64,000 nucleotides of DNA from an uncultured beta proteobacterium (GTDB lineage Bacteria; Pseudomonadota; Gammaproteobacteria; Burkholderiales; Burkholderiaceae): the NCBI GenBank assembly GCA_903826775.1, contig CAIKFU010000004.1:1-64000 (forward strand). Reading direction: 5' to 3'. The position numbers were made by a program, and so were the translations under genes. A model generated the notes under the pieces. That model made no database searches and was not told the DNA's origin. It saw only the letters and a list, made by a program, of their open reading frames with translations. Shown here one piece after another: positions 1 to 64,000 of this stretch. Within the stretch, counting starts at the first letter, position 1. Each line of letters begins with the position of its first letter.

Positions 1-26
1 AATAAAGATCCCAAGATGATGCGGAA

Positions 27-281
27 TTAGGCATTAGCTTGCTTTTTTAAAATGAGCTCTGCTAACGCGCCAATATTCTCTAGATTTGAAATTTCATCTG
101 CTGTAAAACGAAGACCAAAGGCCTTTTCAATGGATACTACCAGCCGAATATGAGCCAAACTATCCCAGCCTTCCACATCTTTTGCAGCGGTGCTTTCTGT
201 AATAGTCAATTCATCATCATCAAAAACATCTTGGAAGATAGGTGTGAGTTGCTCGACAGTTGATTGAATGTTTTTTTGCAT
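27..281 (-). CDS. Acyl/peptidyl carrier protein
   Basis: An 84-residue carrier protein. The phosphopantetheine attachment site is seen in the motif GWDSLAHIRLV (serine near residue 41), followed by a typical helix-II segment (VVSIEKAFGLRF). The open frame runs upstream to about 524, but that extension has no carrier-like sequence and the ATG at 281 gives the normal family length, so I start there. It reads leftward out of the window and its enzymatic partner may lie beyond the left edge. It is divergent from the receiver/ATPase gene at 604. A second, more DltC-like carrier lies at 1698, so two carrier proteins share this neighbourhood. The carried acyl or aminoacyl group cannot be told from sequence. 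Confidence 0.85.
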   Translation of the reverse strand: MQKNIQSTVEQLTPIFQDVFDDDELTITESTAAKDVEGWDSLAHIRLVVSIEKAFGLRFTADEISNLENIGALAELILKKQANA

Positions 282-603
282 TGTTGACTTTAACAGTAGA
301 TTTAACAACCCGTTTACGATATTCGGTGTTATTTTAACCTCCCTGCACCAAAAAATGCCACAAAAAATAAGGTTTTGCTTGGTTAAACAGGCAAAATTTA
401 CTAGTTTTAAAATACTCAGCGTAGGCAAATTTGGGTTAAATATATAGGCCATGAAATTTGAAAATAGTACGGCATTACTACGAATTACGTTGTCTGGAGT
501 TGTGATGTCAGTGTATATTTCCACTAGGAGGTTAGCCTCAGACCGTTTTAAAGGTAAATTTATATCCGAACCTTAGTAAATCAATCTACATGAGGCAGTG
601 TTT
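282..603. other. Intergenic region between divergent genes
   Basis: About 320 bases without a convincing gene. It lies between the divergent carrier protein and receiver/ATPase genes, so it should hold both promoters. I could not pick out a confident sigma-70 promoter or operator. The frame continuing upstream from the carrier protein encodes no recognisable domain. Confidence 0.5.
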
Positions 604-1503
604 ATGGATGGCGTATTAGTGATTGAGAGCGATAAAGAATTATTGGATTCGCTTGTTGAAATTATCTGTATAGGACCTTATCGGGTAAGTGCGGCCTTAA
701 ATACCGATTGGGCTTTTGAAGAATTAAAAAGCGGAAGAGCATTTAGTGCTATTTTGCTTGGCCACCACTTGCCCCATCTTGATGGAATAGAATTTTTACG
801 GCGAATTAAGTCGGATTCAGCATTAAACGATATCCCCGTAATATTTCATTCTAAATCGAATGATCAAGAAGTTATTTATGAGGGCATCAGTTCAGGCGCA
901 AACAGTTATATACCAAAGCCTGTAGACCCATCAATTTTACTTGCATTGACCCATTCCGTTGTTAAGCAGCACCATGAGCTAGTCGCGATGAAGAGGGTTG
1001 CTCAGGAAAAAATTAAAACTTCCAGTTTTCTTCATTCTGGGGTTTATCAATGTCGTGATATTGCCGAAGCAAGCGAGCTGGCCAACGGGCTAGCCCACAT
1101 GTGTCCTGATCATGAGCGAATGAGGTTGGTTTTCCATGAGTTATTGATTAATGGAGTCGAACACGGCAATCTAGAAATTGGTTACACCACAAAGACTCGC
1201 TTAATACTGGAGGATTCCCTCAGGGAGGAAATTGAACTAAGGCTATCCGATCCTCATTATAGTAATCGGCAGGTTATGGTTGATTTTATAAGAAGCAAGG
1301 ATAGATTGACGTTCATCATAAAAGATGAAGGCGAAGGCTTTGACTGGCGAAGTTATATGGAGTTAAGTCCAGAGCGAGCAATGGACCCTAATGGGCGAGG
1401 GATAGCGCTTGCTATTATGGCCAGTTGTGAGTGCGTGAAATATCTTGGCTCTGGAAATACAGTTGAAGTGACTGTCGATTTATTTTCATCTCCAAGTACT
1501 TAA
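604..1503 (+). CDS. Receiver-like domain fused to an anti-sigma-type HATPase
   Basis: About 299 residues. The N-terminal 125 or so have the receiver fold pattern (LPHLDGIEFLRRIK, then YIPKPVDP with the conserved Lys). The phospho-acceptor Asp position is Gly in ILLGHHLP, and the acidic pair near the start is replaced by Glu-Ser (VIESD), so normal phosphorylation looks impossible. The C-terminal half carries GHKL ATPase boxes: N box ELLINGVEHGN, G1 box KDEGEGFDW, G2 box GRGIALAIM. These resemble RsbW/SpoIIAB-type serine kinases or anti-sigma factors. ATG 604 is preferred over GTG 598 because GAGG lies 8 bases upstream. Neighbouring carrier and adenylation genes suggest it regulates that module. 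The target is unknown. Confidence 0.85.
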   Translation: MDGVLVIESDKELLDSLVEIICIGPYRVSAALNTDWAFEELKSGRAFSAILLGHHLPHLDGIEFLRRIKSDSALNDIPVIFHSKSNDQEVIYEGISSGANSYIPKPVDPSILLALTHSVVKQHHELVAMKRVAQEKIKTSSFLHSGVYQCRDIAEASELANGLAHMCPDHERMRLVFHELLINGVEHGNLEIGYTTKTRLILEDSLREEIELRLSDPHYSNRQVMVDFIRSKDRLTFIIKDEGEGFDWRSYMELSPERAMDPNGRGIALAIMASCECVKYLGSGNTVEVTVDLFSSPST

Positions 1504-1697
1504 TTTTGTTGCTGCTTTTAAGTTGCCTGCTTTTCTCATTGCCGTACCCATTTGTTCAACAAAATGTCCGTTTTTAGAGTAATGAGATAAGGCCTATGGT
1601 TATTTTGGCTGTTGATCTGCTTGTTAATCCGGTAAATCGGTATGCAATAATGAATGAATGCATTTAATCTAAACCAATAAACCCTTTATGCAATTTT

Positions 1698-1940
1698 ATG
1701 CAATCTAAGATTTATCAGACTCTGAAAAAGATTTCTCCGGAATCGGATTTTCTGGGCTCAACCGATTTTGTAGAAGATGGGATATTGGATTCCCTAAGCA
1801 TTGTCGAGTTGATGGTGGCTCTTGAAAAAGAATTTGGGATAAAAATTAAAGGAATTGATGTTCTTCAGGAAAACTTTAACAGCGTAGAACATATTTCAAA
1901 AATCCTAAAAAAATATGGGGTGTTAATAGATAACCCATAA
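1698..1940 (+). CDS. DltC-like carrier protein
   Basis: An 80-residue carrier protein with the attachment serine in the motif EDGILDSLSIVELM (Ser32). The pattern DFVEDGILDS followed by IVELMVALEKEFGI and NFNSVEHI resembles DltC, the D-alanyl carrier of Gram-positive dlt operons, more than fatty-acid AcpP. It lies 180 bases upstream of the DltA-like adenylation gene on the same strand, so it is the most likely acceptor of the activated amino acid. No clear Shine-Dalgarno sequence precedes the ATG. An in-frame stop closely follows the other nearby ATG (1688), which excludes that start. The cargo is inferred from context only. Confidence 0.85.
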   Translation: MQSKIYQTLKKISPESDFLGSTDFVEDGILDSLSIVELMVALEKEFGIKIKGIDVLQENFNSVEHISKILKKYGVLIDNP

Positions 1941-2120
1941 TATTAAATGGTTATTTTATTAAACCTTATTAAGTCAAACTGCTGGGCTCCAGTTTTAATG
2001 GTCGTGAAATTTCTACGTTATTAAAATTATGCAAAAATTTATACTACCGGTTCATCAAATTGCAATAAATTGCCTTTGTAAGTTGACATTCAAAATATAC
2101 AAAGATGGCGTTGTTCTGAA

Positions 2121-3677
2121 ATGAAGAGAGATTTTAATCGGATTTCTGTTTTGGATTACCTCTTGGATTCTCTTGAGCGCTTTCCTCGCAAGCCTGCAAT
2201 TCTTGACGGAAAAACAAAACGAAATTTCTCACAATTCTCAGAAAATGCCCACCAAATTGCAATGGCTTTGGAAAGCCGCACTAAATCAATTAATTGCCCG
2301 ATTGCGGTTTTTTTACCAAAAAGTTATGAATGTTTAGCGAGTTTTATTGGGGTGCTACTTTCGGGGAATTTATATGTTCCTTTGGATACAAGTTCGCCAT
2401 CCACAAGACTGTTGCTCGTATTTCAAAATCTAGTCCCAGAGTTAATTATCACTTCAAGCGAGTACGTCGCGTTGTTGAGCGAACTGGGTGTAGAGAAAAA
2501 TCGAATGGTTTTGATTGATGAAATTGATTTGTTAGCTTTTTCCGGAATTTCAGCGCGTGAATTGAGGAATCATCGTTTTTCTGGTGTTATAAGTACTGAC
2601 CCAGCTTACATAATATATACGTCAGGCTCCACCGGGACCCCAAAAGGGGTGGTTGTTAGTCATCGAAGCATAATCAACTACATTGAGTGGGCTCGAGAAA
2701 CTTTTTTATTTAAGCCTGGCATGGTAATAGGGAGTCAAGCCCCGTTTTATTTCGATAACTCAACTCTGGATATCTACTTGTGTTTATCTGAGGCGGCTAA
2801 GTTAGTTATTGTTCCCGAAAAATACTATGCTTTTCCAGCAAGGTTACTTGAATATGTGAACCAAGTAAAAATCAGTTTTGTTTTCTGGGTTCCGTCGGTA
2901 CTGATTGCTATTGCTAATCTAGACATGTTGAGTTCTATAACGCTACCTCGCCTAAGGTATATTCTTTTTGCTGGGGAAGTAATGCCTACCCGTCAGTTGA
3001 ATTACTGGGTTTCCAATCATTCAAGTGCGCTTTATGCAAATTTATACGGCCCTACCGAGATAACCGTGGATTGCACTTATTTCATCGTTCCGGGGATGCT
3101 TGATGAAAATCAGTCCGTTCCTATTGGTTTACCGTGTCGCAATACCGATATTCTTGTTTTGAATGATTCGGATAAGCTGTGTATTGATAACGAAGTTGGA
3201 GAGTTGTGTGTTCGAGGAACATCCTTAGCTCTTGGTTATTGGAAGGATTTTGAGAAGACAAGAAGGGCGTTTTCCCAAAATCCCTTAAATGAGAATCACC
3301 CCGAGAGGATCTATAGGACTGGGGATCTGGTATCACGTGGATCAACGGGCTTAATTAGCTATATCGGCCGTAAGGACCACCAGATTAAGCATCAGGGATA
3401 CCGCATCGAGTTGGGAGAGATTGAAACGGCAGCGCTTAAGTTGCCTGAAATCGACAATGTTTGCGTTCTTTATAACCAGGAAAGGAAACGCATAACGATG
3501 ATTTATGAGGCGGATGCCGATCTTACGCCGCCTGAACTTAGAAAAAATCTTGCAAAACATCTGATGAAATATATGTTGCCCGTAGATTTTCACCGGATAG
3601 ATGCACTACCAAGAACTCCAAATGGAAAAATTGATAGGCATAAGCTTACAGAGATTTACTTAAAAAAGCTTACTTAA
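2121..3677 (+). CDS. DltA-like amino acid adenylation enzyme
   Basis: A 518-residue stand-alone adenylation domain of the ANL superfamily. It would activate an amino acid with ATP and load it on a carrier protein. Visible core motifs are TSGSTGTPKG (167-176), the acceptor region FDNSTLDIY (211-219), GPTE (310-313), TGD (400-402) and the C-terminal catalytic lysine in NGKIDR (503). Overall pattern and length fit D-alanine-carrier ligase DltA. The segment that reads FCGEVLP in Bacillus DltA, as I remember it, is FAGEVMP here (Ala284), so the substrate need not be D-alanine. It follows the DltC-like carrier and faces the MBOAT gene, giving a Dlt-like set. There is no condensation or thioesterase domain. 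Confidence 0.88.
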   Translation: MKRDFNRISVLDYLLDSLERFPRKPAILDGKTKRNFSQFSENAHQIAMALESRTKSINCPIAVFLPKSYECLASFIGVLLSGNLYVPLDTSSPSTRLLLVFQNLVPELIITSSEYVALLSELGVEKNRMVLIDEIDLLAFSGISARELRNHRFSGVISTDPAYIIYTSGSTGTPKGVVVSHRSIINYIEWARETFLFKPGMVIGSQAPFYFDNSTLDIYLCLSEAAKLVIVPEKYYAFPARLLEYVNQVKISFVFWVPSVLIAIANLDMLSSITLPRLRYILFAGEVMPTRQLNYWVSNHSSALYANLYGPTEITVDCTYFIVPGMLDENQSVPIGLPCRNTDILVLNDSDKLCIDNEVGELCVRGTSLALGYWKDFEKTRRAFSQNPLNENHPERIYRTGDLVSRGSTGLISYIGRKDHQIKHQGYRIELGEIETAALKLPEIDNVCVLYNQERKRITMIYEADADLTPPELRKNLAKHLMKYMLPVDFHRIDALPRTPNGKIDRHKLTEIYLKKLT

Positions 3678-3737
3678 TGGTAATGACCGATTTAGAATTT
3701 TCGGCTCAAGGGTTTGAGTTTTAACTATGTTTAATTA

Positions 3738-5246
3738 TTAAAATTTAAAATATAAAAATGTGGTTTGGTGGCTTGTGTTGAGAACGCTGAGGCCACAAAT
3801 TAATCCAAATAAGGCAATAATCATTGGGTAGACTAATTTAGCGTTATTGGGAATATATTTCTTAGGGTTATTGGTGATGGATAAAGTATTTGGCAGAAAA
3901 AATGTAATCAAAAGAGAGCAGGTTAGTATTAAAAATACTAACTGAAGCCCTAGAAACCATTCATTCAAATTTTCGATGATAAATCCGTTGAGCCCAAGCA
4001 TGCTTTGATATATTTTATCTGCCGTGGAAACATCATCCGAGCGAAACATAACATTGGCAAAATTTACCGCGAGAAATGTTAGTAACCAACCAGTAATTTT
4101 TTTCATTTTTTTATAATGAACTATCTTATTTTTCCCAGGTATCGGAAAAAATTTTCTCCAAATATGGTTGGCCACGATATATAAACCATGCATTCCACCA
4201 AATAATACAAAAGTCCAATTAGCGCCATGCCATAAACCCATAATTAAAAAGATCAATATAGTGGGTATAACTAAGGATAGTATTATTTTTGTTATAAGTG
4301 ATTTTTCTTGTCCCATTTTCATAAATTTAAATGTAATGGGTGTATACAAATACTGTCCGACATATTTTGTAAGCGTCATATGCCATCGCTGCCAAAAGTC
4401 AATTATGCTCGTAGCTTTAAAAGGTGAATTGAAGTTAAATGGCAGCAGAATTCCAAAAAGCAGACCCAAGCCTACGGCCATATCCGAATAGCCTGAAAAA
4501 TCGAAATATAACTGAAATGTATAGGCTAAGGAGCCAAGCCAGGATGTCCAAAAGTTGGGGATGTAATCCTGATGCAAAGAGTTGAAAAAGCCATCTACAA
4601 AACTACTTAAGGAGTCAGCTAACAAAACTTTTTTTGCAAGCCCGATAGTGAAAATAACTATTCCTAATAAAAATTTATCTTTACTTATTATGAAATTCTT
4701 ATAATCAGAAAATTGAGGCATCATTTGTTTGTGATGAATCAATGGGCCTGCAAGTAAATGTGGGAAAAATGTAACAAACAAGACATAATGCAGGAAATTA
4801 CGTTCCTGAGCTGAATCCTGATAGCTGTCTATTAAAAACGCAATTTGAGTAAAGGTGAAGAAGGATATGCCAATCGGTAATGCAATATCCATGCTGTCTA
4901 TTGCATCAAGTCCAATAAAAATTCGCAACTCATTTGTGTTTTCTATAAAGAAATTGGCGTATTTAAAGTAACCAAGCGCTAGAAGGTTTGCAGTTATTGC
5001 GAAAAACAAAAGCGCTTGACGATGTTTAAAATTTGAATTTGTAATTTGCAATCCAAGTAAGTAGTTTATGCAAATCGAGATTGCTAATATTGGTAATGCA
5101 TAAAGACTCCAGTAGGAGTAGAAAAATATCGATGCCAGCGTCAACCAGACTATTGCGCCCCGATGGGATTTTCTGGAAATTAAAAAAAATCCGGCTAAAA
5201 CTATTGGCATGAAAACAAATATAAATTGGTAAGAATTAAAGAGCAT
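3738..5246 (-). CDS. MBOAT family O-acyltransferase (AlgI/DltB-like)
   Basis: A 502-residue polytopic inner-membrane protein with many hydrophobic segments. The MBOAT signatures are clear: WQRWHMTL (His289) and GLWHGANW (His340), matching the two histidines of AlgI/DltB, plus FDFSGYSDMAVGLG upstream of them. Such proteins move an acyl or aminoacyl group from a cytoplasmic donor across the membrane to a secreted acceptor. It converges on the adenylation gene with a 60-base gap and is divergent from the AlgX-like gene at 5747. It therefore sits in the same module although on the opposite strand. AlgI-type (acetyl) and DltB-type (aminoacyl from carrier) roles cannot be told apart from sequence; the neighbours favour the latter. 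Confidence 0.9.
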   Translation of the reverse strand: MLFNSYQFIFVFMPIVLAGFFLISRKSHRGAIVWLTLASIFFYSYWSLYALPILAISICINYLLGLQITNSNFKHRQALLFFAITANLLALGYFKYANFFIENTNELRIFIGLDAIDSMDIALPIGISFFTFTQIAFLIDSYQDSAQERNFLHYVLFVTFFPHLLAGPLIHHKQMMPQFSDYKNFIISKDKFLLGIVIFTIGLAKKVLLADSLSSFVDGFFNSLHQDYIPNFWTSWLGSLAYTFQLYFDFSGYSDMAVGLGLLFGILLPFNFNSPFKATSIIDFWQRWHMTLTKYVGQYLYTPITFKFMKMGQEKSLITKIILSLVIPTILIFLIMGLWHGANWTFVLFGGMHGLYIVANHIWRKFFPIPGKNKIVHYKKMKKITGWLLTFLAVNFANVMFRSDDVSTADKIYQSMLGLNGFIIENLNEWFLGLQLVFLILTCSLLITFFLPNTLSITNNPKKYIPNNAKLVYPMIIALFGLICGLSVLNTSHQTTFLYFKF

Positions 5247-5746
5247 TTTTAATTTTACGAGGTAGCTATCTTGTGGTGCATTTTATGGTTTCATTGTTTA
5301 CATCACGGCGTGGTAAGTAGTTTACGAATGATAATACCTAATGTCTCAACGTTTGTGTTTCCTATAAATCTAAGTAAATTTTCGATTGCCTTCTAATCGG
5401 TAGGATACTCATAAATGCAATAATATCGTTTATGAGTTCCCGTTTAATTAAATATCTGAATATAATTGCTAAATCATTAGTTTGAAAATACATTACCAAA
5501 CGCAGTTCCGCATTCTTGTATTAATTATTAAATAAGCATGAACTTCTAATTGAGTATGAATTTTTATTTGATTTTCGAAAAGGATGGTTTGTTCGTGATT
5601 TATTGTTAAGATTTACTTGTTTACTAAATCATTACTTCGGCTGCTTTTAATCTTTTGAATTAGCTTTGGTGGGCGTAGGACTTAGTATCGAATGAAATTG
5701 CCGATACTTTACTTTTAAATCTTTGTAAGATATACGTGGAGTATAA
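5247..5746. other. A+T-rich divergent intergenic region
   Basis: Five hundred bases between the divergent MBOAT and AlgX-like genes. No convincing coding frame was seen on either strand. It should contain both promoters. The only clear structure is the inverted repeat at 5407-5437. Confidence 0.5.
5407..5437. repeat. Perfect 9-bp inverted repeat
   Basis: ACTCATAAA (5407-5415) and TTTATGAGT (5429-5437) are perfect reverse complements around a 13-base spacer. No T-run follows on either strand, so a terminator is unlikely. A protein-binding operator in the divergent promoter region is possible but is an inference. Confidence 0.45.
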
Positions 5747-7138
5747 ATGATTAAATATTCTTGTAAGAAGCTGATTGCTTGTTTATTACTTTTGGTTAGC
5801 TTTACTTCAATCATTGTTTATGCTGAAGGTAATGCAATTGGTATTGTTGGAAAAAATGGATGGCTTTTTGTTAGCCATGATATTTCAACTTCAGCCGATA
5901 TCCCGACGACTGATGCATCGCTTGATTTAATTCGACGTTTCAATAGGGTGCTTTCGAATAATGGCATAACTATGGCTTTAGTACTTATTCCAATGAAAAT
6001 GCGAGTTTACGGTGAATTTTTACCTGCTAATGTGCATTTAAATAATGCCATGATTGGGCAATATGATTACGCCCTTAAAAAATTAATTCCCAGTGTTAAT
6101 GTGATTGACCTTAAGACTCCATTTATGAAAGACTCGAACCGAAATGGCGGTCCTTTCCCTTTGTTTCTGAAACTTGACAGTCATTGGTCACCAAGTGGGG
6201 TGTTTCTTGCCGCTGAAACTATAAAGGCTGGAATTGAGATCAACCCGGTTTTAAAAAAGGCCCTAGATGCTACCCCGGTTGATACATATAAGCTTGAGAT
6301 TGGCAAAACGAAAAAAACAAAAAATTCCCATGATCTTACTTCTCTACTTCCTCCAGGTGATGGGCAGAAAATTTTTCCTCCAGAGGAGTCATTATTATTT
6401 ACTGTCGTCCGTGTTCCGCCAAAGAAAAGTGGAGATATACCCCCGGTGATGTTACTAGGGACTAGCAATTCAAAGCCTTGGACAGGGTTTTCTGATGCGC
6501 TCAACTATACCTTGCAGAGGGACTTGCTTGTTGATACCACTTTAGGTGAAAAAGGAAACTGGTACGGCGCCGAGATATATTTACGTAGCGATGCATTCCA
6601 AACAAAGCCACCTAAATTATTAATTTGGGAGATGGAGGAGAGGGACCTGCGTGCTTCTCCTAGCTACCAGTTTAGAGAAGCGCGCTACAGGATAGATAAT
6701 ACTGAGTGGTTGTTACGTGTTGCTGCTTTGGTGCAGGCAAATTGCAAGCCATCTTCAGTGAATGTAAAAATGAATTCTGTTGGATTGGCTTCTAATTCCG
6801 CCAATCAAAAATCAGGTGGGATAGCCGCTGGATTAACTACCGATACTGATTTTATCGAGCTTAATTTCAACAATCCAATCGGAAAGCTAGATTATTTATC
6901 AGCAAGGCTTTCTAACTCTGGATCTACTTCAGTTATCCTTGAGGCCAGCGGTTCAGATGTGCCAACACGACAATTTACTGTGCCCGTACCTGGAGATGGT
7001 ATTGAACACGTTTTTAAGTACCCGCTGCCTTCAAATGGAAAAGGGTATACAAAAGTGCGCATTCTTCCAGGCAAGACATCTGGATTCTCATTTCAGGGTT
7101 TGCAGGTATGTCATCTGCCCGATGATTTGCTTAATTAA
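5747..7138 (+). CDS. Secreted AlgX/AlgJ-like SGNH acyltransferase
   Basis: A 463-residue protein with an N-terminal signal peptide (hydrophobic stretch about 9-24, cleavage plausible after YAEG or nearby). Residues about 30-310 match the AlgX/AlgJ SGNH-like fold: LDSHWSPSG holds the catalytic Asp144-His146 pair and LLGTSNS the nucleophile Ser240. The remaining C-terminal part (about 350-460) looks like a beta-rich, carbohydrate-binding type domain, as in AlgX. In alginate and related systems this protein receives the acyl group delivered by the MBOAT partner and places it on a polysaccharide in the periplasm. It starts divergently from the MBOAT gene; GTGGAG precedes the ATG. The acceptor polymer is not encoded here, so the target is unknown. 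Confidence 0.82.
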   Translation: MIKYSCKKLIACLLLLVSFTSIIVYAEGNAIGIVGKNGWLFVSHDISTSADIPTTDASLDLIRRFNRVLSNNGITMALVLIPMKMRVYGEFLPANVHLNNAMIGQYDYALKKLIPSVNVIDLKTPFMKDSNRNGGPFPLFLKLDSHWSPSGVFLAAETIKAGIEINPVLKKALDATPVDTYKLEIGKTKKTKNSHDLTSLLPPGDGQKIFPPEESLLFTVVRVPPKKSGDIPPVMLLGTSNSKPWTGFSDALNYTLQRDLLVDTTLGEKGNWYGAEIYLRSDAFQTKPPKLLIWEMEERDLRASPSYQFREARYRIDNTEWLLRVAALVQANCKPSSVNVKMNSVGLASNSANQKSGGIAAGLTTDTDFIELNFNNPIGKLDYLSARLSNSGSTSVILEASGSDVPTRQFTVPVPGDGIEHVFKYPLPSNGKGYTKVRILPGKTSGFSFQGLQVCHLPDDLLN

Positions 7139-7206
7139 GATTGTTAAGTAAAAGTGTTATCGATTGGCTAGAGGCTTAATGAATTCTGGATTGGGAAATT
7201 ATGTTT

Positions 7207-7740
7207 TTAGGATTTCCCACGATAGAATTTTGGAAAATTGCGTAAGACGGCTGGACCGTTGAAATCCCAGGATTTGCATTTCCCAAGGAACAGAGGGGGG
7301 ACACTTTCATCGTCCGTAATTAAAATTCCTGGTATCGATTGAAATGCTGCGGTAGCCATGCTGGAGAGTAGTTCCCTTAAATGGGTGCAGCCGGTAATGC
7401 CTCCGATGTTATCCTCAATTGCCTTCCTCCAGCCTTTACCGATTCGACATCCAACCATTTTTTTCATTGTTGGTAAAACGTCTGGGCATTCTGGGTGGGG
7501 ATTTGCATCCATTGAAACTTCAATGTCTTTAATAATTAGCTCTTGATCCACCGTTAAGCGAATTGACATGTCATGTATGGGCTGGCCAGGAGGCCATGTT
7601 CGATCTCCAGTTTTAAACGGTTGGGATTTGATATCACAAAGTCGTCCTTCTATGTCCCATAATCCATCTTCTCTAGCGTAACCGTTAAATGTAAGCTCAC
7701 GTTTATGTAGGTGGGTTCGAATGGCTGGCTTAGGTAGCAT
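7207..7740 (-). CDS. DUF2889 family protein
   Basis: A 177-residue cytoplasmic-looking protein with no signal peptide or membrane segment. The pattern GGITGCTHLRELLSSMATAAFQSI and the early HKRELTFNGYAREDGLWDIEGRL match the conserved DUF2889 family, widespread in Proteobacteria and of unknown function. The length is normal for the family. It converges on the AlgX-like gene with a 68-base gap and shares no operon with it. A loose inverted repeat (GGGAAAT/ATTTCCC, 7193-7218) overlaps its 3' end. No function can be assigned. Confidence 0.85.
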   Translation of the reverse strand: MLPKPAIRTHLHKRELTFNGYAREDGLWDIEGRLCDIKSQPFKTGDRTWPPGQPIHDMSIRLTVDQELIIKDIEVSMDANPHPECPDVLPTMKKMVGCRIGKGWRKAIEDNIGGITGCTHLRELLSSMATAAFQSIPGILITDDESVPPLFLGKCKSWDFNGPAVLRNFPKFYRGKS

Positions 7741-7829
7741 GAGTAAATTCTCTAATTTAATGTTTAATTTTTTTGGCCAATGAAGCCCGTTTGACTTTAT
7801 AACCGCTGAATATAAGCAACTGTATATAA

Positions 7830-8006
7830 ATGCTTGATCAAGAAAGGATTATCTCAGTAAAAAATTATTTGCTTGCCAAAGCATATAGCAAGGGATTGCG
7901 TTATCAAATAGATGCCAGGGGGAGAGATGAAAATTCGATTTCAATTATATTGAACATGAGTAGCGTGAAGGCGATGAAGATTGGCCTGGTGGATTTTGAT
8001 AACTAA
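7830..8006 (+). CDS. Possible 58-residue small protein
   Basis: An ATG-to-TAA frame of 58 codons in the gap between the DUF2889 gene and lutB. The predicted peptide is well mixed (start MLDQERIISVKNYLLAKAYS, end KIGLVDFDN), not low-complexity. I do not recognise it. There is no good Shine-Dalgarno sequence before the ATG. It is convergent with lutB. It may be a real small gene or chance. Confidence 0.3.
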   Translation: MLDQERIISVKNYLLAKAYSKGLRYQIDARGRDENSISIILNMSSVKAMKIGLVDFDN

Positions 8007-8022
8007 AGTTTTTGTAGTGATT

Positions 8023-9459
8023 TTATGGTTTTTTTCGATCCTTGAGAAGATCCCGTAGGCGTTTTGGAGCTGGCACAAGCGGGGTTCGACTCCGTGTCCA
8101 AGCACCTTGTTCGGTGGGCGATAGGGCGCGTCCTCGACTCATAAACCATGATGCAAGGCGATAAAATTTAAATCGACTATAAACATATGCCCATGCAGTC
8201 CAGACACTTGCGCCAAGGGTAGTGCGCGCGGATCCACTTCCACGTAGCGTAGCGTTTCCGCTTTTTTGGCTAGCTTGAGCTTCGTTTCTCAGACGAACGA
8301 GAATTTCAGGTATTGGAATCATGACTGGACAAACTTCAGAGCAGGCGCCACATAGCGTCGAAGCAAATGCAAGGGGATAGGTGGTATCTAGACCAAGCAT
8401 GTGAGGCGAGACAATGGAGCCAATGGGTCCGGGATAGGTGGTGCCGTATGCGTGACCGCCTATCCGGGCATAAACAGGGCAATGGTTCATGCATGCTCCG
8501 CAGCGAATGCATTGCAAGGTGGCTCGCAATTCTTCATCGGCATAGGCCTGAGTTCTGCCGTTGTCTAGCAAAATTAAGTGCACTTCATCGGGCCCATCTT
8601 TTTCATCGGGTTTGCGAGGCCCGCTAATCATATTGAAATAGGTGGTGACGGATTGCCCTGTGGCTGAGCGCGATAACAGGCTAAAAAGAGGAGGGATATG
8701 CTCAAGTTTTTCTACAACTTTTTCAATTCCCGTGATGGCAATGTGAATGCGTGGAACAGTCGTGCACATCCGCCCATTTCCTTCGTTTTCAACAAGGCAT
8801 AAAGTACCCGTCTCAGCAACCGCAAAATTGACTCCTGAGAGTCCTATGTCAGCCTCAGCAAATTTATGGCGTAGAACTTTTCTGCCAATTTGAATGAGGG
8901 CGTCAACATCTTCTGTGTAGGAAACTCCCGGAACCTCCTCAGCGAATAACTTTGCAATATCCTGTTTTGTCTTGTGAATGGCCGGCATGATGATGTGGGA
9001 AGGGGTTTCACCGGCGAGCTGAACAATATATTCACCCATGTCTGATTCGATGGCCTCAATTCCTGCAGCTTCCATAGCATGGTTAAAGCCAATTTCTTCG
9101 CTAACCATCGACTTGCCCTTAATGATTTTCTTCGCGTTTACGCGCTGGGCTATGGCAAGTGCAATTTCATTTGCCTCTGATGGTGTTTGAGCCCAGTGCA
9201 CACGAATGCCGTTTGCTGTGAGATTTTCTTCAAGCTGTTCTAGTAATTTAGGGAGGTTGGCTAGACTGTATCGACGGATTGATGCTCCTAGCTCGCGAAG
9301 ACTGGAAAGTTCTTCTTGATCGGGAAATTGAGCGCGGCGTTTGGCTTGAAGAAAATCCATTGCCCCTCGAAAATTTTTGCGTTGTCCTGGGCTCTCTAAG
9401 GTTGTGCGACTGCGATCCTTAAATTCTTTGGTGGGGTGAAAGTGCACGGTTTTAGTCAT
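8023..9459 (-). CDS. lutB: Lactate utilisation iron-sulfur protein LutB
   Basis: About 478 residues from the ATG at 9459, which has AAGGA just upstream; the longer frame to 9522 overlaps lutC and lacks family sequence. It is the iron-sulfur subunit of the LutABC (LldEFG) L-lactate oxidase, which converts lactate to pyruvate. Two 4Fe-4S motifs are visible: CIRCGACMNHCPVY and CGACSEVCPV. The N-terminal region carries the LutB/YkgF domain (GVNFAVAETGTLCLVENEGNGR). It is the last gene of a minus-strand operon in the order lutA-lutC-lutB, only four bases after lutC. The usual order elsewhere is A-B-C, so the last two genes are swapped here. Confidence 0.93.
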   Translation of the reverse strand: MTKTVHFHPTKEFKDRSRTTLESPGQRKNFRGAMDFLQAKRRAQFPDQEELSSLRELGASIRRYSLANLPKLLEQLEENLTANGIRVHWAQTPSEANEIALAIAQRVNAKKIIKGKSMVSEEIGFNHAMEAAGIEAIESDMGEYIVQLAGETPSHIIMPAIHKTKQDIAKLFAEEVPGVSYTEDVDALIQIGRKVLRHKFAEADIGLSGVNFAVAETGTLCLVENEGNGRMCTTVPRIHIAITGIEKVVEKLEHIPPLFSLLSRSATGQSVTTYFNMISGPRKPDEKDGPDEVHLILLDNGRTQAYADEELRATLQCIRCGACMNHCPVYARIGGHAYGTTYPGPIGSIVSPHMLGLDTTYPLAFASTLCGACSEVCPVMIPIPEILVRLRNEAQASQKSGNATLRGSGSARTTLGASVWTAWAYVYSRFKFYRLASWFMSRGRALSPTEQGAWTRSRTPLVPAPKRLRDLLKDRKKP

Positions 9460-9463
9460 GTCG

Positions 9464-10129
9464 CTATTCCTTCTGGGGGTGGCAAAGCAACACCACCAAT
9501 TCACGTGGACCATGTGCACCATATGCGAGTGTTTGTTGAATATCCGCAGTCTTCGATGGGCCGCATACTAACAATGCGTTTGTTGGAAGGGCATCAACCC
9601 ATTTTTCTGAGGTCATTGCTGAAAAGAAGTCGGCATGAATATTGTTGGTATCGAGGAGGGCAAAATGGACGGAAGGAACGAGAGACATTAATCGCGGTTC
9701 GGAGCTGCTTGGCCAGAGAATTAAGCTGCCCACTTCGGCTATAGCTCCTCTTGCTCTTGTTAAGGAGGCGTCAATGCTGTCAAACAATTGGTTTTGCCAT
9801 TCATGAATAGGTTCTTTGTAATAAATTAACTCGATATTCGGGTTGCATTTTTCAAGAACTGCTCCGTGCTCTGTATCTGTGCCAATTAATAAGTTCTTTA
9901 AACCTTTAGATGCTAATATTTTTAAAAGAACTTCCGGCCATTCTTTATCGGTTGTTTCATAAACTTCTGTTTTAACTTCTTCAAGGGCTTTTCGTAATCT
10001 GGAAACCTTTAAGGATAGATCTTCATTCCGCCCATGTTTTGCGTACCAAGAAGAAACGTCTGGCAGTGGCGGCTTTTGAGAAACGGATGCACTCCGTAAA
10101 CAATTTAAAATACTTTCACGAGCCGTCAT
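9464..10129 (-). CDS. lutC: Lactate utilisation protein LutC
   Basis: About 221 residues of the LutC/YkgG (DUF162) family, third component of the non-flavin L-lactate oxidation complex. The family pattern is seen in RARGAIAEVGSLILWPSSSEPRLMSLVPSVH and the C-terminal CGPSKTADIQQTLAYGAHGPRE. The ATG at 10129 overlaps the lutA stop codon in an ATGA arrangement, so translation is probably coupled; this decides the start over the upstream ATG at 10156. It sits between lutA and lutB in the operon. Confidence 0.92.
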   Translation of the reverse strand: MTARESILNCLRSASVSQKPPLPDVSSWYAKHGRNEDLSLKVSRLRKALEEVKTEVYETTDKEWPEVLLKILASKGLKNLLIGTDTEHGAVLEKCNPNIELIYYKEPIHEWQNQLFDSIDASLTRARGAIAEVGSLILWPSSSEPRLMSLVPSVHFALLDTNNIHADFFSAMTSEKWVDALPTNALLVCGPSKTADIQQTLAYGAHGPRELVVLLCHPQKE

Positions 10130-10929
10130 ATGATTTCCTGAGAGGTGCGTTTCCAAAGGAATGTGGCAATATGCTCCCCTTTGAGTGATGGAGCAGTTCG
10201 ACCTGCCATTTCATCTTGTTTTGCAGCACGTCCAGAGATGTTTAGCAAGCAACCGCAGTCGGCAGAAATAACCTGATTTGCACCAGAGGCTTTGATACTA
10301 GCGACCTTATCGGTAACAATAGCTTCAGAAATTTCCGGATATCGTATGGCAAAGGTGCCGCCAAACCCACAACATTCTTCGATGCGATCCTGCTGCACGA
10401 TGTTTACATTGTTTAGGCTTTCAAGGAGGGCGATACTCGTTTCATGAGCCCCCATTTCCCGCCTAGCATGGCAAGAGGTATGAAGCGCAACGGTACAATC
10501 AGGACCTAAATCTTGATGTTTAAAATTGACAATGTGAACTAAGAATTCAGTCAATTCATAGACGCGAGAAGCCAATTCAAGCGCCTTGGAATGCAGTTTT
10601 GGGTCGTCGGCAAAAAGGGAGGGGTAGTGTTTGCATATCATGCCTCCGCACGAGCCAGACGGGATTACTACTGGCCAAGGTTTTGTAAATAAATTGAGTT
10701 GTTGCAAGGCAACAGCTCGAGCTTCATCTGGAAAGCCGCTGCTATAAGCTGGTTGGCCACAGCAGGTTTGTTGTTCAAGGTAGTGGACATTAATTCCTTC
10801 TCTTTCAAGCAGGCGAACAGCATCAAGTCCGGCTTCAGGGACAAATTGGTCAATGAGACAGGTGGCAAAGAAATAGACGTCCTTTGGTTTCGGGGGGTAA
10901 AAACGGCCCCCTATTTGATCAGACCCCAT
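10126..10929 (-). CDS. lutA: Lactate utilisation protein LutA
   Basis: A 267-residue protein with two cysteine-rich CCG domains: CCGQPAYSSG in the first half and CCGFGGTFAIRYPEIS in the second, as in LutA/LldE and the heterodisulfide reductase-like Fe-S subunits. It works with LutB and LutC to oxidise L-lactate to pyruvate. Length and motif spacing are normal. It follows lldP by 71 bases on the same strand and overlaps lutC by four bases. A G-rich ribosome-binding sequence (AGGGGGC) precedes the ATG. Confidence 0.93.
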   Translation of the reverse strand: MGSDQIGGRFYPPKPKDVYFFATCLIDQFVPEAGLDAVRLLEREGINVHYLEQQTCCGQPAYSSGFPDEARAVALQQLNLFTKPWPVVIPSGSCGGMICKHYPSLFADDPKLHSKALELASRVYELTEFLVHIVNFKHQDLGPDCTVALHTSCHARREMGAHETSIALLESLNNVNIVQQDRIEECCGFGGTFAIRYPEISEAIVTDKVASIKASGANQVISADCGCLLNISGRAAKQDEMAGRTAPSLKGEHIATFLWKRTSQEII

Positions 10930-11000
10930 TTCAGCCCCCTGTTATTGACATATTTTATGAATTTAAAATTGTAGTATCGAAACGCATTTTCCGTTGTTCA

Positions 11001-12659
11001 TTACTTAATAACCATCATGGTGAATGGCCAGACGTACGCTTGCATAGTCACAAAAATACCAACTAAGCAGGCCAAGGCAATGGAATGGAAAAATACATAG
11101 CGCAAAATATCGCCTTCATGATGGAACCAACGCGTAGCAGTTGAAGCAACCACAATAGATTGCGCATCAATCATTTTGCCCATGACGCCACCAGAGCTAT
11201 TGGCTGCCCCCATTAAGTTAGGGCTCAGACCAATTTGTTCTGCTGCTACTTTTTGCATTCCGCCGAATAAAACATTCGATGCGGTATCAGACCCAGTAAG
11301 AGCCACTCCCATCCAACCCATTAATGTCCCGAAAAATGGATAGAACACGCCAGTGGCAGCAAATGCTAAGCCCAAGGTGGTATCAAGTCCCGAATAGCGG
11401 GTAAGCGTACCCAAGCCCAACATCAATACGATGGTTAGCAAGGAGTAGCGTACTAACCAAATGGTGGTTACATAATTCTTGACCAATGACCATGGGTTAT
11501 ATTTCATTGCCAAACCGCCGATGATGGCGGCAAGCAAAATGCCTGAGCCTGTAGCGGATAGCAAGTTAAAGACATACACCGCACCTTCTTTGGTTGGCTT
11601 GGTTACCACTGGCGCCACTTTTTCTACAAGTTGATGCAATCCTTCAATTGGAAACTTTGGGGCAAAAAGACTATTTAAATAATCTTTGACTACTGGCAGA
11701 CCCCAAACAAAGACAAATACAGTCAGAATTACCCAGGGCATCCATGCGCGTATCACCTCTGATCTAGGGTAGGTAATTTTTTCCTGAGTAACCACTTCTC
11801 TTGATTCATCTTCTTTGTGACCTTTAAGAGAGGTTGATGTCCAAATTTCCTTTGGTTTCCATACTTTTAAAAACAGTACTAAGCAAGTCATGGAGGACAT
11901 TGCTGCGATTACATCAACCAATTCTGGTCCGATATAGTTAGAGACCAAAAACTGTGGAATTGCAAAAGATGCACCGGTGACCAATAATGCAGGCCAGATT
12001 TGCATCATCCCACGACGTCCAGCAAATGCCCAGATTAACCAAAATGGAACAATTAAGGAAAAGAGCGGTAATTGGCGGCCAACCATTGCAGAAATTGCCA
12101 TGAGATCATAACCATGTACTTTAGCCAAGGTTATGATTGGCGTGCCTAGCGCGCCATAAGCAACAGGTGCGGTATTGGCAATCAAGGATAAACCTGAGGC
12201 CGCGAGGGGAGAGAATCCCAATCCAATCAAGATTGCGGCCGTTACTGCAACAGGAGTACCAAAACCGGCCGCACCTTCAAAAAATGCACCAAAAGCAAAA
12301 GCAATTAACAATAGCTGCAAGCGACGATCTTCGGTAATGCCTGCAATCGAATTTTGCAATACTTTGAAAGAACCGTTTTTCTCGGTGAGTTGGTGTAGAA
12401 AGATAATGTTTAACACAATCCAACCGATCGGTAGTAAGCCGACCAGACCGCCGAGCATTGCTGCCTTGATTGCCATTTCAGTTGGCATGCCATACGCAAT
12501 GATGGCGATGAGCAGAGCGCTAAGTAGGCCAGCACCTGCTGCAATATGAGCCTTGAGATGTAAAAATCCTAGGCCAATTAACATCACCGCAACCGGGATG
12601 GATGCCACAAGAGTAGACAGCCACATGGTGCCTAAGGGGTTATATATTTGCTGCCACAT
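11001..12659 (-). CDS. lldP: L-lactate permease
   Basis: About 552 residues with many membrane segments, of the LctP/LldP lactate (and glycolate) permease family. Family sequences visible include FEGAAGFGTPVAVTAAILIGLGF, GWMGVALTGSDTASNVLFG and AANSSGGVMGKMIDAQSIVVAST. ATG 12659 is chosen because GGAGG lies 8 bases before it; an in-frame TTG at 12674 overlaps that ribosome site. It lies between the dld-type dehydrogenase and lutA, so uptake and both lactate oxidation systems are co-oriented. It would import D- and L-lactate by proton symport. Confidence 0.95.
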   Translation of the reverse strand: MWQQIYNPLGTMWLSTLVASIPVAVMLIGLGFLHLKAHIAAGAGLLSALLIAIIAYGMPTEMAIKAAMLGGLVGLLPIGWIVLNIIFLHQLTEKNGSFKVLQNSIAGITEDRRLQLLLIAFAFGAFFEGAAGFGTPVAVTAAILIGLGFSPLAASGLSLIANTAPVAYGALGTPIITLAKVHGYDLMAISAMVGRQLPLFSLIVPFWLIWAFAGRRGMMQIWPALLVTGASFAIPQFLVSNYIGPELVDVIAAMSSMTCLVLFLKVWKPKEIWTSTSLKGHKEDESREVVTQEKITYPRSEVIRAWMPWVILTVFVFVWGLPVVKDYLNSLFAPKFPIEGLHQLVEKVAPVVTKPTKEGAVYVFNLLSATGSGILLAAIIGGLAMKYNPWSLVKNYVTTIWLVRYSLLTIVLMLGLGTLTRYSGLDTTLGLAFAATGVFYPFFGTLMGWMGVALTGSDTASNVLFGGMQKVAAEQIGLSPNLMGAANSSGGVMGKMIDAQSIVVASTATRWFHHEGDILRYVFFHSIALACLVGIFVTMQAYVWPFTMMVIK

Positions 12660-12729
12660 GATGACTGCCTCCAAATCTTGTTGACTACATGGTTAAAATA
12701 AACTTCTGAAACAAAATACAAAAAAAATA

Positions 12730-15504
12730 CTAACAAAGCCTTTCGGTTGAACGACTGCATTCCTCTAATAAATAAGCGATTGAGTTATACGAAATTCCAG
12801 TTTCTGATGTGAGACCTATTTCGCAGGTGCGATTGGTGGAGAATCCCTCACAACATCCGGCCACTTCATCATGAATGTGTCTCAGTGAATGGATGTTAAG
12901 TTCTGGGGTCATAAAACCTCTATCGCCACCAAATCCGCAGCAACTCACTTGTAATGGCTGGATTACTTGGTTGGCGCATGCGGCCGCAATTTTGCTGAGG
13001 TTTTCCCCTGAGCCTTGTAATCGTGCGCTACAGTTCAAATGAAGTGCAATCGGATCTTGTTTTTTAGTAATGACCAGACGGGGTAACAATGCATCATGGG
13101 CAAAGTCTGGAAAATCCAATATTTTGACGATGTCACCCATATGTTTTTTCATGCGGGTGGAGCAGGGGCTAGCATCCAGAACTATTGGGTAGCGCCCATT
13201 TTCACTTGCAAGAATTAATGCCGCCTTTAATTTATCTGCTGAGGCATTGGCCTCTTGCTTAAGCCCTTTGCTTTCTAATGCTTGACCGCAGCAAAGACTA
13301 TCAAAATCTTTGGGTAGACGGGGTGTGTAGCCTGCCCGCTCTAGTAGCTCGATCATCACTTCAGGAAGAGGCTTTTGCTCTTTGCTGTTGCCGCCAAATA
13401 TTCTCCCCCCGCAGGTAGGGAAATACACTACCGGGTCACCATTGTCAAAAGTTCTATTTTGAATGGCATCGAGTTTGGAGGCTTGCGGCATTGCTTTGCG
13501 CCAAGCTCCGCCCGATATTTTATTTAAGATATTTCCACCGATGACGTTTTCCAGTAGATGGCCTGCGTGTATTCCAAATCGAGAGACAGCGGTTACAGTG
13601 CTAAAGTGGTCATTGGTCCATTGTCCAATGTGGTGAGCCAGACTGCCTTGCTGCTTTGCTCGTAGATGCCGAATTAAAGAGCCTGTATTTATATCAACCG
13701 GGCAAGTTGATGAGCAAAGGCTGCAGCCAGCACATGTATCTAATCCCAGATATTGATATTGTTGCTCCAATGCTTTACTATTTTCACCGGTCGATTTGCG
13801 ATTGGATATTTCTCGCCAACCAACTATTCTTTGGCGTGCAGAGAGGGTAAACCCATGAGATGGGCAAAGCGTTTCACAAAATCCACATTCGATGCAGCGA
13901 TCAATCAGGTCATCTGCAGCAGGCATAGGCTTTAGATTTTTTATATGCGCTTCTGGATCATCATTAATAATGACCCCAGGGTTTAATAGATTTTTAGGGT
14001 CAAATAGTTTTTTAATATGACGCATAATCTCCGCCGCTTCATATCCCCATTCCAATTCTACGAAGGGAGCCATATTTCGCCCAGTACCATGCTCAGCTTT
14101 TAACGAGCCATCGTATTTTTCAACCACGAGTTTTGCAACTGAATCCATAAACTGCTGATAGCGACGCACTTCAGAGGCGTTATTGAAATCTTGGGTAAAG
14201 ACAAAATGTAGATTGCCTTCAAGTGCATGCCCAAAAATAATTGCTTCGTTATAGGAAAACTCCTTAAATAGGTCTTGAAGGTCTAAAGTTGCAGAGGCGA
14301 GAGAGGCAATAGGAAAGGCAACGTCCTCAATAATGACGGTGGTTCCCTTTTTGCGCATGGCTCCTACTGATGGAAATGTGCCTTTGCGAACTTTCCAATA
14401 CGTCTCACAGATTTTTTCATCTTTAGAGAAGGATGGGCTCTCCACTGTAGAAATTCCTTGTATTGCATTCAGAGCCGTTGCAATTCGTTTATCTAACTGA
14501 GTTGAATCTTCAGCGCGCACCTCAATGAGGAGGGCGGCAGCATCATTATCTAGTTTTGTAATGATTGATGGTAAGTGGGGAGTTTTTTCTACTGAGCGTA
14601 ACGCTGCGCGATCCAATAATTCAACCGCTGAAATGGCTAATGGTTTTAGCTGAACAACAGCATCGCATGCACTTTTAATGTCTGGAAAGAAAACTAAGGC
14701 ACTTGCTTTATGTACATCTTCATTGACAGTCCGATAGGTGATATTGGAGATAAAGCCAAGAGTCCCTTCAGACCCAATCATTAAATGCGACAAGATATCG
14801 ATAGGATCATCAAAGTCTACAAGAGCATTGATGCTATAGCCCGTCGTATTCTTAATCTTATACTTTCGTCGGATGCGCTCCACAAGGCTGGGGTTTGCTT
14901 TAGTCCGAATTGCTAAATTGTTAAGCTCTAACAAAAGGCGAGAGTGGGTTCTTTGAAAACTCTTAACACTATGGCTATCGCCCGTATCCAAGATGCAGCC
15001 ATCGGGAAGTATTACCCGAATACTGGCTAGGGTTTGATAGGAATTTTGACTAATGCCGCAACACATACCGCTTGCATTGTTTGCGGCTATTCCACCTATT
15101 TTGCAGCTATTAATGGAGGCTGGGTCTGGCCCAATTTTTTTACCATAAGGTGCTAGCAATTGATTCACATGACCGCCAACCATGCCGGAGCCTACTTTGA
15201 CTGTTTTTGCGTCGATGCCAATCTCGCATGTAGCAAAGCCTTCGCCAATTAAAGCTAAGACGCTATCGGTTACGGCCTGCCCAGAGAGGCTAGTGCCTGC
15301 TGCGCGAATGGTGACGGATTTGTTAAATTGAATTGCAGCAGCCAAGACTTGCTGTATGTCGCTTTCGCTTTGAATTATCGTTATTACTTCTGGAATTAAT
15401 CTATAAAAGCTAGCATCGGTACCATAGGCAAGCAGACGCAGTGGGTCTGTGATGACAGACCCAATCTTTAATTTTTCACTCAAAATGTCAACTAGTTGAC
15501 TCAA
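12730..15504 (-). CDS. FAD/Fe-S D-lactate dehydrogenase (Dld-II type)
   Basis: A 924-residue fusion. Residues about 30-210 are an FAD-binding domain (IRAAGTSLSGQAVTDS), about 250-510 the FAD-oxidase C-terminal domain, then two 4Fe-4S motifs (CIECGFCETLCPSHG, CAGCSLCSSTCPVD), then CCG-type domains ending in CCGFGGDRGFMTPE. This architecture matches the respiratory D-lactate dehydrogenase Dld-II of Shewanella, which also lies beside lutABC-type genes and a lactate permease. Electrons would go to the quinone pool. The start is a TTG: no ATG fits, and AGGAAA lies five bases upstream. A glycolate or 2-hydroxyglutarate role is a weaker alternative. It is first in the operon, next to the regulator's operator. 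Confidence 0.88.
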   Translation of the reverse strand: MSQLVDILSEKLKIGSVITDPLRLLAYGTDASFYRLIPEVITIIQSESDIQQVLAAAIQFNKSVTIRAAGTSLSGQAVTDSVLALIGEGFATCEIGIDAKTVKVGSGMVGGHVNQLLAPYGKKIGPDPASINSCKIGGIAANNASGMCCGISQNSYQTLASIRVILPDGCILDTGDSHSVKSFQRTHSRLLLELNNLAIRTKANPSLVERIRRKYKIKNTTGYSINALVDFDDPIDILSHLMIGSEGTLGFISNITYRTVNEDVHKASALVFFPDIKSACDAVVQLKPLAISAVELLDRAALRSVEKTPHLPSIITKLDNDAAALLIEVRAEDSTQLDKRIATALNAIQGISTVESPSFSKDEKICETYWKVRKGTFPSVGAMRKKGTTVIIEDVAFPIASLASATLDLQDLFKEFSYNEAIIFGHALEGNLHFVFTQDFNNASEVRRYQQFMDSVAKLVVEKYDGSLKAEHGTGRNMAPFVELEWGYEAAEIMRHIKKLFDPKNLLNPGVIINDDPEAHIKNLKPMPAADDLIDRCIECGFCETLCPSHGFTLSARQRIVGWREISNRKSTGENSKALEQQYQYLGLDTCAGCSLCSSTCPVDINTGSLIRHLRAKQQGSLAHHIGQWTNDHFSTVTAVSRFGIHAGHLLENVIGGNILNKISGGAWRKAMPQASKLDAIQNRTFDNGDPVVYFPTCGGRIFGGNSKEQKPLPEVMIELLERAGYTPRLPKDFDSLCCGQALESKGLKQEANASADKLKAALILASENGRYPIVLDASPCSTRMKKHMGDIVKILDFPDFAHDALLPRLVITKKQDPIALHLNCSARLQGSGENLSKIAAACANQVIQPLQVSCCGFGGDRGFMTPELNIHSLRHIHDEVAGCCEGFSTNRTCEIGLTSETGISYNSIAYLLEECSRSTERLC

Positions 15505-15536
15505 TATGTTTCCTAATAATTTTAAATTTGGTAAAG

Positions 15537-15547
15537 TGGTATTACCA
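15537..15547. promoter_or_regulatory. FadR/LldR-type operator, dehydrogenase side
   Basis: TGGTATTACCA is a perfect palindrome fitting the TGGT-N3-ACCA operator known for LldR/PdhR regulators. It lies 33 bases upstream of the dehydrogenase TTG start. A 21-base context (15530-15550) recurs at 15657-15677 with two differences. Confidence 0.75.
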
Positions 15548-15663
15548 ATATATGAATAATGCTATAGAATAATTTACCTGTAGGCACTTAGTAGATACCC
15601 GATAAATAGAAAATATTTATCGGTAGTAGATAAAGTTTTGATTAAAATCAATTAATAGTAAAG

Positions 15664-15674
15664 TGGTAATACCA
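15664..15674. promoter_or_regulatory. FadR/LldR-type operator, regulator side
   Basis: TGGTAATACCA, the reverse complement of the first site, lies directly before the regulator's ATG at 15678. This position suggests autoregulation by blocking transcription. Two sites 127 bp apart, centre to centre, would allow looping across the divergent promoters, as in the E. coli lldPRD system (inference). Confidence 0.72.
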
Positions 15675-15677
15675 ATA

Positions 15678-16430
15678 ATGACAAAAAACCTTCATACAAA
15701 TATTCGGATATCCGATCGTGTTGTAAAAATTTTGGAAGTGCAGATCTTGGAGGGCTCATTAAAGCCAGGAGAAGCCCTCCCTTCGGAGCGCGATCTGGCA
15801 ATAGAGATTGGCGTGTCAAGGCCAACCATTCGAGAAGCCATACGTTCCTTAGTTTCGAGAGGCATGTTGGCTACACGCCATGGTGGGCGCACCGTTGTGA
15901 CGGATAAGTTGGATTCTACTTTTATAGATTCTTGGCAAGAAATGCTGCTGAATCATCCAAATATCCAAAATGACTTATTAGAGTTTCGTCATATCCTTGA
16001 AGGACAAGCAGCCTTTTTTGCCGCTCAAAGGGCGACAGAAATAGACTTAATCAATTTGGATGCAGCTCATGAAAAACTGGTGCTTGCCTATGATGGTGGG
16101 GACCTTAGGAAATCAATTGATGCGGATGTAGCATTTCATCAGGCAATTGCGGAGGCTTCTCATAATGTGTTGATTGGCCATTTATCATCCTCATTATTCA
16201 AATTGATTAATGGTCATGTGACTAAAAACCTCGAGTTTTTGCACACTCGACCTGTTCAATGGAAGATGCTGGAAAAACAGCATTACGCAATATGGCAGGC
16301 AATTCGCGAACACCAGCCTGAGAGTGCTTTGAAAGCCGCTAGTGGCCATATTGAATTCGTTATTGAAAACATGAAAACCAATGCCCAAGTTAATGAACGA
16401 CTTCAAAGCGCTATTCGTCGCCTTGCTTAA
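15678..16430 (+). CDS. FadR-subfamily GntR regulator of lactate genes
   Basis: About 250 residues. The N-terminal winged helix has the GntR signature (PGEALPSERDLAIEIGVSRPTIREAIRSL), and the C-terminal part is an all-helical FCD ligand domain (LEFRHILEGQAAFFAAQRAT). It is divergent from the lactate operon, and both start regions carry matching TGGT-N3-ACCA palindromes, so it is probably an LldR-like regulator responding to lactate. Start: ATG 15678 or GTG 15663. Neither has a clear Shine-Dalgarno sequence, and the GTG would put the operator inside the gene, so I prefer the ATG. PdhR and GlcC are related alternatives, made less likely by the neighbours. Confidence 0.88.
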   Translation: MTKNLHTNIRISDRVVKILEVQILEGSLKPGEALPSERDLAIEIGVSRPTIREAIRSLVSRGMLATRHGGRTVVTDKLDSTFIDSWQEMLLNHPNIQNDLLEFRHILEGQAAFFAAQRATEIDLINLDAAHEKLVLAYDGGDLRKSIDADVAFHQAIAEASHNVLIGHLSSSLFKLINGHVTKNLEFLHTRPVQWKMLEKQHYAIWQAIREHQPESALKAASGHIEFVIENMKTNAQVNERLQSAIRRLA

Positions 16431-16527
16431 TACTTTACCTAAATCCTTTTGCTATTTGGTTTTTAAGTTGCTTTGCAATAAAATAAGTAGTAATATCTAG
16501 GTATAAACCCTAGTTATGGAGTAATAA

Positions 16528-16692
16528 ATGATCCACTTTAGAAACCTAATCACCAATATATTTTCCAGTTTGAGTCAGAGTAGCGACTTAGAGTCTTATA
16601 TCTGTAGTCACAACCCCAAATCGCATTCTGAAATTGAAGAGTTAAGTCGGCATTACTTGTATGAAGGCGACTATCGGGGTATTGGATCCTAA
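16528..16692 (+). CDS. Small 54-residue conserved-looking protein
   Basis: A 54-codon frame with a good ribosome site (GGAG seven bases before the ATG) and a strong terminator shortly after it, so probably a real monocistronic gene. The peptide starts MIHFRNLITNIFSSLSQSSD and contains DLESYICSHNPKSHSEIEEL, then a Tyr-rich end (HYLYEGDYRG). The pattern DLE-x2-I-x4-NP-x4-EIE resembles small proteins I associate with Burkholderiales genomes, but I cannot name a family. No signal peptide or membrane segment. Confidence 0.6.
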   Translation: MIHFRNLITNIFSSLSQSSDLESYICSHNPKSHSEIEELSRHYLYEGDYRGIGS

Positions 16693-16718
16693 ACACGATC
16701 AATCCGCTTGATGATAGA

Positions 16719-16742
16719 TGAGGTTCCTAGAGCCTCATTTTT
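16719..16742 (+). terminator. Rho-independent terminator
   Basis: TGAGGTTC and GAGCCTCA form an 8-bp stem with one G-U pair and a 3-base loop, followed by TTTTT. It lies 27 bases after the small 54-residue gene. Confidence 0.8.
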
Positions 16743-16807
16743 AGAATAAAACGGTGATTGATAGTCGGTAGCTGTAGTAATTGCAATTCGGGTGTTTAGT
16801 TGGCAGC

Positions 16808-17311
16808 TTAATGAGAGATAAATTTTTCCATTATGTAGTCATCCATCGCAAATCCGTTTCCAATATCTTGAATAATGGACGATGTAATTTGATAGCCATA
16901 TTTCAAATACGCTTTAATGGCTTTGGAATTTAATTTATTGACACGTAAAACAATACGTTGATGGGAATTGGAGGCGGCGTAAAGGTCAATAGTATCCATT
17001 AGTAATTTTCCTACGCCTTGATTTTGGAATTCAGAAAGCACGTACAGTTTATCGAGTTTTAGCTTGTTTGGTGATTCGGGTTGTATGTGAGTGTATCCGA
17101 TGGGCAGTTCATTGCATTTTGCAACCCAGATTTTGCCTCCTTGGGCAATTTGATTTCTTAATGCATTCGGGTTGTAAGCCCTATCAATCATATAAAGCAT
17201 TTGCTCTTGAGAAATGATGTTTTGATAAGTGCTTGGCCAAATGGTTTCCGCCAAGTTTTTCAAACACTCAACCTCGAAATCTTTGAGAAGTTGAATCGTG
17301 ACTTTATTCAT
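16808..17311 (-). CDS. GNAT family N-acetyltransferase
   Basis: A 167-residue GNAT-fold protein. The acetyl-CoA binding motif A is visible as LYVLSEFQNQGVGKLLMDTI, and the later LRVNKLNSKAIKAYLKYGYQ is the usual C-terminal strand and helix. It would transfer an acetyl group from acetyl-CoA to an amine; the substrate cannot be predicted. It is transcribed alone, convergent with the small gene and downstream of the hydrolase on the same strand with a 75-base gap that holds an inverted repeat. Confidence 0.88.
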   Translation of the reverse strand: MNKVTIQLLKDFEVECLKNLAETIWPSTYQNIISQEQMLYMIDRAYNPNALRNQIAQGGKIWVAKCNELPIGYTHIQPESPNKLKLDKLYVLSEFQNQGVGKLLMDTIDLYAASNSHQRIVLRVNKLNSKAIKAYLKYGYQITSSIIQDIGNGFAMDDYIMEKFISH

Positions 17312-17342
17312 TCTCCGAAATTATGTATAAATATATATTGCG

Positions 17343-17375
17343 AATACTTGGACCAGCTTTTCTGCTCCAAGTATT
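17343..17375 (-). terminator. Hairpin after the alpha/beta hydrolase gene
   Basis: AATACTTGGA and TCCAAGTATT form a perfect 10-bp stem 11 bases after the hydrolase stop codon. The following T-run is weak on both strands, so it may be a weak terminator or an RNA-stabilising hairpin. Confidence 0.5.
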
Positions 17376-17386
17376 TCTGTTAAAAA

Positions 17387-18610
17387 TTAATCGGCAGGTT
17401 GATTTTTTTTCCACCCAGATTGTTCAAGCAGTCGAAGTTCCCATGGAATGATAACTTGGGAAAAAATGACGGGATCAGTCCAACCTTTTGCTTCCCTTCC
17501 CAAATGCCCGCCAGATGGATTGATCCAAAATTCCTTTGGAACATCACCTGAACTCATGAGTATTTGCAATTCTGGAAGAAGCACTTGGGTATCATTAGCG
17601 CCTCCAATCACCAGCATAGGTGCTGTGGGCTTATTTAACAGACCTTGAGCTCTAAGCGACATTGAGGGTGCAAATTTAAGTAGGTCGGCTTTTGTACGTA
17701 CGCCTTCATAGATAAAAATTGTGGCGGGTAAGTAATCAAATAGGTATTCTTTAGTGTAAATCCTGCTGCTAATAAATTGAGGGTCAAATGTTTTATCGAT
17801 AGGAGGGGATTGCGCTACAGATCCAAGTAGGCGATCTTTTTCAGTTATCGCAAGCTTGGCCGCCCAGTAGCCTCCAAAACTGACACCGGAAGCAATAATT
17901 CTATTTTTATCGATATTTGGCATTTGAGTTATATAGTCCAAAGCCGCAGAAAACATCCTGTTGGCAGTTGGGCTTGCTTTTATGGGGGCTTGACCAGTGC
18001 CTGGGCTATCCAAGACAAATATGGCAACGCCATATTTGAGAATTTCCCCATAGCTATCAGCTACAGTTTCTTTTCGGCTATCTAGACCACTAAATGCAAA
18101 AATAAGAGGGACTGGGCCGTTGATTTTTTTGGGCATGCGAAGGTACCCAATGATCTCTTTGCCTTCAAAAGGAATTTTTACAACCGTAAGAGGTGGGTCG
18201 AAATTTTTTGCATAATTTAAATAAGCTGCGATCGCATTATTGTAGGCGATTTGTTTTTTTGGAGAAGTGGGCGCTGGCCATTGCGCAAAATAATAAAGGC
18301 GCCAAGCTTTTTTATACAAAGCACTGGCTTTTTCGGGGTCCGTAGCTTGCTTGGCTTGATCCACGTATTTATCTGCAATCGCGCTCCAACCAGTCGCCCA
18401 ATCATCGGGATTTCGTGTAGGAACCTTATCCAGCGCATCGCGGACATCCTGAATATTTAGGCCGCCCAGTGGATAAGCTCCGCGTTCGGCTCGAAGCAAG
18501 GATTCAGCCTTGACCTCTTCAATATTGCGATCGCGGTTTTGGGCATGTATGGACAACTGAAAGAAGCTGAAAAAGATAATTCCTAGAAAAACCTTATTTC
18601 TCAATGTCAT
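17387..18610 (-). CDS. Secreted alpha/beta hydrolase (FrsA/DUF1100-like)
   Basis: A 407-residue protein with an N-terminal signal peptide (hydrophobic about 7-21, ending near IHAQ). The C-terminal two thirds is an alpha/beta hydrolase with the nucleophile elbow GVSFGGYWAAK, preceded by VLDSPGTGQAP and followed by a late His in PSGGHLGREAKG. The N-terminal helical cap (residues about 30-140, WSAIADKYVDQAKQ, KAWRLYYFAQWP) is typical of FrsA-like esterases. It probably hydrolyses an ester in the periplasm; the substrate is unknown. A cytoplasmic relative with similar architecture lies at 48134-49363. It is divergent from the molybdenum hydroxylase genes. Confidence 0.85.
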   Translation of the reverse strand: MTLRNKVFLGIIFFSFFQLSIHAQNRDRNIEEVKAESLLRAERGAYPLGGLNIQDVRDALDKVPTRNPDDWATGWSAIADKYVDQAKQATDPEKASALYKKAWRLYYFAQWPAPTSPKKQIAYNNAIAAYLNYAKNFDPPLTVVKIPFEGKEIIGYLRMPKKINGPVPLIFAFSGLDSRKETVADSYGEILKYGVAIFVLDSPGTGQAPIKASPTANRMFSAALDYITQMPNIDKNRIIASGVSFGGYWAAKLAITEKDRLLGSVAQSPPIDKTFDPQFISSRIYTKEYLFDYLPATIFIYEGVRTKADLLKFAPSMSLRAQGLLNKPTAPMLVIGGANDTQVLLPELQILMSSGDVPKEFWINPSGGHLGREAKGWTDPVIFSQVIIPWELRLLEQSGWKKNQPAD

Positions 18611-18953
18611 TTTTGTCTCAATTCATGTTTATTGTTAATTAAATTAGCGGTTGAAGTTTTAGTTAAATTTACATTCAAAGAATTCCATAACCGTCATTTT
18701 TAATGAGACTATACCGTTAAGGCAATATTTCTTCCAGCCTCAAATTACCTCTAATGAGTAATTTATAACCATTTAAATTTAAGCATTTGATTGGAATGCG
18801 AATATATACGGATATTTTCTAGGGTAGAAATCGTTGGGTTAGAGTAAACACCTATATTGATATGCTAACCATTCATTTACCTTAACCTACTTATAAGTAT
18901 GCAGAACATTGTATTTTGCATTCAAGGTAATTTTGTATGTAAAGGGGAGGCAG
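18611..18953. other. Divergent intergenic region
   Basis: About 340 bases between the hydrolase and the molybdenum hydroxylase genes. No coding frame that I can support was seen. It should hold the two divergent promoters; no specific operator was recognised. Confidence 0.5.
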
Positions 18954-19418
18954 ATGAGCACATTAAATATTAATGGCAAAAACTACGAGGTGAAAGCCGA
19001 GTCGGATACGCCATTGCTTTGGGTTATTCGAGAGTATGTTGGTTTGACGGGTACCAAATATGGTTGTGGAATCGCCCAATGTGGAGCCTGTTCAGTTCAT
19101 GTAAACGGGCAAATTTTGCGTTCCTGCGCAGTACCATTGTCAGCAATAAAGGCAAGCGACAAAATAGTGACTATTGAAGGGTTATCTTCAAATAGCTCTC
19201 ATCCAGTACAAAAGGCGTGGGCAGAAGTTGACGTTCCACAGTGTGGTTATTGTCAGTCGGGCCAAATCATGGCTGCAGCTGCTTTGTTGAAAAGCAAGAA
19301 GAATCCTAGTGACTTAGAGATTGATGAGGCGATGAGTAATATTTGTCGATGCGGTACTTATCAACGCATTCGCGAAGCTGTTCATATGGCTGTTGATATC
19401 GCAAAAAAAAGTAGTTAA
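18954..19418 (+). CDS. 2Fe-2S subunit of a molybdenum hydroxylase (IorA-like)
   Basis: A 154-residue small subunit carrying two 2Fe-2S clusters. The plant-ferredoxin-type motif [21 protein letters not shown] and the second motif CGYCQSGQ plus [14 protein letters not shown] are complete. It passes electrons from the molybdenum site of the large subunit that follows. Family members include isoquinoline 1-oxidoreductase alpha and small aldehyde dehydrogenase subunits. ATG 18954 is chosen because GGGGAGG lies just upstream; the frame opening at 18909 lacks family sequence. It forms a two-gene operon with the next gene (29-base gap). Confidence 0.92.
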
Positions 19419-19447
19419 AAATAACTTAAAGATCTTAGGGGTCTCGT

Positions 19448-21646
19448 ATGGACAATTTACGTCGTCAATTTATGATCAGTACCGCTATCGCTGGCGGTGG
19501 TTTTGCATTGGGTTTTCAATTACCAGCAAATGCTGGACCAGGTAATACTCAGGCTGGGACGGCCCTTTTACCAGGTGGTGTTGAGATTGATGCCTGGGTT
19601 GTAGTGAACGAAGACGATACATGTGTGGTTCGTATTGCAAGAACGGAAATGGGTCAGGGCACCCTAACTGGATTGGCTCAGTTGGTTGCAGATGAGCTGG
19701 ATTGTGATTGGAAAAATATACGCACTGAAAAGGTGTCCCCTCAGGAGAATCTTGCTCGTAAAAATGTTTGGGGTCAAATGCTAACCGTGGGTAGCTTTGG
19801 GATCCGCTTATCGCAGGATATGGTTAGAAGGGGTGGCGCTGCAGCTCGTAGCATGTTGCTGCAAGCTGCTGCAAATGAGTGGCATGTTCCCGTCAACGAA
19901 TTGACGGTTGATAAAGGCGTCATTCAGCATATACCAACCAAACGCAAAACAACTTATGGAAAGGTTGCTACTGCCGCTTCCAAATTGTCCCCACCCGATC
20001 TTAAGTCTTTAACATTAAAAGATCCTAAAGAGTGGAAAATTATTGGTAAACCATTAAAGCGTTTGGATACTGCTGACAAGTTAAATGGCAGCAAGGTTTA
20101 CGGAATAGATGTAAAGCTCCCCGGGATGCTTAATGCAGCAATAATAGCTTGCCCTGTATTTGGTGGAAAGCTTGTAAAACTGGATGCTGCTGAGGCGCTG
20201 AAAAAACCTGGGGTTAAAAAGGTAGTGCGTGTTGGTGATTATGCTTATGCGGTTATTGCTGATACTTGGTGGCATGCAAAAAGTGCTCTTAGTGCAGTGA
20301 GTGTTACTTGGGATGAGGGTCCCGCAGCAAATGCTTCTGAGGCAACAATTGCGGCTACATTACGCGAAGGATTGGAGACTCAAGACGTATCTTACGTGTT
20401 CAGAAATGAAGGTAAAACCCTTGACGCAATTGCGGGGGCAGCAAAAAAAGTGGAGGCGACTTACACCACCCCATTTCTTGCGCATGCAACCATGGAGCCG
20501 ATGAACTGCACTGCTTTAGTTACGGCTGATCGTGCAGAGGCTTGGGTACCTACTCAAGACCCAGAGGGGGCTTTGCTTGCGATGTCAAAGCAAAGCGGAT
20601 TGCCTATCGCTAAATGCTTTTTAAATCGTTATGACCCAGGAGGCGGTTTTGGTCGAAGGGGGCGCGTGTCTGATTACGTAATTCAGGCTATAGATATTGC
20701 CCAACAAATGCCTGGTATACCAATTAAAATGATTTGGACGCGCGAGGAAGACATGACGCATGGTCAATATCGCCCCATTTCCCAATGCAAACTAACGGCT
20801 GGTTTAGATTCTAAAAATCAATTAACTGCTCTTCATATTCGGTTATCAGGACAATCGATATATGCGTGGCGTAATCCAACTGCAAATTTAGTTGGCTATA
20901 AGGACGATTTCCAGTTGGAGGGTTGGTTTAAAGAAGCCACTAGCCCTGAGCAGATGTGTTATACCGTCCCCAATACCCTGATTGAATACGCGATGCGTAA
21001 TACGCATGTGCCTGTTGGTACATGGCGTGGCGTTAATATTCCACAAAATGCTTTTTATCTCGAATGTTTTATTGAGGAGGTTGCACGATCCGTTGGAATG
21101 GACTCACTAGATTTTCGCAGGTCCTTGATGGCGGATCATCCAAGACAGTTGGCCGTTTTAAATCTTGCGGCTCAAAAAGGAGGGTGGGGTAGCCCGCTTC
21201 CGCAGGGTGTTTATCGCGGGATGGCCCAGTTTATGAGTTACGGCACCTATTCCGCAGCGACGGTTGAAGTATCTCTTGCTCAAGACGGCGCAGTGAAAGT
21301 GCATCGTGTAGTGTTGGCGCTTGACTCGGGTTATGTAGTTAATCCAGGGCAGGTCGAAGCCCAGGTTCAAGGTTCCATCGTCTACGGCTTGAGCGCTGCA
21401 TTGTGGGGGGAGTGTACCGTTGAGAAAGGCAGGATTGTTCAAACAAATTTTGATAACTATCGCGTGCTGCGATTGGCTGAAATGCCCAAAGTCGAGACAA
21501 TCATTGCTTCCGCGGGGGTTGGTCCTTGGGGAGGCATTGGCGAGCCAACAATTGCGGTGGTAGCTCCGGCGGTAGTCAATGCAATTACTTTGGCGATTAA
21601 GCGCCCGATACATAATTTACCGCTGAAGAATGAGCGCCTCATTTGA
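19448..21646 (+). CDS. Tat-exported molybdopterin subunit (IorB-like)
   Basis: A 732-residue large subunit of a xanthine dehydrogenase-family hydroxylase of the isoquinoline 1-oxidoreductase beta/aldehyde dehydrogenase type. The N-terminus has a twin-arginine signal (LRRQFMISTA followed by a hydrophobic run and Pro-Ala-Asn-Ala). Molybdopterin-binding segments are visible (RTEMGQGTLTGLAQLVADEL, DPGGGFGRRG, GTWRGV). The C-terminal GGIGEPTIAVVAPAV contains the catalytic Glu. It would oxidise an aldehyde or N-heterocycle in the periplasm. No cytochrome partner or XdhC-type maturation protein is encoded beside it, so its electron acceptor and chaperone must lie elsewhere. The substrate is unknown. 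Confidence 0.9.
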   Translation: MDNLRRQFMISTAIAGGGFALGFQLPANAGPGNTQAGTALLPGGVEIDAWVVVNEDDTCVVRIARTEMGQGTLTGLAQLVADELDCDWKNIRTEKVSPQENLARKNVWGQMLTVGSFGIRLSQDMVRRGGAAARSMLLQAAANEWHVPVNELTVDKGVIQHIPTKRKTTYGKVATAASKLSPPDLKSLTLKDPKEWKIIGKPLKRLDTADKLNGSKVYGIDVKLPGMLNAAIIACPVFGGKLVKLDAAEALKKPGVKKVVRVGDYAYAVIADTWWHAKSALSAVSVTWDEGPAANASEATIAATLREGLETQDVSYVFRNEGKTLDAIAGAAKKVEATYTTPFLAHATMEPMNCTALVTADRAEAWVPTQDPEGALLAMSKQSGLPIAKCFLNRYDPGGGFGRRGRVSDYVIQAIDIAQQMPGIPIKMIWTREEDMTHGQYRPISQCKLTAGLDSKNQLTALHIRLSGQSIYAWRNPTANLVGYKDDFQLEGWFKEATSPEQMCYTVPNTLIEYAMRNTHVPVGTWRGVNIPQNAFYLECFIEEVARSVGMDSLDFRRSLMADHPRQLAVLNLAAQKGGWGSPLPQGVYRGMAQFMSYGTYSAATVEVSLAQDGAVKVHRVVLALDSGYVVNPGQVEAQVQGSIVYGLSAALWGECTVEKGRIVQTNFDNYRVLRLAEMPKVETIIASAGVGPWGGIGEPTIAVVAPAVVNAITLAIKRPIHNLPLKNERLI

Positions 21647-21828
21647 GGCTTTATCAATATAGCGCCATTCTTTAACATTGAGGTCAGCATTTTATTTTTA
21701 CGCAAGGTTAAACCTGACGCGTGAATTTAATGTTTGGATTTCGATGAAATTCTTCCCGCTGTTGCGTTTGATGTTTGCTAATTTCGTTACCGAGTTAGCT
21801 ATTTTTTTGCGATCTTGCAGCAAAATTG

Positions 21829-21850
21829 TCGGCAATTGAGCCGATTTTTT
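21829..21850 (+). terminator. Rho-independent terminator
   Basis: TCGGC and GCCGA form a 5-bp stem with a 6-base loop, followed by six T. It lies about 180 bases after the molybdenum hydroxylase operon, giving a long 3' untranslated stretch. No gene was seen between. Confidence 0.6.
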
Positions 21851-21919
21851 CTTGTAAATTATGGATTATGCTGAAGAGTGCCACTTCAATTTTTGCCGCA
21901 TTAAACGGATAATTATCAA

Positions 21920-22609
21920 ATGGATTTCAATTCAAAAAAATTACATGAAAATATTTCATATTTGCTCAATTGTGGTCTTTTAACTGAAGCAAAAGAGTCG
22001 CTTATTGATGCTGTTGAAATGGGGAATCAATGGGCTGCAGATGCTTTAATTGCCTTTTCCATAAAAGTTTCAAAGGTTTTGGAAAGCGATAAGCATCATG
22101 ACAAGCAGCAAAACATTGTCAGAGCGATTTCTTTAGCGAATCAAGGAATTGTTGATGCCCATAATGTGATTCTGGCTTTTGCATCTAAAAAAGACCAAAG
22201 CTTTACTTCGATCGATATAGAAATTCCATTATTAAAGGCGGGATCTAACATAACGTTAGATGGCGTGCATGGCGGTCGATATAGCTATGTTCGGGTTTTT
22301 ACAAGATTAAATGGCAATGATGAGAGTGACTCATTATTTATACCGATTAAACCGATAGTTGTCCCGGCCAAAATGCCATTGTCGTGTTTTGTCCTGACGG
22401 TTTGTTTTGGTTCTGAAGATGCCCCAACGGTTAACAGCTTTAGGGATTTTCGGGACAATCAATTGTCCAGTCATGCTGTAGGAAGGGCATTTATTCGATG
22501 GTATTACCGATGTGGCCCGACTATTGCCCATTTTCTCGACGATAAGCCAAGAACGAAATCGGTTCTTAGGCGGGTTTTTATGTGTATCGAGAAAATTCTC
22601 CCGAAATGA
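21920..22609 (+). CDS. CFI-box-CTERM protein
   Basis: A 229-residue protein. The N-terminal half is helical (about 1-95, SEL1/TPR-like character, GLLTEAKESLIDAVEMGNQWAADALIAF). The middle is a beta-rich segment. The C-terminal region starting SCFVLTVCFGSEDAPTVNSF and continuing FRDFRDNQLSSHAVGRAFIRWYYRCGP matches the CFI-box-CTERM domain, a short conserved region found at the ends of many otherwise unrelated bacterial proteins, with unknown role. No signal peptide is seen. It is followed after 50 to 80 bases by a small secreted protein on the same strand. No specific function can be given. Confidence 0.7.
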   Translation: MDFNSKKLHENISYLLNCGLLTEAKESLIDAVEMGNQWAADALIAFSIKVSKVLESDKHHDKQQNIVRAISLANQGIVDAHNVILAFASKKDQSFTSIDIEIPLLKAGSNITLDGVHGGRYSYVRVFTRLNGNDESDSLFIPIKPIVVPAKMPLSCFVLTVCFGSEDAPTVNSFRDFRDNQLSSHAVGRAFIRWYYRCGPTIAHFLDDKPRTKSVLRRVFMCIEKILPK

Positions 22610-22689
22610 AAATATTCCTATTGCCTTGAATCGGCTTCCATTGTGAATGAAAACGGGCTATGTTTATTTTAGGTAAACATTGGGACTTC

Positions 22690-23112
22690 ATGTTGAGGCA
22701 AATTTTCCTTGCTGTCTTTTTGTACGCTGCCGGTTGTTTGTTCTCGTTTTCGATTTTCGCTCAAGTGCCCGATACAAAGTATTCTGACGGTATAGCTTAC
22801 ATTACCGGCGGTGTTGGAGAAGATGAGTTTTTATCAATAAAGGATGAGTCAAGGTTGTGGCCAATAATGTTGGAGCTCTCTAAAGTAGGGAAGGCGGGTT
22901 GGGGAGTGTGGATTTCATCCGTTTTCATTAAAGTATCCAACGTCAATAAACAAGAGATTTTTAATGCGGTATCAGACGGGCCATTAATGTTGATTAATCT
23001 GGAACCAGGTGAATACGATATAAACGCCACATTTGAAGGGATTAGTCAGCATCGAAAAATCGCCGTTAAATTTAATCAAGCTCTCCAAAAAACTGCTATT
23101 TTTTGGAGGTAG
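22690..23112 (+). CDS. Small secreted protein with a carboxypeptidase-regulatory-like fold
   Basis: About 140 residues with a signal peptide (LRQIFLAVFLYAAGCLFSFS, ending near IFAQ). The mature part begins YITGGVGEDE and has beta-strand character with SDGPLMLINLEPGEYDINATFEGISQHRK, the pattern of carboxypeptidase-regulatory-like (transthyretin-like) proteins that are common and uncharacterised in Burkholderiales. The start is uncertain: ATG 22660 is in frame, but ATG 22690 gives a normal signal peptide. It probably sits in the periplasm or outer membrane. No function is known. Confidence 0.65.
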   Translation: MLRQIFLAVFLYAAGCLFSFSIFAQVPDTKYSDGIAYITGGVGEDEFLSIKDESRLWPIMLELSKVGKAGWGVWISSVFIKVSNVNKQEIFNAVSDGPLMLINLEPGEYDINATFEGISQHRKIAVKFNQALQKTAIFWR

Positions 23113-23226
23113 CCACTAAATTTGATCTATTTTGAAGGGAAAACATCCTTTTTCAAGGGAAAATGGTTGATCAAGCAGATTGATTATTTCCGAATAGGTT
23201 AATTTTGTATAAAAAGTCATCTTTAA

Positions 23227-23240
23227 ATGACATAGATCAA
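23227..23240 (+). promoter_or_regulatory. Candidate FNR/ANR-type site before frdA
   Basis: ATGAC-ATAG-ATCAA matches nine of the ten fixed positions of the TTGAC-N4-ATCAA variant of the FNR/ANR box. It lies 34 bases before the frdA ATG, which is close for a class II activator site, so a different spacing or a chance match is possible. Confidence 0.3.
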
Positions 23241-23273
23241 ATCAATATATTCAAGTCAGCATTTAAATGAGTC

Positions 23274-25031
23274 ATGGAAATCATTAATTGCGACGTGGCG
23301 ATAATTGGAGCTGGCGGTGCAGGTATCCGTGCAGCGATTGCGGTGGCTGAGGCGGATCCGAAATTGAAGGTTGCCCTTATTTCAAAGGTTTATCCGATGC
23401 GAAGTCACACCTGCGCAGCTGAGGGTGGTGCTGCAGGTGTAATCAAGCCGGATGATAGTTTTGACTTTCATTTTGATGATACGGTTGGGGGCGGAGATTG
23501 GCTTTCTGATCAGGACTGCGTAGAGTATTTCGTTAAAGAGGCCCCTAAGGAATTAATTCAGTTAGAGCATTGGGGTTGCCCTTGGAATAGGGAGTCTGAT
23601 GGCTCTGTCGCTGTTCGACCCTTTGGGGGAATGAAAAAACAGCGCACTTGGTTTGCCGCAGATAAGTCCGGCTTCCATATTTTGCACACGCTGTTTCAAA
23701 CTAGTCTGCAATTTCCTTCGATAGTAAGATTTGATGAGTATTTTGCATTGGATTTACTCGTTGAAGAAGGAAGGTGCCAAGGTTTAACAGCGATGGAAAT
23801 GCGTAGTGGCATGATTAAGCAATTTCACGCCAACTCCGTCATTATTGCCGGTGGCGGCGCAGGTCGCATGTTTCCTTTTAGTACTAATGGCGCAATTAAA
23901 ACTGGTGATGGCATGGCCTTGGCCTACCGCGCCGGCGTACCGCTTAAAGATATGGAATTTGTGCAATACCACCCAACAGGACTTCCTAATACGGGTAGCT
24001 TGCTAACCGAAGCCTGTCGAGGTGAGGGGGGTGTTTTATTAAATAAGGATGGTCGGCGCTATCTGCAGGATTACGGTATGGGGCCAGAAACCCCTCTTGG
24101 TCAACCTCAATTAAAGACAATGGAATTGGGCCCACGTGATCGTGTAAGTCAAGCCTACTGGCATGAATTGCAAAAAGGCAATACTGTCAGCACCGAATGG
24201 GGTGATTGCGTCTTATTGGATATGAGGCATCTGGGTGAAAAGTATATTAAGGAGCGCTTACCGTTAGTTCGAGAATTGGCAATTGCCTATCTTGGAATTG
24301 ATATTGTCGATAAGCCTGTTCCCATCAGGCCTGTTGTGCACTACATGATGGGTGGAATTTCAACAAACACTAAGGCGGCAACTGTATTGCCGGGGTTGTT
24401 TGCAGCAGGCGAATGCGCGTGTATTAGCTTGAATGGAGCTAATCGTCTTGGATCCAATTCATTGGTGGAGTTACTTGTATTTGGCAAGAGCGCTGCGATT
24501 TCAGCTATAGAATTCATCAAAAATCTACCAGAACCGAATCGGGATGCGCTCGAAGAATGCGCTAAGGAATCTCAGGCCCGCGTTCGTGACCTGTTTTCTC
24601 GTCCTGATGGTGGTGAGTCCGTCTTCCGATTGCGTAAAGAGATGATGGATACGATGGAGAAAAATGCCGGAATTTATCGAACAGAACTCGGATTGCAAGA
24701 GGCGGTTACTAAAATCAACGAGTTACGCCAAAGGTATCAGAGGGTAACTTTAAACGATAAAAGTAATGTATTCAATACGGATTTATTTCAAGTTTTAGAG
24801 CTCGGTTCGATGCTTGATTGCGCATCAGCATTAACAGTGTCCGCTTTAGATCGCAAAGAGTCTCGTGGTGCTCACCAACGTTTGGATTTTGTAGATCGTG
24901 ATGACAAAAACTTTCTTTGTCATAGCATGGCTTATTTTCAAGGGCTGAATCAACCAAAAGTTGAATATTTGGATGTGGTAATTACGAAGTCTCCTCCAGG
25001 TGTGCGAGATTATTCGGGAGGGCATAAATGA
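23274..25031 (+). CDS. frdA: Fumarate reductase flavoprotein subunit
   Basis: A 585-residue flavoprotein. FAD-binding motif VAIIGAGGAGIRAA is at the start, and the covalent-FAD histidine is His45 in PMRSHTCAAEGG. The active-site region includes EFVQYHPTGLP and ACRGEGG, and the C-terminal LNGANRLGSNSLVELLVFG is typical. Pattern by pattern it follows E. coli FrdA (TWFAADK-x-GFH-x-LHTLFQTSLQFP, RYLQDYGMGPETPLG) rather than SdhA. With FrdB, C and D encoded directly after, it forms quinol:fumarate reductase at the inner membrane, reducing fumarate to succinate. Its stop overlaps the frdB start by four bases. Confidence 0.95.
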   Translation: MEIINCDVAIIGAGGAGIRAAIAVAEADPKLKVALISKVYPMRSHTCAAEGGAAGVIKPDDSFDFHFDDTVGGGDWLSDQDCVEYFVKEAPKELIQLEHWGCPWNRESDGSVAVRPFGGMKKQRTWFAADKSGFHILHTLFQTSLQFPSIVRFDEYFALDLLVEEGRCQGLTAMEMRSGMIKQFHANSVIIAGGGAGRMFPFSTNGAIKTGDGMALAYRAGVPLKDMEFVQYHPTGLPNTGSLLTEACRGEGGVLLNKDGRRYLQDYGMGPETPLGQPQLKTMELGPRDRVSQAYWHELQKGNTVSTEWGDCVLLDMRHLGEKYIKERLPLVRELAIAYLGIDIVDKPVPIRPVVHYMMGGISTNTKAATVLPGLFAAGECACISLNGANRLGSNSLVELLVFGKSAAISAIEFIKNLPEPNRDALEECAKESQARVRDLFSRPDGGESVFRLRKEMMDTMEKNAGIYRTELGLQEAVTKINELRQRYQRVTLNDKSNVFNTDLFQVLELGSMLDCASALTVSALDRKESRGAHQRLDFVDRDDKNFLCHSMAYFQGLNQPKVEYLDVVITKSPPGVRDYSGGHK

Positions 25032-25771
25032 AAGAGCGCCTCGTTCAACTCGAAGTATTGCGATTTAATCCCGAAAGCGATTCGGAACCACATTTTCAGT
25101 CTTATGAGGTCCTTTGCAAGGAAGAGTGGGTGGTTTTGGATGCCCTAAATGCGGTTAAAGAAACTATAGACTCGACGTTAAATTATCGTTGGTCTTGTCA
25201 TATGGCTGTCTGCGGTAGTTGCGGGATGATGATCAACGGTGAGCCAAAATTATCTTGCCATGCATTTTTACGTGATTACGAGGGCGTAATACGCGTTGAG
25301 CCATTGGCCAATTTTCCAATTCAGCGGGACTTGGTAACCGTGGCGGATGATTTTATGTCAAAGTTAAAGAAAGTTAAGCCGTATTTAATTCCAAAAGAAA
25401 AGAGAACGGTTGAGGAAGGGGAGTATAAGCAAAGCCCAGCGCAATTAATGAAGTATCGACAATATTCGATGTGCATTAATTGCATGCTCTGTTATGCAGC
25501 ATGCCCGGAATATGGGTTACAGCCAAAATTTATTGGGCCTGCAGCAATTACGTTAGCGCATCGCTATAACCTAGATTCACGTGACGGCGGTAGAGATGAA
25601 AGGCAAGAAGTTATTGCTACTAATGAGGGGGTTTGGGAGTGCTCTTTCGTTGGAGCTTGTGCTGAGGTTTGTCCAAAGTCTGTTGACCCCGCAGGGGCAT
25701 TACAGCAGGTTAAGGTTGCCAGTACGATTGATTGGTTTAAAGAACACCTACTACCAGGAGGAAAAAAATGA
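25028..25771 (+). CDS. frdB: Fumarate reductase iron-sulfur subunit
   Basis: A 247-residue electron-transfer subunit. The 2Fe-2S motif is CHMAVCGSCGMMING with a later Cys in KLSCHAF, the 4Fe-4S motif is CINCMLCYAACP, and the 3Fe-4S motif lies in CSFVGACAEVCPKSVDP. The order and spacing match FrdB of E. coli. It links the membrane quinol site in FrdC/FrdD to the FrdA flavin. It overlaps both neighbours by four bases, showing a tightly coupled operon. Confidence 0.95.
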   Translation: MKERLVQLEVLRFNPESDSEPHFQSYEVLCKEEWVVLDALNAVKETIDSTLNYRWSCHMAVCGSCGMMINGEPKLSCHAFLRDYEGVIRVEPLANFPIQRDLVTVADDFMSKLKKVKPYLIPKEKRTVEEGEYKQSPAQLMKYRQYSMCINCMLCYAACPEYGLQPKFIGPAAITLAHRYNLDSRDGGRDERQEVIATNEGVWECSFVGACAEVCPKSVDPAGALQQVKVASTIDWFKEHLLPGGKK

Positions 25772-26160
25772 CGCACAATCCATACGTCCGTAAAATTTCC
25801 AAGACTACCTGGTACTTTAATCATCCACGCTATTTGCGTTATATGTCGCGTGAAATTACCTGCATCTTTATAGGGGCATTCGCTTTGCTTTTATTGTGCG
25901 CAATTGAGCGCTTAGCTACAGGGCAACAGGCTTACGCTTCATTTATGATGGCGCTTCGAGGCCCATGGAGCACATTTTGGCTGTTAATTATTTTAATATT
26001 TGCAATTCATAATGCTACAAGCTGGTTTAATGTAACCCCTAAGGCTTTGCCGGTACAGTTAGGCGAGGAATTTCTAGATGGTAAGTACATAATTTTTGCG
26101 CACTATGCAGTATGGGTATTGCTGTCATTGATTGTTTTATTTTTTTCAGGGGTTCTTTAG
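25768..26160 (+). CDS. frdC: Fumarate reductase membrane subunit C
   Basis: A 130-residue membrane anchor with three hydrophobic helices (about 30-52, 66-86, 108-128). The N-terminal PYVRKISKTTWYFNHPRYLRYMSREIT fits FrdC. Together with FrdD it anchors FrdAB and holds the quinol site. Having separate C and D subunits without visible haem-ligand patterning is the E. coli-type (haem-free) arrangement. A strong ribosome site (AGGAGG) precedes the start. Confidence 0.92.
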   Translation: MTHNPYVRKISKTTWYFNHPRYLRYMSREITCIFIGAFALLLLCAIERLATGQQAYASFMMALRGPWSTFWLLIILIFAIHNATSWFNVTPKALPVQLGEEFLDGKYIIFAHYAVWVLLSLIVLFFSGVL

Positions 26161-26161
26161 A

Positions 26162-26503
26162 ATGCCTAAATCAAATAAACCTATTTTTTGGAGTTTGTTT
26201 GCCGCTGGAGGTACTCTCGCAGCATTTTTAGCTCCTGTATTGGCATTCCTGTTTTTATTGGTTTCTGTAGGACACGCACCTGATCTTTTCAGTTATGATC
26301 ACATGATTCAGTTTGTCAAAAGTTGGTTTGGTAAGATTTTTTTATTTGTCGTAATCGCCTTATTTATTTGGCATTCTGCGCATCGCCTGCGCGTAACATT
26401 GCATGATTTAGGCTTACGTAAAGATTTAATAGTGGCCTACGTTTTATATTTTGTAGCCGCTGTTGTGACAATTTGGGCAGCCATTATTCTGCTTCAAATT
26501 TGA
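26162..26503 (+). CDS. frdD: Fumarate reductase membrane subunit D
   Basis: A 113-residue membrane protein with three hydrophobic helices. The start NKPIFWSLFAAGGTLAAFLAPVL closely follows the E. coli FrdD start pattern (EPVFWGLFGAGG). ATG 26162 comes one base after the frdC stop; the longer frame to 26132 overlaps frdC and lacks FrdD sequence. It completes the four-subunit fumarate reductase. Confidence 0.92.
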   Translation: MPKSNKPIFWSLFAAGGTLAAFLAPVLAFLFLLVSVGHAPDLFSYDHMIQFVKSWFGKIFLFVVIALFIWHSAHRLRVTLHDLGLRKDLIVAYVLYFVAAVVTIWAAIILLQI

Positions 26504-26544
26504 TTGGTTGTGTTCGTATTTGATGTAAATGAATAAGGAAAATA

Positions 26545-27336
26545 ATGCCAACGTGGTTAATTTATAGCTTTTATGCGGTCTTCTTTTGGCTAACGGCTAC
26601 GGCATTCTTTTTCTTTACTTTTACTAGAGGGGCGCTGATATTGCGTGGCATCTTTGGGGGTGCACATTCCAACACAGTTCATGTGTATCCCATTTATTCA
26701 AATATGCGCCTAATTCGGTTAATAGATTTTCAGCCAATCATTTCTGCCATTCTCTTATTTCAATACGACCGTTTAGTGTCCATGATTACAACTAGTTTGT
26801 TGCGCATGAATCTTGTGGGAAATGATGTTCTGATAACTTCTTGCGCATTTGGAAATGTAATTCCAAAAATAGTTGAAGCATGCGAGCGAGCAAAGGTTCG
26901 AAAAATTCTCATAGTTGACATCATAAAAAATGAACTCGAACATGCCAAAAGAAAGCTTGGTAGATCTGACGATAAGGTCGAATTCATGGAGCAAAATGCA
27001 ACCAAAGTAACCCTGGCTGATGGATCAGTTTCTGCTAATGTGATATTTTTTTTGCTGCATGAGTTGCCCCATCATCTTAAGGGCGAAGCTTTACGCGAAT
27101 CTGTAAGAGTTCTTGCGCCGGGCGGGACATTGTTCTTAGCTGAGTTTCATCGGCCATCACCTTGGTTGTTGTGCGCGCTGAGTTGGACTTATTTTAAGGT
27201 TTTCGAGCCTTTGGGCTTAGCGCTATGGGATACTCATGACCCACTTAAGTTGCTAGAAGAGATAGGGGGCCTTACATGTGAGCGCCGCATGGTATTTTTT
27301 GGAAATTTTCAAATTATTACGGCGACTAAAAACTAG
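26545..27336 (+). CDS. rquA: Likely rhodoquinone biosynthesis protein RquA
   Basis: A 263-residue methyltransferase-fold protein with an N-terminal membrane segment (about 4-26). The SAM-binding motif I is atypical: LITSCAFGN (97-104) replaces the usual Asp/Glu-Gly-x-Gly loop. FFLLHELPHHLKGEALRES (about 168-186), APGGTLFLAEFHRP and FEPLGLALW match my memory of RquA (FFLLHEQP, YHRP, LEPFALDLW). RquA converts ubiquinone to rhodoquinone using SAM as amino donor. It lies 41 bases after frdD on the same strand, with AAGGA before the ATG, so it is probably in the frd operon. Rhodoquinol is the natural low-potential donor for fumarate reduction. An ordinary methyltransferase is the alternative. Confidence 0.78.
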   Translation: MPTWLIYSFYAVFFWLTATAFFFFTFTRGALILRGIFGGAHSNTVHVYPIYSNMRLIRLIDFQPIISAILLFQYDRLVSMITTSLLRMNLVGNDVLITSCAFGNVIPKIVEACERAKVRKILIVDIIKNELEHAKRKLGRSDDKVEFMEQNATKVTLADGSVSANVIFFLLHELPHHLKGEALRESVRVLAPGGTLFLAEFHRPSPWLLCALSWTYFKVFEPLGLALWDTHDPLKLLEEIGGLTCERRMVFFGNFQIITATKN

Positions 27337-27366
27337 TTCAAATTTTACTTAATTTATTTCTATATT

Positions 27367-27798
27367 CTAGGGGTAAATTTCATCGGCACGCTTGACGAAA
27401 CTTTCAACAAATGTTCCGGTTATCGTTTCAAATACCGGACCAATAATTTTTTCCAATAAATGATTTTTAAATTCATAATGGAGTTGAAATTCAACTTTGC
27501 AGGCATCCTCTTGTAAGGCAGTAAATTTCCAGTGCCCATGAAAATGTTGGAATGGGCCATCTACAAAAGTCATATCCATAAGACTGGGCCTTGTATTAAG
27601 ATTCCGAGTATGGAAGTATTGCTCAATTCCTTTGAAGTGGATATGTATTCTTACGTCTAGGAGAGAGTCCGTTTTTTCTAAAATATCTACACCGCCGCAC
27701 CAAGGTAGAAACTCTTTATAGCTATCGACATCGTTTACTAAATCGTACATCTTTTCTGCGGAATGACTGAGTAATACGGATTTGGATATATCTGCCAT
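27367..27798 (-). CDS. ratA: RatA/Coq10-like START-domain protein
   Basis: A 143-residue START-fold protein of the RatA/COQ10 family. Visible signatures are SHSAEKMYDLVNDVDSYKEFLPWC and the C-terminal FETITGTFVESFVKRADEIY. In mitochondria Coq10 binds ubiquinone; the E. coli homologue RatA was described as blocking 70S ribosome association. It converges on rquA with a 30-base gap. In many betaproteobacteria this gene sits beside smpB, which is not seen here. Its place next to a quinone-modifying enzyme makes a quinone-binding role attractive, but this is only context. Confidence 0.85.
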   Translation of the reverse strand: MADISKSVLLSHSAEKMYDLVNDVDSYKEFLPWCGGVDILEKTDSLLDVRIHIHFKGIEQYFHTRNLNTRPSLMDMTFVDGPFQHFHGHWKFTALQEDACKVEFQLHYEFKNHLLEKIIGPVFETITGTFVESFVKRADEIYP

Positions 27799-27993
27799 AG
27801 TTTTATTTCAAATAATGTTTTTTATCCATTTTTTCATGGTCTTCTTATTTCAAGATAATAGCAAGTCTACCGTCATATTTTTTTCACCATATTGATCTTC
27901 TAACGGCAAATGACAAGCTAAACTTATTAAATTATGTAAATCTATTATGAGATTGCAGAACACGATTTAAATTCAGAGTACTTAAGGTAATTT

Positions 27994-28761
27994 ATGGATA
28001 AAACTAAATATGATATTGAGCTTAAAAAACTACATATTGAATTGGTGAAATTGCAAAAATGGGTTGTGGAAAAGGGGTTAAAAATTTGTATTGTTTTTGA
28101 GGGTAGGGATGCTGCCGGTAAGGGAGGGGTCATTCGAGCCCTTACAGAACGAGTTAGTCCGCGTATTTTTAGAGTAATTGCACTACCCGCGCCTACTGAA
28201 CGGGAAAAAACACAACTTTATTTACAGCGTTATGTGGAGCATATGCCAGCCGGTGGAGAAATATGCATTTTTGACCGAAGTTGGTATAACCGTGCTGGAG
28301 TCGAAAGAGTAATGGGGTTTTGTACCTTGGAAGAAGTTGATCAATTCTTAAAAAAGACCCCACTGTTTGAACATTATCTTGTTGATTCTGGGATTATCTT
28401 AATTAAATATTGGCTAAATGTAAGCCCACAAGAGCAGGAGCGAAGACTTATTGCTAGATATAAAGACGGTCGGAAAACATGGAAGTTGTCTCCAATGGAT
28501 CTTGAATCATACGTTCGCTGGGATGATTATTCAAAAGCTAGAGACGAGATGTTGAGTAAAACCCATACCAAATTAGCACCTTGGTATGTCGTTGACTCAA
28601 ATGATAAAAGGCGAGCGCGTTTGAACATTATTCATCATTTACTGAGTCAAATTTCATATAATGATCTGCCTTTAGAAAAAATAAAACTGAAAAAACGAAA
28701 TATTGGAAATGGTTATCATGAAATTAATCCTAAATGCAGCCAAGTTCCAGAGATTTATTGA
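27994..28761 (+). CDS. ppk2: Polyphosphate kinase 2
   Basis: A 255-residue PPK2 family kinase. The Walker A motif is FEGRDAAGKGGVIRAL (Lys43), the Walker B/lid region is FDRSWYNRAGVERVMGFC, and the later ERRLIARYKDGRKTWKLSPMDLESYVRWDDYSKARD is diagnostic. It transfers phosphate between polyphosphate and nucleotides; the length fits single-domain class I PPK2 (mainly NDP to NTP), but the subclass is not certain. It stands alone between ratA and the phosphodiesterase gene. Confidence 0.93.
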   Translation: MDKTKYDIELKKLHIELVKLQKWVVEKGLKICIVFEGRDAAGKGGVIRALTERVSPRIFRVIALPAPTEREKTQLYLQRYVEHMPAGGEICIFDRSWYNRAGVERVMGFCTLEEVDQFLKKTPLFEHYLVDSGIILIKYWLNVSPQEQERRLIARYKDGRKTWKLSPMDLESYVRWDDYSKARDEMLSKTHTKLAPWYVVDSNDKRRARLNIIHHLLSQISYNDLPLEKIKLKKRNIGNGYHEINPKCSQVPEIY

Positions 28762-28877
28762 TTTTAAGAATGGCGTTGGAAAACGCCTGCATGTCTAAAT
28801 CTTGAAAATTGCCTCTTTAAGGTAAATGGTTATATGACGAACATGAGTTGGAAGACTTCTCTAGCGGTCAGATATTG

Positions 28878-29729
28878 ATGGTTAATTTCAGTCAATTTTT
28901 GTTAGAACGAGGTAATTTTAATGAAACTGATATCGAGAATTGTTTTTTTGATGCCAACTTTCAGGAGTCTGAATTTTTAGCATTTGTTGATTCATTGTTA
29001 GCGATTCCACTCTGGAAAAATGCACAGGACCATCAGGGGTATTACAAGAAGGCTTGTCGTATTTTGAGTAAGGCTGCGGATGATTTTGCTAGATTCAATG
29101 CAAATGAACCCCCTTATCATTCCCGCTCTCATTTTAAAGACGTATGTCTGGGGGTTTCCATTTTATTGCAATATCAAGATCCAGGCGATGTCTCTAGTCT
29201 TGATTTTAAGGATGATGATGCCTGGGTATTGTTGTTGTCTGCTATAGGGCATGATTTCGGCCACAACGGTTCAGTAAACAGATGCCCATTTGAGTTAGAA
29301 CTTCAATCAATTGAGTACGTTAAGAGAATTCTATTAACATCTGAATTACCAACGTCATTTGCAAATAAGTTAATTGATCGCATGAAACCCATAATTCTTG
29401 CCACTGATCCAACTTGCATTAAGAAAGTATTTAATGCTTATAGCGATGATGATAAAAATACCCCCTTTTCTTTGGGCAATTACCTAAACGTGTTAATCAT
29501 TGAGGCAGACCTTATGGGCAGCACATTACCGACCTATGGGGAAAAATTATCTCAAAAATTAAGCAAGGAGTGGTTGGTTGAAAATAGTGACCAAGCTATT
29601 TTTATTGCTACAACAAAAGGCCGCTTTAACTTTTTAAACAGTTTTCAATTCATAAGTCCAGCAGCGCAACGCATTGGATTGGAAGTTATGCGTAAAAAAA
29701 TTGCCTGGAAGTTAAATGAAATAATTTAG
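28878..29729 (+). CDS. HD phosphodiesterase resembling class I cyclic nucleotide PDEs
   Basis: About 283 residues. Metal-binding residues follow the eukaryote-type class I PDE signature: YHSRSHFKDV, then GHDFGHNGSVN (the HD-x2-H-x-G-x2-N motif), then ILATDPT and an Asp in IEADLMGS. These patterns correspond to YHN-x2-H-x2-DV, HD-x2-HPG-x2-N, ILATDM and the fourth metal Asp. It should hydrolyse cAMP or cGMP. ATG 28878 is preferred to the in-frame TTG at 28848, though neither has a strong ribosome site. It converges on the chemoreceptor gene, in a locus that also encodes an adenylate cyclase and a cNMP-binding channel, which strongly suggests it closes that circuit. Confidence 0.78.
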   Translation: MVNFSQFLLERGNFNETDIENCFFDANFQESEFLAFVDSLLAIPLWKNAQDHQGYYKKACRILSKAADDFARFNANEPPYHSRSHFKDVCLGVSILLQYQDPGDVSSLDFKDDDAWVLLLSAIGHDFGHNGSVNRCPFELELQSIEYVKRILLTSELPTSFANKLIDRMKPIILATDPTCIKKVFNAYSDDDKNTPFSLGNYLNVLIIEADLMGSTLPTYGEKLSQKLSKEWLVENSDQAIFIATTKGRFNFLNSFQFISPAAQRIGLEVMRKKIAWKLNEII

Positions 29730-29760
29730 GTGCTAATAGAGTGGTTACTATTCACAATCT

Positions 29761-31389
29761 CTAACTAAGTTCAAATAGTGAAACCAAGCTCTTTAGCTTT
29801 GCTGAAACTTTAGCAAGTTCAGAGGACGATTTTTGTATTTCAGCAGAACCTTCTGTGATGCTTTTAGACGCATGAGCAACAGACTGTATAGTATCGGTTA
29901 TGGTAGCCGAGCTGGATGCCGAAGAGGATATGCTTCTAGATATTTCCCCAACGGTTACAGCCTGCTCCTCAACGGCTGCGGCAATGATGTTAGAAATATC
30001 ATTGACCTTGTTGATAATTTGAGTAATCTCAACAATGGATTGGATTGCGCTATTGGCATCGGATTGAATTACATTAATTGACTGACCAATTTCATTAGTT
30101 GCTTTAGCAGTCGATCTAGCCAAATCTTTCACCTCATTGGCTACCACTGCAAATCCCTTACCTAGTTCTCCTGCACGCGCAGCTTCAATAGTTGCGTTTA
30201 AAGCAAGTAAATTTGTTTGTTCGGCAATGCCCGAGATTACATTGAGTATTTGGCCAATTTGTACGCTGCTATTACGCAGTTTCTCCATTTGTGCATTAGT
30301 CTTGCTAGCGATTTGAACTGCTAGATTGGAGACTTTGGACGCCTCAGAAGCATTAATGGAAATTTCGCGAATACTTGCTCCGAATTCTTCGGTAGAAGTT
30401 GCTACCACTTGTGTATTTCGGCTAACCAAGTCGGATGATTTAGCAACCTCATTTGCCTGTACCGAGGTTTCTTCTGCGCTACTGCTTAATTGGGCACTTA
30501 CTACAGCAAGCTCTTCAGAGGAGCTGCTAATGATTAATGCGTTATCACTTATTTCTCGAATGGCATTGCATAGGTTGCTTTGTAAAATCAGTATAGAGTT
30601 GGCAATATCCCCTACAACACCTTTATGGTCCGTCCCGGTGATGGTGCTATTTAGTTTGGATTTGGCTAAATCATTTATATAATTCTTTGTTTCATGAAGC
30701 GGAGAGATGATCATCTTTCTAACGGCAAGTGAAATTAAGAACCCTAAAAGCAAGCTAATGAATATAGCCGCTACAGTTATTATTGTTATATCTCTTTGGG
30801 TGTTTATTGCTTCCTCATAACGAGATTGAGCGCTATTTAACTTGAGATCGATAAATTTATTTAAAGGTTTTAAAATATTAAGCCTAAGATTTTCAAGAGA
30901 ATTTTCTCCTGTGTACTTAGAATTGATATTGATAGAATTTTTTTCCTGATTTGCTAACTGATTAATTGCATCAAAATAGATATCTATATTTTTGGATATT
31001 TCATTAAACTGATCTCTGACCACTTGCCTACTAATTGTTTTTTCAATTTCAGCAAGAGTTTTTCGAATAGTTAGCTTAGATTGTTCAATATGTTTAATGG
31101 ATTCTTCTTTAATTTGAATAGAACCTTCAATTTTTTGAGGACCTGAATTGGCAAGGATCTGGTTTAAATTCGAATCAAGAATATATATTTCGGATTTCAG
31201 GTCTTTTGCAACGCTTATTCCCAGGGTGCTTTGATAGTAGAGCCAAGTTGAATCTTTGGCCATAATTTGATACCCATAAATTGAAATCGCGCCGATAATC
31301 AACGTAAAACATGAAATAAGGGCAAAACCGATTATGAGCTTTGTTTTTACTGTTTGTTTTTCTAAATTAAGGAATAATGAGGTAAACAT
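29761..31389 (-). CDS. Methyl-accepting chemotaxis protein
   Basis: A 542-residue transmembrane receptor. TM1 lies at about 17-38 and TM2 at about 200-222, with a helical periplasmic domain of about 160 residues between them (four-helix-bundle type). HAMP follows, then the signalling domain with the hairpin tip [30 protein letters not shown] pairs for methylation by CheR are plausible in the flanking helices. There is no C-terminal NWETF-type CheR tether. It is divergent from cheA (132-base gap), so receptor and kinase probably share control. Its ligand is unknown. Confidence 0.93.
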
Positions 31390-31521
31390 TTAATTGAAGG
31401 TCCAGGTTGTGCTTTATTAATCCCAAATTTTGTAAATTTGCTGCTTTTTTATTAATCCAAATTCGGTTACATTTTCATTTTATCGTTGTTAAGTTAACAA
31501 TGTCCATTAGTATGGTCGAGT

Positions 31522-33846
31522 ATGCAAAATAATGCTGAAATCTTATCTGAATTTACAATAGAAGCCAGGGAAATCCTCGATAAGCTCGATGAGGACTTCA
31601 CCTATTTTGAGCAGAATCCAGAGGATACCAAATTAATAGGGAATATCTTTCGTGCGCTGCACACGCTAAAGGGTAGTAGTGGGTTTTTTGCTTTTAAACG
31701 ACTTGAAAAAATTTCCCATGCTGGAGAATCCCTCCTAGGTAAGCTTCGAGATGGCCAGTTGAGGCTAAATTCAACGATAATCGAAAAATTACTTCAAAGC
31801 ATCGATGTGCTAAGGGCCATTATTGAGGGCATAGAAACCAATCAGCTGGAGCCTGTTGGTGATGATCAAGAGTTAATTGATGAATTGAAATTATTGACCA
31901 AAAACGGTCAATTCGAGGATCACAGAGATCCTATTGAAAACAACGGGAAGCATCTGGATAAATCGCCATTCCCTTCAAGTCAATTGGTAACGGAATCCAA
32001 AGCCACTCCAGATGATGACACCAACGACCCAACTTCGGATAGCCTAGATAGCATGGAGGGTGTAAGTGATTTAATGCAGGTTGCTGAAATATCTTTTCAA
32101 GGTGGGGGCTATGAGATGGGCTCTGATTCGTCCATTTCAGTTAGAAATGCGGATTTTAATGCCCCAGTTAAAGTTAATCTTGAAACCCTAGACAGACTCA
32201 TGAATTTAACGGGTGAAATGGTGCTCGCAAGGAATAGATTACTTCCTTTCGCGAATACTATCGAAGATGTCAATTTCTCACAAACTGTTAGAAGTATCGA
32301 TTTGCTTACTTTGGAATTGCAGGAGCGCATGATGAAGATGCGCATGCAGCCTATTTCCCAGGTGTGGTCAAAATTTCCAAGGTTGGTGCGGGATATATCT
32401 ACTCAATGTCATAAAAAAGTAAATTTGATTCAAGTCGGCGCTGAGACGGAATTGGATAAAACATTATTGGATGGTATTCGCGATCCATTGATCCACATTA
32501 TTAGAAATAGCGTTGACCATAGCATTGAGTTACCAAACGCTCGCCTTGCAAAAGGAAAGCCCGAAACTGCAAGCATAATTTTGCGCGCCGCACATCAAAA
32601 TGGCATGGTGGTGATTGAAATTGCTGACGATGGGGCTGGTATTGATTTTGATCGGGTCAGGATGCGCGCTATTGAAAGAGGACTTTTGAGCACTGAATTA
32701 GCGCCAAACATATCTAATAAGGAATTGGTAGAGTATATTTTTCTACCTGGATTTTCAACCAAAGAATCGGTAACCAATCTCTCAGGAAGGGGGGTTGGGA
32801 TGGATGTGGTAAAGAATAATATTGCCAATATAGGTGGCTCCATTGAAATTTCAAGCGAAGCTGATTTGGGCGTAAATATTAAATTAAAGATCCCTCTCAC
32901 ATTGGCAATCATGCCGGCTTTATTAGTGAAGTCTGAATCTGAAATTTATGCCATTCCACAAAATCGTATTTTAGAGTTAGTTCAAATTAATTCCTCTAGC
33001 GAGTCACCGCGTTTTGAAGACTTTCATGGAACTACGGTATTTCGATTGCGAGATAAGTTAGTCCCTTTATTATTTTTAAATGAACAGCTTGGCCTAGGTG
33101 TAAGGCAGGATGGTCAAAGCATATCTTCTAACATCGTTATATTGCATGCAGGACTTGTGCAATTTGGATTGGTTGTTGAATCAGTACTGAATATTCAAGA
33201 CGTCGTGGTGAAACCCATGGGTCCTTTATTAAAGGGGCTTCCTATTTTTGCTGGCGCAACAATTTTGGGTTCTGGACGGGTAAGTTTAATTATCGACATA
33301 GATGGCATTGCTATGCTGTCTGGTTTAGTTGAGAAAATAGAGGCTAATCCAATTAATCAAGTGGTCATTCAACAGCCCATTGAGGAACGCAAAGTACCAA
33401 TGCTTTTATTTGAAATTGCGGGCTTAGAAAAGATGGCAATTCCTTTGGAGAGAGTTGAGCATATCATCATGCTTGATATTAACTCCATTCAAAAAAATGG
33501 TAGTAAAGATGTTATTTTTTATCAAAACAAAGTAGTTGATGTAGTTTGGTTAAATAGATATGTAAGCGGGGGTAACCCACAGGCTAGCTTTAGTCAACAT
33601 GCTATCCCCGTATTCATTTGCCATGCTAATCAAAAATACTATGCATTGGTTGTTCATCGCGTCTTTGATATTGTGCAAATGCCAGAGAAGGTATACGAAC
33701 TAGCATCGCCACAACGGGGTCTTTTAGGGTGCGGTATCTTCAATGATGTTGTTGTCAATATAGTCGATCTTGAAGAAATACTCATGCTGCACAATTTTTA
33801 TGATACCTCCGTAGTCTACCCAAAAGTGGTGGACCTTGATGGTTAA
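31522..33846 (+). CDS. cheA: Chemotaxis-type histidine kinase CheA with tandem CheW-like domains
   Basis: A 774-residue kinase. The HPt domain has the phospho-His in RALHTLKGSSGFFAF (His47). A linker of about 100 residues lacks an obvious P2 domain. P3 dimerisation is at KVNLETLDRLMNLTGEMVLARNRL. The P4 ATPase boxes are IIRNSVDHSIE, DDGAGIDFDRVR and GFSTKESVTNLSGRGVGMDVVK. The P5 CheW-like domain follows, then a second CheW-like region (about 625-765, LLFEIAGLEKMAIPLERVEHI). The extra CheW module is unusual. It starts the operon cheA-cheW-cheB-cheR-cyclase. With no cheY nearby, its phosphate most likely goes to CheB and the receiver-cyclase. Confidence 0.93.
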   Translation: MQNNAEILSEFTIEAREILDKLDEDFTYFEQNPEDTKLIGNIFRALHTLKGSSGFFAFKRLEKISHAGESLLGKLRDGQLRLNSTIIEKLLQSIDVLRAIIEGIETNQLEPVGDDQELIDELKLLTKNGQFEDHRDPIENNGKHLDKSPFPSSQLVTESKATPDDDTNDPTSDSLDSMEGVSDLMQVAEISFQGGGYEMGSDSSISVRNADFNAPVKVNLETLDRLMNLTGEMVLARNRLLPFANTIEDVNFSQTVRSIDLLTLELQERMMKMRMQPISQVWSKFPRLVRDISTQCHKKVNLIQVGAETELDKTLLDGIRDPLIHIIRNSVDHSIELPNARLAKGKPETASIILRAAHQNGMVVIEIADDGAGIDFDRVRMRAIERGLLSTELAPNISNKELVEYIFLPGFSTKESVTNLSGRGVGMDVVKNNIANIGGSIEISSEADLGVNIKLKIPLTLAIMPALLVKSESEIYAIPQNRILELVQINSSSESPRFEDFHGTTVFRLRDKLVPLLFLNEQLGLGVRQDGQSISSNIVILHAGLVQFGLVVESVLNIQDVVVKPMGPLLKGLPIFAGATILGSGRVSLIIDIDGIAMLSGLVEKIEANPINQVVIQQPIEERKVPMLLFEIAGLEKMAIPLERVEHIIMLDINSIQKNGSKDVIFYQNKVVDVVWLNRYVSGGNPQASFSQHAIPVFICHANQKYYALVVHRVFDIVQMPEKVYELASPQRGLLGCGIFNDVVVNIVDLEEILMLHNFYDTSVVYPKVVDLDG

Positions 33847-34273
33847 CAGTGACTTTGATGCAAGTTATTTAACCTTTTCGTTAGGGGGTCGCTCTTTCGG
33901 GATACCCGCCGCTTCTGCATTGGAAATTAATCGTAATCTAGATTACACAATTGTGCCAAATGCCCCAAAATTAATTCGGGGCATTTTAAATTTACGAGGG
34001 CAGCTTATCCCTGCTATTGACATGAGAAGCATTTTAGGTGATGGCGGGGATAATCATCAACCGGAGTCTGTCGGCATCATTGTCGATCTTGGATCAACTA
34101 AAGCGTCTCTATTGGTTGATAGCGTTGGCGATATTATTCCGCTTGGAGGGCTTACTTTCGAGCCTCCACCCCCTAATTTTCCTTTACAGGGGAGGCGGGC
34201 TATCGTTGGCGCCCACAAATTAGCAGACTCCCTACTAATAATTCTTGACCCAAAATTATTGGTTACAGATTAG
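33839..34273 (+). CDS. cheW: Adaptor protein CheW
   Basis: A 144-residue single-domain CheW that links receptor and kinase. Typical segments are YLTFSLGGRSFGIPAASALEI, IRGILNLRGQLIPAIDMR and LVDSVGDIIPL. The ATG at 33839 overlaps the end of cheA by eight bases, so translation is coupled. It would be the stand-alone adaptor next to the two CheW-like domains in CheA. Confidence 0.92.
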   Translation: MVNSDFDASYLTFSLGGRSFGIPAASALEINRNLDYTIVPNAPKLIRGILNLRGQLIPAIDMRSILGDGGDNHQPESVGIIVDLGSTKASLLVDSVGDIIPLGGLTFEPPPPNFPLQGRRAIVGAHKLADSLLIILDPKLLVTD

Positions 34274-34328
34274 TAAAACACTAACGATCGCTTTATTTTT
34301 TTAAAAACTTTCTAAGTTAATATAAACA

Positions 34329-35420
34329 ATGCTTCAACAATTAAATAACCATAAAAAAATTCGAATACTGATTGTTGACGATTCTGCAGTAGTCCGTCGG
34401 ATTCTCTCAACAGTTATTTCCGATCAAACTGATATGGAAGTGGTTGGAACTGCAACCAATGGATTGCTGGGAATCGAGTTTATTCGTAAACAAGTTCCAG
34501 ATTTGGTTATTTTAGATATTGAAATGCCAGTAATGGATGGTATTTCTGCTTTAAAAGAAATTCGTAAATTTAACTCGCATTTGCCAATTATTATTTTTAG
34601 CTCCCTCACTCAGAAGGGTGCTTTAGTAACAATCGATGCCTTAACTAATGGTGCTAGCGATTATCAATCAAAACCCTCAAATATTAGCGACTTTGAAAGT
34701 GCCTTAATCGAAATACGCGAAAACCTGATCCCAAAAATTAGGACATTATGTGCGCCCAATATTGTTGCGACAAGGGACTTGTTATCTAGATCTGATGTGA
34801 AAATCCCCTTTGCTAAACACCATCAAACTACTTTGACTAAGGGCAAAATTGAAGCAGTATGTATTGGCGTTTCAACAGGCGGACCAGCTGCATTAATGTA
34901 TATGTTTGAGGAATGGAAGAACCCATTGACAGTTCCAGTATTAATTGTTCAGCATATGCCACCTAAATTCACTGAATTTTTGGCTAAACGATTATCTGAT
35001 ATTGGGGTTATCCCCGTTGAGGAGCCGTATGACGGACAAGAAGTCTTACCCGGGAAGGCCTACATAGCTCCAGGTGGAATGCATATGGGGGTGAATAGAG
35101 TCGGTAAAAATGTTTATATTGAATTAAATGATGGCCCATTGGAAAACTCTTGTCGTCCAGCGGTAGATGTGTTGTTTAGAACCGCTGCAAATACATATGG
35201 ACCAAATTTATTAGCGGTGGTACTCACCGGAATGGGATCGGACGGATTAAAAGGAGCAGTGGAAATTCATCATCATCACGGTAGGATTATTGCTCAAGAT
35301 GAAGAATCTAGCGTAGTTTGGGGTATGCCAAGAGCAGTTGTAAATGCCAATCTGGCCGAAAAAATTCTCCCGTTAAAAGATATTCCTAGTGAAATATTGA
35401 GGCAGGTATTGAGTTCATGA
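34329..35420 (+). CDS. cheB: Receptor methylesterase/glutamine deamidase CheB
   Basis: A 363-residue protein with an intact receiver domain (phospho-acceptor Asp63 in LVILDIEMPVMDG) joined to a methylesterase domain. The catalytic triad is visible as Ser182 (GVSTGGP), His209 (VQHMPP) and Asp305 (GMGSDGLKGA). It removes methyl groups from receptors to adapt signalling. Its last bases overlap the cheR start (ATGA). Confidence 0.95.
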   Translation: MLQQLNNHKKIRILIVDDSAVVRRILSTVISDQTDMEVVGTATNGLLGIEFIRKQVPDLVILDIEMPVMDGISALKEIRKFNSHLPIIIFSSLTQKGALVTIDALTNGASDYQSKPSNISDFESALIEIRENLIPKIRTLCAPNIVATRDLLSRSDVKIPFAKHHQTTLTKGKIEAVCIGVSTGGPAALMYMFEEWKNPLTVPVLIVQHMPPKFTEFLAKRLSDIGVIPVEEPYDGQEVLPGKAYIAPGGMHMGVNRVGKNVYIELNDGPLENSCRPAVDVLFRTAANTYGPNLLAVVLTGMGSDGLKGAVEIHHHHGRIIAQDEESSVVWGMPRAVVNANLAEKILPLKDIPSEILRQVLSS

Positions 35421-36259
35421 AAATCAACATAATTCCAGAAAAGGGAGTACTTGACATCTTTTTTCAGATGGTTAAGGGGAATATTGGTTTAGTCTTGGAT
35501 GAGAGCAAGTTGTACTTATTGGAGGCACGCTTAAACCCTTTAGCCAAAAAAAATGGCTTCAATGGTTATGCTGAATTGATTTCAAATTTAATCATTCGGC
35601 CGCTAGGAGAGTTGCATTGGGATGCGTTTGAAGCCTTATTGACTAATGAAACTATGTTTTTTCGTGACGAATATTTTTTTAAAGGTTTAACCCATTTTCT
35701 TTTGCCTGAGTTAATTAAGAAAAATAGGCTTAGTAAGGAATTAAATATTTGGTGCACTTCCGTTTCAACCGGCCAGGAGGTCTATAGTCTTGCAATGATC
35801 TTACAAGACCACTTTCCCGAGTTGTCAAATTGGAATTTGCAACTTAAGGCAACCGATGTTTGCAAGACTGTACTTAAAAAGGCGGAAGAAGGAATTTTCA
35901 GCGAATCGGAAATTAAAAGGGGATTGACTCCATTGCAAATTCACAAACATTTTACGATGGTAGATGGCAAAGCAGTAGAGTACAAAATAAATGATAATTT
36001 AAAACAGTTAATCCAATTTGATCAAGTAAATCTTATAAAAGATCTGCCCATTTCCATGAAATACGATTTGATTTTAATGCGGAATGTTTTGATATATTTT
36101 TCAGCCGAAACTAAAATTCAGGTTTTATCAAAAATTTCATCTAATCTTAAAGATTCTGACAGCTGTTTATCGCTTGGTGCCTCCGAGTCCTTATTGTATG
36201 AAACGTGTTTTGATCGCTTTAGTGTAGATAGGTTAACCTTTTATAAAAAGAAACAATGA
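35417..36259 (+). CDS. cheR: Receptor methyltransferase CheR
   Basis: A 280-residue SAM-dependent methyltransferase. The N-terminal helical domain has the typical LTNETMFFRDEYFF, and the catalytic domain has IWCTSVSTGQEVYSLAMIL (the usual Ala-Gly of the SAM loop reads Val-Ser here), LKATDVCKTVLKKAEEG and DLILMRNVLIYF. It adds methyl groups to receptor glutamates. It overlaps cheB and the cyclase gene by four bases each, showing a coupled operon. Confidence 0.93.
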   Translation: MKINIIPEKGVLDIFFQMVKGNIGLVLDESKLYLLEARLNPLAKKNGFNGYAELISNLIIRPLGELHWDAFEALLTNETMFFRDEYFFKGLTHFLLPELIKKNRLSKELNIWCTSVSTGQEVYSLAMILQDHFPELSNWNLQLKATDVCKTVLKKAEEGIFSESEIKRGLTPLQIHKHFTMVDGKAVEYKINDNLKQLIQFDQVNLIKDLPISMKYDLILMRNVLIYFSAETKIQVLSKISSNLKDSDSCLSLGASESLLYETCFDRFSVDRLTFYKKKQ

Positions 36260-37407
36260 ATACTGGCGAGAATTCGATTTTAAGAGTACCTGGTGAAAAT
36301 ATTCACCAAATTAGTCCTGAGTTACTGGGAATGATTGAAGGTATGAAGGTTATGGTGGTTGACGATAGTCGAACCTTACGTAAATTGCTAATTAGGGAGC
36401 TGAATGGGATTGGCATAACAAATATATTGGAAGCGGTAGATGGTCTTGAGGCACTATCCTTGCTTCAAAAGGAGTCATTTGATCTAATGTTGTTGGATAT
36501 GGAAATGCCAGAATTGGATGGACTTGGCGTTTTAAGAAAAATTAAAGCTGACCAAAACTTGAGTTATCTACCTGTAATCGTAGTCTCTGGCGCTGAAGAA
36601 TTGGATAAAACCGTTGAATGCATTCAAATTGGCGCCGAAGACTATCTTCCTAAGCCATTTAACTCAATCCTTTTACGAGCCCGTGTTTACTCGTCATTAG
36701 AAAAAAAGAGATTGCGCGATATAGATGTGCAGCGAATGCAAGAGCTTAAAAACGAAAAGGAGCTTTTAGATATAGAGCAAATGAAAACTGAAAAGCTGAT
36801 GCTTAATATCTTGCCAAAGCCGATTGCTGAACGCTTAAAAAAGGGTGAAAAGAATATAGCCGGAAGTTATCCTGAATCAACCGTGTTATTTAGCGATTTA
36901 GTTGGATTTACTGCCATGTCTTCGCAAAAAAGTGCAAGTGAGTTGGTTACTTTGTTAAATAGCTTATTTACTCGATTTGATCTGCGTGCAGAGCAGTTGG
37001 GTCTTGAAAAAATTAAAACAATCGGCGATGCATATATGGCCGTTGGGGGAATTCCCATCCCAAGATCAGACCATGCGGAGATAGTTGCTGAAATGGCCAT
37101 AGGAATGTTCGAAGACTTAAAACAATTTAATATTGCCCATTCAATGAATTTAGAGATGAGGATAGGTATAAATTCAGGTCCGGTGGTTGCTGGCGTTATT
37201 GGGTTTACTAAGTTTTCATACGATTTATGGGGTAATACCGTTAATACTGCAAGTCGAATGGAGTCCACTTCTGTTAATGGCCGTATCCAGATTTCACCTT
37301 CATCCCAAGAGCTTTTAGCAAACAGTTATTTACTTGAGGAAAGAGGTCTTATGGAGTGCAAAGGCCTGGGGCAGATTACCACCTACTTTCTTAATGAAAA
37401 AAAATAG
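36256..37407 (+). CDS. Receiver domain-adenylate cyclase fusion
   Basis: A 383-residue response regulator with a class III nucleotide cyclase output. The receiver (about 30-150) is intact: Asp36/Asp37, acceptor Asp81 (LMLLDMEMPELDG), Ser111 and Lys133. A short coiled segment leads to the cyclase domain (about 205-380). Metal aspartates are Asp214 (FSDLVGFT) and Asp258 (TIGDAYM). The purine-selecting residues are Lys254 and Asp323 (SYDLWGN), the adenine set; guanylate cyclases have Glu and Cys. Asn330, Arg334 and Lys369 complete the site. It should make cAMP when phosphorylated by CheA. It is the last member of the overlapping che operon and takes the place a CheY would have. Confidence 0.93.
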   Translation: MNTGENSILRVPGENIHQISPELLGMIEGMKVMVVDDSRTLRKLLIRELNGIGITNILEAVDGLEALSLLQKESFDLMLLDMEMPELDGLGVLRKIKADQNLSYLPVIVVSGAEELDKTVECIQIGAEDYLPKPFNSILLRARVYSSLEKKRLRDIDVQRMQELKNEKELLDIEQMKTEKLMLNILPKPIAERLKKGEKNIAGSYPESTVLFSDLVGFTAMSSQKSASELVTLLNSLFTRFDLRAEQLGLEKIKTIGDAYMAVGGIPIPRSDHAEIVAEMAIGMFEDLKQFNIAHSMNLEMRIGINSGPVVAGVIGFTKFSYDLWGNTVNTASRMESTSVNGRIQISPSSQELLANSYLLEERGLMECKGLGQITTYFLNEKK

Positions 37408-37471
37408 ACATGTATTATTTTGTAAATTGTTTTTTGAATTAAATTTCATCAGTTAATCAGAGGAATTTGTT

Positions 37472-38929
37472 ATGAATCACCCAAAAATATTCGCCTTATC
37501 TAGGCCCCTCTGGTTGCTGTTGGTGCTATCAAATTTTGGATTTGCTTTTTGGTTAAATTCTAAATTTTCAACCTATTGGGGTTGGACTACCAGCCATCTA
37601 TCGGATGGAGTAGATCTGGCTAATGTTGATTTTTTGGCGATATTTCAATTTTTCTTATTTTCCTTTTCCTTGGATATGACCAATAGGAAGATGGCCGTTT
37701 CCTTTAATAAAAAATCAACAACGGGGCAAATCTCTGCCATTTTAGTTCAGACTATATCGGTTGGTATTTATTCGCTAGTTGGATTAATTGGATTTGTTTT
37801 AATCTACGACCGCTCGTTTAGCCATATATTGGCTGCAACAGGAGCAATAGGGGTAGGCGTGGCGTATGTTTTTCGAGAAATCATTGCCAATATCGTTGCT
37901 AGCATCCAAATACAAGCTGACGGACTCATCGGAATAAATGATTTTATTCAAACTTACCAGAATTCCTCAACCGAGATATATCAGGTTGTTCAATTGGATT
38001 ACAGTATGGTGATCTTACGCGATAAGTACGACTATCTAGTTCATGTTCCAAATCATACTTTTTTAAGTTGGAAGTATGTCAATGTTTCCAAGCAGCCAGG
38101 AAAGAGAGGATCAAGACGAAAGATAGATCTTGAAATCGGAACTCAAAACGATCCGGAGCGCGTTTTGCATATCTTAGAGTTGGCAATTAAGTATGTAATC
38201 AAAACAAATAAAGAATTTGATGATTGGCATGCGATTAGGGTGTCAAAACTAAATGAAGGTGTTCTGGTTTACATCATTGCTTATGAGTGCGATCCTGCAA
38301 TCAAAATGATTAGGTCGTCTGATATTGTCTTAAGAGCAGCGCTTCGCTTTATGAAGTCTGCTGGCTTTAATCTCAATACGGACGTTGAAATGACGCAACC
38401 GGATGAGGATGTAAATCATATTACTAAACGCTTACTAAACATCTCACGCATGGGGGTATTAAGATTTCTTGATGAAAGGCAAATTAATGAATTGGCTAAA
38501 TCTGTTTCAGTGGTTCAATGCGAGGAGGGTGACCACCTGATTAAGCAAGGGGACGCTGCAGATAGCATGTATTTTATTTCCGAAGGTAGTCTTGAGGTTG
38601 CCATTGCTGATGGTCGAAATAGCGAGATTGTGGTCGCTACATTGTGGCCTGGCGATTGTGTTGGCGAGATGTCACTGCTTACCGGTGAACCAAGATCAGC
38701 CAATGTAAAAGTTAAATCAAGCTCAACTATATTGCTGGAGTTAAAAAAAGCAGATCTTCAGCCGATATTTGAAAATAACCCTAAGTTGGTCGAACAAATT
38801 TCTTTTCTTTTAGCAACGCGTAAAGCAGCTAACGATAAGTTGCTTAATCAAGAAGAGGCCGAAGAATTGTTACGAAGTAGGGTTAAAGATTTTACAAAGA
38901 AAATTCTGAAGTTTTTCTTTAATAATTAA
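37472..38929 (+). CDS. MscS-family channel with C-terminal cyclic-nucleotide-binding domain
   Basis: A 485-residue membrane protein. Membrane segments lie at about 11-30, 50-68, 85-112 and the pore helix about 118-145 (ILAATGAIGVGVAYVFREIIANIVAS), followed by the MscS beta domain (about 150-210) and an alpha-beta region. The C-terminal 130 residues form a cNMP-binding fold with the phosphate-binding cassette GDCVGEMSLLTGEPRSANVK, holding the conserved Glu and Arg. This is the bacterial cyclic-nucleotide-gated (bCNG) type of MscS channel. It lies 64 bases after the receiver-cyclase on the same strand with its own AGAGGA ribosome site, so cAMP from that enzyme is the likely ligand. Confidence 0.92.
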   Translation: MNHPKIFALSRPLWLLLVLSNFGFAFWLNSKFSTYWGWTTSHLSDGVDLANVDFLAIFQFFLFSFSLDMTNRKMAVSFNKKSTTGQISAILVQTISVGIYSLVGLIGFVLIYDRSFSHILAATGAIGVGVAYVFREIIANIVASIQIQADGLIGINDFIQTYQNSSTEIYQVVQLDYSMVILRDKYDYLVHVPNHTFLSWKYVNVSKQPGKRGSRRKIDLEIGTQNDPERVLHILELAIKYVIKTNKEFDDWHAIRVSKLNEGVLVYIIAYECDPAIKMIRSSDIVLRAALRFMKSAGFNLNTDVEMTQPDEDVNHITKRLLNISRMGVLRFLDERQINELAKSVSVVQCEEGDHLIKQGDAADSMYFISEGSLEVAIADGRNSEIVVATLWPGDCVGEMSLLTGEPRSANVKVKSSSTILLELKKADLQPIFENNPKLVEQISFLLATRKAANDKLLNQEEAEELLRSRVKDFTKKILKFFFNN

Positions 38930-39009
38930 TTCTATCGATTGATTTATGGGTTTTTAATTCCATTTATTAGATTAATGCGCTATTTAAAATTGAGATAGTA
39001 GTTCATCAG

Positions 39010-39900
39010 TCAAAGACCTGACCCCCAACGGTATTGCCAAGCAATTCCTAGAAGGTCATAGTTGCTACTAGTTCTGGCAAATACGCCAGTACTTCCATAA
39101 ACCTTTACTGAATTTTTTTTGTCAATGGGGATAGATAGGGTCGTTCCAAAACGCCAATTTTCTTGATAGTTATTTATCCATTGACCATTAATTGCAGATT
39201 GACCCCCTGTAAAGTAGGTAGCATCAAAAGAGAGCCAAGCAGTATTTTGAAAGTAATAAATGACATGTCCCTCAGAAGAGTAGATTGGACTTTGGCTAAA
39301 TGTATTGTTTCCATAAAAACTATTGTTATTGGTAAAAATCGTTGCCGCGCCTGACAACTCTAGTCTCCAAGGACCGATAGCTTTGGATGCGCCTATACCA
39401 GGTTGAAAATACCATCTATTTGCTCCTAAATTGATTAATTGGCTATTGTCATATTTACCCCACGGTATGGATGCGGCTAAACTAGCGCCAATGATTAAAT
39501 CTTGTTGATAATTTTTAAATTCCTCAACGGAAAGGGCTGGCGCCCCGAAGAGATTAACTGCTACTTTGACTTTTGGATCTGTCATGCCATCGGTTTGCCC
39601 GCTGATAATTTTGCTTCCATAGTTTGCTGAGCCTGATAATTCTGCATAAGGTAAAACAAAATTTAATTTTGCAGATTGGCCTGCTACATCAAATATATGG
39701 GTATAGCCCAAAACCTCGCTGGACATGGAATAAGTAGAGCTTTTTGCTTGAGCTACCCCAAGGCCAAGAAAATTAATTCCAATTGGTGCATTTGAATACG
39801 CGCGCGGTTCTATTTCTTGTGCAAATGCATGTAAACCAGGAAAAAGGAGGCAGGAGATCCGAGTTAAGCAAACTATCACACGAAAGATTCTGAGTTTCAT
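39010..39900 (-). CDS. Outer-membrane transporter, MetA-pathway type
   Basis: A 296-residue protein with a signal peptide ending near AFAQ. The mature part alternates beta strands and loops and resembles the Phenol_MetA_deg family of putative outer-membrane porins (start EPRAYSNAPIGINFLGLGVA, then SIPWGKYDNSQLINLGANRWYFQPGIGAS and GWRLE-like barrel strands). These proteins are often beside aromatic-degradation genes, but none is nearby. It converges on the channel gene and is probably transcribed alone. Its cargo is unknown. Confidence 0.82.
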   Translation of the reverse strand: MKLRIFRVIVCLTRISCLLFPGLHAFAQEIEPRAYSNAPIGINFLGLGVAQAKSSTYSMSSEVLGYTHIFDVAGQSAKLNFVLPYAELSGSANYGSKIISGQTDGMTDPKVKVAVNLFGAPALSVEEFKNYQQDLIIGASLAASIPWGKYDNSQLINLGANRWYFQPGIGASKAIGPWRLELSGAATIFTNNNSFYGNNTFSQSPIYSSEGHVIYYFQNTAWLSFDATYFTGGQSAINGQWINNYQENWRFGTTLSIPIDKKNSVKVYGSTGVFARTSSNYDLLGIAWQYRWGSGL

Positions 39901-40203
39901 GAGTCAATCTTACATTGAGGAGCATAAGTTATTTAGGTTTAGTAAGCGCGATCCGCCTTTCTTTTAAAAAACTATTCATTTCAAATGAATCCAAGTGGCT
40001 ATGGGCGATTAATGCATTAATGCTTACTCATTACATTGATAGAAGAATTGTCCATTGGTCGTCAATTTTTGACTACTATTATTGATTTAAATCAATCGCT
40101 TGTTTAAAATGGAGGTAGACTATACAAATTGGCATCTAGCTGACCGATATTTGTTTTCCCAAGTTTTTGATAATCTACTAACCCTGTATTTAATCGAATT
40201 TTT
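39901..40203. other. Divergent intergenic region
   Basis: About 300 bases between the outer-membrane protein and the ParA-like gene. I see no supported gene here. A frame opening at 40100 overlaps the ParA gene start in another phase and is not convincing. The two promoters should lie here. Confidence 0.45.
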
Positions 40204-41034
40204 ATGGAACCAATTAAAATCCTCGTTACCAACCAGAAGGGAGGGGTTGGGAAAAGCACTATTTCTGCAAATTTGGCTGCTTATCTATGTTTGCAGCAAG
40301 GCGTTAAGGTGTCTTTGATTGATTTTGATAAGCAGGGATCTTCCTCGCGATGGGCACATAAGGCTCCGAATATCGGCATTCAAGTTCATCAGGCCGAATT
40401 ATCCTTTCAAAGTAGCGGCATGACCTTGTTGAGTGCTCGGAATGCTTTGCGAAAAGGCTCGATTGGATCTGATGTCAGCATTTCTGATTTGACCTGGATG
40501 CCTTCAATATCTGAAGATTTTATGATGGATTTTGATCTAATTTTAGTTCCTACTTCTACCTCTAAATTTGAATTGGCAAGTACTGAAATTTTTGTTCTCC
40601 AGTACGCTTTAAAGCATTTTGCTAAATTTCCAATAAGCCGTCAATTAATCTTGGTTGTTCCTAGCCGTGTTGAACGCGAATACTCCTCTGCCAATATGCC
40701 GACGAACTTATCATGCTTGGATCACTGTCTTATTACCCCGCCTGTAATCAGGACAGATCATATTGATCAATATGTGTATGAAGATTTCTTTTGCGTCTCC
40801 AATGACAAGATTGTTTCAGATTATTTTTGCCAATTTGGTGAATTTATTGCAGATAAAGTAAAAATTAAAACAGAGGAAAAGAAAACCCCTGTGTCTAAGC
40901 TGATTTCGAACCTTTCTATTGCGACGAAAAAGCTCTCGATATTGGATCATTTTCGCATCGGTAGAAAACAAGGGATACATTCTGTTGATCAGCCAATTCC
41001 CCAGTATTTATTTAAGGGTGATGTTAAGCATTAG
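40204..41034 (+). CDS. Orphan ParA/MinD-like ATPase
   Basis: A 276-residue P-loop protein with the deviant Walker A motif KGGVGKST near the start and LIDFDKQGSSSRW after it, as in ParA. The Walker B region is SDLTW with a later FDLILVPTSTSKFELASTEIFV. No ParB, parS-like repeats or partner gene is seen, so a chromosome-segregation role is unlikely. Small orphan ParA proteins often position protein complexes such as chemosensory arrays (ParC) or pili. The che locus ends about 1.3 kb upstream, but nothing ties them directly. The C-terminal 70 residues are lysine-rich and unassigned. Confidence 0.8.
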   Translation: MEPIKILVTNQKGGVGKSTISANLAAYLCLQQGVKVSLIDFDKQGSSSRWAHKAPNIGIQVHQAELSFQSSGMTLLSARNALRKGSIGSDVSISDLTWMPSISEDFMMDFDLILVPTSTSKFELASTEIFVLQYALKHFAKFPISRQLILVVPSRVEREYSSANMPTNLSCLDHCLITPPVIRTDHIDQYVYEDFFCVSNDKIVSDYFCQFGEFIADKVKIKTEEKKTPVSKLISNLSIATKKLSILDHFRIGRKQGIHSVDQPIPQYLFKGDVKH

Positions 41035-41111
41035 CCTCAGGCAAAACAATCATGTAAATTCGAATCAATTGTTGCTCAACAAGAATGTTCGAATAATAAT
41101 AGAATCTAGCA

Positions 41112-41678
41112 ATGAAACACTTTGCTATTTTATTTTTTATATTTATTTCTTCTTGCTGCTTTGGTCAAAATAACCTTAATCCATACAACCTACAAGTTAA
41201 TGTTCTCCGTTTAGGGGATAGATTTCAAATTCAAGTAAGTTATGTCGTACCTCTTGATGAATGCCAGGCATTTGCGTTTATAACTGACTATGAGGGCTCC
41301 AAGAATATCCCGGGAATTATTGACTCAAAGGTTATTAGCAGAGAGGGGAATAGGGTTAGAGTTGAACGTTTGATCGAGGAGAGGATTATGTTTTTTCCAA
41401 TTTCGATGAAATCTACCGTGGAATATACAGAGACTTCTAACCAAGAGCTTAATTTTGAGCAAATAAGCGGGGATACTAAATTTTACAAAGGTGCTTGGCA
41501 TTTGAGTCAAGACAAGGGGGGCACATTATTTCAATATGAAAGTCAGGTGGAGCCTAATTTATTAATTCCAAAATTCATTATTGAGTACTTTATAAGAAAT
41601 AGCATTCGGAAACGATTTGAAAAGATGGCTGAAAGGGCTAGTCAAAAAAAATCAAGTCAGACTTTAGCTTGTCAGTAA
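41112..41678 (+). CDS. Secreted SRPBCC/START-like protein
   Basis: A 188-residue protein with a signal peptide (FAILFFIFISSCCFGQ); the Cys pair could also be a lipobox, but the motif is not clean. The mature sequence, with VSYVVPLDECQAFAFITDYEGSKNIPGI followed by strands and a C-terminal helix (KFIIEYFIRNSIRKRFEKMAER), matches the SRPBCC ligand-binding fold. The ligand is unknown. It precedes lemA on the same strand by about 90 bases. Confidence 0.7.
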   Translation: MKHFAILFFIFISSCCFGQNNLNPYNLQVNVLRLGDRFQIQVSYVVPLDECQAFAFITDYEGSKNIPGIIDSKVISREGNRVRVERLIEERIMFFPISMKSTVEYTETSNQELNFEQISGDTKFYKGAWHLSQDKGGTLFQYESQVEPNLLIPKFIIEYFIRNSIRKRFEKMAERASQKKSSQTLACQ

Positions 41679-41767
41679 GTCCAAATAAGAGCTAATATTA
41701 CCTAAATAGAGTATGCAGTTATACCAATGTATTCTAATGAGATATAAAATTTACCTGGAGGTTTTGA

Positions 41768-42376
41768 ATGCGCAAACTTTTTCTACTGACGACTTTCATA
41801 ATGGCTTTAGGATTGCCCGGATGTGGCTACAATACTTTTCAAAGCCAAGATGAACAGGTCAAATCAAGCTGGTCAGAAGTACTAAATCAATATCAGCGGC
41901 GAGCTGATTTAATTCCTAATTTGGTTAGTACGGTTAGAGGCGAAGCTAAATTCGAACAAGATACGCTTACCAAAGTAATTGAGGCTCGATCCCAGGCAAC
42001 ATCCATCCAAGCAACTCCAGACTTAATTAACAATCCTGAAGCATTCCAGAAATTTCAACAGGCGCAAGGTCAATTGACTTCTGCATTGTCAAGGCTGCTA
42101 GTTGTTTCAGAAAATTACCCATCCCTTAAGAGCAATCAAGGTTTTAGAGATTTGCAAGCACAGTTAGAGGGGACTGAAAACAGAATTACTGTAGCACGCA
42201 ACCGTTACATTAAGGCGGTACAAGATTACAACATCACAGTACGGTCATTTCCTTCAAACTTAACCGCAATGCTTATGGGATACAAAGAGAAGGCTAACTT
42301 TGCGGTAGAAAATGAAAAGGAAATATCAAGACCCCCAACCGTAAACTTTGATACTTCCCCATCGCCAGCTAAATAA
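41768..42376 (+). CDS. lemA: LemA family lipoprotein
   Basis: A 202-residue LemA protein. The N-terminal hydrophobic stretch ends in LGLPGCGYNTF, a plausible lipobox. The family signature DEQVKSSWSEVLNQYQRRADLIPNLVSTVRGEAKFE is complete, and the rest is long alpha helices. LemA is usually encoded next to TPM-domain proteins, as here. Its function is not established. GGAGG precedes the ATG. Confidence 0.93.
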   Translation: MRKLFLLTTFIMALGLPGCGYNTFQSQDEQVKSSWSEVLNQYQRRADLIPNLVSTVRGEAKFEQDTLTKVIEARSQATSIQATPDLINNPEAFQKFQQAQGQLTSALSRLLVVSENYPSLKSNQGFRDLQAQLEGTENRITVARNRYIKAVQDYNITVRSFPSNLTAMLMGYKEKANFAVENEKEISRPPTVNFDTSPSPAK

Positions 42377-42405
42377 TCGATTAAAAGCCTATTAGTCCCT
42401 TGGAT

Positions 42406-43242
42406 ATGTTAAGAAGATTAGCTCGATACTTCTTGTTGGCATGGGTATTTCCCTTTTTATTATTTTCGAATGCAAATGCAATTGTTCCTAATCTAACGGG
42501 TCATGTTATTGATCAAACGGGAACGCTAACTAGGGAGCAGCACGATTATCTTGAACATTTATTGACTAATTTTGAATCAAAAAAAGGAAGTCAAGTCGTT
42601 GTTTTGATAATAAGCTCAACCCAGCCTGAAACAATTGAGCAATTTGGGATTAAAGTCGCAGATCGGTGGAAAGTTGGCCGCAATAAAATTGATGACGGTG
42701 TAATTTTGTTGGTTGCTAAAAATGACCATGCTTTGCGAATTGAAGTGGGGTACGATCTAGAAGGGGTCTTAAGTGATGTTGTTAGTAAAAGAATTATTGA
42801 TAATGTCATTATTCCTCATTTTAAGCAGCAAGATTTTTATGGCGGAATTATGGCGGGAGTTGTAAGCATAATTGGAACGATAGAGGGCGAGAATCTTCCT
42901 TCACCTGCTGGCAATGTCAGCAATAACTCGGACATGTTTGGCCAATTAATCCCATTTTTATTTATCATCACTCTTGTAGTTGGAGGTATCGTTAGTAGGA
43001 TCCTTGGAAAAGTTCTTGGCTCACTGGTTACGGGAAGTTTTGTTGCGTTAATCGCTTGGTTTGGACTTGGAGCACTGTCTTTGGCTGCAATGGCTGGCTT
43101 TATAGCCTTTATTGTGACCCTAATTGCTGGAGGTGTTGGGCGCTCAGGTTTTGGTGGATTTTATAGTGGTGGAACAGGAGGCGGCGGTTTTAGTGGTGGT
43201 GGAGGTGGATTTGGTGGAGGCGGCGCCTCCGGAAGATGGTAA
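42406..43242 (+). CDS. TPM-domain membrane protein (YgcG-like)
   Basis: About 278 residues: signal peptide, a periplasmic TPM domain (about 28-165, GHVIDQTGTLTREQHDYLEHLL, VLIISSTQPETIEQFGIKVADRWKVG, DGVILLVAKNDHALRIEVGYDLEG), two membrane helices (about 180-240) and a Gly/Ser-rich tail. This is the YgcG/DUF477 architecture. It follows lemA and overlaps the next TPM gene. The start at ATG 42406 is preferred over TTG 42400, with no strong ribosome site for either. Related TPM proteins elsewhere have phosphatase activity or assist photosystem repair; its role here is unknown. Confidence 0.88.
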   Translation: MLRRLARYFLLAWVFPFLLFSNANAIVPNLTGHVIDQTGTLTREQHDYLEHLLTNFESKKGSQVVVLIISSTQPETIEQFGIKVADRWKVGRNKIDDGVILLVAKNDHALRIEVGYDLEGVLSDVVSKRIIDNVIIPHFKQQDFYGGIMAGVVSIIGTIEGENLPSPAGNVSNNSDMFGQLIPFLFIITLVVGGIVSRILGKVLGSLVTGSFVALIAWFGLGALSLAAMAGFIAFIVTLIAGGVGRSGFGGFYSGGTGGGGFSGGGGGFGGGGASGRW

Positions 43243-43745
43243 TGATGAATGTCAAACGTATTACACAACACCTGCTTTTTCCTAAGTACAGGCTGAGGTC
43301 GTTCTTTAATGCCGACACTATTAATTTAATTACTCTTGCTACTCAAGCTAGCGAAAGAAAACATTCAGGTCAAATTTGTTTTGCAGTTGAAGGATCATTG
43401 AGTTTATCGGCACTGATGAAAAATGAACCCCCGCGAAAACGCGCTGTCGATGTCTTTTCTCAGCTAAGGGTATGGGATACCGAGTGCAATAATGGTGTAT
43501 TGATTTATGTGTTGCTGGCCGATAAGGCGGTTGAAATTATTGCAGATCGAGGAGTCAATAAAGTTGTTGATCTTTCTACTTGGGCTGATGTCTGTAAAAA
43601 AGTAGAGTCTAATTTTTCCGAAGGAGATTTTCGAAATGGATCTCTAATTGGGATTGAAAGCGTCGGTGTAATTTTGGAGAATTTCTTTGCTTTTAATTCA
43701 TCTCAAAAAAATGAGATTCCTGATAACCCTATTTTATTAGACTAG
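43242..43745 (+). CDS. Second TPM-domain protein
   Basis: About 167 residues of a TPM domain without signal peptide or C-terminal helices. Pattern: ITLATQASERKHSGQICFAVEGSL, RAVDVFSQLRVWDTECNNGVLIYVLLADKAVEIIADRGVN and SNFSEGDFRNGSLIGIESVG. It starts within the stop codon of the previous TPM gene (TAATG), so translation is coupled. The trio lemA, membrane TPM and soluble TPM is a common gene set in betaproteobacteria. Function unknown. Confidence 0.87.
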   Translation: MMNVKRITQHLLFPKYRLRSFFNADTINLITLATQASERKHSGQICFAVEGSLSLSALMKNEPPRKRAVDVFSQLRVWDTECNNGVLIYVLLADKAVEIIADRGVNKVVDLSTWADVCKKVESNFSEGDFRNGSLIGIESVGVILENFFAFNSSQKNEIPDNPILLD

Positions 43746-43810
43746 GAACTCTGTACCTATGGTATCGCAAGATAGGTGTGCTCTTATACTGCTAGGAGTC
43801 AAAATATTGA

Positions 43811-43884
43811 TGGAGCGGGTGAAGGGAGTCGAACCCTCGTCTCTAGCATGGGAAGCTAGGGTAATGCCGTTATACGACACCCGC
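43811..43884 (-). tRNA. tRNA-Gly (anticodon CCC)
   Basis: Read on the minus strand, the acceptor stem GCGGGTG pairs with CACCCGC. The anticodon stem CTAGC/GCTAG encloses TTCCCAT, giving anticodon CCC. The T-arm contains GGTTCGACTCC. The discriminator is T and the 3' CCA is encoded. All parts of a 74-base tRNA are present. Confidence 0.93.
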
Positions 43885-43975
43885 AGACTTGCTGATTCTT
43901 TCACATTTTAATGTAGCAATGAATCAATCGTATGATTTTAATAGAAAGTGCTGTTTTTTTCAAAAAAGGGTGGCA

Positions 43976-44308
43976 ATGTCGGATATTAATTCACTAATCA
44001 AGCATCTTGTTACTTTTCGTGATGAGCGAGATTGGAAGCAGTTCCATAATCCTAAAGATTTGGCGATTGCGCTTTCCATTGAGGCGGCTGAATTAAATGA
44101 GGTCTTCCTTTGGAAGTCCAATAATGATACTTTTGATCTTGAATTAATGAGTGACGAATTGGCGGATGTATTTTCCTATGCTTTTTTATTGGCTGAATCT
44201 TGTGGGCTGGATATTCAGAAAATAGTAGAAGAAAAAATCAAGAAGAATGCCATTAAGTATCCCGTAAGTGAGTTTAAGGGATCTGCCAAAAAATATACAG
44301 AAATCTAA
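43976..44308 (+). CDS. MazG-like nucleotide pyrophosphohydrolase
   Basis: A 110-residue all-helical protein of the MazG/RS21-C6 (dCTPase-like) type. Metal-binding residues are visible in SIEAAELNEVFLWKS and DELADVFSYAFLLAE. The N-terminal HLVTFRDERDWKQFHNPKDLAIALSIE is typical. It would cleave a nucleoside triphosphate, often a damaged or non-canonical one, to its monophosphate. ATG 43976 is chosen because AGGGTGG lies upstream; the frame to 43889 overlaps the tRNA flank and lacks family sequence. Confidence 0.88.
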   Translation: MSDINSLIKHLVTFRDERDWKQFHNPKDLAIALSIEAAELNEVFLWKSNNDTFDLELMSDELADVFSYAFLLAESCGLDIQKIVEEKIKKNAIKYPVSEFKGSAKKYTEI

Positions 44309-44488
44309 TGCGCCATGCATTTCAACTTTTTTGCTTTTCGGTTTTAGATTTTGAATGGATTTTTTATTGGCATATCCTCACTAAGTTCATATCCATAAAG
44401 TTATACACTTTCAATAATTAGGTAATGTTGAGGTAGTTATTGAATTTACGATCTTGCTTCGAATAAAGAGGATGTGGTTGGTGTGATA

Positions 44489-44920
44489 ATGACAAACAAA
44501 ATTCACCCAGAATTGGTTAAGGCATATTTAGATGCCAATTACTCAATTGAGGCATTCGGCGCTTATATCCGGTTGGAGGTTAATAAAACTAATCCTTTGT
44601 TGACCAAAATCATGAGTGATTATCAAGTGGTGACGGCGGCTTTTATAACCGCATTTAATCCCCATAGCCAAATTGTAGATTTTGGGGTTAATAAAAATAT
44701 GCAGTTACGTTTGGTGAGGGATGTGTTGACCCTTGGGTATAGTTATCTGAAAGGGTTTGGCGAGAGCTCTGAAGGTGGGTGGCTAAAAGAAGAAAGTATT
44801 CTAATTTTAGGCATCACAGAAAATAAGGCCGAATTTTTGGCAGATCAGTATCGGCAAAACGGATACCTTTGGATTAATTCACAAGATGAAATATGTAGAT
44901 TGCGATTATGTGATCAATAA
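44489..44920 (+). CDS. DUF3293 family protein
   Basis: About 143 residues of the DUF3293 family, unknown in function. The typical patterns are FITAFNPHSQ, a middle GFGESSEGGWLKEESILILGITE and the final ADQYRQNGYLWINSQDEICRL. No signal peptide or membrane segment. The start is ATG 44489 or the in-frame 44474; the former begins at MTNKIHPELV. It stands alone on its strand between the MazG-like and subtilase genes. Confidence 0.8.
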   Translation: MTNKIHPELVKAYLDANYSIEAFGAYIRLEVNKTNPLLTKIMSDYQVVTAAFITAFNPHSQIVDFGVNKNMQLRLVRDVLTLGYSYLKGFGESSEGGWLKEESILILGITENKAEFLADQYRQNGYLWINSQDEICRLRLCDQ

Positions 44921-44995
44921 TTTGCTAATCTATGATTAGTAAATTATTTCCTTTGCATTTATATTTCTTCAAGATTGATAACTTAGTGAGCGGTT

Positions 44996-46435
44996 ATGAA
45001 GAGTTTTACTTTAATAAAAAGCCTTCCGTTTCTATCTTTCTTATTACTGCTGGTGTCCTGTGGTGGTGGAGGAGGCGGTGGTGGGGGTAATGCGGGCGGA
45101 CCAGCTTATGTTATATCCACATCGATTCCTACAGTTAAATCAGCAAACTATCCGAGTAACTGGACAAGCGCTGGCGTTAATGTTACTCCGCCTTCTGTAA
45201 GCCCCGTTGTTGATACCTATAATGATGGTTCTTTAGTAACCACTCAAGATGGCTCTTCAGTTAAGCCATTTAGTCAAACAACACTGGCCTCCCAAGCTAT
45301 TTCTGATCCAAACGCTTATGTCGCTTCCGGTACATTAACCTATAATTTAATTTGGGGTACCCCAGATAAAAATGGCCCTGGATATGCTAGCAACTTTCCT
45401 GTTGCTAGCACTGCCACTAAGTTATCAGCGCCTTTAGGTTTCATGGGTATTGCCGTTTCTGGACAATCATCAATTACCTCGGCGCCAACTGTCACAACTC
45501 CATCTAGCGATGTATTAAATTCTTGGAATGCTGGATGGACAGGTAAAGGGGTAAACGTTTTATTTATTGATGGATATTCCTCTATCAATACTTGCAACAT
45601 GAACAGTTCCAATACTTGCCATGGTGTGGTTACCATGATGACTACAAACTTAGCTGCCCCAGGGGCGGCGTTATTTGGATTGGATGCCAGCACAATTGGT
45701 ACTTCATTTTCGGGTGCTGCCAAAAATGGGAATGGAGGAGGAAATCTAACATCACCAGTTATCATCAATGCAGTCAATGTTAGTGTTACTGCAAACGCTT
45801 GGTGTAACAACGGTTGCGGGATTACGCCTTCTGATGCCTCCTATGCAGCGATGATTGCTTCAACTGCTAACTTTAACTCTGCATACGTCAATGCATTATC
45901 GGGTACATCAAATATTTCCAATTTAACCAATTTAGGAAATGCGGTTATTACCAAATCGGCTGGAAATGATAAGCTCGACTCAAAATACGATGTTACAACC
46001 TTAGCGTTGGCTAATAATTCAAATATAGCCAGCAGGCTTTTGATTGTCGGTGCACTAGATAAAAATGGTTCAGTTTCCAATCCGGCTACCATAGCTTACT
46101 ACAGCAATTACGCTGGGGCGACGACAGGCATTGCAAATCGATTTGTGGTAGCCAATGGAAATGCTCCCTATGCTGCTGGAGGAGTTGGAATTAATGGCCA
46201 TTCGGCACCAGGGGGTGAAATGGGAACTTCATTTTCTGCACCACTTGTTGCTGGATATGCCGCTGTAGTGATGCAGAAGTTTCCAAATTTGGATGCCGTT
46301 AAAACAAGTTCAATCATCTTGGATACCGCGCGATACGATACGCTGTCCTGCAATCCGAATTGCTCCCCCAGTATTTATGGTGCTGGTGAAGCAAGCCTCT
46401 CAAGGGCGCTAGCACCTGTTGGGAGGTTAAGATGA
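44996..46435 (+). CDS. Subtilase (S8) family lipoprotein
   Basis: A 479-residue protein with a lipoprotein signal (LLLLVSCGGG); Cys is followed by a long Gly run, as in many betaproteobacterial surface lipoproteins. The subtilase catalytic triad is visible: Asp in VNVLFIDGYSS, His in SNTCHGVVTM and Ser in GTSFSAPLVAGYAAV. The domain is small, with two Cys-rich loops (CNMNSSNTC, WCNNGC). It would be a membrane-anchored protease. Its stop overlaps the next gene's start by four bases (ATGA), so the two proteins probably act together. Confidence 0.88.
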   Translation: MKSFTLIKSLPFLSFLLLLVSCGGGGGGGGGNAGGPAYVISTSIPTVKSANYPSNWTSAGVNVTPPSVSPVVDTYNDGSLVTTQDGSSVKPFSQTTLASQAISDPNAYVASGTLTYNLIWGTPDKNGPGYASNFPVASTATKLSAPLGFMGIAVSGQSSITSAPTVTTPSSDVLNSWNAGWTGKGVNVLFIDGYSSINTCNMNSSNTCHGVVTMMTTNLAAPGAALFGLDASTIGTSFSGAAKNGNGGGNLTSPVIINAVNVSVTANAWCNNGCGITPSDASYAAMIASTANFNSAYVNALSGTSNISNLTNLGNAVITKSAGNDKLDSKYDVTTLALANNSNIASRLLIVGALDKNGSVSNPATIAYYSNYAGATTGIANRFVVANGNAPYAAGGVGINGHSAPGGEMGTSFSAPLVAGYAAVVMQKFPNLDAVKTSSIILDTARYDTLSCNPNCSPSIYGAGEASLSRALAPVGRLR

Positions 46436-47046
46436 GTAGATACTGTTTTGTTTCTTTATTGATGCTGGCATCTTCCCCTCTTTTTGCACAAGATAATGGG
46501 GTACGGGATTACGTTGTGAGAACTTCGATTTTGTCGTATGCCCAGCAAGTCAACCCTACCCCGGTTTGGCTTTCTACCTTCAGCGCCGAGTCTAGGCCGG
46601 TTTACTTTACCAATTCAAGCGGAATGGCGATTTTATCCAATCCATCCAGTGTTGTTTCAGCTTATGATGCAACATCCACTCGCTATAACACTTCGAATTT
46701 TTATGCCTTAAAAAGTGATCGATATAAATTTATTTCTCATATCAATGGGTTTAATAAAGGCGAAGTATTTTCGGTTGGATATGACACGGGGATTAATACC
46801 CAAAAACTCAATATGTCGAACGCATTTTTTATGGGATATACCAAGACGTTTAGTTTGGCCGAATCGGCATTACTCAATTTCAGTTTTGGCGGTTGGTTTG
46901 GCGGTGGCATTCATGAGTCGCCATGTGTAGATAGCTATGGAAGGCAATATTCTTGTCAGACTCTAACTGCATGGCAGGACTACAGCCCGAATTATCCAAA
47001 ATCGCTAAGTTTTTTGGACTTGAAATTCGTCTGGTTGTTCAATTAA
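46432..47046 (+). CDS. Secreted partner of the subtilase, barrel-like
   Basis: A 204-residue protein with a signal peptide ending near LFAQ. The mature part has alternating strands and a C-terminal segment ending in Phe-Asn (LSFLDLKFVWLFN), compatible with a small outer-membrane barrel. I do not recognise a named family. Translational coupling to the subtilase lipoprotein suggests it is its substrate, anchor or regulator; this is an inference. It contains a Cys pair (ESPCVDSYGRQYSCQ). Confidence 0.6.
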   Translation: MSRYCFVSLLMLASSPLFAQDNGVRDYVVRTSILSYAQQVNPTPVWLSTFSAESRPVYFTNSSGMAILSNPSSVVSAYDATSTRYNTSNFYALKSDRYKFISHINGFNKGEVFSVGYDTGINTQKLNMSNAFFMGYTKTFSLAESALLNFSFGGWFGGGIHESPCVDSYGRQYSCQTLTAWQDYSPNYPKSLSFLDLKFVWLFN

Positions 47047-47065
47047 TATTGATTCTAATAGGCGG

Positions 47066-47079
47066 TTGAACCGGTTCAA
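47066..47079. repeat. 14-bp palindrome between convergent genes
   Basis: TTGAACCGGTTCAA is a perfect palindrome between the subtilase partner gene and a convergent Bug-protein gene. It has no loop and no T-run, so it is a poor terminator. It may be chance or a protein-binding site. Confidence 0.35.
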
Positions 47080-47083
47080 ATTA

Positions 47084-48079
47084 TTATTGTGGCAGTATGC
47101 CAATTGCCTTAACAAGCGCTCCATAACGCGCATGATCTTTTTTGTTGAGGGTGTCAAAATATTCAGGAGATTGGCTTACGCCAATTAGGCCGTATGTCCC
47201 AAGTCTCTCAGTTGAAGCGGGCGATCGAACTGCAGCATTTATCGCTTCGTTCAAACGGTTTACTATCAACATGGGTGTTTTTGCAGGCACTACAAAACCA
47301 AACCATCCATTCACAATAAAACCAGGAATAACTTCGCTTAAGGTTGGCACGCCAGGCCATTCATCGACTCGTGATCCGTTAGTAATTGCAAGAAGCCGAA
47401 TGACGCCGGATTTTGCAAAGGGGGCAAAACCGGATATTCCATCTGCTGAGGCCATGATTTCACCCGACCCTAGATCCGTTGCTGCGCCAGAAGTGCCTTT
47501 ATAAGGAACATGAGTGTAGGTAAAGTTAGCTTGACGACGAAAATCTTCAAACCACAAATGTGCAAAGCCACCTTCACCGGTTGTTCCTACAGTTAATTTA
47601 CCTGGATTAGCTTGCGCCCATGAAACCATTTGCTGCACTGTTTTAAAAGGCGCACTATTTGACCCCGCAAGCGCATTGTAATTCCAAGCTGAAACCGCAA
47701 CGGGAACGAAGTCTTTTATCGTGTCATAGGGAAGGTCTTTAACTGTGTGCGGCTGAACAATCATTGGACCCCCTTGTACCGCACCAATGGTATAGCCATC
47801 CGGGTTAGAACGAGCGATTGCCGCCATTCCAATACGACCATAGGCGCCCCCAATGTTATCAATCACGACACTTTGCTCTAATAGTTCAGATAATTTTGGT
47901 TGAACCAATCTAGCAAGAATATCTATTGTATTTCCCGGAGGGAAGGGCACAATAATTCGAATTGGCTTAACTTTTGGCCAAGATTGCTGACTCCATGCAT
48001 GAGATGTTGCTATATATAGACCGGAGGCAATGCTGCCTTTTAATGCAAATCGCCTATTCTTATTAAATAAGAAGTGCAT
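47084..48079 (-). CDS. Bug family periplasmic binding protein
   Basis: About 331 residues of the Bug/TctC family (tripartite tricarboxylate transporter receptor). Signal peptide (RRFALKGSIASGLYIATSHAWS), then IRIIVPFPPGNTIDILARLVQPKL, AAIARSNPDGYTIGAVQGG, VPYKGTSGAATDLGSGEI. ATG 48079 has AGGAAA upstream, which decides it over 48109. Usually Bug proteins feed TctAB permeases, but none is encoded in this window. It follows an alpha/beta hydrolase on the same strand (about 55 bases). The ligand is probably a carboxylate. Confidence 0.9.
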   Translation of the reverse strand: MHFLFNKNRRFALKGSIASGLYIATSHAWSQQSWPKVKPIRIIVPFPPGNTIDILARLVQPKLSELLEQSVVIDNIGGAYGRIGMAAIARSNPDGYTIGAVQGGPMIVQPHTVKDLPYDTIKDFVPVAVSAWNYNALAGSNSAPFKTVQQMVSWAQANPGKLTVGTTGEGGFAHLWFEDFRRQANFTYTHVPYKGTSGAATDLGSGEIMASADGISGFAPFAKSGVIRLLAITNGSRVDEWPGVPTLSEVIPGFIVNGWFGFVVPAKTPMLIVNRLNEAINAAVRSPASTERLGTYGLIGVSQSPEYFDTLNKKDHARYGALVKAIGILPQ

Positions 48080-48133
48080 AGATATTTTTCCTGGGAAACA
48101 GAGCGCCAATAAAATTAGCGCTCTTTTTTATTG

Positions 48134-49363
48134 TTAGAAGTAAGCTTGACCGCGCTTGACTGTCGGTTCCCATTCACACTCAGCCCAAGGGCCATCTCCG
48201 CTTTCCTTAATATAGGAAATGTTTCCCTCTAAAGTAGGGAAATGAGTTTTATCAAAAAAGTTTTTTAGCCAATCAAATACATAATCATGGCAATCCATAC
48301 CACCTAAGTTTGCAATACTCCAAAGCGGGTGATATTGATTTTCAAATACCCACATTTCCTTAGGGACCTTGAGATCTTCGTATGCTTCAACAGCGTCCTC
48401 CAATGGGCAGAGAGGGTCAAATTCACCGGTAACCAATAAAGTAGGGCATTTAATTTTATCTAGATGTCCGCGAACTGTCATATCCCTTGCTACCTCTTTA
48501 TCGAATCGCTCCTCATCATCATAGCCAGCCATATACATAAACATTTGTTTAAAACGAGGTGATGATTGGGTAAATATTGTATTGTTGGGATTGAAGCAGG
48601 CAACGGATGATACAACGACAGCAGCCCTATGGTCATAGCTAGATAATCTTAAGGACCAGTAGCTTCCCATGCTGATTCCATAGATTGCAATCTTATCCTT
48701 GTCAACCTCTGGTCTTGTTAGTAGGTAGCTAATTACAGCTGCGCCAGCTCGCTCGTAATTGTCACCAACAGAACGAATTTTTTGAATATTGGAGTTGCCC
48801 TGTCCAGGTCCGTCCATTGCCAGTACATGAAATCCACGAGCTAAACCTATATTGTGATACGCCTTAGGAAAAACCTCTTTTGTTTGATCCATTCCGGGCA
48901 CGTAAATTACAACGGGTGCTTTGCGGCGATCCGGTAGTAAATGCAGTAAACAGGAAATAGTTTTCCCATCATCAAATTCAACTTCTACCCGCTCAATTGG
49001 ATAGTCGGCGGTTTCAGTGCGCAAATCCACCATTTCAGACATTTTTTGATAAAGATGTGTTTTAACTGGGTGATCGTCAAAATATATTGGATGCTGGGCC
49101 ATTCGATAGGCTTCGATAGCATGATCAAAATGATATGTAGCGCTTGAATTGGCTCCTCTGGCTTTAGCATTCTTAGCGAGCCTTTCATGGCGTTCACCTG
49201 CTTCCCGCCAAACTTTGGGTAACATTCGATAGTTTCTTGCGCGTTTTCCGGTTGGAACTTCAATGTCATCGCGTTCAAAATTTTGTACACGACCCCTCAT
49301 GTTTAATGCTAGGTCGAGCATCCATTGTTGGTTATCGCGTTCCGTTCTTAATTTGTTTATCAC
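48134..49363 (-). CDS. Alpha/beta hydrolase, FrsA-like
   Basis: A 409-residue cytoplasmic hydrolase. A helical N-terminal cap (about 1-120) precedes the alpha/beta hydrolase core. The nucleophile elbow is IYGISMGSYWSLR, preceded by VLAMDGPGQGNS, with an Asp in TGEFDPLCPLE and a late His in ENQYHPLWS. This is the DUF1100/FrsA-like group, including 2,6-dihydroxypseudooxynicotine hydrolase-type C-C hydrolases. Start is a GTG with TGGAG five bases upstream. It shares orientation with the Bug protein gene, so uptake and hydrolysis of a carboxylate or ester substrate is possible. Confidence 0.85.
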   Translation of the reverse strand: MINKLRTERDNQQWMLDLALNMRGRVQNFERDDIEVPTGKRARNYRMLPKVWREAGERHERLAKNAKARGANSSATYHFDHAIEAYRMAQHPIYFDDHPVKTHLYQKMSEMVDLRTETADYPIERVEVEFDDGKTISCLLHLLPDRRKAPVVIYVPGMDQTKEVFPKAYHNIGLARGFHVLAMDGPGQGNSNIQKIRSVGDNYERAGAAVISYLLTRPEVDKDKIAIYGISMGSYWSLRLSSYDHRAAVVVSSVACFNPNNTIFTQSSPRFKQMFMYMAGYDDEERFDKEVARDMTVRGHLDKIKCPTLLVTGEFDPLCPLEDAVEAYEDLKVPKEMWVFENQYHPLWSIANLGGMDCHDYVFDWLKNFFDKTHFPTLEGNISYIKESGDGPWAECEWEPTVKRGQAYF

Positions 49364-49625
49364 AATGTCTCCAGTTCAAGCTGTTTGATTTTTTATAGGT
49401 AATATGAAATGCATAATTACTACAACAGGCTTAATGTAAATCAACTTGATGCTGGCAGTCAAGGTCGTTTGAGCAGATTAAGCTTATCCGGATAAATTAA
49501 AGAGTTTAAAAATATTGAGCAATTGTTTAATAATGGTTTACCTGAATTGAGAAGTTCAAAAGATGTGTTCAATATTAGTTGTAATAATTTATGGTCACTC
49601 GCATTACATTTTTTGAAAGAGTTTT

Positions 49626-50621
49626 ATGAAAGCTATATTTAAATCTTGTTTATTTTTATTGGTTATATTTTCATGTTTAGCGCAATATCCTATGGCATTT
49701 GCTCAAGACGTAAGCTACCCGAATAGGCCGATAAAAATGATTGTTCCGCTTGCTCCTGGAGGCGCAACGGACACTGTCGCACGAATTTTTGCTAAACAGT
49801 TATCCATAATTCTCAATGTGCCTGTGATGGTCGAAAATCGAGTTGGGGCCGGAGGCATTATTGCAATGGATTCAATGGCAAAGGTACCTAGTGATGGCTA
49901 TACGGTATTTATTGGAAACTTAACAACCAACGCTTTGAATCAAACCGTAAACGCTGAAAAATTAAAAATTAAGCCCGACGAAATTTTAACGGGCATTTCG
50001 ACATTAGCAACGATCCCTCATATTTTGGTAAGTTCAAGTAAATTTGATGTGAAGAGTGTGAAGGAGTTGATTTCATTTGTAAAAGCAAACCCAGAAAAAG
50101 TAAACCATGCATCCCCTGGAACAGGCTCCTATTCGATGCTTGATATGCTTTTGTTTGAAAAAGCCGCCGGTTTACAAATGGTGCATGTTCCTTATAATGG
50201 CGGTGCAGGCCAATATATTGTGCCAATGGTAAGCAATGATGTACAAATAGCGTTTATCAACGCTTCATCGGTTATAGAAATGATTCGCGCTGGAAAGTTG
50301 CGAGCACTTGCTGTAACAACTGATAAGCGCTTGCCTGAATTGCCTAGTGTTCCCACAATGACTGAATCGGGTTTTCCAGGAATTGGTACCAATGCATGGC
50401 AAGCATTGTTCGTTCCAAAAGGGGTTTCTAAACAAGTAGTTGATAAGTTATTTTCAGCAATTGTTGAGGCATCTAAAAGCGATGAGTTGGTTGAGGCATT
50501 TAAAAAGCAATTAATCATTCCTGGCGCCAGCAACTCTCCAGAGGAATTTAATAAATACGTCCGATCAGAGGTGGTGCATTGGGCTTCAATCGTACATTCC
50601 CTGAATGTAAAAGGGGAATAA
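49626..50621 (+). CDS. Bug family periplasmic binding protein
   Basis: A 331-residue TctC/Bug protein with signal peptide (FLLVIFSCLAQYPMAFAQ). Family segments: YPNRPIKMIVPLAPGGATDTVARIFAKQL, AKVPSDGYTVFIGN, VPYNGGAGQYIVPMVSNDV. It is divergent from the hydrolase gene and is transcribed alone, convergent with the SGNH gene. One of three such proteins in this window; they are clearly different in sequence, so different ligands are likely. Confidence 0.92.
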   Translation: MKAIFKSCLFLLVIFSCLAQYPMAFAQDVSYPNRPIKMIVPLAPGGATDTVARIFAKQLSIILNVPVMVENRVGAGGIIAMDSMAKVPSDGYTVFIGNLTTNALNQTVNAEKLKIKPDEILTGISTLATIPHILVSSSKFDVKSVKELISFVKANPEKVNHASPGTGSYSMLDMLLFEKAAGLQMVHVPYNGGAGQYIVPMVSNDVQIAFINASSVIEMIRAGKLRALAVTTDKRLPELPSVPTMTESGFPGIGTNAWQALFVPKGVSKQVVDKLFSAIVEASKSDELVEAFKKQLIIPGASNSPEEFNKYVRSEVVHWASIVHSLNVKGE

Positions 50622-50655
50622 AAAAATTTACTAGTCAAAATTTTTATAAAAGCAA

Positions 50656-51276
50656 TTACATTTCTTTGAGGATGGCATCCGCCCAAAATTTATACCCTTT
50701 TTCGGTTAAATGTACGCCGTCAATGGTTTTCCATTCGCCTAGTTTAGCCATATTAAGAGAGTTGATGTAAGAGCAAGGTTTGACGTGCGTTGATAAAAAG
50801 CTCGATACTTGCTGAACCCTGAAGTTATTCTTGTGTGACGTACCTTCGCCACCCCATGTTGGCCCAACCCAGACGCAACGAGTGCTGGATTTTCTTACAG
50901 CGGTCATTAACTGATTTATCTCGATTGTTGACCATGCTTGAGGAAATTCTGGTTGGGTATACCCCGCCAGAGTATCTCCCATGACTATGATCAGTAAATC
51001 TGGATGTTCTTTATTGATAAGCGTATCAATTGGCGTTGTAACTGCGGCAGTGTTAAAGGCTACTTTTATTGGCCCATTGTTAATGCGCTCTGCTGAACCA
51101 CAGGTACCACGAGTAGGCTGAACCCACATTGAAGGGGTTGATCCGCATACGCCGATTGTATGCACTTGTACCGCTCCACCTTGTAAAAGATTGTCATGCA
51201 AGGTAGTAATAAGATTGCCTGGTGCAGCAAGGTGGCTGCTACCAATAATCAGAATTTTAAGACCTGTTAAAACCAT
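50656..51276 (-). CDS. SGNH-type hydrolase, acetyltransfer partner
   Basis: A 206-residue SGNH/GDSL protein without clear signal peptide. Block I is IIGSSHLAAPGNL (catalytic Ser in GSSH) and the last block is KTIDGVHLTEKGY with the Asp-His pair. It lies 15 bases after an MBOAT gene with AAGGAA before its ATG, so the two are an operon. MBOAT plus SGNH pairs commonly O-acetylate a surface polysaccharide. The lack of a visible signal peptide is odd for a periplasmic partner, and MVLTGLKILIIG may be too short an anchor. Confidence 0.75.
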   Translation of the reverse strand: MVLTGLKILIIGSSHLAAPGNLITTLHDNLLQGGAVQVHTIGVCGSTPSMWVQPTRGTCGSAERINNGPIKVAFNTAAVTTPIDTLINKEHPDLLIIVMGDTLAGYTQPEFPQAWSTIEINQLMTAVRKSSTRCVWVGPTWGGEGTSHKNNFRVQQVSSFLSTHVKPCSYINSLNMAKLGEWKTIDGVHLTEKGYKFWADAILKEM

Positions 51277-51291
51277 TGCGTTTCCTTAGCA

Positions 51292-52575
51292 TTATCTGGT
51301 GCCATAAATCCCACCTATCCCAAGTGTACCGAATGACAGTGTGCTAGATAATAAAGCAAGAAGTACCCATTTATTTCGTAATATTCTGTAGCGAAGAAAG
51401 CGTCGAGGGAACAAGGTTTCTGCCGCGATATAAAGAATTGAAATAGTTAAAATAATGATCGATTGGGTATCCAGGGATAAATTTAGGAGATAGGAGTCAT
51501 TATTCCACTGAAAATGTAGCAAATTGTGCACTTTTAGAAATAAAAAATCAGGATCGGTCTCTGAAAAAATTAATCGACCAAATACAATGACCGGTGGAAA
51601 TATAAGCATGCTTGTGAAACGGCCCAATTGAGGCCATAAAAATTTCTTTGTTAGAAGGTAGGTTAACAACCAGGCGGTAGCGTGAAAAAATCCCCAAATT
51701 AAAAAGTTTAAAGACATGCCATGCCACATAGCCGAAGACATAAAAACTAAAAATACCGAAAATGCTATGCCAAAATGTTTTTTTGCAGGAATAAAAAAAA
51801 GTTCTTTTAAGGTGGTTGACAAACTAATATGCCAGCGCTGCCAGTAACCAATTACGTCACGAGCAGAAAATGGGCTATTAAAATTCAGAATAGTTTTAAC
51901 CCCAGCCAGATTTAATATCCCAAATACTACAAATGAGATGCCACAAAAATTAAAGTAGACGTAGATCTCAAAAATAAAAGCAAATGCCAAAATATCAATG
52001 GAGTAAGGGGACCTTCTTAGCATAAGAAATGGCGATAACTTTGCTGCCAGAACGCAAAAAAAGAATGCGCCAAGGATGATCCATCCTAGATACACCCATG
52101 ATCTAGCGCGATTAAGGCCCGGTAAATCTTTAGCCGGTATAGACACTGGACCGGAATTAAACCTTGCCGGTTGCAGGATGTTTAAGCATAAATTTTTAAA
52201 ATTGAGCCTGCCAGTTAAAATATAAAATGCGAGGCTGGCAGTTACAAATGACACTCCTAGCCAAGGCATAGAACCTTCGCTGCGATCAAAACCCGTTAGC
52301 ACTCCGATATTTCCGGTCACCGTTAAGAATGACGTGACAAAGAAGGTAAGGTACGCAAGAATTTTTCGTAAAGACGGCTTAGAGGAGACGAGTCTATAGG
52401 TAAGCCAGATACATAAACTTAATAGAAGAGTGTACCCTCCTGCATAAAGTGAATAATTCCAGTCATTTCTAAAAAGAACTACTCCATAAGCCAAAATAAA
52501 TACAAGAATAGGTAGCAGTATTTTTGGCAATACCAAAGGGTGGGTTGGTTTGTAATTGCCCGAATTAAACCCCAC
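51292..52575 (-). CDS. Second MBOAT family acyltransferase
   Basis: A 427-residue polytopic membrane protein. MBOAT motifs are YWQRWHISLS (His249) and AMWHGMSLNF (His285), with FNFCGISFVVFGI before them. It is shorter than and clearly different from the MBOAT at 3738. Its paired SGNH gene follows directly. It would move an acyl group, probably acetyl, across the inner membrane. No carrier protein or adenylation enzyme is beside it, unlike the first module. Confidence 0.85.
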   Translation of the reverse strand: MGFNSGNYKPTHPLVLPKILLPILVFILAYGVVLFRNDWNYSLYAGGYTLLLSLCIWLTYRLVSSKPSLRKILAYLTFFVTSFLTVTGNIGVLTGFDRSEGSMPWLGVSFVTASLAFYILTGRLNFKNLCLNILQPARFNSGPVSIPAKDLPGLNRARSWVYLGWIILGAFFFCVLAAKLSPFLMLRRSPYSIDILAFAFIFEIYVYFNFCGISFVVFGILNLAGVKTILNFNSPFSARDVIGYWQRWHISLSTTLKELFFIPAKKHFGIAFSVFLVFMSSAMWHGMSLNFLIWGFFHATAWLLTYLLTKKFLWPQLGRFTSMLIFPPVIVFGRLIFSETDPDFLFLKVHNLLHFQWNNDSYLLNLSLDTQSIIILTISILYIAAETLFPRRFLRYRILRNKWVLLALLSSTLSFGTLGIGGIYGTR

Positions 52576-52797
52576 TCAAATCCGTCCTTAGGTCAAAATT
52601 GATTTATTGTTTGTTGCGTTGAAAAGCACTCACATCCATTTCTATGTGAGGCGAAAAAGTTAGTGCATTTATACAAGATTACTCTGCCTATAGCAATAAA
52701 AGTAGTTTAATGCGGCAAAAAAGTAACACTCTAAAAGAGATTTAAGGTTTGCGTGCTAGGGCTAAAGGCAGAATCTCACGAGGGATTTGTAAATTAT

Positions 52798-53529
52798 TTA
52801 CCTTAATCTAAGCTCTCTATGAAAATTAAGTTCGCAATCATAGCGACCTTCGGGATGATAGCTGACCGTAATTTCAAACGCATTTTTCTGAGCATCTAGG
52901 TATCGACGAATTATTCTTAACGCAGGCGAGTTTTCTGCGACACCGAGTGCGAAGGCAACTTCCTTTGTAAGCCTAACTAACCCTATATTTACCGTAGCGC
53001 TTTCAACGCGCTGTCCATATCCAGACTCAATTTGTTCATGAACAGGAGTTAAAAAGTGGTTTTTTAACTTAACAACTTCTGAATAACGAGGAAGTAAATA
53101 AAAGTCAGTCCAACATAAAGGCTGATCACTGCCAGTTAGTTTACGAAGGGCCCCTATACGAAACCATGGTGTGCCGACTGGACATAATAATGTACTGCTT
53201 AAAATTGCATCAGTTGAGACGTGTTCGACGATTTGATTTTCTCTTACAGTATTTTGTGGGTAACTAAAGAGATGTCTCAAGTCTCCCGCAACATGGGCAA
53301 AGACCGTTGGCTCTTGGGCAGCAATGACTTTAGTACCGGAACCAGCTCTTCGGGTAATTAAGCCCTTGTCTACGAGAATTTTTAATGCATCCCGAACTGT
53401 ATGATGGCTCGCATGAAATTCCTCGCATAGCTTTTCTTCAGTGGGGAGATAAGACCCTAATGGGTATTGCCCTTGAAAAATTCGCTCAGAAAGGGCTTTG
53501 CTAATTTGTTGGTAAAGCGTATTTTTCAC
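52798..53529 (-). CDS. GntR/HutC-type regulator with UTRA domain
   Basis: A 243-residue regulator. The winged-helix DNA-binding domain is at the N-terminus (GSYLPTEEKLCEEFHASHHTVRDALKILVDKGLI), followed by a UTRA ligand domain (about 85-240, ending SYHPEGRYDCELN). It is last in line after ech, caiB and the Bug gene on the same strand, so it probably controls that carboxylic-acid module in response to a metabolite of the pathway. Confidence 0.9.
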   Translation of the reverse strand: MKNTLYQQISKALSERIFQGQYPLGSYLPTEEKLCEEFHASHHTVRDALKILVDKGLITRRAGSGTKVIAAQEPTVFAHVAGDLRHLFSYPQNTVRENQIVEHVSTDAILSSTLLCPVGTPWFRIGALRKLTGSDQPLCWTDFYLLPRYSEVVKLKNHFLTPVHEQIESGYGQRVESATVNIGLVRLTKEVAFALGVAENSPALRIIRRYLDAQKNAFEITVSYHPEGRYDCELNFHRELRLR

Positions 53530-53660
53530 AACGATTTATTCCAATTCCATATGATTTTCTTTGGTTGCCCTGACCCAATTTTCAGATTCCTTATGTAGAG
53601 GGTTCATAAATTGGGTAGGGATGATTACAATGATTTCAGTTCCTTGCTGTGCCACTTTTT

Positions 53661-54686
53661 CTAATCGGCCTTAATGTTTCCATCTTTAACAATTTTGCTT
53701 AGGCGTACCATTTCCTTTAAGAAGAAGGCTTGGCTCTCTGCGGGGGTATTGATATTCATAATCTCTCCACCTTCGCTTGATAATTTATCTTTGTATAAAT
53801 TTGAGTTAATGACTTGATCTAAAGCTTTACTTAATTTATTGATAATTGGAGTGGGTAGTCCGGTTGGTGCCCATACGGCATAAATAATGGACATCTCATA
53901 ATTTTTTAAGTTGCCAGATTCTTCGATAGTGGGGATCTCGGGAAGTAATTTAGCGCGCGTAGAGCCAGTAGTGCCAAGTGCGATGACTTTTCCTGCTTTT
54001 ACATGAGGTAGGGCCACACCAAATGCAGAAAAACTTAAAGGCACCTGACCACCCATAGTATCTGTAATTGCTGGCGCTCCGCCTTTATATGGAACGTGAA
54101 TCATCTTTATCCCGGCTTGGTTGGTGAAAAGTGCTCCAGCAAGATGGCTAGCACTTCCGTTCCCAAAACTTGCATATGACAATGCATCAGGTTCTTTTTT
54201 TGCAAGCGCAATAAGTTCCGTAATATTTTTTGCTGGAAAGGATGGGTTGGCTACTAATAGCATTGGGACAGAACCAACTACGGCAAGAGGAATTAGATCC
54301 TTCTCAGTTGAATAGGGGGTTTTTCCATACATGCTGGGGTTGATGGCATGAGAGGTAATGGATTGAAACATGAGCGTGTATCCGTCTGCAGTTGCTTTTG
54401 CAACAACATCGGCGCCAATCATGCCATTAGCGCCACCACGATTTTCAACTACAACTTGCTGAGCTAGTATTTGGCCTAACTGGTTGGCGATTGTTCTGCC
54501 AAGAATGTCTGCAAATCCACCAACTGGCCATGTGATAACTAGCTTTATCGGTTTATTGGGATAGTTATCGATTGCTGCAGAGGGCATATTGCTTTGGGGT
54601 TGCCCTAGAGATAGGGAGCTATGGCAAGCCAATAGCCCAATACTGATAGCTAGTTTATAAAAAAAGCGAATAGGTTGATTATCCAA
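53661..54686 (-). CDS. Bug family periplasmic binding protein
   Basis: A 341-residue TctC/Bug protein with a signal peptide (YKLAISIGLLACHSSLSLGQ). Segments NKPIKLVITWPVGGFADILGRTIANQL, AKATADGYTLMFQS and IHVPYKGGAPAITDTMGG are typical. The start is TTG; a strong AAGGAGGAG lies six bases upstream and no ATG fits. It follows a CoA-transferase gene by about 55 bases and precedes the GntR gene, so it probably imports the acid that the CoA-transferase activates. Confidence 0.92.
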   Translation of the reverse strand: MDNQPIRFFYKLAISIGLLACHSSLSLGQPQSNMPSAAIDNYPNKPIKLVITWPVGGFADILGRTIANQLGQILAQQVVVENRGGANGMIGADVVAKATADGYTLMFQSITSHAINPSMYGKTPYSTEKDLIPLAVVGSVPMLLVANPSFPAKNITELIALAKKEPDALSYASFGNGSASHLAGALFTNQAGIKMIHVPYKGGAPAITDTMGGQVPLSFSAFGVALPHVKAGKVIALGTTGSTRAKLLPEIPTIEESGNLKNYEMSIIYAVWAPTGLPTPIINKLSKALDQVINSNLYKDKLSSEGGEIMNINTPAESQAFFLKEMVRLSKIVKDGNIKAD

Positions 54687-54742
54687 TTGTCTCCTCCTTC
54701 AGAGCTTTATTAAACATAGAGGCCCCTGTTTTTACTATGGGC

Positions 54743-56023
54743 CTATGCCAGAACTTTCTTTTGGAGCAATGCTTCAATCTGAGTCTGATTAAGGCCTAGG
54801 TACTCGCTTAAAACGGCTTGGGTATGCTCCCCCAATAATGGTGGGGGTTTACGAACGGATGTTGGGGTTCCATGCATTTTTAAAGGAGTCCCTAATGTTT
54901 TAAATTTACCAAGATGTTTATGTTCAATTTCAATTACCATATTTTTTGCAAATGCTTGCTCTGATGTCAGGGCTTGCTTGACAGTGTTTACACGCCCAAC
55001 GGGTATACCGTGTTTGCGGAGCATTGCAATAAGCTCATCACTTGAGTATTCAATGAAAGACTTTGTAAGTAAATTGTCAATGAGTTCTCTATTATTGACG
55101 CGTACAGCATTGGAGCTAAGTCGTTCATCTTTGACCCATTCAGGGTGACCTAGAAGTTCCGAAAGTTTTGAAAATTGACTATCGTTTCCAACTGCAACCG
55201 CAATCATTCCATCTGAACTGCTGTAGGTTGTATAAGGAACAATCGTAGGGTGGCCATTTCCATAACGGCCCGATTCCATGTTTGTAGCTAGATGACTATT
55301 TCCAACATTTGCTAATAGGGCTAAGGAAGTGTCGAACAATGATACTTCAACAGATTGCCCTTTACCTGTTCTAAATCTTGAGATTAGGGCTGCTTGTATA
55401 GCGTTTGCTGCCATCATTCCGGTGGCTAAGTCGACAATAGCAACCCCGTATTTTGTAGGCGTACCATCAAGAGGGCCGCAAATACTCATTAGTCCAGATT
55501 CCGCTTGAAGAATGAAATCGTAACCAGGTAAACCGGCTTGAGGACCCGTATTCCCATAGCCAGTAATTGAGCATCTTACTAAGTGCGGGGCATGCTTTTC
55601 AAACCAGTCTGAATTGAATCCCCACTTCTCTAAAGTGCCGTTTTTAAAATTTTCTAGAAGGACATCGAACTTTGGAATAAGGTCTGCTAACAACTGCTTG
55701 CCCTCCAGTTGTGAAAAGTCAATTGCTATTCCACGTTTGTTGCGATTGCAACCTAGAAAATAAGCAGATTCCCCCTCAAGGAATGGTGGTCCCCAGCCCC
55801 TAGTGTCATCGCCGCTATGTGGGGATTCTATTTTTACTACTTCTGCCCCTAGGTCTCCTAAGAGCATGCCACACCATGGCCCAGCAAGCACTCGGCTTAA
55901 ATCTAAAATTTTTATTCCTGCAAGAGCCCCTTCATTTGGGCTTTTTGCGGGTTTGGTGGATGGGTTGTTCACAAATGGAGTTCTTTGTCGGTTGTATTTA
56001 ATCTCGCATATCTGGGGGCGCAT
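54743..56023 (-). CDS. CaiB/BaiF type III CoA-transferase
   Basis: Up to 426 residues of the family III CoA-transferases. Visible motifs are GIKILDLSRVLAGPWCGMLLGDLGAEVVKIE near the start (the catalytic Asp usually follows this, here within YDFILQAESGLMS) and YGVAIVDLATGMMAANAIQAAL. It transfers CoA between carboxylic acids. The frame begins at 56023 inside the end of the preceding enoyl-CoA hydratase gene (26-base overlap). A GTG at 55972 is an alternative start; neither has a clear ribosome site. It should activate the acid imported by the neighbouring Bug protein. Confidence 0.9.
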   Translation of the reverse strand: MRPQICEIKYNRQRTPFVNNPSTKPAKSPNEGALAGIKILDLSRVLAGPWCGMLLGDLGAEVVKIESPHSGDDTRGWGPPFLEGESAYFLGCNRNKRGIAIDFSQLEGKQLLADLIPKFDVLLENFKNGTLEKWGFNSDWFEKHAPHLVRCSITGYGNTGPQAGLPGYDFILQAESGLMSICGPLDGTPTKYGVAIVDLATGMMAANAIQAALISRFRTGKGQSVEVSLFDTSLALLANVGNSHLATNMESGRYGNGHPTIVPYTTYSSSDGMIAVAVGNDSQFSKLSELLGHPEWVKDERLSSNAVRVNNRELIDNLLTKSFIEYSSDELIAMLRKHGIPVGRVNTVKQALTSEQAFAKNMVIEIEHKHLGKFKTLGTPLKMHGTPTSVRKPPPLLGEHTQAVLSEYLGLNQTQIEALLQKKVLA

Positions 56024-56876
56024 TTAAATTTTTATGAAAGCCATCCATGTATTCATCAAGCGCGGCTTTATTTTGTAGACGAAATTTTTGGAAATCCGGC
56101 TTACGACCCTCTAAGAAAGCATTCATTCCCTCCAGGCTTTCTTCTGAGCCCCACACATAGGCAAGCAGTTCCATTCCATGTTGCCAGGATGCATAAAGCT
56201 GGTCTGATTCAAAGTTAAGACTTTTCTTTGTCATGCGAATAGTTTGGGAACTATTGTTTTTAATTGTTTCGCACCAAGCTAGCGTTTCTTTTAATAGATC
56301 GGCCTCTGGAACGCACTTGTTTATAAGGCCAATACGTTCTGCTTCTTTGGCTTCAAATCTTTTTGCAAGGAATATCATTTCTCTCGCTATGCGCTCCCCT
56401 ACGATCCGTGGAAGATATTGTGTTGCCCCAACAGTGGGGCAGGCACCCACTTTTGCTCCGGTTTGTCCAAATACGGATTTTTCAGAGCCTATTACCAGGT
56501 CGCACCAAAGCGCAAGCTCATGCCCTCCGCCAACGCACCAACCGTTAACCATCGCGATTACTGGGATGGTTACTCCACGAATAATCATCGCAAGTCCCAG
56601 CATTCGATCATTCCACATAGATGCATTTGTGAAGGTAAGGCGCTTCATTGCATAAAAATCACCACCAGCAGAGAAAGCTTTATCACCGGCCCCTGTAAAA
56701 ACAATGCACGCAATTGAAGGATCTTCACGAGTAAGTTTTACTGCATCGATCATCTCATCAAGCGTTTGCTCTCTAAAAGCATTCAAAACTCGAGGTCGGT
56801 TAATCGTAATCCAGGCAACTTGGTCCTTTACTTCAAAGAGAATATCTTTGTAGGGTTTTTCAGGTTTTATGCTCAT
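55998..56876 (-). CDS. Enoyl-CoA hydratase/isomerase family enzyme (BadI/MenB-like)
   Basis: A 292-residue crotonase-fold protein. Oxyanion-hole segments are AGDKAFSAGGDFY and NGWCVGGGHELALWCDLVIGSE. The downstream pattern KSVFGQTGAKVGACPTVGATQYLPRIVGERIAREM resembles 2-ketocyclohexanecarboxyl-CoA hydrolase (BadI) and MenB more than fatty-acid hydratases. It is the first gene of the operon with the CoA-transferase, Bug protein and GntR regulator. The exact substrate is unknown. Confidence 0.88.
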   Translation of the reverse strand: MSIKPEKPYKDILFEVKDQVAWITINRPRVLNAFREQTLDEMIDAVKLTREDPSIACIVFTGAGDKAFSAGGDFYAMKRLTFTNASMWNDRMLGLAMIIRGVTIPVIAMVNGWCVGGGHELALWCDLVIGSEKSVFGQTGAKVGACPTVGATQYLPRIVGERIAREMIFLAKRFEAKEAERIGLINKCVPEADLLKETLAWCETIKNNSSQTIRMTKKSLNFESDQLYASWQHGMELLAYVWGSEESLEGMNAFLEGRKPDFQKFRLQNKAALDEYMDGFHKNLNAPPDMRD

Positions 56877-57023
56877 AATGATCCCATTGCGTTTGGTGTT
56901 ATTAATAAAGGTCTATTTATCCGTATAAATAAGGTAAATTTAATTCTATGCGTTACTATACAAGTAAATTAGTGACCTTATCCTAAATATATTTTCTATA
57001 ATATCCGTATAATTAAAAATACC

Positions 57024-57467
57024 ATGAATTTACCTACAAATCAAACTTCCCAACAAGTGCCGGCTGATTACTTTGGCATTCGCATCCCATTTTTAGAATT
57101 TTTGGGAGTAGTTCCTGAATATGCAAAAAACGGAAGGTCACGGATGAGGATTGATTTAAGGCCAGAATTAGAAAATAGTTTTCATGTTGCTCATGGGGGG
57201 TTATTAATGACTCTGCTGGATGTTGCCATGGCAGCGGCAGCCAGAAGCAGTCTTAGCGATCCTTCGGGTGAAGCGGTCATGCATCACTCTGGGGCAATCA
57301 CGATTGATATGACTGTAAGTTTTATGCGCCCAAGCTCTGGAACAATTGTGGTTGAAGGATCGGTACTGAAGTCTGGTAAGTCAATAAACTATTGCGAGGC
57401 TGTAATCTTGAATGAAGCTGGAGAGGTAACTGCTAAATCAAGCGGTACGTTTATGTTGCGTCGCTAG
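57024..57467 (+). CDS. PaaI-type hotdog thioesterase
   Basis: A 147-residue hotdog-fold acyl-CoA thioesterase. The family core is AHGGLLMTLLDVAMAAAARS, with ITIDMTVSFMRPSSG and a C-terminal KSSGTFMLRR. It would release CoA from a short or aromatic acyl-CoA. It is divergent from the enoyl-CoA hydratase operon (147-base gap), so it likely serves the same CoA-thioester pathway. Confidence 0.88.
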   Translation: MNLPTNQTSQQVPADYFGIRIPFLEFLGVVPEYAKNGRSRMRIDLRPELENSFHVAHGGLLMTLLDVAMAAAARSSLSDPSGEAVMHHSGAITIDMTVSFMRPSSGTIVVEGSVLKSGKSINYCEAVILNEAGEVTAKSSGTFMLRR

Positions 57468-57679
57468 TGCTGATTATATTTTTTATAATAAAAATATTGG
57501 GTTTATTAAACATGACCTATTAACAATTTATAATGTAGTATAAATTGACATAAAATATGCTTTAATTAACTTAATTGAATATTTTAATAGTTTAATATTT
57601 TTTGCTACAATAATTATGTTCATTTAAAAATATTACAGTTCCTTGATTATAAAATTCCACATTGGAGAAATAAATAGAT

Positions 57680-57964
57680 ATGTCTTCCTACAAAGAGTTA
57701 TTAGCGCAACGTGAGCAATTAGATAAGCAGATTAAAGAAGCCGTACAAAGAGAAAAAGCAGATGGAATTGCAAAGGCAAAGTTAATTATTGAGGAGTATG
57801 ACTTAATTGCATCTGATTTATTTAGTCGCAAAAATGGTTCCCGTGGTTCAGGTGCTAAAGTTGCCCCTAAGTATCGAAATCCAACTACAGGGGAAACATG
57901 GACTGGACGCGGTAAAGCACCAAAATGGATAGAAGGCAAGAATCGCTCAAACTTTTCTATATAA
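57680..57964 (+). CDS. H-NS family nucleoid protein
   Basis: A 94-residue H-NS-like protein: N-terminal coiled-coil oligomerisation part (about 1-50), linker rich in Gly/Ser/Lys, and the C-terminal DNA-binding motif YRNPTTGETWTGRGKAPKWI. It binds A+T-rich DNA and silences genes. The A+T-rich gap upstream and a strong terminator downstream mark a single-gene unit. Confidence 0.94.
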   Translation: MSSYKELLAQREQLDKQIKEAVQREKADGIAKAKLIIEEYDLIASDLFSRKNGSRGSGAKVAPKYRNPTTGETWTGRGKAPKWIEGKNRSNFSI

Positions 57965-57992
57965 GTATTTGTAAATTAAGTATTTTTTAATT

Positions 57993-58022
57993 AAATGGGC
58001 TATAGATGTAGCCCATTTTTTT
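57993..58022 (+). terminator. Rho-independent terminator of the H-NS gene
   Basis: AAATGGGCTA and TAGCCCATTT form a 10-bp stem with a 6-base loop, and the T-run continues after it. It lies 28 bases after the H-NS stop codon. Confidence 0.92.
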
Positions 58023-58580
58023 ACTTATTTCTAGATTAAAACTTGGTTTAATTAAGTATTTATTTGATTGACTGAAAACAGTTTTAATTTAAGTAGCAAT
58101 TTTCATGCATATCATGATGCTTGTTTATCCTTCATCAACCCTAGTTTTATAGGTTTTTCTGGGTATTCTTGGTTAATACCTTTAATTCATTTATTATCTT
58201 TATTAATTCTTTTTATAGAAAATTGTAGAAAGAATTAATGTTGTAAAAAATCACAAATAAACTGTTTGTAAGATGAAATTCAATCACTAAAAAATTATGA
58301 TTGATGATTAGCAATTTCTTGCAATAGTAGCAATTAGAAGGCATTGAAGCTCATACCCTTACTTCTATAGGAATGATTTGGGGCTTTTAAGTTGCCAAAC
58401 TTCTCTTTGAAATACCTGAATTATTAATGTCTTGGCAAGCGTTTATCCTCCATTAACAATATTAACTAGGTAGGCATCTTTTTAAAATGATATGTTTAGC
58501 TAGGTGAAAGTACCTTAGGAAATAGAGCCTACTCGTGTTAATCTGTAGTCCTAAGCAGTTTAAATATTGATCAATCTGCA
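58023..58580. other. Long A+T-rich intergenic region before sucA
   Basis: About 560 bases with no supported coding frame. It must contain the promoter of the sucA operon. I could not choose a single promoter with confidence. The 3' end leads into the structured sucA leader. Confidence 0.5.
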
Positions 58581-58652
58581 ACCCGGTGTAGCCGGAAGCG
58601 GATGGTTTAAACCACAGTTTTGATTCGGGAAACCCGATGAAAGGTGAGTATC
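58581..58652 (+). promoter_or_regulatory. Candidate sucA RNA motif (structured leader)
   Basis: Three hairpins precede sucA: CCGG-TGTAG-CCGG (58583-58595), the palindrome TGGTTTAAACCA (58603-58614) and CGGG-AAA-CCCG (58626-58636). The last ends four bases before the Shine-Dalgarno sequence AAAGGTG. A structured sucA RNA motif is known only upstream of sucA in Burkholderiales, and part of it overlaps the ribosome site. Position and gene fit; I could not align the consensus from memory. Confidence 0.65.
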
Positions 58653-61508
58653 ATGATGCAGGCTTCTAGAGATAGTTCATATCTCTTTGGTGGAAACGCA
58701 CCCTACGTAGAAGAACTTTACGAATCCTATTTGCTAGACCCCACTTCAGTTGCAGAACATTGGCGAGATTATTTTGATAATGTGACTCAAGTTCCAGCGG
58801 TCGATGGTTCAAATAGAACAGATGTTGCTCATGGGCCAATTGTCGCCTCCTTTGCAGAGCGTGCTAAACAAGGTCCAATTCGAACTGTTTTGGACTCAGC
58901 CGACTCTGAGATGGGTCGTAAGCGAGTTGCTGTTCAGCAGTTGATAGCAGCATATCGAAATGTTGGTAATCGATGGGCAAATATAGACCCACTAAAGCGT
59001 ACTGAACGACCTGATATTCCTGAGTTGAATCCGTCTTTCTATGGCTTTACCGATGGGGATATGGATATTGTTTTCAATACTAGCAACACATTCTTTGGCA
59101 AAGACAAGATGACTTTGCGTGATTTATTGCAAGCATTGCGTGAAACTTATTGCGGCACGATTGGCGCCGAATATATGTTTATTGCTGATCAGAAGATTAA
59201 AAAGTGGTGGCAAGAAAAATTAGAGTCGATTCGATCTGCGCCGCGTTTCAATGCTGACCAAAAACGTCAAATTCTAGATAGATTGACTGCTGCTGAAGGG
59301 CTTGAGCGCTATCTGCAGGCTAAATTTGTAGGTCAAAAGCGTTTTTCTCTTGAAGGTGGTGATAGTTTTATTGCCTGCATGGATGAGTTGATCCGAGATG
59401 CTGGTAGCAGGGGCGTTCAGGAAATTGTGATTGGCATGGCTCACCGTGGTCGTTTGAATGTATTGGTGAATGTATTGGGGAAGATGCCAAAAGACTTGTT
59501 TGCGGAGTTTGAGCATAAGGGCCCCGAGGATCTGCCTGCTGGTGATGTGAAGTATCACCAGGGATTTTCAAGTGATATCGCTACTCCAGGCGGTCCTGTA
59601 CATTTGTCCTTGGCTTTTAACCCTTCCCATTTAGAAATTGTTAACCCCGTTGTTGAGGGGTCTGCTCGAGCCAGAATGGAGCGTCGGGGTGATTTAAACG
59701 GAGAACAAGTTTTGCCAGTATTGGTTCATGGCGATGCTGCGATTGCTGGCCAGGGAGTGGTCCAGGAGACTTTGGCAATGGCTGAGGTTCGTGGCTATTC
59801 AACTGGGGGCACTGTGCATGTTGTGATTAACAACCAGATTGGTTTTACGACATCTGACCCTCGGGATTTGCGTTCGAGTTTGTATTGCACCGACATCATG
59901 AAGATTATTGATGCCCCCGTATTGCATGTAAATGGGGATGATCCAGAAGCGGTAGTTTTGGCTACTCGCTTAGCGGTGGAATTTCGTACCGAATTTAAGA
60001 AGGATGTTGCGGTAGATATTGTCTGTTTTAGAAAATTGGGTCACAACGAGCAAGATACTCCTGCAATGACCCAACCCTTGATGTACAAAATTATTGCCGC
60101 CCATCCAGGGACACGTAAGTTGTATGCGGATAAGCTTGAAACTCAAGGCGCTGTTCCGGTCGGTACTGGCGACTTAATGGTTAAAGAGTATCGCGCGGCC
60201 ATGGATGAAGGCAAGCAAACGTCTGATCCAGTGCTAAGTAATTTTAAGAGTAAATTTGCCGTAGATTGGATTCCATTTCTAAACAGGAAGTGGACTGATG
60301 AGGCTGATACTGCAATTCCTCTAACGGAGTGGAAGCGATTGGCTGAGAAAATCTCCTCTATTCCATCCGATTTTAAGGCTCATCCATTAGTTGAAAAGGT
60401 ATACAAAGATCGGGCTGCTATGGGTCGAGGTGAAGTAAATGTTGACTGGGGTATGGGTGAGCACATGGCTTTTGCTTCGCTGGTTGCGAGCGGTTATCCC
60501 GTTCGGCTTTCAGGAGAGGACAGTGGTAGAGGTACTTTTACTCATCGCCACGCAGTTTTGCATAATCAAAATCGGGAAAAGTGGGACACTGGAACCTATA
60601 TTGCGCTTCAGCATGTGACAAAGGATCAGGCCCCATTCATAGTGATTGATTCGATTTTATCGGAAGAGGCAGTTTTGGGTTTTGAGTATGGTTATGCGTC
60701 TGCTGAGCCTAATACATTGACGATTTGGGAGGCACAGTTTGGCGATTTTGCCAATGGTGCTCAAGTCGTCATTGATCAATTTATAGCCTCTGGAGAAGTA
60801 AAATGGGGTCGAGTAAATGGGCTCGTCATGATGCTTCCTCATGGCTATGAAGGGCAGGGGCCAGAGCATTCTTCAGCTCGTTTAGAGCGCTTTATGCAGC
60901 TTTGCGCTGATACCAACATGCAAGTGGTTCAGCCAACCACGGCATCCCAAATATTTCATGTTTTGCGCCGGCAAATGATTCGTCAGTTCCGTAAACCGCT
61001 TATTTTGATGACTCCAAAATCGTTGCTGCGAAATAAGGAGGCTGCCTCTCCTTTAACGGAGTTTACAAAAGGCGGGTTTCAAACGGTTTTACCAGAGCGC
61101 GATGGATCAATAAATGCCAAAGATGTAACACGCTTAGTTATTTGTTCTGGCAAGGTTTATTACGACTTGGCAAAGGCTAGAGTTGAGAAAAAGGTTGAGA
61201 ATGTTGCAATTATTCGTCTTGAGCAACTTTACCCATTCCCGCATAAAGCTCTTCTATCAGAATTAAAGAAGTATCCCAAACTTGAGGAAGTGGTTTGGTG
61301 TCAAGATGAGCCGCAAAATCAAGGTGCATGGTTCTTTGTTCAACACAATTTGCTTGAAAATATGTCCGAAGGGATGCGCTTGGCTTATTCAGGCCGTCCA
61401 GCATCCGCTTCTCCAGCTGTTGGATATGCTCATCTTCATCAAGAGCAGCAAAAATCGCTCATTAACGCATCGTTTGCCAAACTCAAAGGTTATGTTGTTA
61501 CTAAATAA
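58653..61508 (+). CDS. sucA: 2-oxoglutarate dehydrogenase E1 component
   Basis: About 951 residues. The N-terminus has the typical SSYLFGGNAPYVEELYESYLLDPTSV. The thiamine diphosphate site is seen in GMAHRGRLNVLVNVLGK, SLAFNPSHLEIVNPVVEG, HGDAAIAGQGVVQET and VVINNQIGFTTSDP. The C-terminal LPHGYEGQGPEHSSARLERF is also typical. It decarboxylates 2-oxoglutarate and passes succinyl to the lipoyl group of SucB in the TCA cycle. ATG 58653 is chosen because AAAGGTG lies six bases upstream; GTG 58644 overlaps that site. It is first in the sucA-sucB-lpdA operon. Confidence 0.97.
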   Translation: MMQASRDSSYLFGGNAPYVEELYESYLLDPTSVAEHWRDYFDNVTQVPAVDGSNRTDVAHGPIVASFAERAKQGPIRTVLDSADSEMGRKRVAVQQLIAAYRNVGNRWANIDPLKRTERPDIPELNPSFYGFTDGDMDIVFNTSNTFFGKDKMTLRDLLQALRETYCGTIGAEYMFIADQKIKKWWQEKLESIRSAPRFNADQKRQILDRLTAAEGLERYLQAKFVGQKRFSLEGGDSFIACMDELIRDAGSRGVQEIVIGMAHRGRLNVLVNVLGKMPKDLFAEFEHKGPEDLPAGDVKYHQGFSSDIATPGGPVHLSLAFNPSHLEIVNPVVEGSARARMERRGDLNGEQVLPVLVHGDAAIAGQGVVQETLAMAEVRGYSTGGTVHVVINNQIGFTTSDPRDLRSSLYCTDIMKIIDAPVLHVNGDDPEAVVLATRLAVEFRTEFKKDVAVDIVCFRKLGHNEQDTPAMTQPLMYKIIAAHPGTRKLYADKLETQGAVPVGTGDLMVKEYRAAMDEGKQTSDPVLSNFKSKFAVDWIPFLNRKWTDEADTAIPLTEWKRLAEKISSIPSDFKAHPLVEKVYKDRAAMGRGEVNVDWGMGEHMAFASLVASGYPVRLSGEDSGRGTFTHRHAVLHNQNREKWDTGTYIALQHVTKDQAPFIVIDSILSEEAVLGFEYGYASAEPNTLTIWEAQFGDFANGAQVVIDQFIASGEVKWGRVNGLVMMLPHGYEGQGPEHSSARLERFMQLCADTNMQVVQPTTASQIFHVLRRQMIRQFRKPLILMTPKSLLRNKEAASPLTEFTKGGFQTVLPERDGSINAKDVTRLVICSGKVYYDLAKARVEKKVENVAIIRLEQLYPFPHKALLSELKKYPKLEEVVWCQDEPQNQGAWFFVQHNLLENMSEGMRLAYSGRPASASPAVGYAHLHQEQQKSLINASFAKLKGYVVTK

Positions 61509-61563
61509 TCATTGTTACCAAAAGCAAATTTACTTAAATAAACTTAACTAAGTAGGATTTAAC

Positions 61564-62784
61564 ATGGCCATATTCGAAGTAAAAGTTCCCCAATTGTCTG
61601 AGTCGGTAGCCGAAGCAACATTGCTGCAGTGGAAAAAGAAAGTCGGCGATGCTGTAGGGCAAGATGAGATATTGATTGAAATAGAAACAGATAAGGTAGT
61701 TCTTGAGGTCCCATCTCCTTCGGCAGGGGTCTTAACTGAAATACTTGTAGGCGATGGAGGCACCGTTGTTGCTGAGCAGTTGATTGCAAGAATTGATAGC
61801 GTTGCCATAGCGGCTGCACCCGCTCCTTCACCTGCAGTAGCAGAATCAAAAACTCCAAAATCACCTGCTTTATCCGTTGCTACCCCCCACTCGGCTGCAC
61901 CGTCTGCAACAAAGATGATGGCAGAGAATAATTTAAGTGCAACTCAGGTGACTGGCTCTGGTCGTGATGGACGGATCACCAAAGGTGATGTTATTGCGGC
62001 TGTTGCTGGTGGAGTCAAGCAAGCAGCAGGTGGCGATAAGCAGGCTTCAAATCCGCTTCCCAAAGCGCCTATTCCAATGGGTAGCCGCCCTGAGGAGCGG
62101 GTGCCTATGAGTCGTTTAAGGGCCCGCATTGCTGAGCGATTGCTAGAGTCGCAGGCGAATAATGCCATTCTCACAACATTCAATGAGGTCAATATGGGGC
62201 CTGTTATTGCAATGCGGAACAAATACAAAGATATATTTGAAAAAACCCATGGTGTTAAGTTGGGGTTTATGTCTTTTTTTGTTAAAGCTGCAACGCATGC
62301 TTTAAAAAAGTTCCCACTGCTGAATGCATCAGTCGATGGAAATGACATTGTTTATCACGGTTATTTTGATATTGGTATTGCCGTTAGCTCTCCACGTGGT
62401 TTAGTTGTGCCGATCTTGCGTGATGTTGACCAGATGAATTTAGCGGATATTGAGAAGAAGATTGCTGAATTTGGAGTTAAGGCTCGTGAAGGAAAATTAT
62501 CTTTAGAAGATTTGACTGGAGGAACATTCTCCATATCCAATGGCGGGGTTTTTGGTTCAATGCTGTCTACCCCAATAATCAACCCTCCGCAGTCTGCAAT
62601 TTTAGGTATTCACGCGACTAAAGAGAGGGCGGTTGTAGAAAATGGGCAGATCGTGATCCGACCCATTAATTATTTGGCATTGTCTTACGATCACCGCATC
62701 ATTGACGGTCGTGAGGCGGTACTTGGTTTGGTAGCCATGAAGGAAGCATTAGAAGATCCTTCACGTTTACTTCTTGATTTGTGA
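61564..62784 (+). CDS. sucB: Dihydrolipoyl succinyltransferase (E2)
   Basis: A 406-residue E2 with one lipoyl domain (lipoyl Lys44 in [14 protein letters not shown]), an Ala/Pro-rich linker, an E1/E3-binding domain ([25 protein letters not shown]) and a catalytic domain ending with the active-site [14 protein letters not shown]. It moves succinyl from lipoate to CoA. It is 55 bases after sucA and 11 before lpdA on the same strand. Confidence 0.97.
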
Positions 62785-62795
62785 GAGGGGAGATC

Positions 62796-64000
62796 ATGAG
62801 TCAAACATTTGATGTGCTTGTTATAGGTGGTGGACCTGGTGGATATATCGCCGCTATTCGCGCGGCGCAATTGGGTTTTAAGGTTGCCTGCGCCGAATCG
62901 AATTCCTATGATGACCCAAAGGGCGATCCTCGTTTAGGGGGAGCTTGCTTAAACGTTGGTTGCATACCTTCAAAGGCATTGTTAGCTTCATCTGAGGAAT
63001 TTGAGAAAATTAGTCATCAGGCTTCAGAGCATGGAATTAAGGTTGGGGCGGTCAGCATAGACTCAAAAAAAATGATCGCACGAAAAGACGAAATCGTCAC
63101 CAAGATGACTTCAGGTATTCAGTTTTTATTCCGCAAGAATAAGGTTACCTTTCTTAAGGGGCATGCTACATTCTCTGGTAAATCTTCAGAAGGTTATCAA
63201 GTTAATATTGATGGCAAGGATGCTGGGGTAGTGAGTGCAAAAAATGTGATTATTGCCACTGGCTCTAAAGCACGTCATTTGCCTGGCATTTCGGTTGACA
63301 ATGTACTTATTTGCGATAACGAGGGGGCTTTAAAGTTCGATTCAATACCGAAGAAATTAGGAGTGATTGGCGCAGGCGTAATCGGTTTAGAACTTGGCTC
63401 GGTATGGCGACGTGTTGGCTCTCAGGTGACCGTTCTTGAAGCGCTCCCTGAATTTTTGGGAGCTTGCGATCAAGGCGTTGCAAAAGAAGCTCGAAAGATT
63501 TTTATAAAGCAGGGCCTCACAATTAATACGGGTATTAAGATTATTGATGTAAAGCATGATAAGAAAGGTGTTGTCGTCAATTATGCGGATAATGACGGCA
63601 AGCCACAAAAACTAGAGTGCGATCGCTTAATTGTTTCAGTTGGCCGAGTTCCTAATACTGAAAAATTAGGTTTAGAAGCAATCGGAGTTAACGTTGACGC
63701 GAGAGGTTTTATTCAGATTGATGACCATACTTGTGAAACTTCAGCTTCTGGTATTTATGCCATTGGTGATGTGGTTCGTGGGCCAATGCTTGCTCATAAG
63801 GCCGAGGATGAAGGGGTATTAGTAGCGGAAATTCTTGCTGGACAAAAACCCCATATTGACTACAACTGTATACCATGGGTTATATATACTGATCCGGAAA
63901 TTGCTTGGGTTGGGAAAACCGAGCAACAGCTAAAAGAGCGGGGAATTGCTTATAAATCAGGGCAATTTCCATTTGCTGCTAATGGTCGGGCGTTGGGCAT
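62796..64000 (+). CDS. lpdA: Dihydrolipoamide dehydrogenase (E3), partial at right edge
   Basis: The first about 401 residues of a protein normally about 475 long; it runs off the window with no stop. The FAD motif VLVIGGGPGGYIAAIRAAQLG, the redox disulfide GGACLNVGCIPSKALL, the NAD motif LGVIGAGVIGLELGSVWRRVGS and GIYAIGDVVRGPMLAHKAEDEG are present. It reoxidises the lipoyl group of SucB with NAD. GAGAGGGGAG precedes the ATG. It completes the 2-oxoglutarate dehydrogenase operon. Confidence 0.96.
   Translation, partial: MSQTFDVLVIGGGPGGYIAAIRAAQLGFKVACAESNSYDDPKGDPRLGGACLNVGCIPSKALLASSEEFEKISHQASEHGIKVGAVSIDSKKMIARKDEIVTKMTSGIQFLFRKNKVTFLKGHATFSGKSSEGYQVNIDGKDAGVVSAKNVIIATGSKARHLPGISVDNVLICDNEGALKFDSIPKKLGVIGAGVIGLELGSVWRRVGSQVTVLEALPEFLGACDQGVAKEARKIFIKQGLTINTGIKIIDVKHDKKGVVVNYADNDGKPQKLECDRLIVSVGRVPNTEKLGLEAIGVNVDARGFIQIDDHTCETSASGIYAIGDVVRGPMLAHKAEDEGVLVAEILAGQKPHIDYNCIPWVIYTDPEIAWVGKTEQQLKERGIAYKSGQFPFAANGRALG

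Follow-up and report, generated by a model that had tools for sequence, protein, structure and literature searches.

A chemosensory locus in Polynucleobacter with a predicted adenylate cyclase response regulator and a candidate cAMP-gated MscS-type channel

Introduction

In the Wsp system of Pseudomonas, one operon encodes a membrane chemoreceptor (MCP), CheA, CheW, CheB, and CheR, and CheY is replaced by the REC-GGDEF output protein WspR, with c-di-GMP as messenger. The Pil-Chp system of P. aeruginosa is a chemosensory array that controls cAMP via a separate cyclase, CyaB, and has a pilus output. Channels of the bCNG family are defined by an MscS-superfamily pore with a C-terminal cyclic nucleotide-binding domain (CNBD), and we know of no established physiology for them; to our knowledge, the outputs of many chemosensory systems with alternative cellular functions (ACF) are not known either. 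In animal olfactory transduction, a chemoreceptor, an adenylate cyclase, a cAMP-gated channel, and a phosphodiesterase (PDE) belong to one circuit. According to section 9 of Munoz-Martinez et al. (2012, PMC3447774), regulators joining a receiver to a mononucleotidyl cyclase occur in ACF chemosensory clusters; their survey concerns cheR-TPR clusters, and this section describes no effector.

Here we analyze a locus within a 64,000-nucleotide stretch of DNA (the window) from the genome of a freshwater Polynucleobacter, assembled in 138 contigs. Like Wsp, the locus combines a full chemosensory operon with a receiver-nucleotide cyclase fusion in the place of CheY, but its output domain is that of a class III adenylate cyclase (Guanylate_cyc, PF00211, 205 bits) rather than GGDEF, and it also has genes for a CNBD channel and a homologue of PDEs. 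As in Pil-Chp, a chemosensory array appears to be tied to cAMP, whereas the predicted cyclase is itself the response regulator and the genome search turned up no intact ATPase for pili. The clusters treated in that section of PMC3447774 likewise hold multidomain response regulators, nucleotide cyclases included; at this locus, CheR has no TPR match in Pfam, and a channel and a PDE are attached. The channel shares the MscS-superfamily pore and C-terminal CNBD of the bCNG channels (Caldwell 2010, Malcolm 2012) but its genome context links it to a sensor, a cyclase, and a PDE. The component set is analogous to that of olfactory transduction, although the receptors and the pore are unrelated and phosphotransfer would stand in for the G protein. 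With a che core and a multidomain response regulator replacing CheY, the locus would fall among the ACF systems, and it is best read as a chemosensory system resembling Wsp, in which the output regulator would make cAMP that gates membrane transport.

Results

Reading-frame checks and Pfam identified eight genes between 28878 and 38929, all of them open at the following coordinates.

28878..29729, + strand: PDE-like gene, a PDEase_I-like class I cyclic nucleotide phosphodiesterase homologue (PF00233, residues, profile search)
29761..31389, - strand: MCP, membrane chemoreceptor (Pfam 4HB_MCP_1 and MCPsignal; hydropathy)
31522..33846, + strand: CheA kinase (Pfam Hpt, H-kinase_dim, HATPase_c, and two CheW stretches)
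33836..34273, + strand: CheW coupling protein (Pfam; gene overlaps cheA)
34329..35420, + strand: CheB receiver-methylesterase (Pfam)
35417..36259, + strand: CheR methyltransferase (Pfam; 4-base overlap with cheB)
36256..37407, + strand: RecAC, receiver-class III adenylate cyclase (Pfam receiver and Guanylate_cyc)
37472..38929, + strand: MscS-type channel with C-terminal CNBD, the bCNG architecture (Pfam MscS beta-domain and cNMP_binding)

All eight families named in a preliminary description of this DNA are therefore present, and its remark that no cheY lies near holds for the locus, where the only receivers found by Pfam in any gene are those of CheB and RecAC, with none of the CheY type. The genes from cheA to the channel are probably one operon, since they run in the same direction and either overlap or lie no more than 64 bases apart, the channel gene starting 64 bases after RecAC. 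Promoter-like sites did not exceed the number in shuffled sequence (30 versus a shuffle mean of 36.7), terminator-like sites numbered 14 against a shuffle mean of 9.5 (standard deviation, 3.0), and neither set entered the argument. The PDE-like gene starts with ATG at 28878, and the same frame is open from a TTG at 28848. In NCBIfam, the PDE had no match and the remaining proteins had none at the curated cut-off. By Pfam, CheA has no receiver domain and is not multi-Hpt. The MCP has a 4HB sensor and two hydropathy peaks.

Residues D36, D37, D81, S111, and K133 of the RecAC receiver, to which we presumptively assign the receiver roles, are invariant in 33/33 aligned rows, as are D214, D258, K254, D323, N330, and R334 of the cyclase domain. 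We take D214 and D258 to be the metal Asp pair, N330 and R334 to be the transition-state Asn/Arg, and K254 and D323 to be the adenine-selecting Lys/Asp pair. In an alignment with the solved AC5 and AC9, K254 and D323 align with AC5. The claim that the cyclase has all catalytic residues was thus borne out, and the metal, transition-state, and adenine-selecting positions point to a class III adenylate cyclase.

The channel matches PF00924 with 26.0 bits and PF00027 with 70.5 bits; among its homologues, PF00027 is matched by 33/33 rows and PF00924 by 27/33. Its cNMP-binding cassette is GEMSLLTGEPRSANV, and E399 and R408 are invariant in the 33 aligned rows. Five hydropathy peaks lie within residues 6 to 147, and the predicted architecture is that of bCNG channels, an MscS pore and beta domain followed by a C-terminal CNBD. 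A structure prediction for the channel alone gave a mean pLDDT of 38.6 and an unusable model. A tblastn search of plasmids with the channel returned 79 records, each below 60% identity.

The PDE-like protein scored 23.2 bits against PF00233, 1.6 under the gathering cut-off of 24.8, while its homologues match this family in 19/19 aligned rows (E values up to 0.001). Residues H91, H95, H135, D136, H139, and D221 (numbered from 28848), presumably the metal ligands, are kept in all 19 rows, and a profile search matched the solved PDE5, PDE9, and PDEB1 with E values of about 1e-5. The 19-row alignment has no clear purine-selecting (purine-clamp) Gln at the expected place. The HD-domain metal ligands and the PDEase_I profile argue for a class I enzyme, with the window protein itself below the cut-off. 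Structure prediction with one relative again gave a mean pLDDT of 38.6 and an unusable model.

Family searches of the 138-contig assembly found no second copy of several parts. The MCP is the only one found, CheA is the only one found (the CheW-family search matches just cheA and cheW), and RecAC is the only cyclase found in a search that covered class III. Seven CNBD proteins were found, the channel included, and the cassette searched for is absent in the other six, so the channel is the predicted main cAMP target. Among 19 receiver matches genome-wide, just one is in a frame shorter than 200 codons: a 174-codon open frame for a 166-amino-acid protein that adjoins histidine kinase genes on contig C48. 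No intact PilB/PilT-type ATPase was found, the sole T2SSE match in the genome being a truncated piece. On contig C138, genes named from their translations as PilC-like, prepilin-peptidase-like, and a PilB-like end piece remain. The obvious alternatives are weakened because no other class III cyclase, MCP, CheA, cassette-bearing CNBD protein, or intact PilB/PilT-type ATPase was found. The genome of one strain of the genus is described in a passage of PMC3308952 as lacking motility and chemotaxis.

Co-occurrence was surveyed in 186 Polynucleobacter genomes (G numbers). The RecAC set (n = 33) includes a 120-amino-acid end piece at a contig edge (G168) and leaves out G067, G025, and G203, which are partial or 42% relatives. 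The channel set (n = 51) was picked by eye and takes in matches down to 2.4e-19 and the fragments in G077, G085, G023, and G179; CNBD-only matches in other proteins are out. The CheA set (n = 32) leaves out genomes in which every match was remote (G062, G034, G065, G130, G139, and G008). With shared ancestry ignored, CheA was found in 29/33 RecAC genomes versus 3/153 others, the channel in 27/33 versus 24/153, and the PDE in 23/33 versus 18/153. The check by co-occurrence in related genomes that the preliminary description proposed thus came out in its favor across the genus, for RecAC with CheA, channel, and PDE. Any class III cyclase occurs in 45 of the 51 channel genomes versus 27/135 others; among genomes lacking RecAC, it occurs in 18/24 with the channel versus 21/129 without. 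The PDE was undetected in 10 of the 33 RecAC genomes. Six of the 24 genomes with a channel and no RecAC have no detected class III cyclase: G076 (99% complete, with a PDE), G155, G179, G182, and two complete genomes, G111 and G208, whose channel homologues are remote (21%).

Within 10.5 kb of RecAC (33 loci), a channel was found at 15, any CNBD protein at 20, and the PDE at 12. Of 27 genomes carrying RecAC together with the channel, 15 have the two within this distance and 12 have them farther apart or on different contigs; in G064, the channel is barely outside it. The channel is located 3' of RecAC, 5' of the Che operon, or past an MCP gene. On the channel tree, for which we hand-labelled 12 of the 33 rows as linked and which omits the edge fragments G001, G022, G166, G180, and G207, there are at least six changes of linked state with these labels, so that linkage has been repeatedly remade. 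The CheA tree holds within-group sequences only and carries long-branch warnings. Other CNBD genes also belong to these neighborhoods: an Ion_trans-CNBD gene adjoins the channel in G064, G090, G106, and G177, and a SulP-STAS-CNBD gene comes after RecAC in G164. All seven free CNBD proteins encoded close to RecAC or a RecAC-like gene carry the cassette; its strict pattern is lacking in the SulP-CNBD protein and in two of the Ion_trans-CNBD proteins, those of G106 and G064. No CNBD effector was found in three of the 33 RecAC genomes, all less than 85% complete (G105, G204, and G186). P. nymphae has RecAC, the channel, and, at a distance, CheA.

The idea of a circuit in one place therefore fits the window locus and not the genus as a whole: 13/33 RecAC loci, several ending at contig edges, have no CNBD protein inside 10.5 kb, and in G090, G128, and G177, CheA is apart from cheB-cheR-RecAC. 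The underlying observation is confirmed, in that the genes are present and their combination is more than chance because it recurs across the genus in rearranged form.

RecAC loci were also compared on genome contigs in general (L numbers), using the best 80 of a larger number, many of which end at contig edges. Five of these 80 (L056 to L060) have a RecAC that is 72 to 74% identical, with che genes beside it; the trees and the locus count exclude L056 and L059, since these are the contigs of G176 and G090, and the locus count also excludes L060. Among the other 75, CheA matches were found in L085 (recorded as Akkermansia) and L088 (Microcoleus). CheB and CheR matches occur in L122 and CNBD matches in L057, L086, and L090, the last of which also has a PDE match. 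The MscS part of the channel was matched at 0 of the best 80, so that only within Polynucleobacter is the MscS-CNBD channel shown to be linked to Che-RecAC.

Discussion

We read the locus as an ACF chemosensory system with an adenylate cyclase as its output regulator, in which cAMP gates the channel and the PDE ends the signal, and we put the probability of this reading at roughly 0.7. The 4HB chemoreceptor, reset through methylation by CheR and CheB, would control CheA through CheW. CheA would phosphorylate the RecAC receiver and thereby alter cAMP synthesis, in one direction or the other; cAMP would bind the CNBD of the MscS-type channel encoded in the same operon and alter ion or solute flux; and the class I-like PDE would terminate the signal. 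Gene content, the catalytic and binding residues, uniqueness within the genome for the families searched, and co-occurrence with repeated relinking in the genus are observed; we infer the phosphotransfer, the sign of regulation, cAMP as the nucleotide, the gating, and an output that may lie in adjusting to osmotic conditions, in membrane potential, or in the release of solutes. The sensor-cyclase-channel wiring of the preliminary description is supported, and it suggests that the bacterium senses its surroundings to alter membrane permeability, not to swim. We see even odds for a broader form, in which the array sets the electrical or osmotic state, RecAC-made cAMP gates the MscS-type channel, sister species perhaps use CNG-like channels or SulP-type transporters, and the general output is cAMP-gated membrane transport with an exchangeable effector.

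It is unlikely that Che-RecAC signals but its cAMP acts mainly elsewhere, on a CRP-like regulator or another receptor, the channel being a tension-gated osmotic valve that cAMP tunes. Six further CNBD proteins in the genome, the 18 of 33 RecAC loci with no channel inside 10.5 kb, and the gating by tension of the bCNG channel Ss-bCNGa, as indicated by titles cited in PMC4560390, would fit such a division. However, the channel tracks class III cyclases genus-wide, some of the channel-less RecAC loci carry other CNBD proteins, and none of the six has the cassette, on which ground a second, CRP-type receptor was rejected as the main reading. We consider it very improbable that the che operon and cyclase merely adjoin an osmotic channel by accident of gene order. 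Separation of RecAC from the channel in 12 of 27 genomes speaks for such an accident, but proximity in the other 15, in genomes of about 2 Mb and at several positions, speaks against it, as do the co-occurrence of the two genes and the linkage changes on the hand-labelled tree.

We give hardly any weight to a Pycsar-like antiphage defense, in which a pyrimidine cyclic nucleotide would make the CNBD channel leak and the infected cell die. PADLOC does match RecAC to PycC (51.5 bits) and the channel CNBD to PycTIR (71.6 bits), but these matches span only the shared cyclase and CNBD domains, for which reason defense was rejected as the main reading. The invariance of K254 and D323 and their alignment with AC5 argue against it as well, and we know of no described Pycsar system that has a receptor array with adaptation enzymes or a PDE. 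Pfam found no TIR domain at the locus. Control of surface motility through cAMP and type IV pili seems equally remote. Pil-Chp offers a precedent as a chemosensory system that raises cAMP, and the pilus-related genes of contig C138 would suit it, but the only T2SSE match is truncated, and the locus has neither a CheY-type receiver nor a multi-Hpt CheA. A pilus output was rejected as the main reading because no intact ATPase was found in the genome.

Returning to the chemosensory-cAMP-channel reading, its parts are known individually. The preliminary description had said that the full wiring looks new, and this has in part been anticipated: Wsp has the same logic with c-di-GMP. REC-mononucleotidyl cyclases in che clusters are already reported in section 9 of PMC3447774. 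A description of the whole circuit was not found in the open-access literature, which is weak evidence of its absence from print.

At one locus, candidates can be named for sensor, kinase, messenger, effector, and terminator, and a bCNG-type channel gains a predicted physiology. How a stimulus would lead to conductance could be tested because the genome is small, one copy of each part was found, and the genus has cultured members. The proposed circuit would explain why a bacterium in whose genome no intact pilus motor was found, and whose che genes have no CheY next to them, keeps a methylation-adapting receptor system. If the broader form is true, electrical or osmotic control would be a new class of output for bacterial chemosensory systems.

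Composition of the locus

Open reading frames and Pfam matches placed all eight genes where the preliminary description had them, with the domains it had assigned. Those referred to most often are as follows.

28878-29729 (+), class I-like cyclic nucleotide phosphodiesterase homologue (PDE), with its ATG at 28878
29761-31389 (-), chemoreceptor (MCP)
36256-37407 (+), receiver-class III adenylate cyclase fusion (RecAC)
37472-38929 (+), MscS-type protein with a C-terminal cyclic-nucleotide-binding domain (CNBD), here called the channel

The cheA, cheW, cheB, cheR, RecAC, and channel genes share one orientation, and neighbours overlap or are separated by no more than 64 bases. The MCP gene points away from cheA and toward the PDE gene. 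By Pfam, CheA has one Hpt match, two CheW stretches, and no receiver; at this locus, receivers occur only in CheB and RecAC.

In comparisons with solved structures, the RecAC receiver aligned with PleD and CheY, and its cyclase domain aligned with both halves of mammalian adenylate cyclases. No variation was found among 33 aligned rows at receiver residues D36, D37, D81, S111, and K133 or at cyclase residues D214, D258, K254, D323, N330, and R334. K254 and D323 are presumably the adenine-selecting pair, and the roles of the other invariant residues are likewise presumed. The channel has five hydropathy peaks within residues 6 to 147. Pfam detected the MscS beta-domain in 27 and the CNBD in all of 33 channel rows, and E399 and R408 of the cyclic-nucleotide-binding cassette, GEMSLLTGEPRSANV, are invariant across aligned rows. 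Solved structures matched by the channel family profile include PKG, PKA regulatory subunits, CRP, and a CNG potassium channel. The window's PDE-like protein scored 1.6 bits below the Pfam cut-off, PDEase_I was matched by 19/19 aligned PDE rows (E up to 0.001), and the PDE profile matched solved PDE5, PDE9, and PDEB1 at E of about 1e-5. The residues that we take to be metal ligands are invariant in the aligned rows, in which a purine-clamp Gln could not be clearly placed.

Contig C4, which carries the window, belongs to a 2.56-Mb assembly (138 contigs, 99.9% complete) of the genus Polynucleobacter. Family searches of this genome found one class III cyclase, one MCP, CheW domains only in the CheA and CheW of this locus, 19 receiver matches, and seven CNBD proteins. 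None of the other six CNBD proteins has the cassette pattern GE..RxAxV, which leaves the channel as the sole cassette-bearing CNBD protein of the genome. The only T2SSE match was truncated, a 116-aa PilB-like end (L279:1483-1833, contig C138) adjoining genes named PilC-like and prepilin-peptidase-like from their translations. This suggests type IV pili in decay.

Co-occurrence in Polynucleobacter

Searches for the channel, CheA, RecAC, PDE, and class III cyclases of any kind covered 186 Polynucleobacter genomes (G-numbers), and their results were cross-tabulated. The co-occurrence in related genomes raised by the preliminary description was borne out, with RecAC associated with CheA, the channel, and PDE. 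In Fisher tests that ignore shared ancestry, CheA was found in 29/33 RecAC genomes versus 3/153 others (2.5e-26), the channel in 27/33 versus 24/153 (4e-13), and PDE in 23/33 versus 18/153 (4e-11). With shared ancestry likewise ignored, a class III cyclase of any kind was present in 45/51 channel genomes versus 27/135 of the rest (7e-18) and, outside RecAC genomes, in 18/24 channel genomes versus 21/129 (2.7e-8). The RecAC genomes lacking CheA (G028, G105, G168, and G204) are 74 to 85% complete.

Counting against a strict association, PDE had no match in 10 RecAC genomes, and 24 genomes have the channel without RecAC, 6 of them without a class III cyclase match. The six are G076 (99% complete, PDE present), G111 and G208 (both 100% complete, the channel being a remote homologue), G155, G179, and G182, the last broken at contig ends within che genes.

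Gene order and linkage

Within 10.5 kb of the 33 RecAC loci, some cut by contig ends, cheB and cheR were present at 29, cheA at 23, the channel at 15, another CNBD protein at 5 more, and PDE at 12.

Arrangements around RecAC
Channel immediately 3' of RecAC: window, G001, G072, G152, G167, G207, G168
Channel 3' of RecAC, beyond an MCP gene: G180
PDE-channel 5' of the operon: G149, G141, G138, G128
Channel 5' of the operon, PDE absent from the piece seen: G166, G022, G028
PDE and free CNBD protein: G100, G164, G132
PDE and Ion_trans-CNBD gene, channel just past: G064

With 12/33 rows labelled linked by hand, linkage switches at least 6 times on the channel tree. CheA is unlinked from cheB-cheR-RecAC, yet present, in G128, G090, and G177, and in G128 it is accompanied by MCP and CheW. 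A result against the proposed circuit is that no CNBD protein lies near RecAC at 13/33 loci; in 10 of these 13 the channel is elsewhere in the genome, and no channel or other such effector was found in G105, G204, and G186, all less than 85% complete.

MCP-CheA-CheW sets with no adjacent cheB, cheR, or response regulator gene occur in four genomes (L269:5993-8215, L270:6216-8423, L271:5459-7687, and L272:5462-7666), each of which also has RecAC. The window's CheA clusters with these sets in a CheA tree that carries long-branch warnings. The isolated sets may feed RecAC in trans.

A UPF0114 membrane protein gene adjoins RecAC in G149 (L256:4550-5101, Pfam); genes of 176 to 188 aa at the same position in G141, G186, G204, G105, G166, G128, and G022 are alike by size alone. 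An alpha-acetolactate decarboxylase gene adjoins the MCP gene in G064 (L260:12279-12980, Pfam), and the gene after the channel in G168 (L223:1899-2600) encodes similar first residues.

Varying CNBD partners

Of the free CNBD proteins encoded near RecAC or a RecAC-like gene, 7/7 have the cassette, and a variant form of it occurs in the Ion_trans-CNBD proteins of both G090 and G177. The strict pattern was not matched by the Ion_trans-CNBD proteins of G106 or G064, nor by the SulP-STAS-CNBD protein encoded after RecAC in G164. The CNBD partners vary, several being membrane proteins, while the Che-RecAC core is constant. The view that the output would be a cyclic nucleotide whose action is largely at the membrane rests mainly on this pattern.

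In four Polynucleobacter genomes, the MscS-CNBD gene has as its neighbour an Ion_trans and CNBD (CNG/HCN-like) channel gene (L231:7953-9206, assigned by Pfam; L230:1528-2781, L232:4768-6021, and L260:14303-15577, assigned by length and a weak CNBD match). In G164, the SulP-STAS-CNBD transporter gene (L262:13138-15276) adjoins a gene whose 805-aa product has flagellin N and C domains (L262:15291-17708; both Pfam). Despite this protein, the genus CheA search found no second, flagellar-type CheA in G164.

Relatives of RecAC and other cyclases

Among the best 80 RecAC relatives in named genomes (more exist), che genes lie beside five close relatives, CheA is adjacent to two distant ones (L085 and L088), and the MscS part of the channel is near none. 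At L085:9704-18725, a che operon and a RecAC gene (57% identical) are convergent; the contig is listed under Akkermansia muciniphila, a label that looks doubtful. The Burkholderiales contig L090 brings together a large PAS-rich hybrid-kinase-like gene, RecAC and PDE relatives, and short CNBD-like genes; in G025 and G203, a relative of RecAC is found with a kinase-like gene and a free CNBD protein. These would be cases in which another kinase sits above the same messenger module. By coordinates, PDE homologues also lie a few kilobases from other, larger class III cyclases in G025, G103, G173, G112, and G125 (for example, L047:9481-10440 with L047:6757-9030), which suggests that cyclase-PDE is a reusable module.

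The Wsp system is the c-di-GMP counterpart of a Che-to-cyclase system. Mononucleotidyl cyclase-fused response regulators are known from chemosensory clusters, as reported in PMC3447774, and on that account Che-to-cyclase coupling is not new as an architecture. The name bCNG already appears in the reference list of PMC4560390, and the genome paper of one Polynucleobacter strain describes absence of motility and chemotaxis (PMC3308952). The novelty suggested earlier for the full wiring stands in part: the Che-to-cyclase step had been reported, and no description of the assembled circuit was found in the literature searched, of which coverage was partial. The most likely reading of the locus is a putative sensor-to-cAMP-to-channel circuit, in which a sensor array would control cAMP, cAMP would act on the channel, and the locus's own enzyme would end the signal. 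The circuit combines known families and is kept within one genus as a gene set, not as a fixed gene order.
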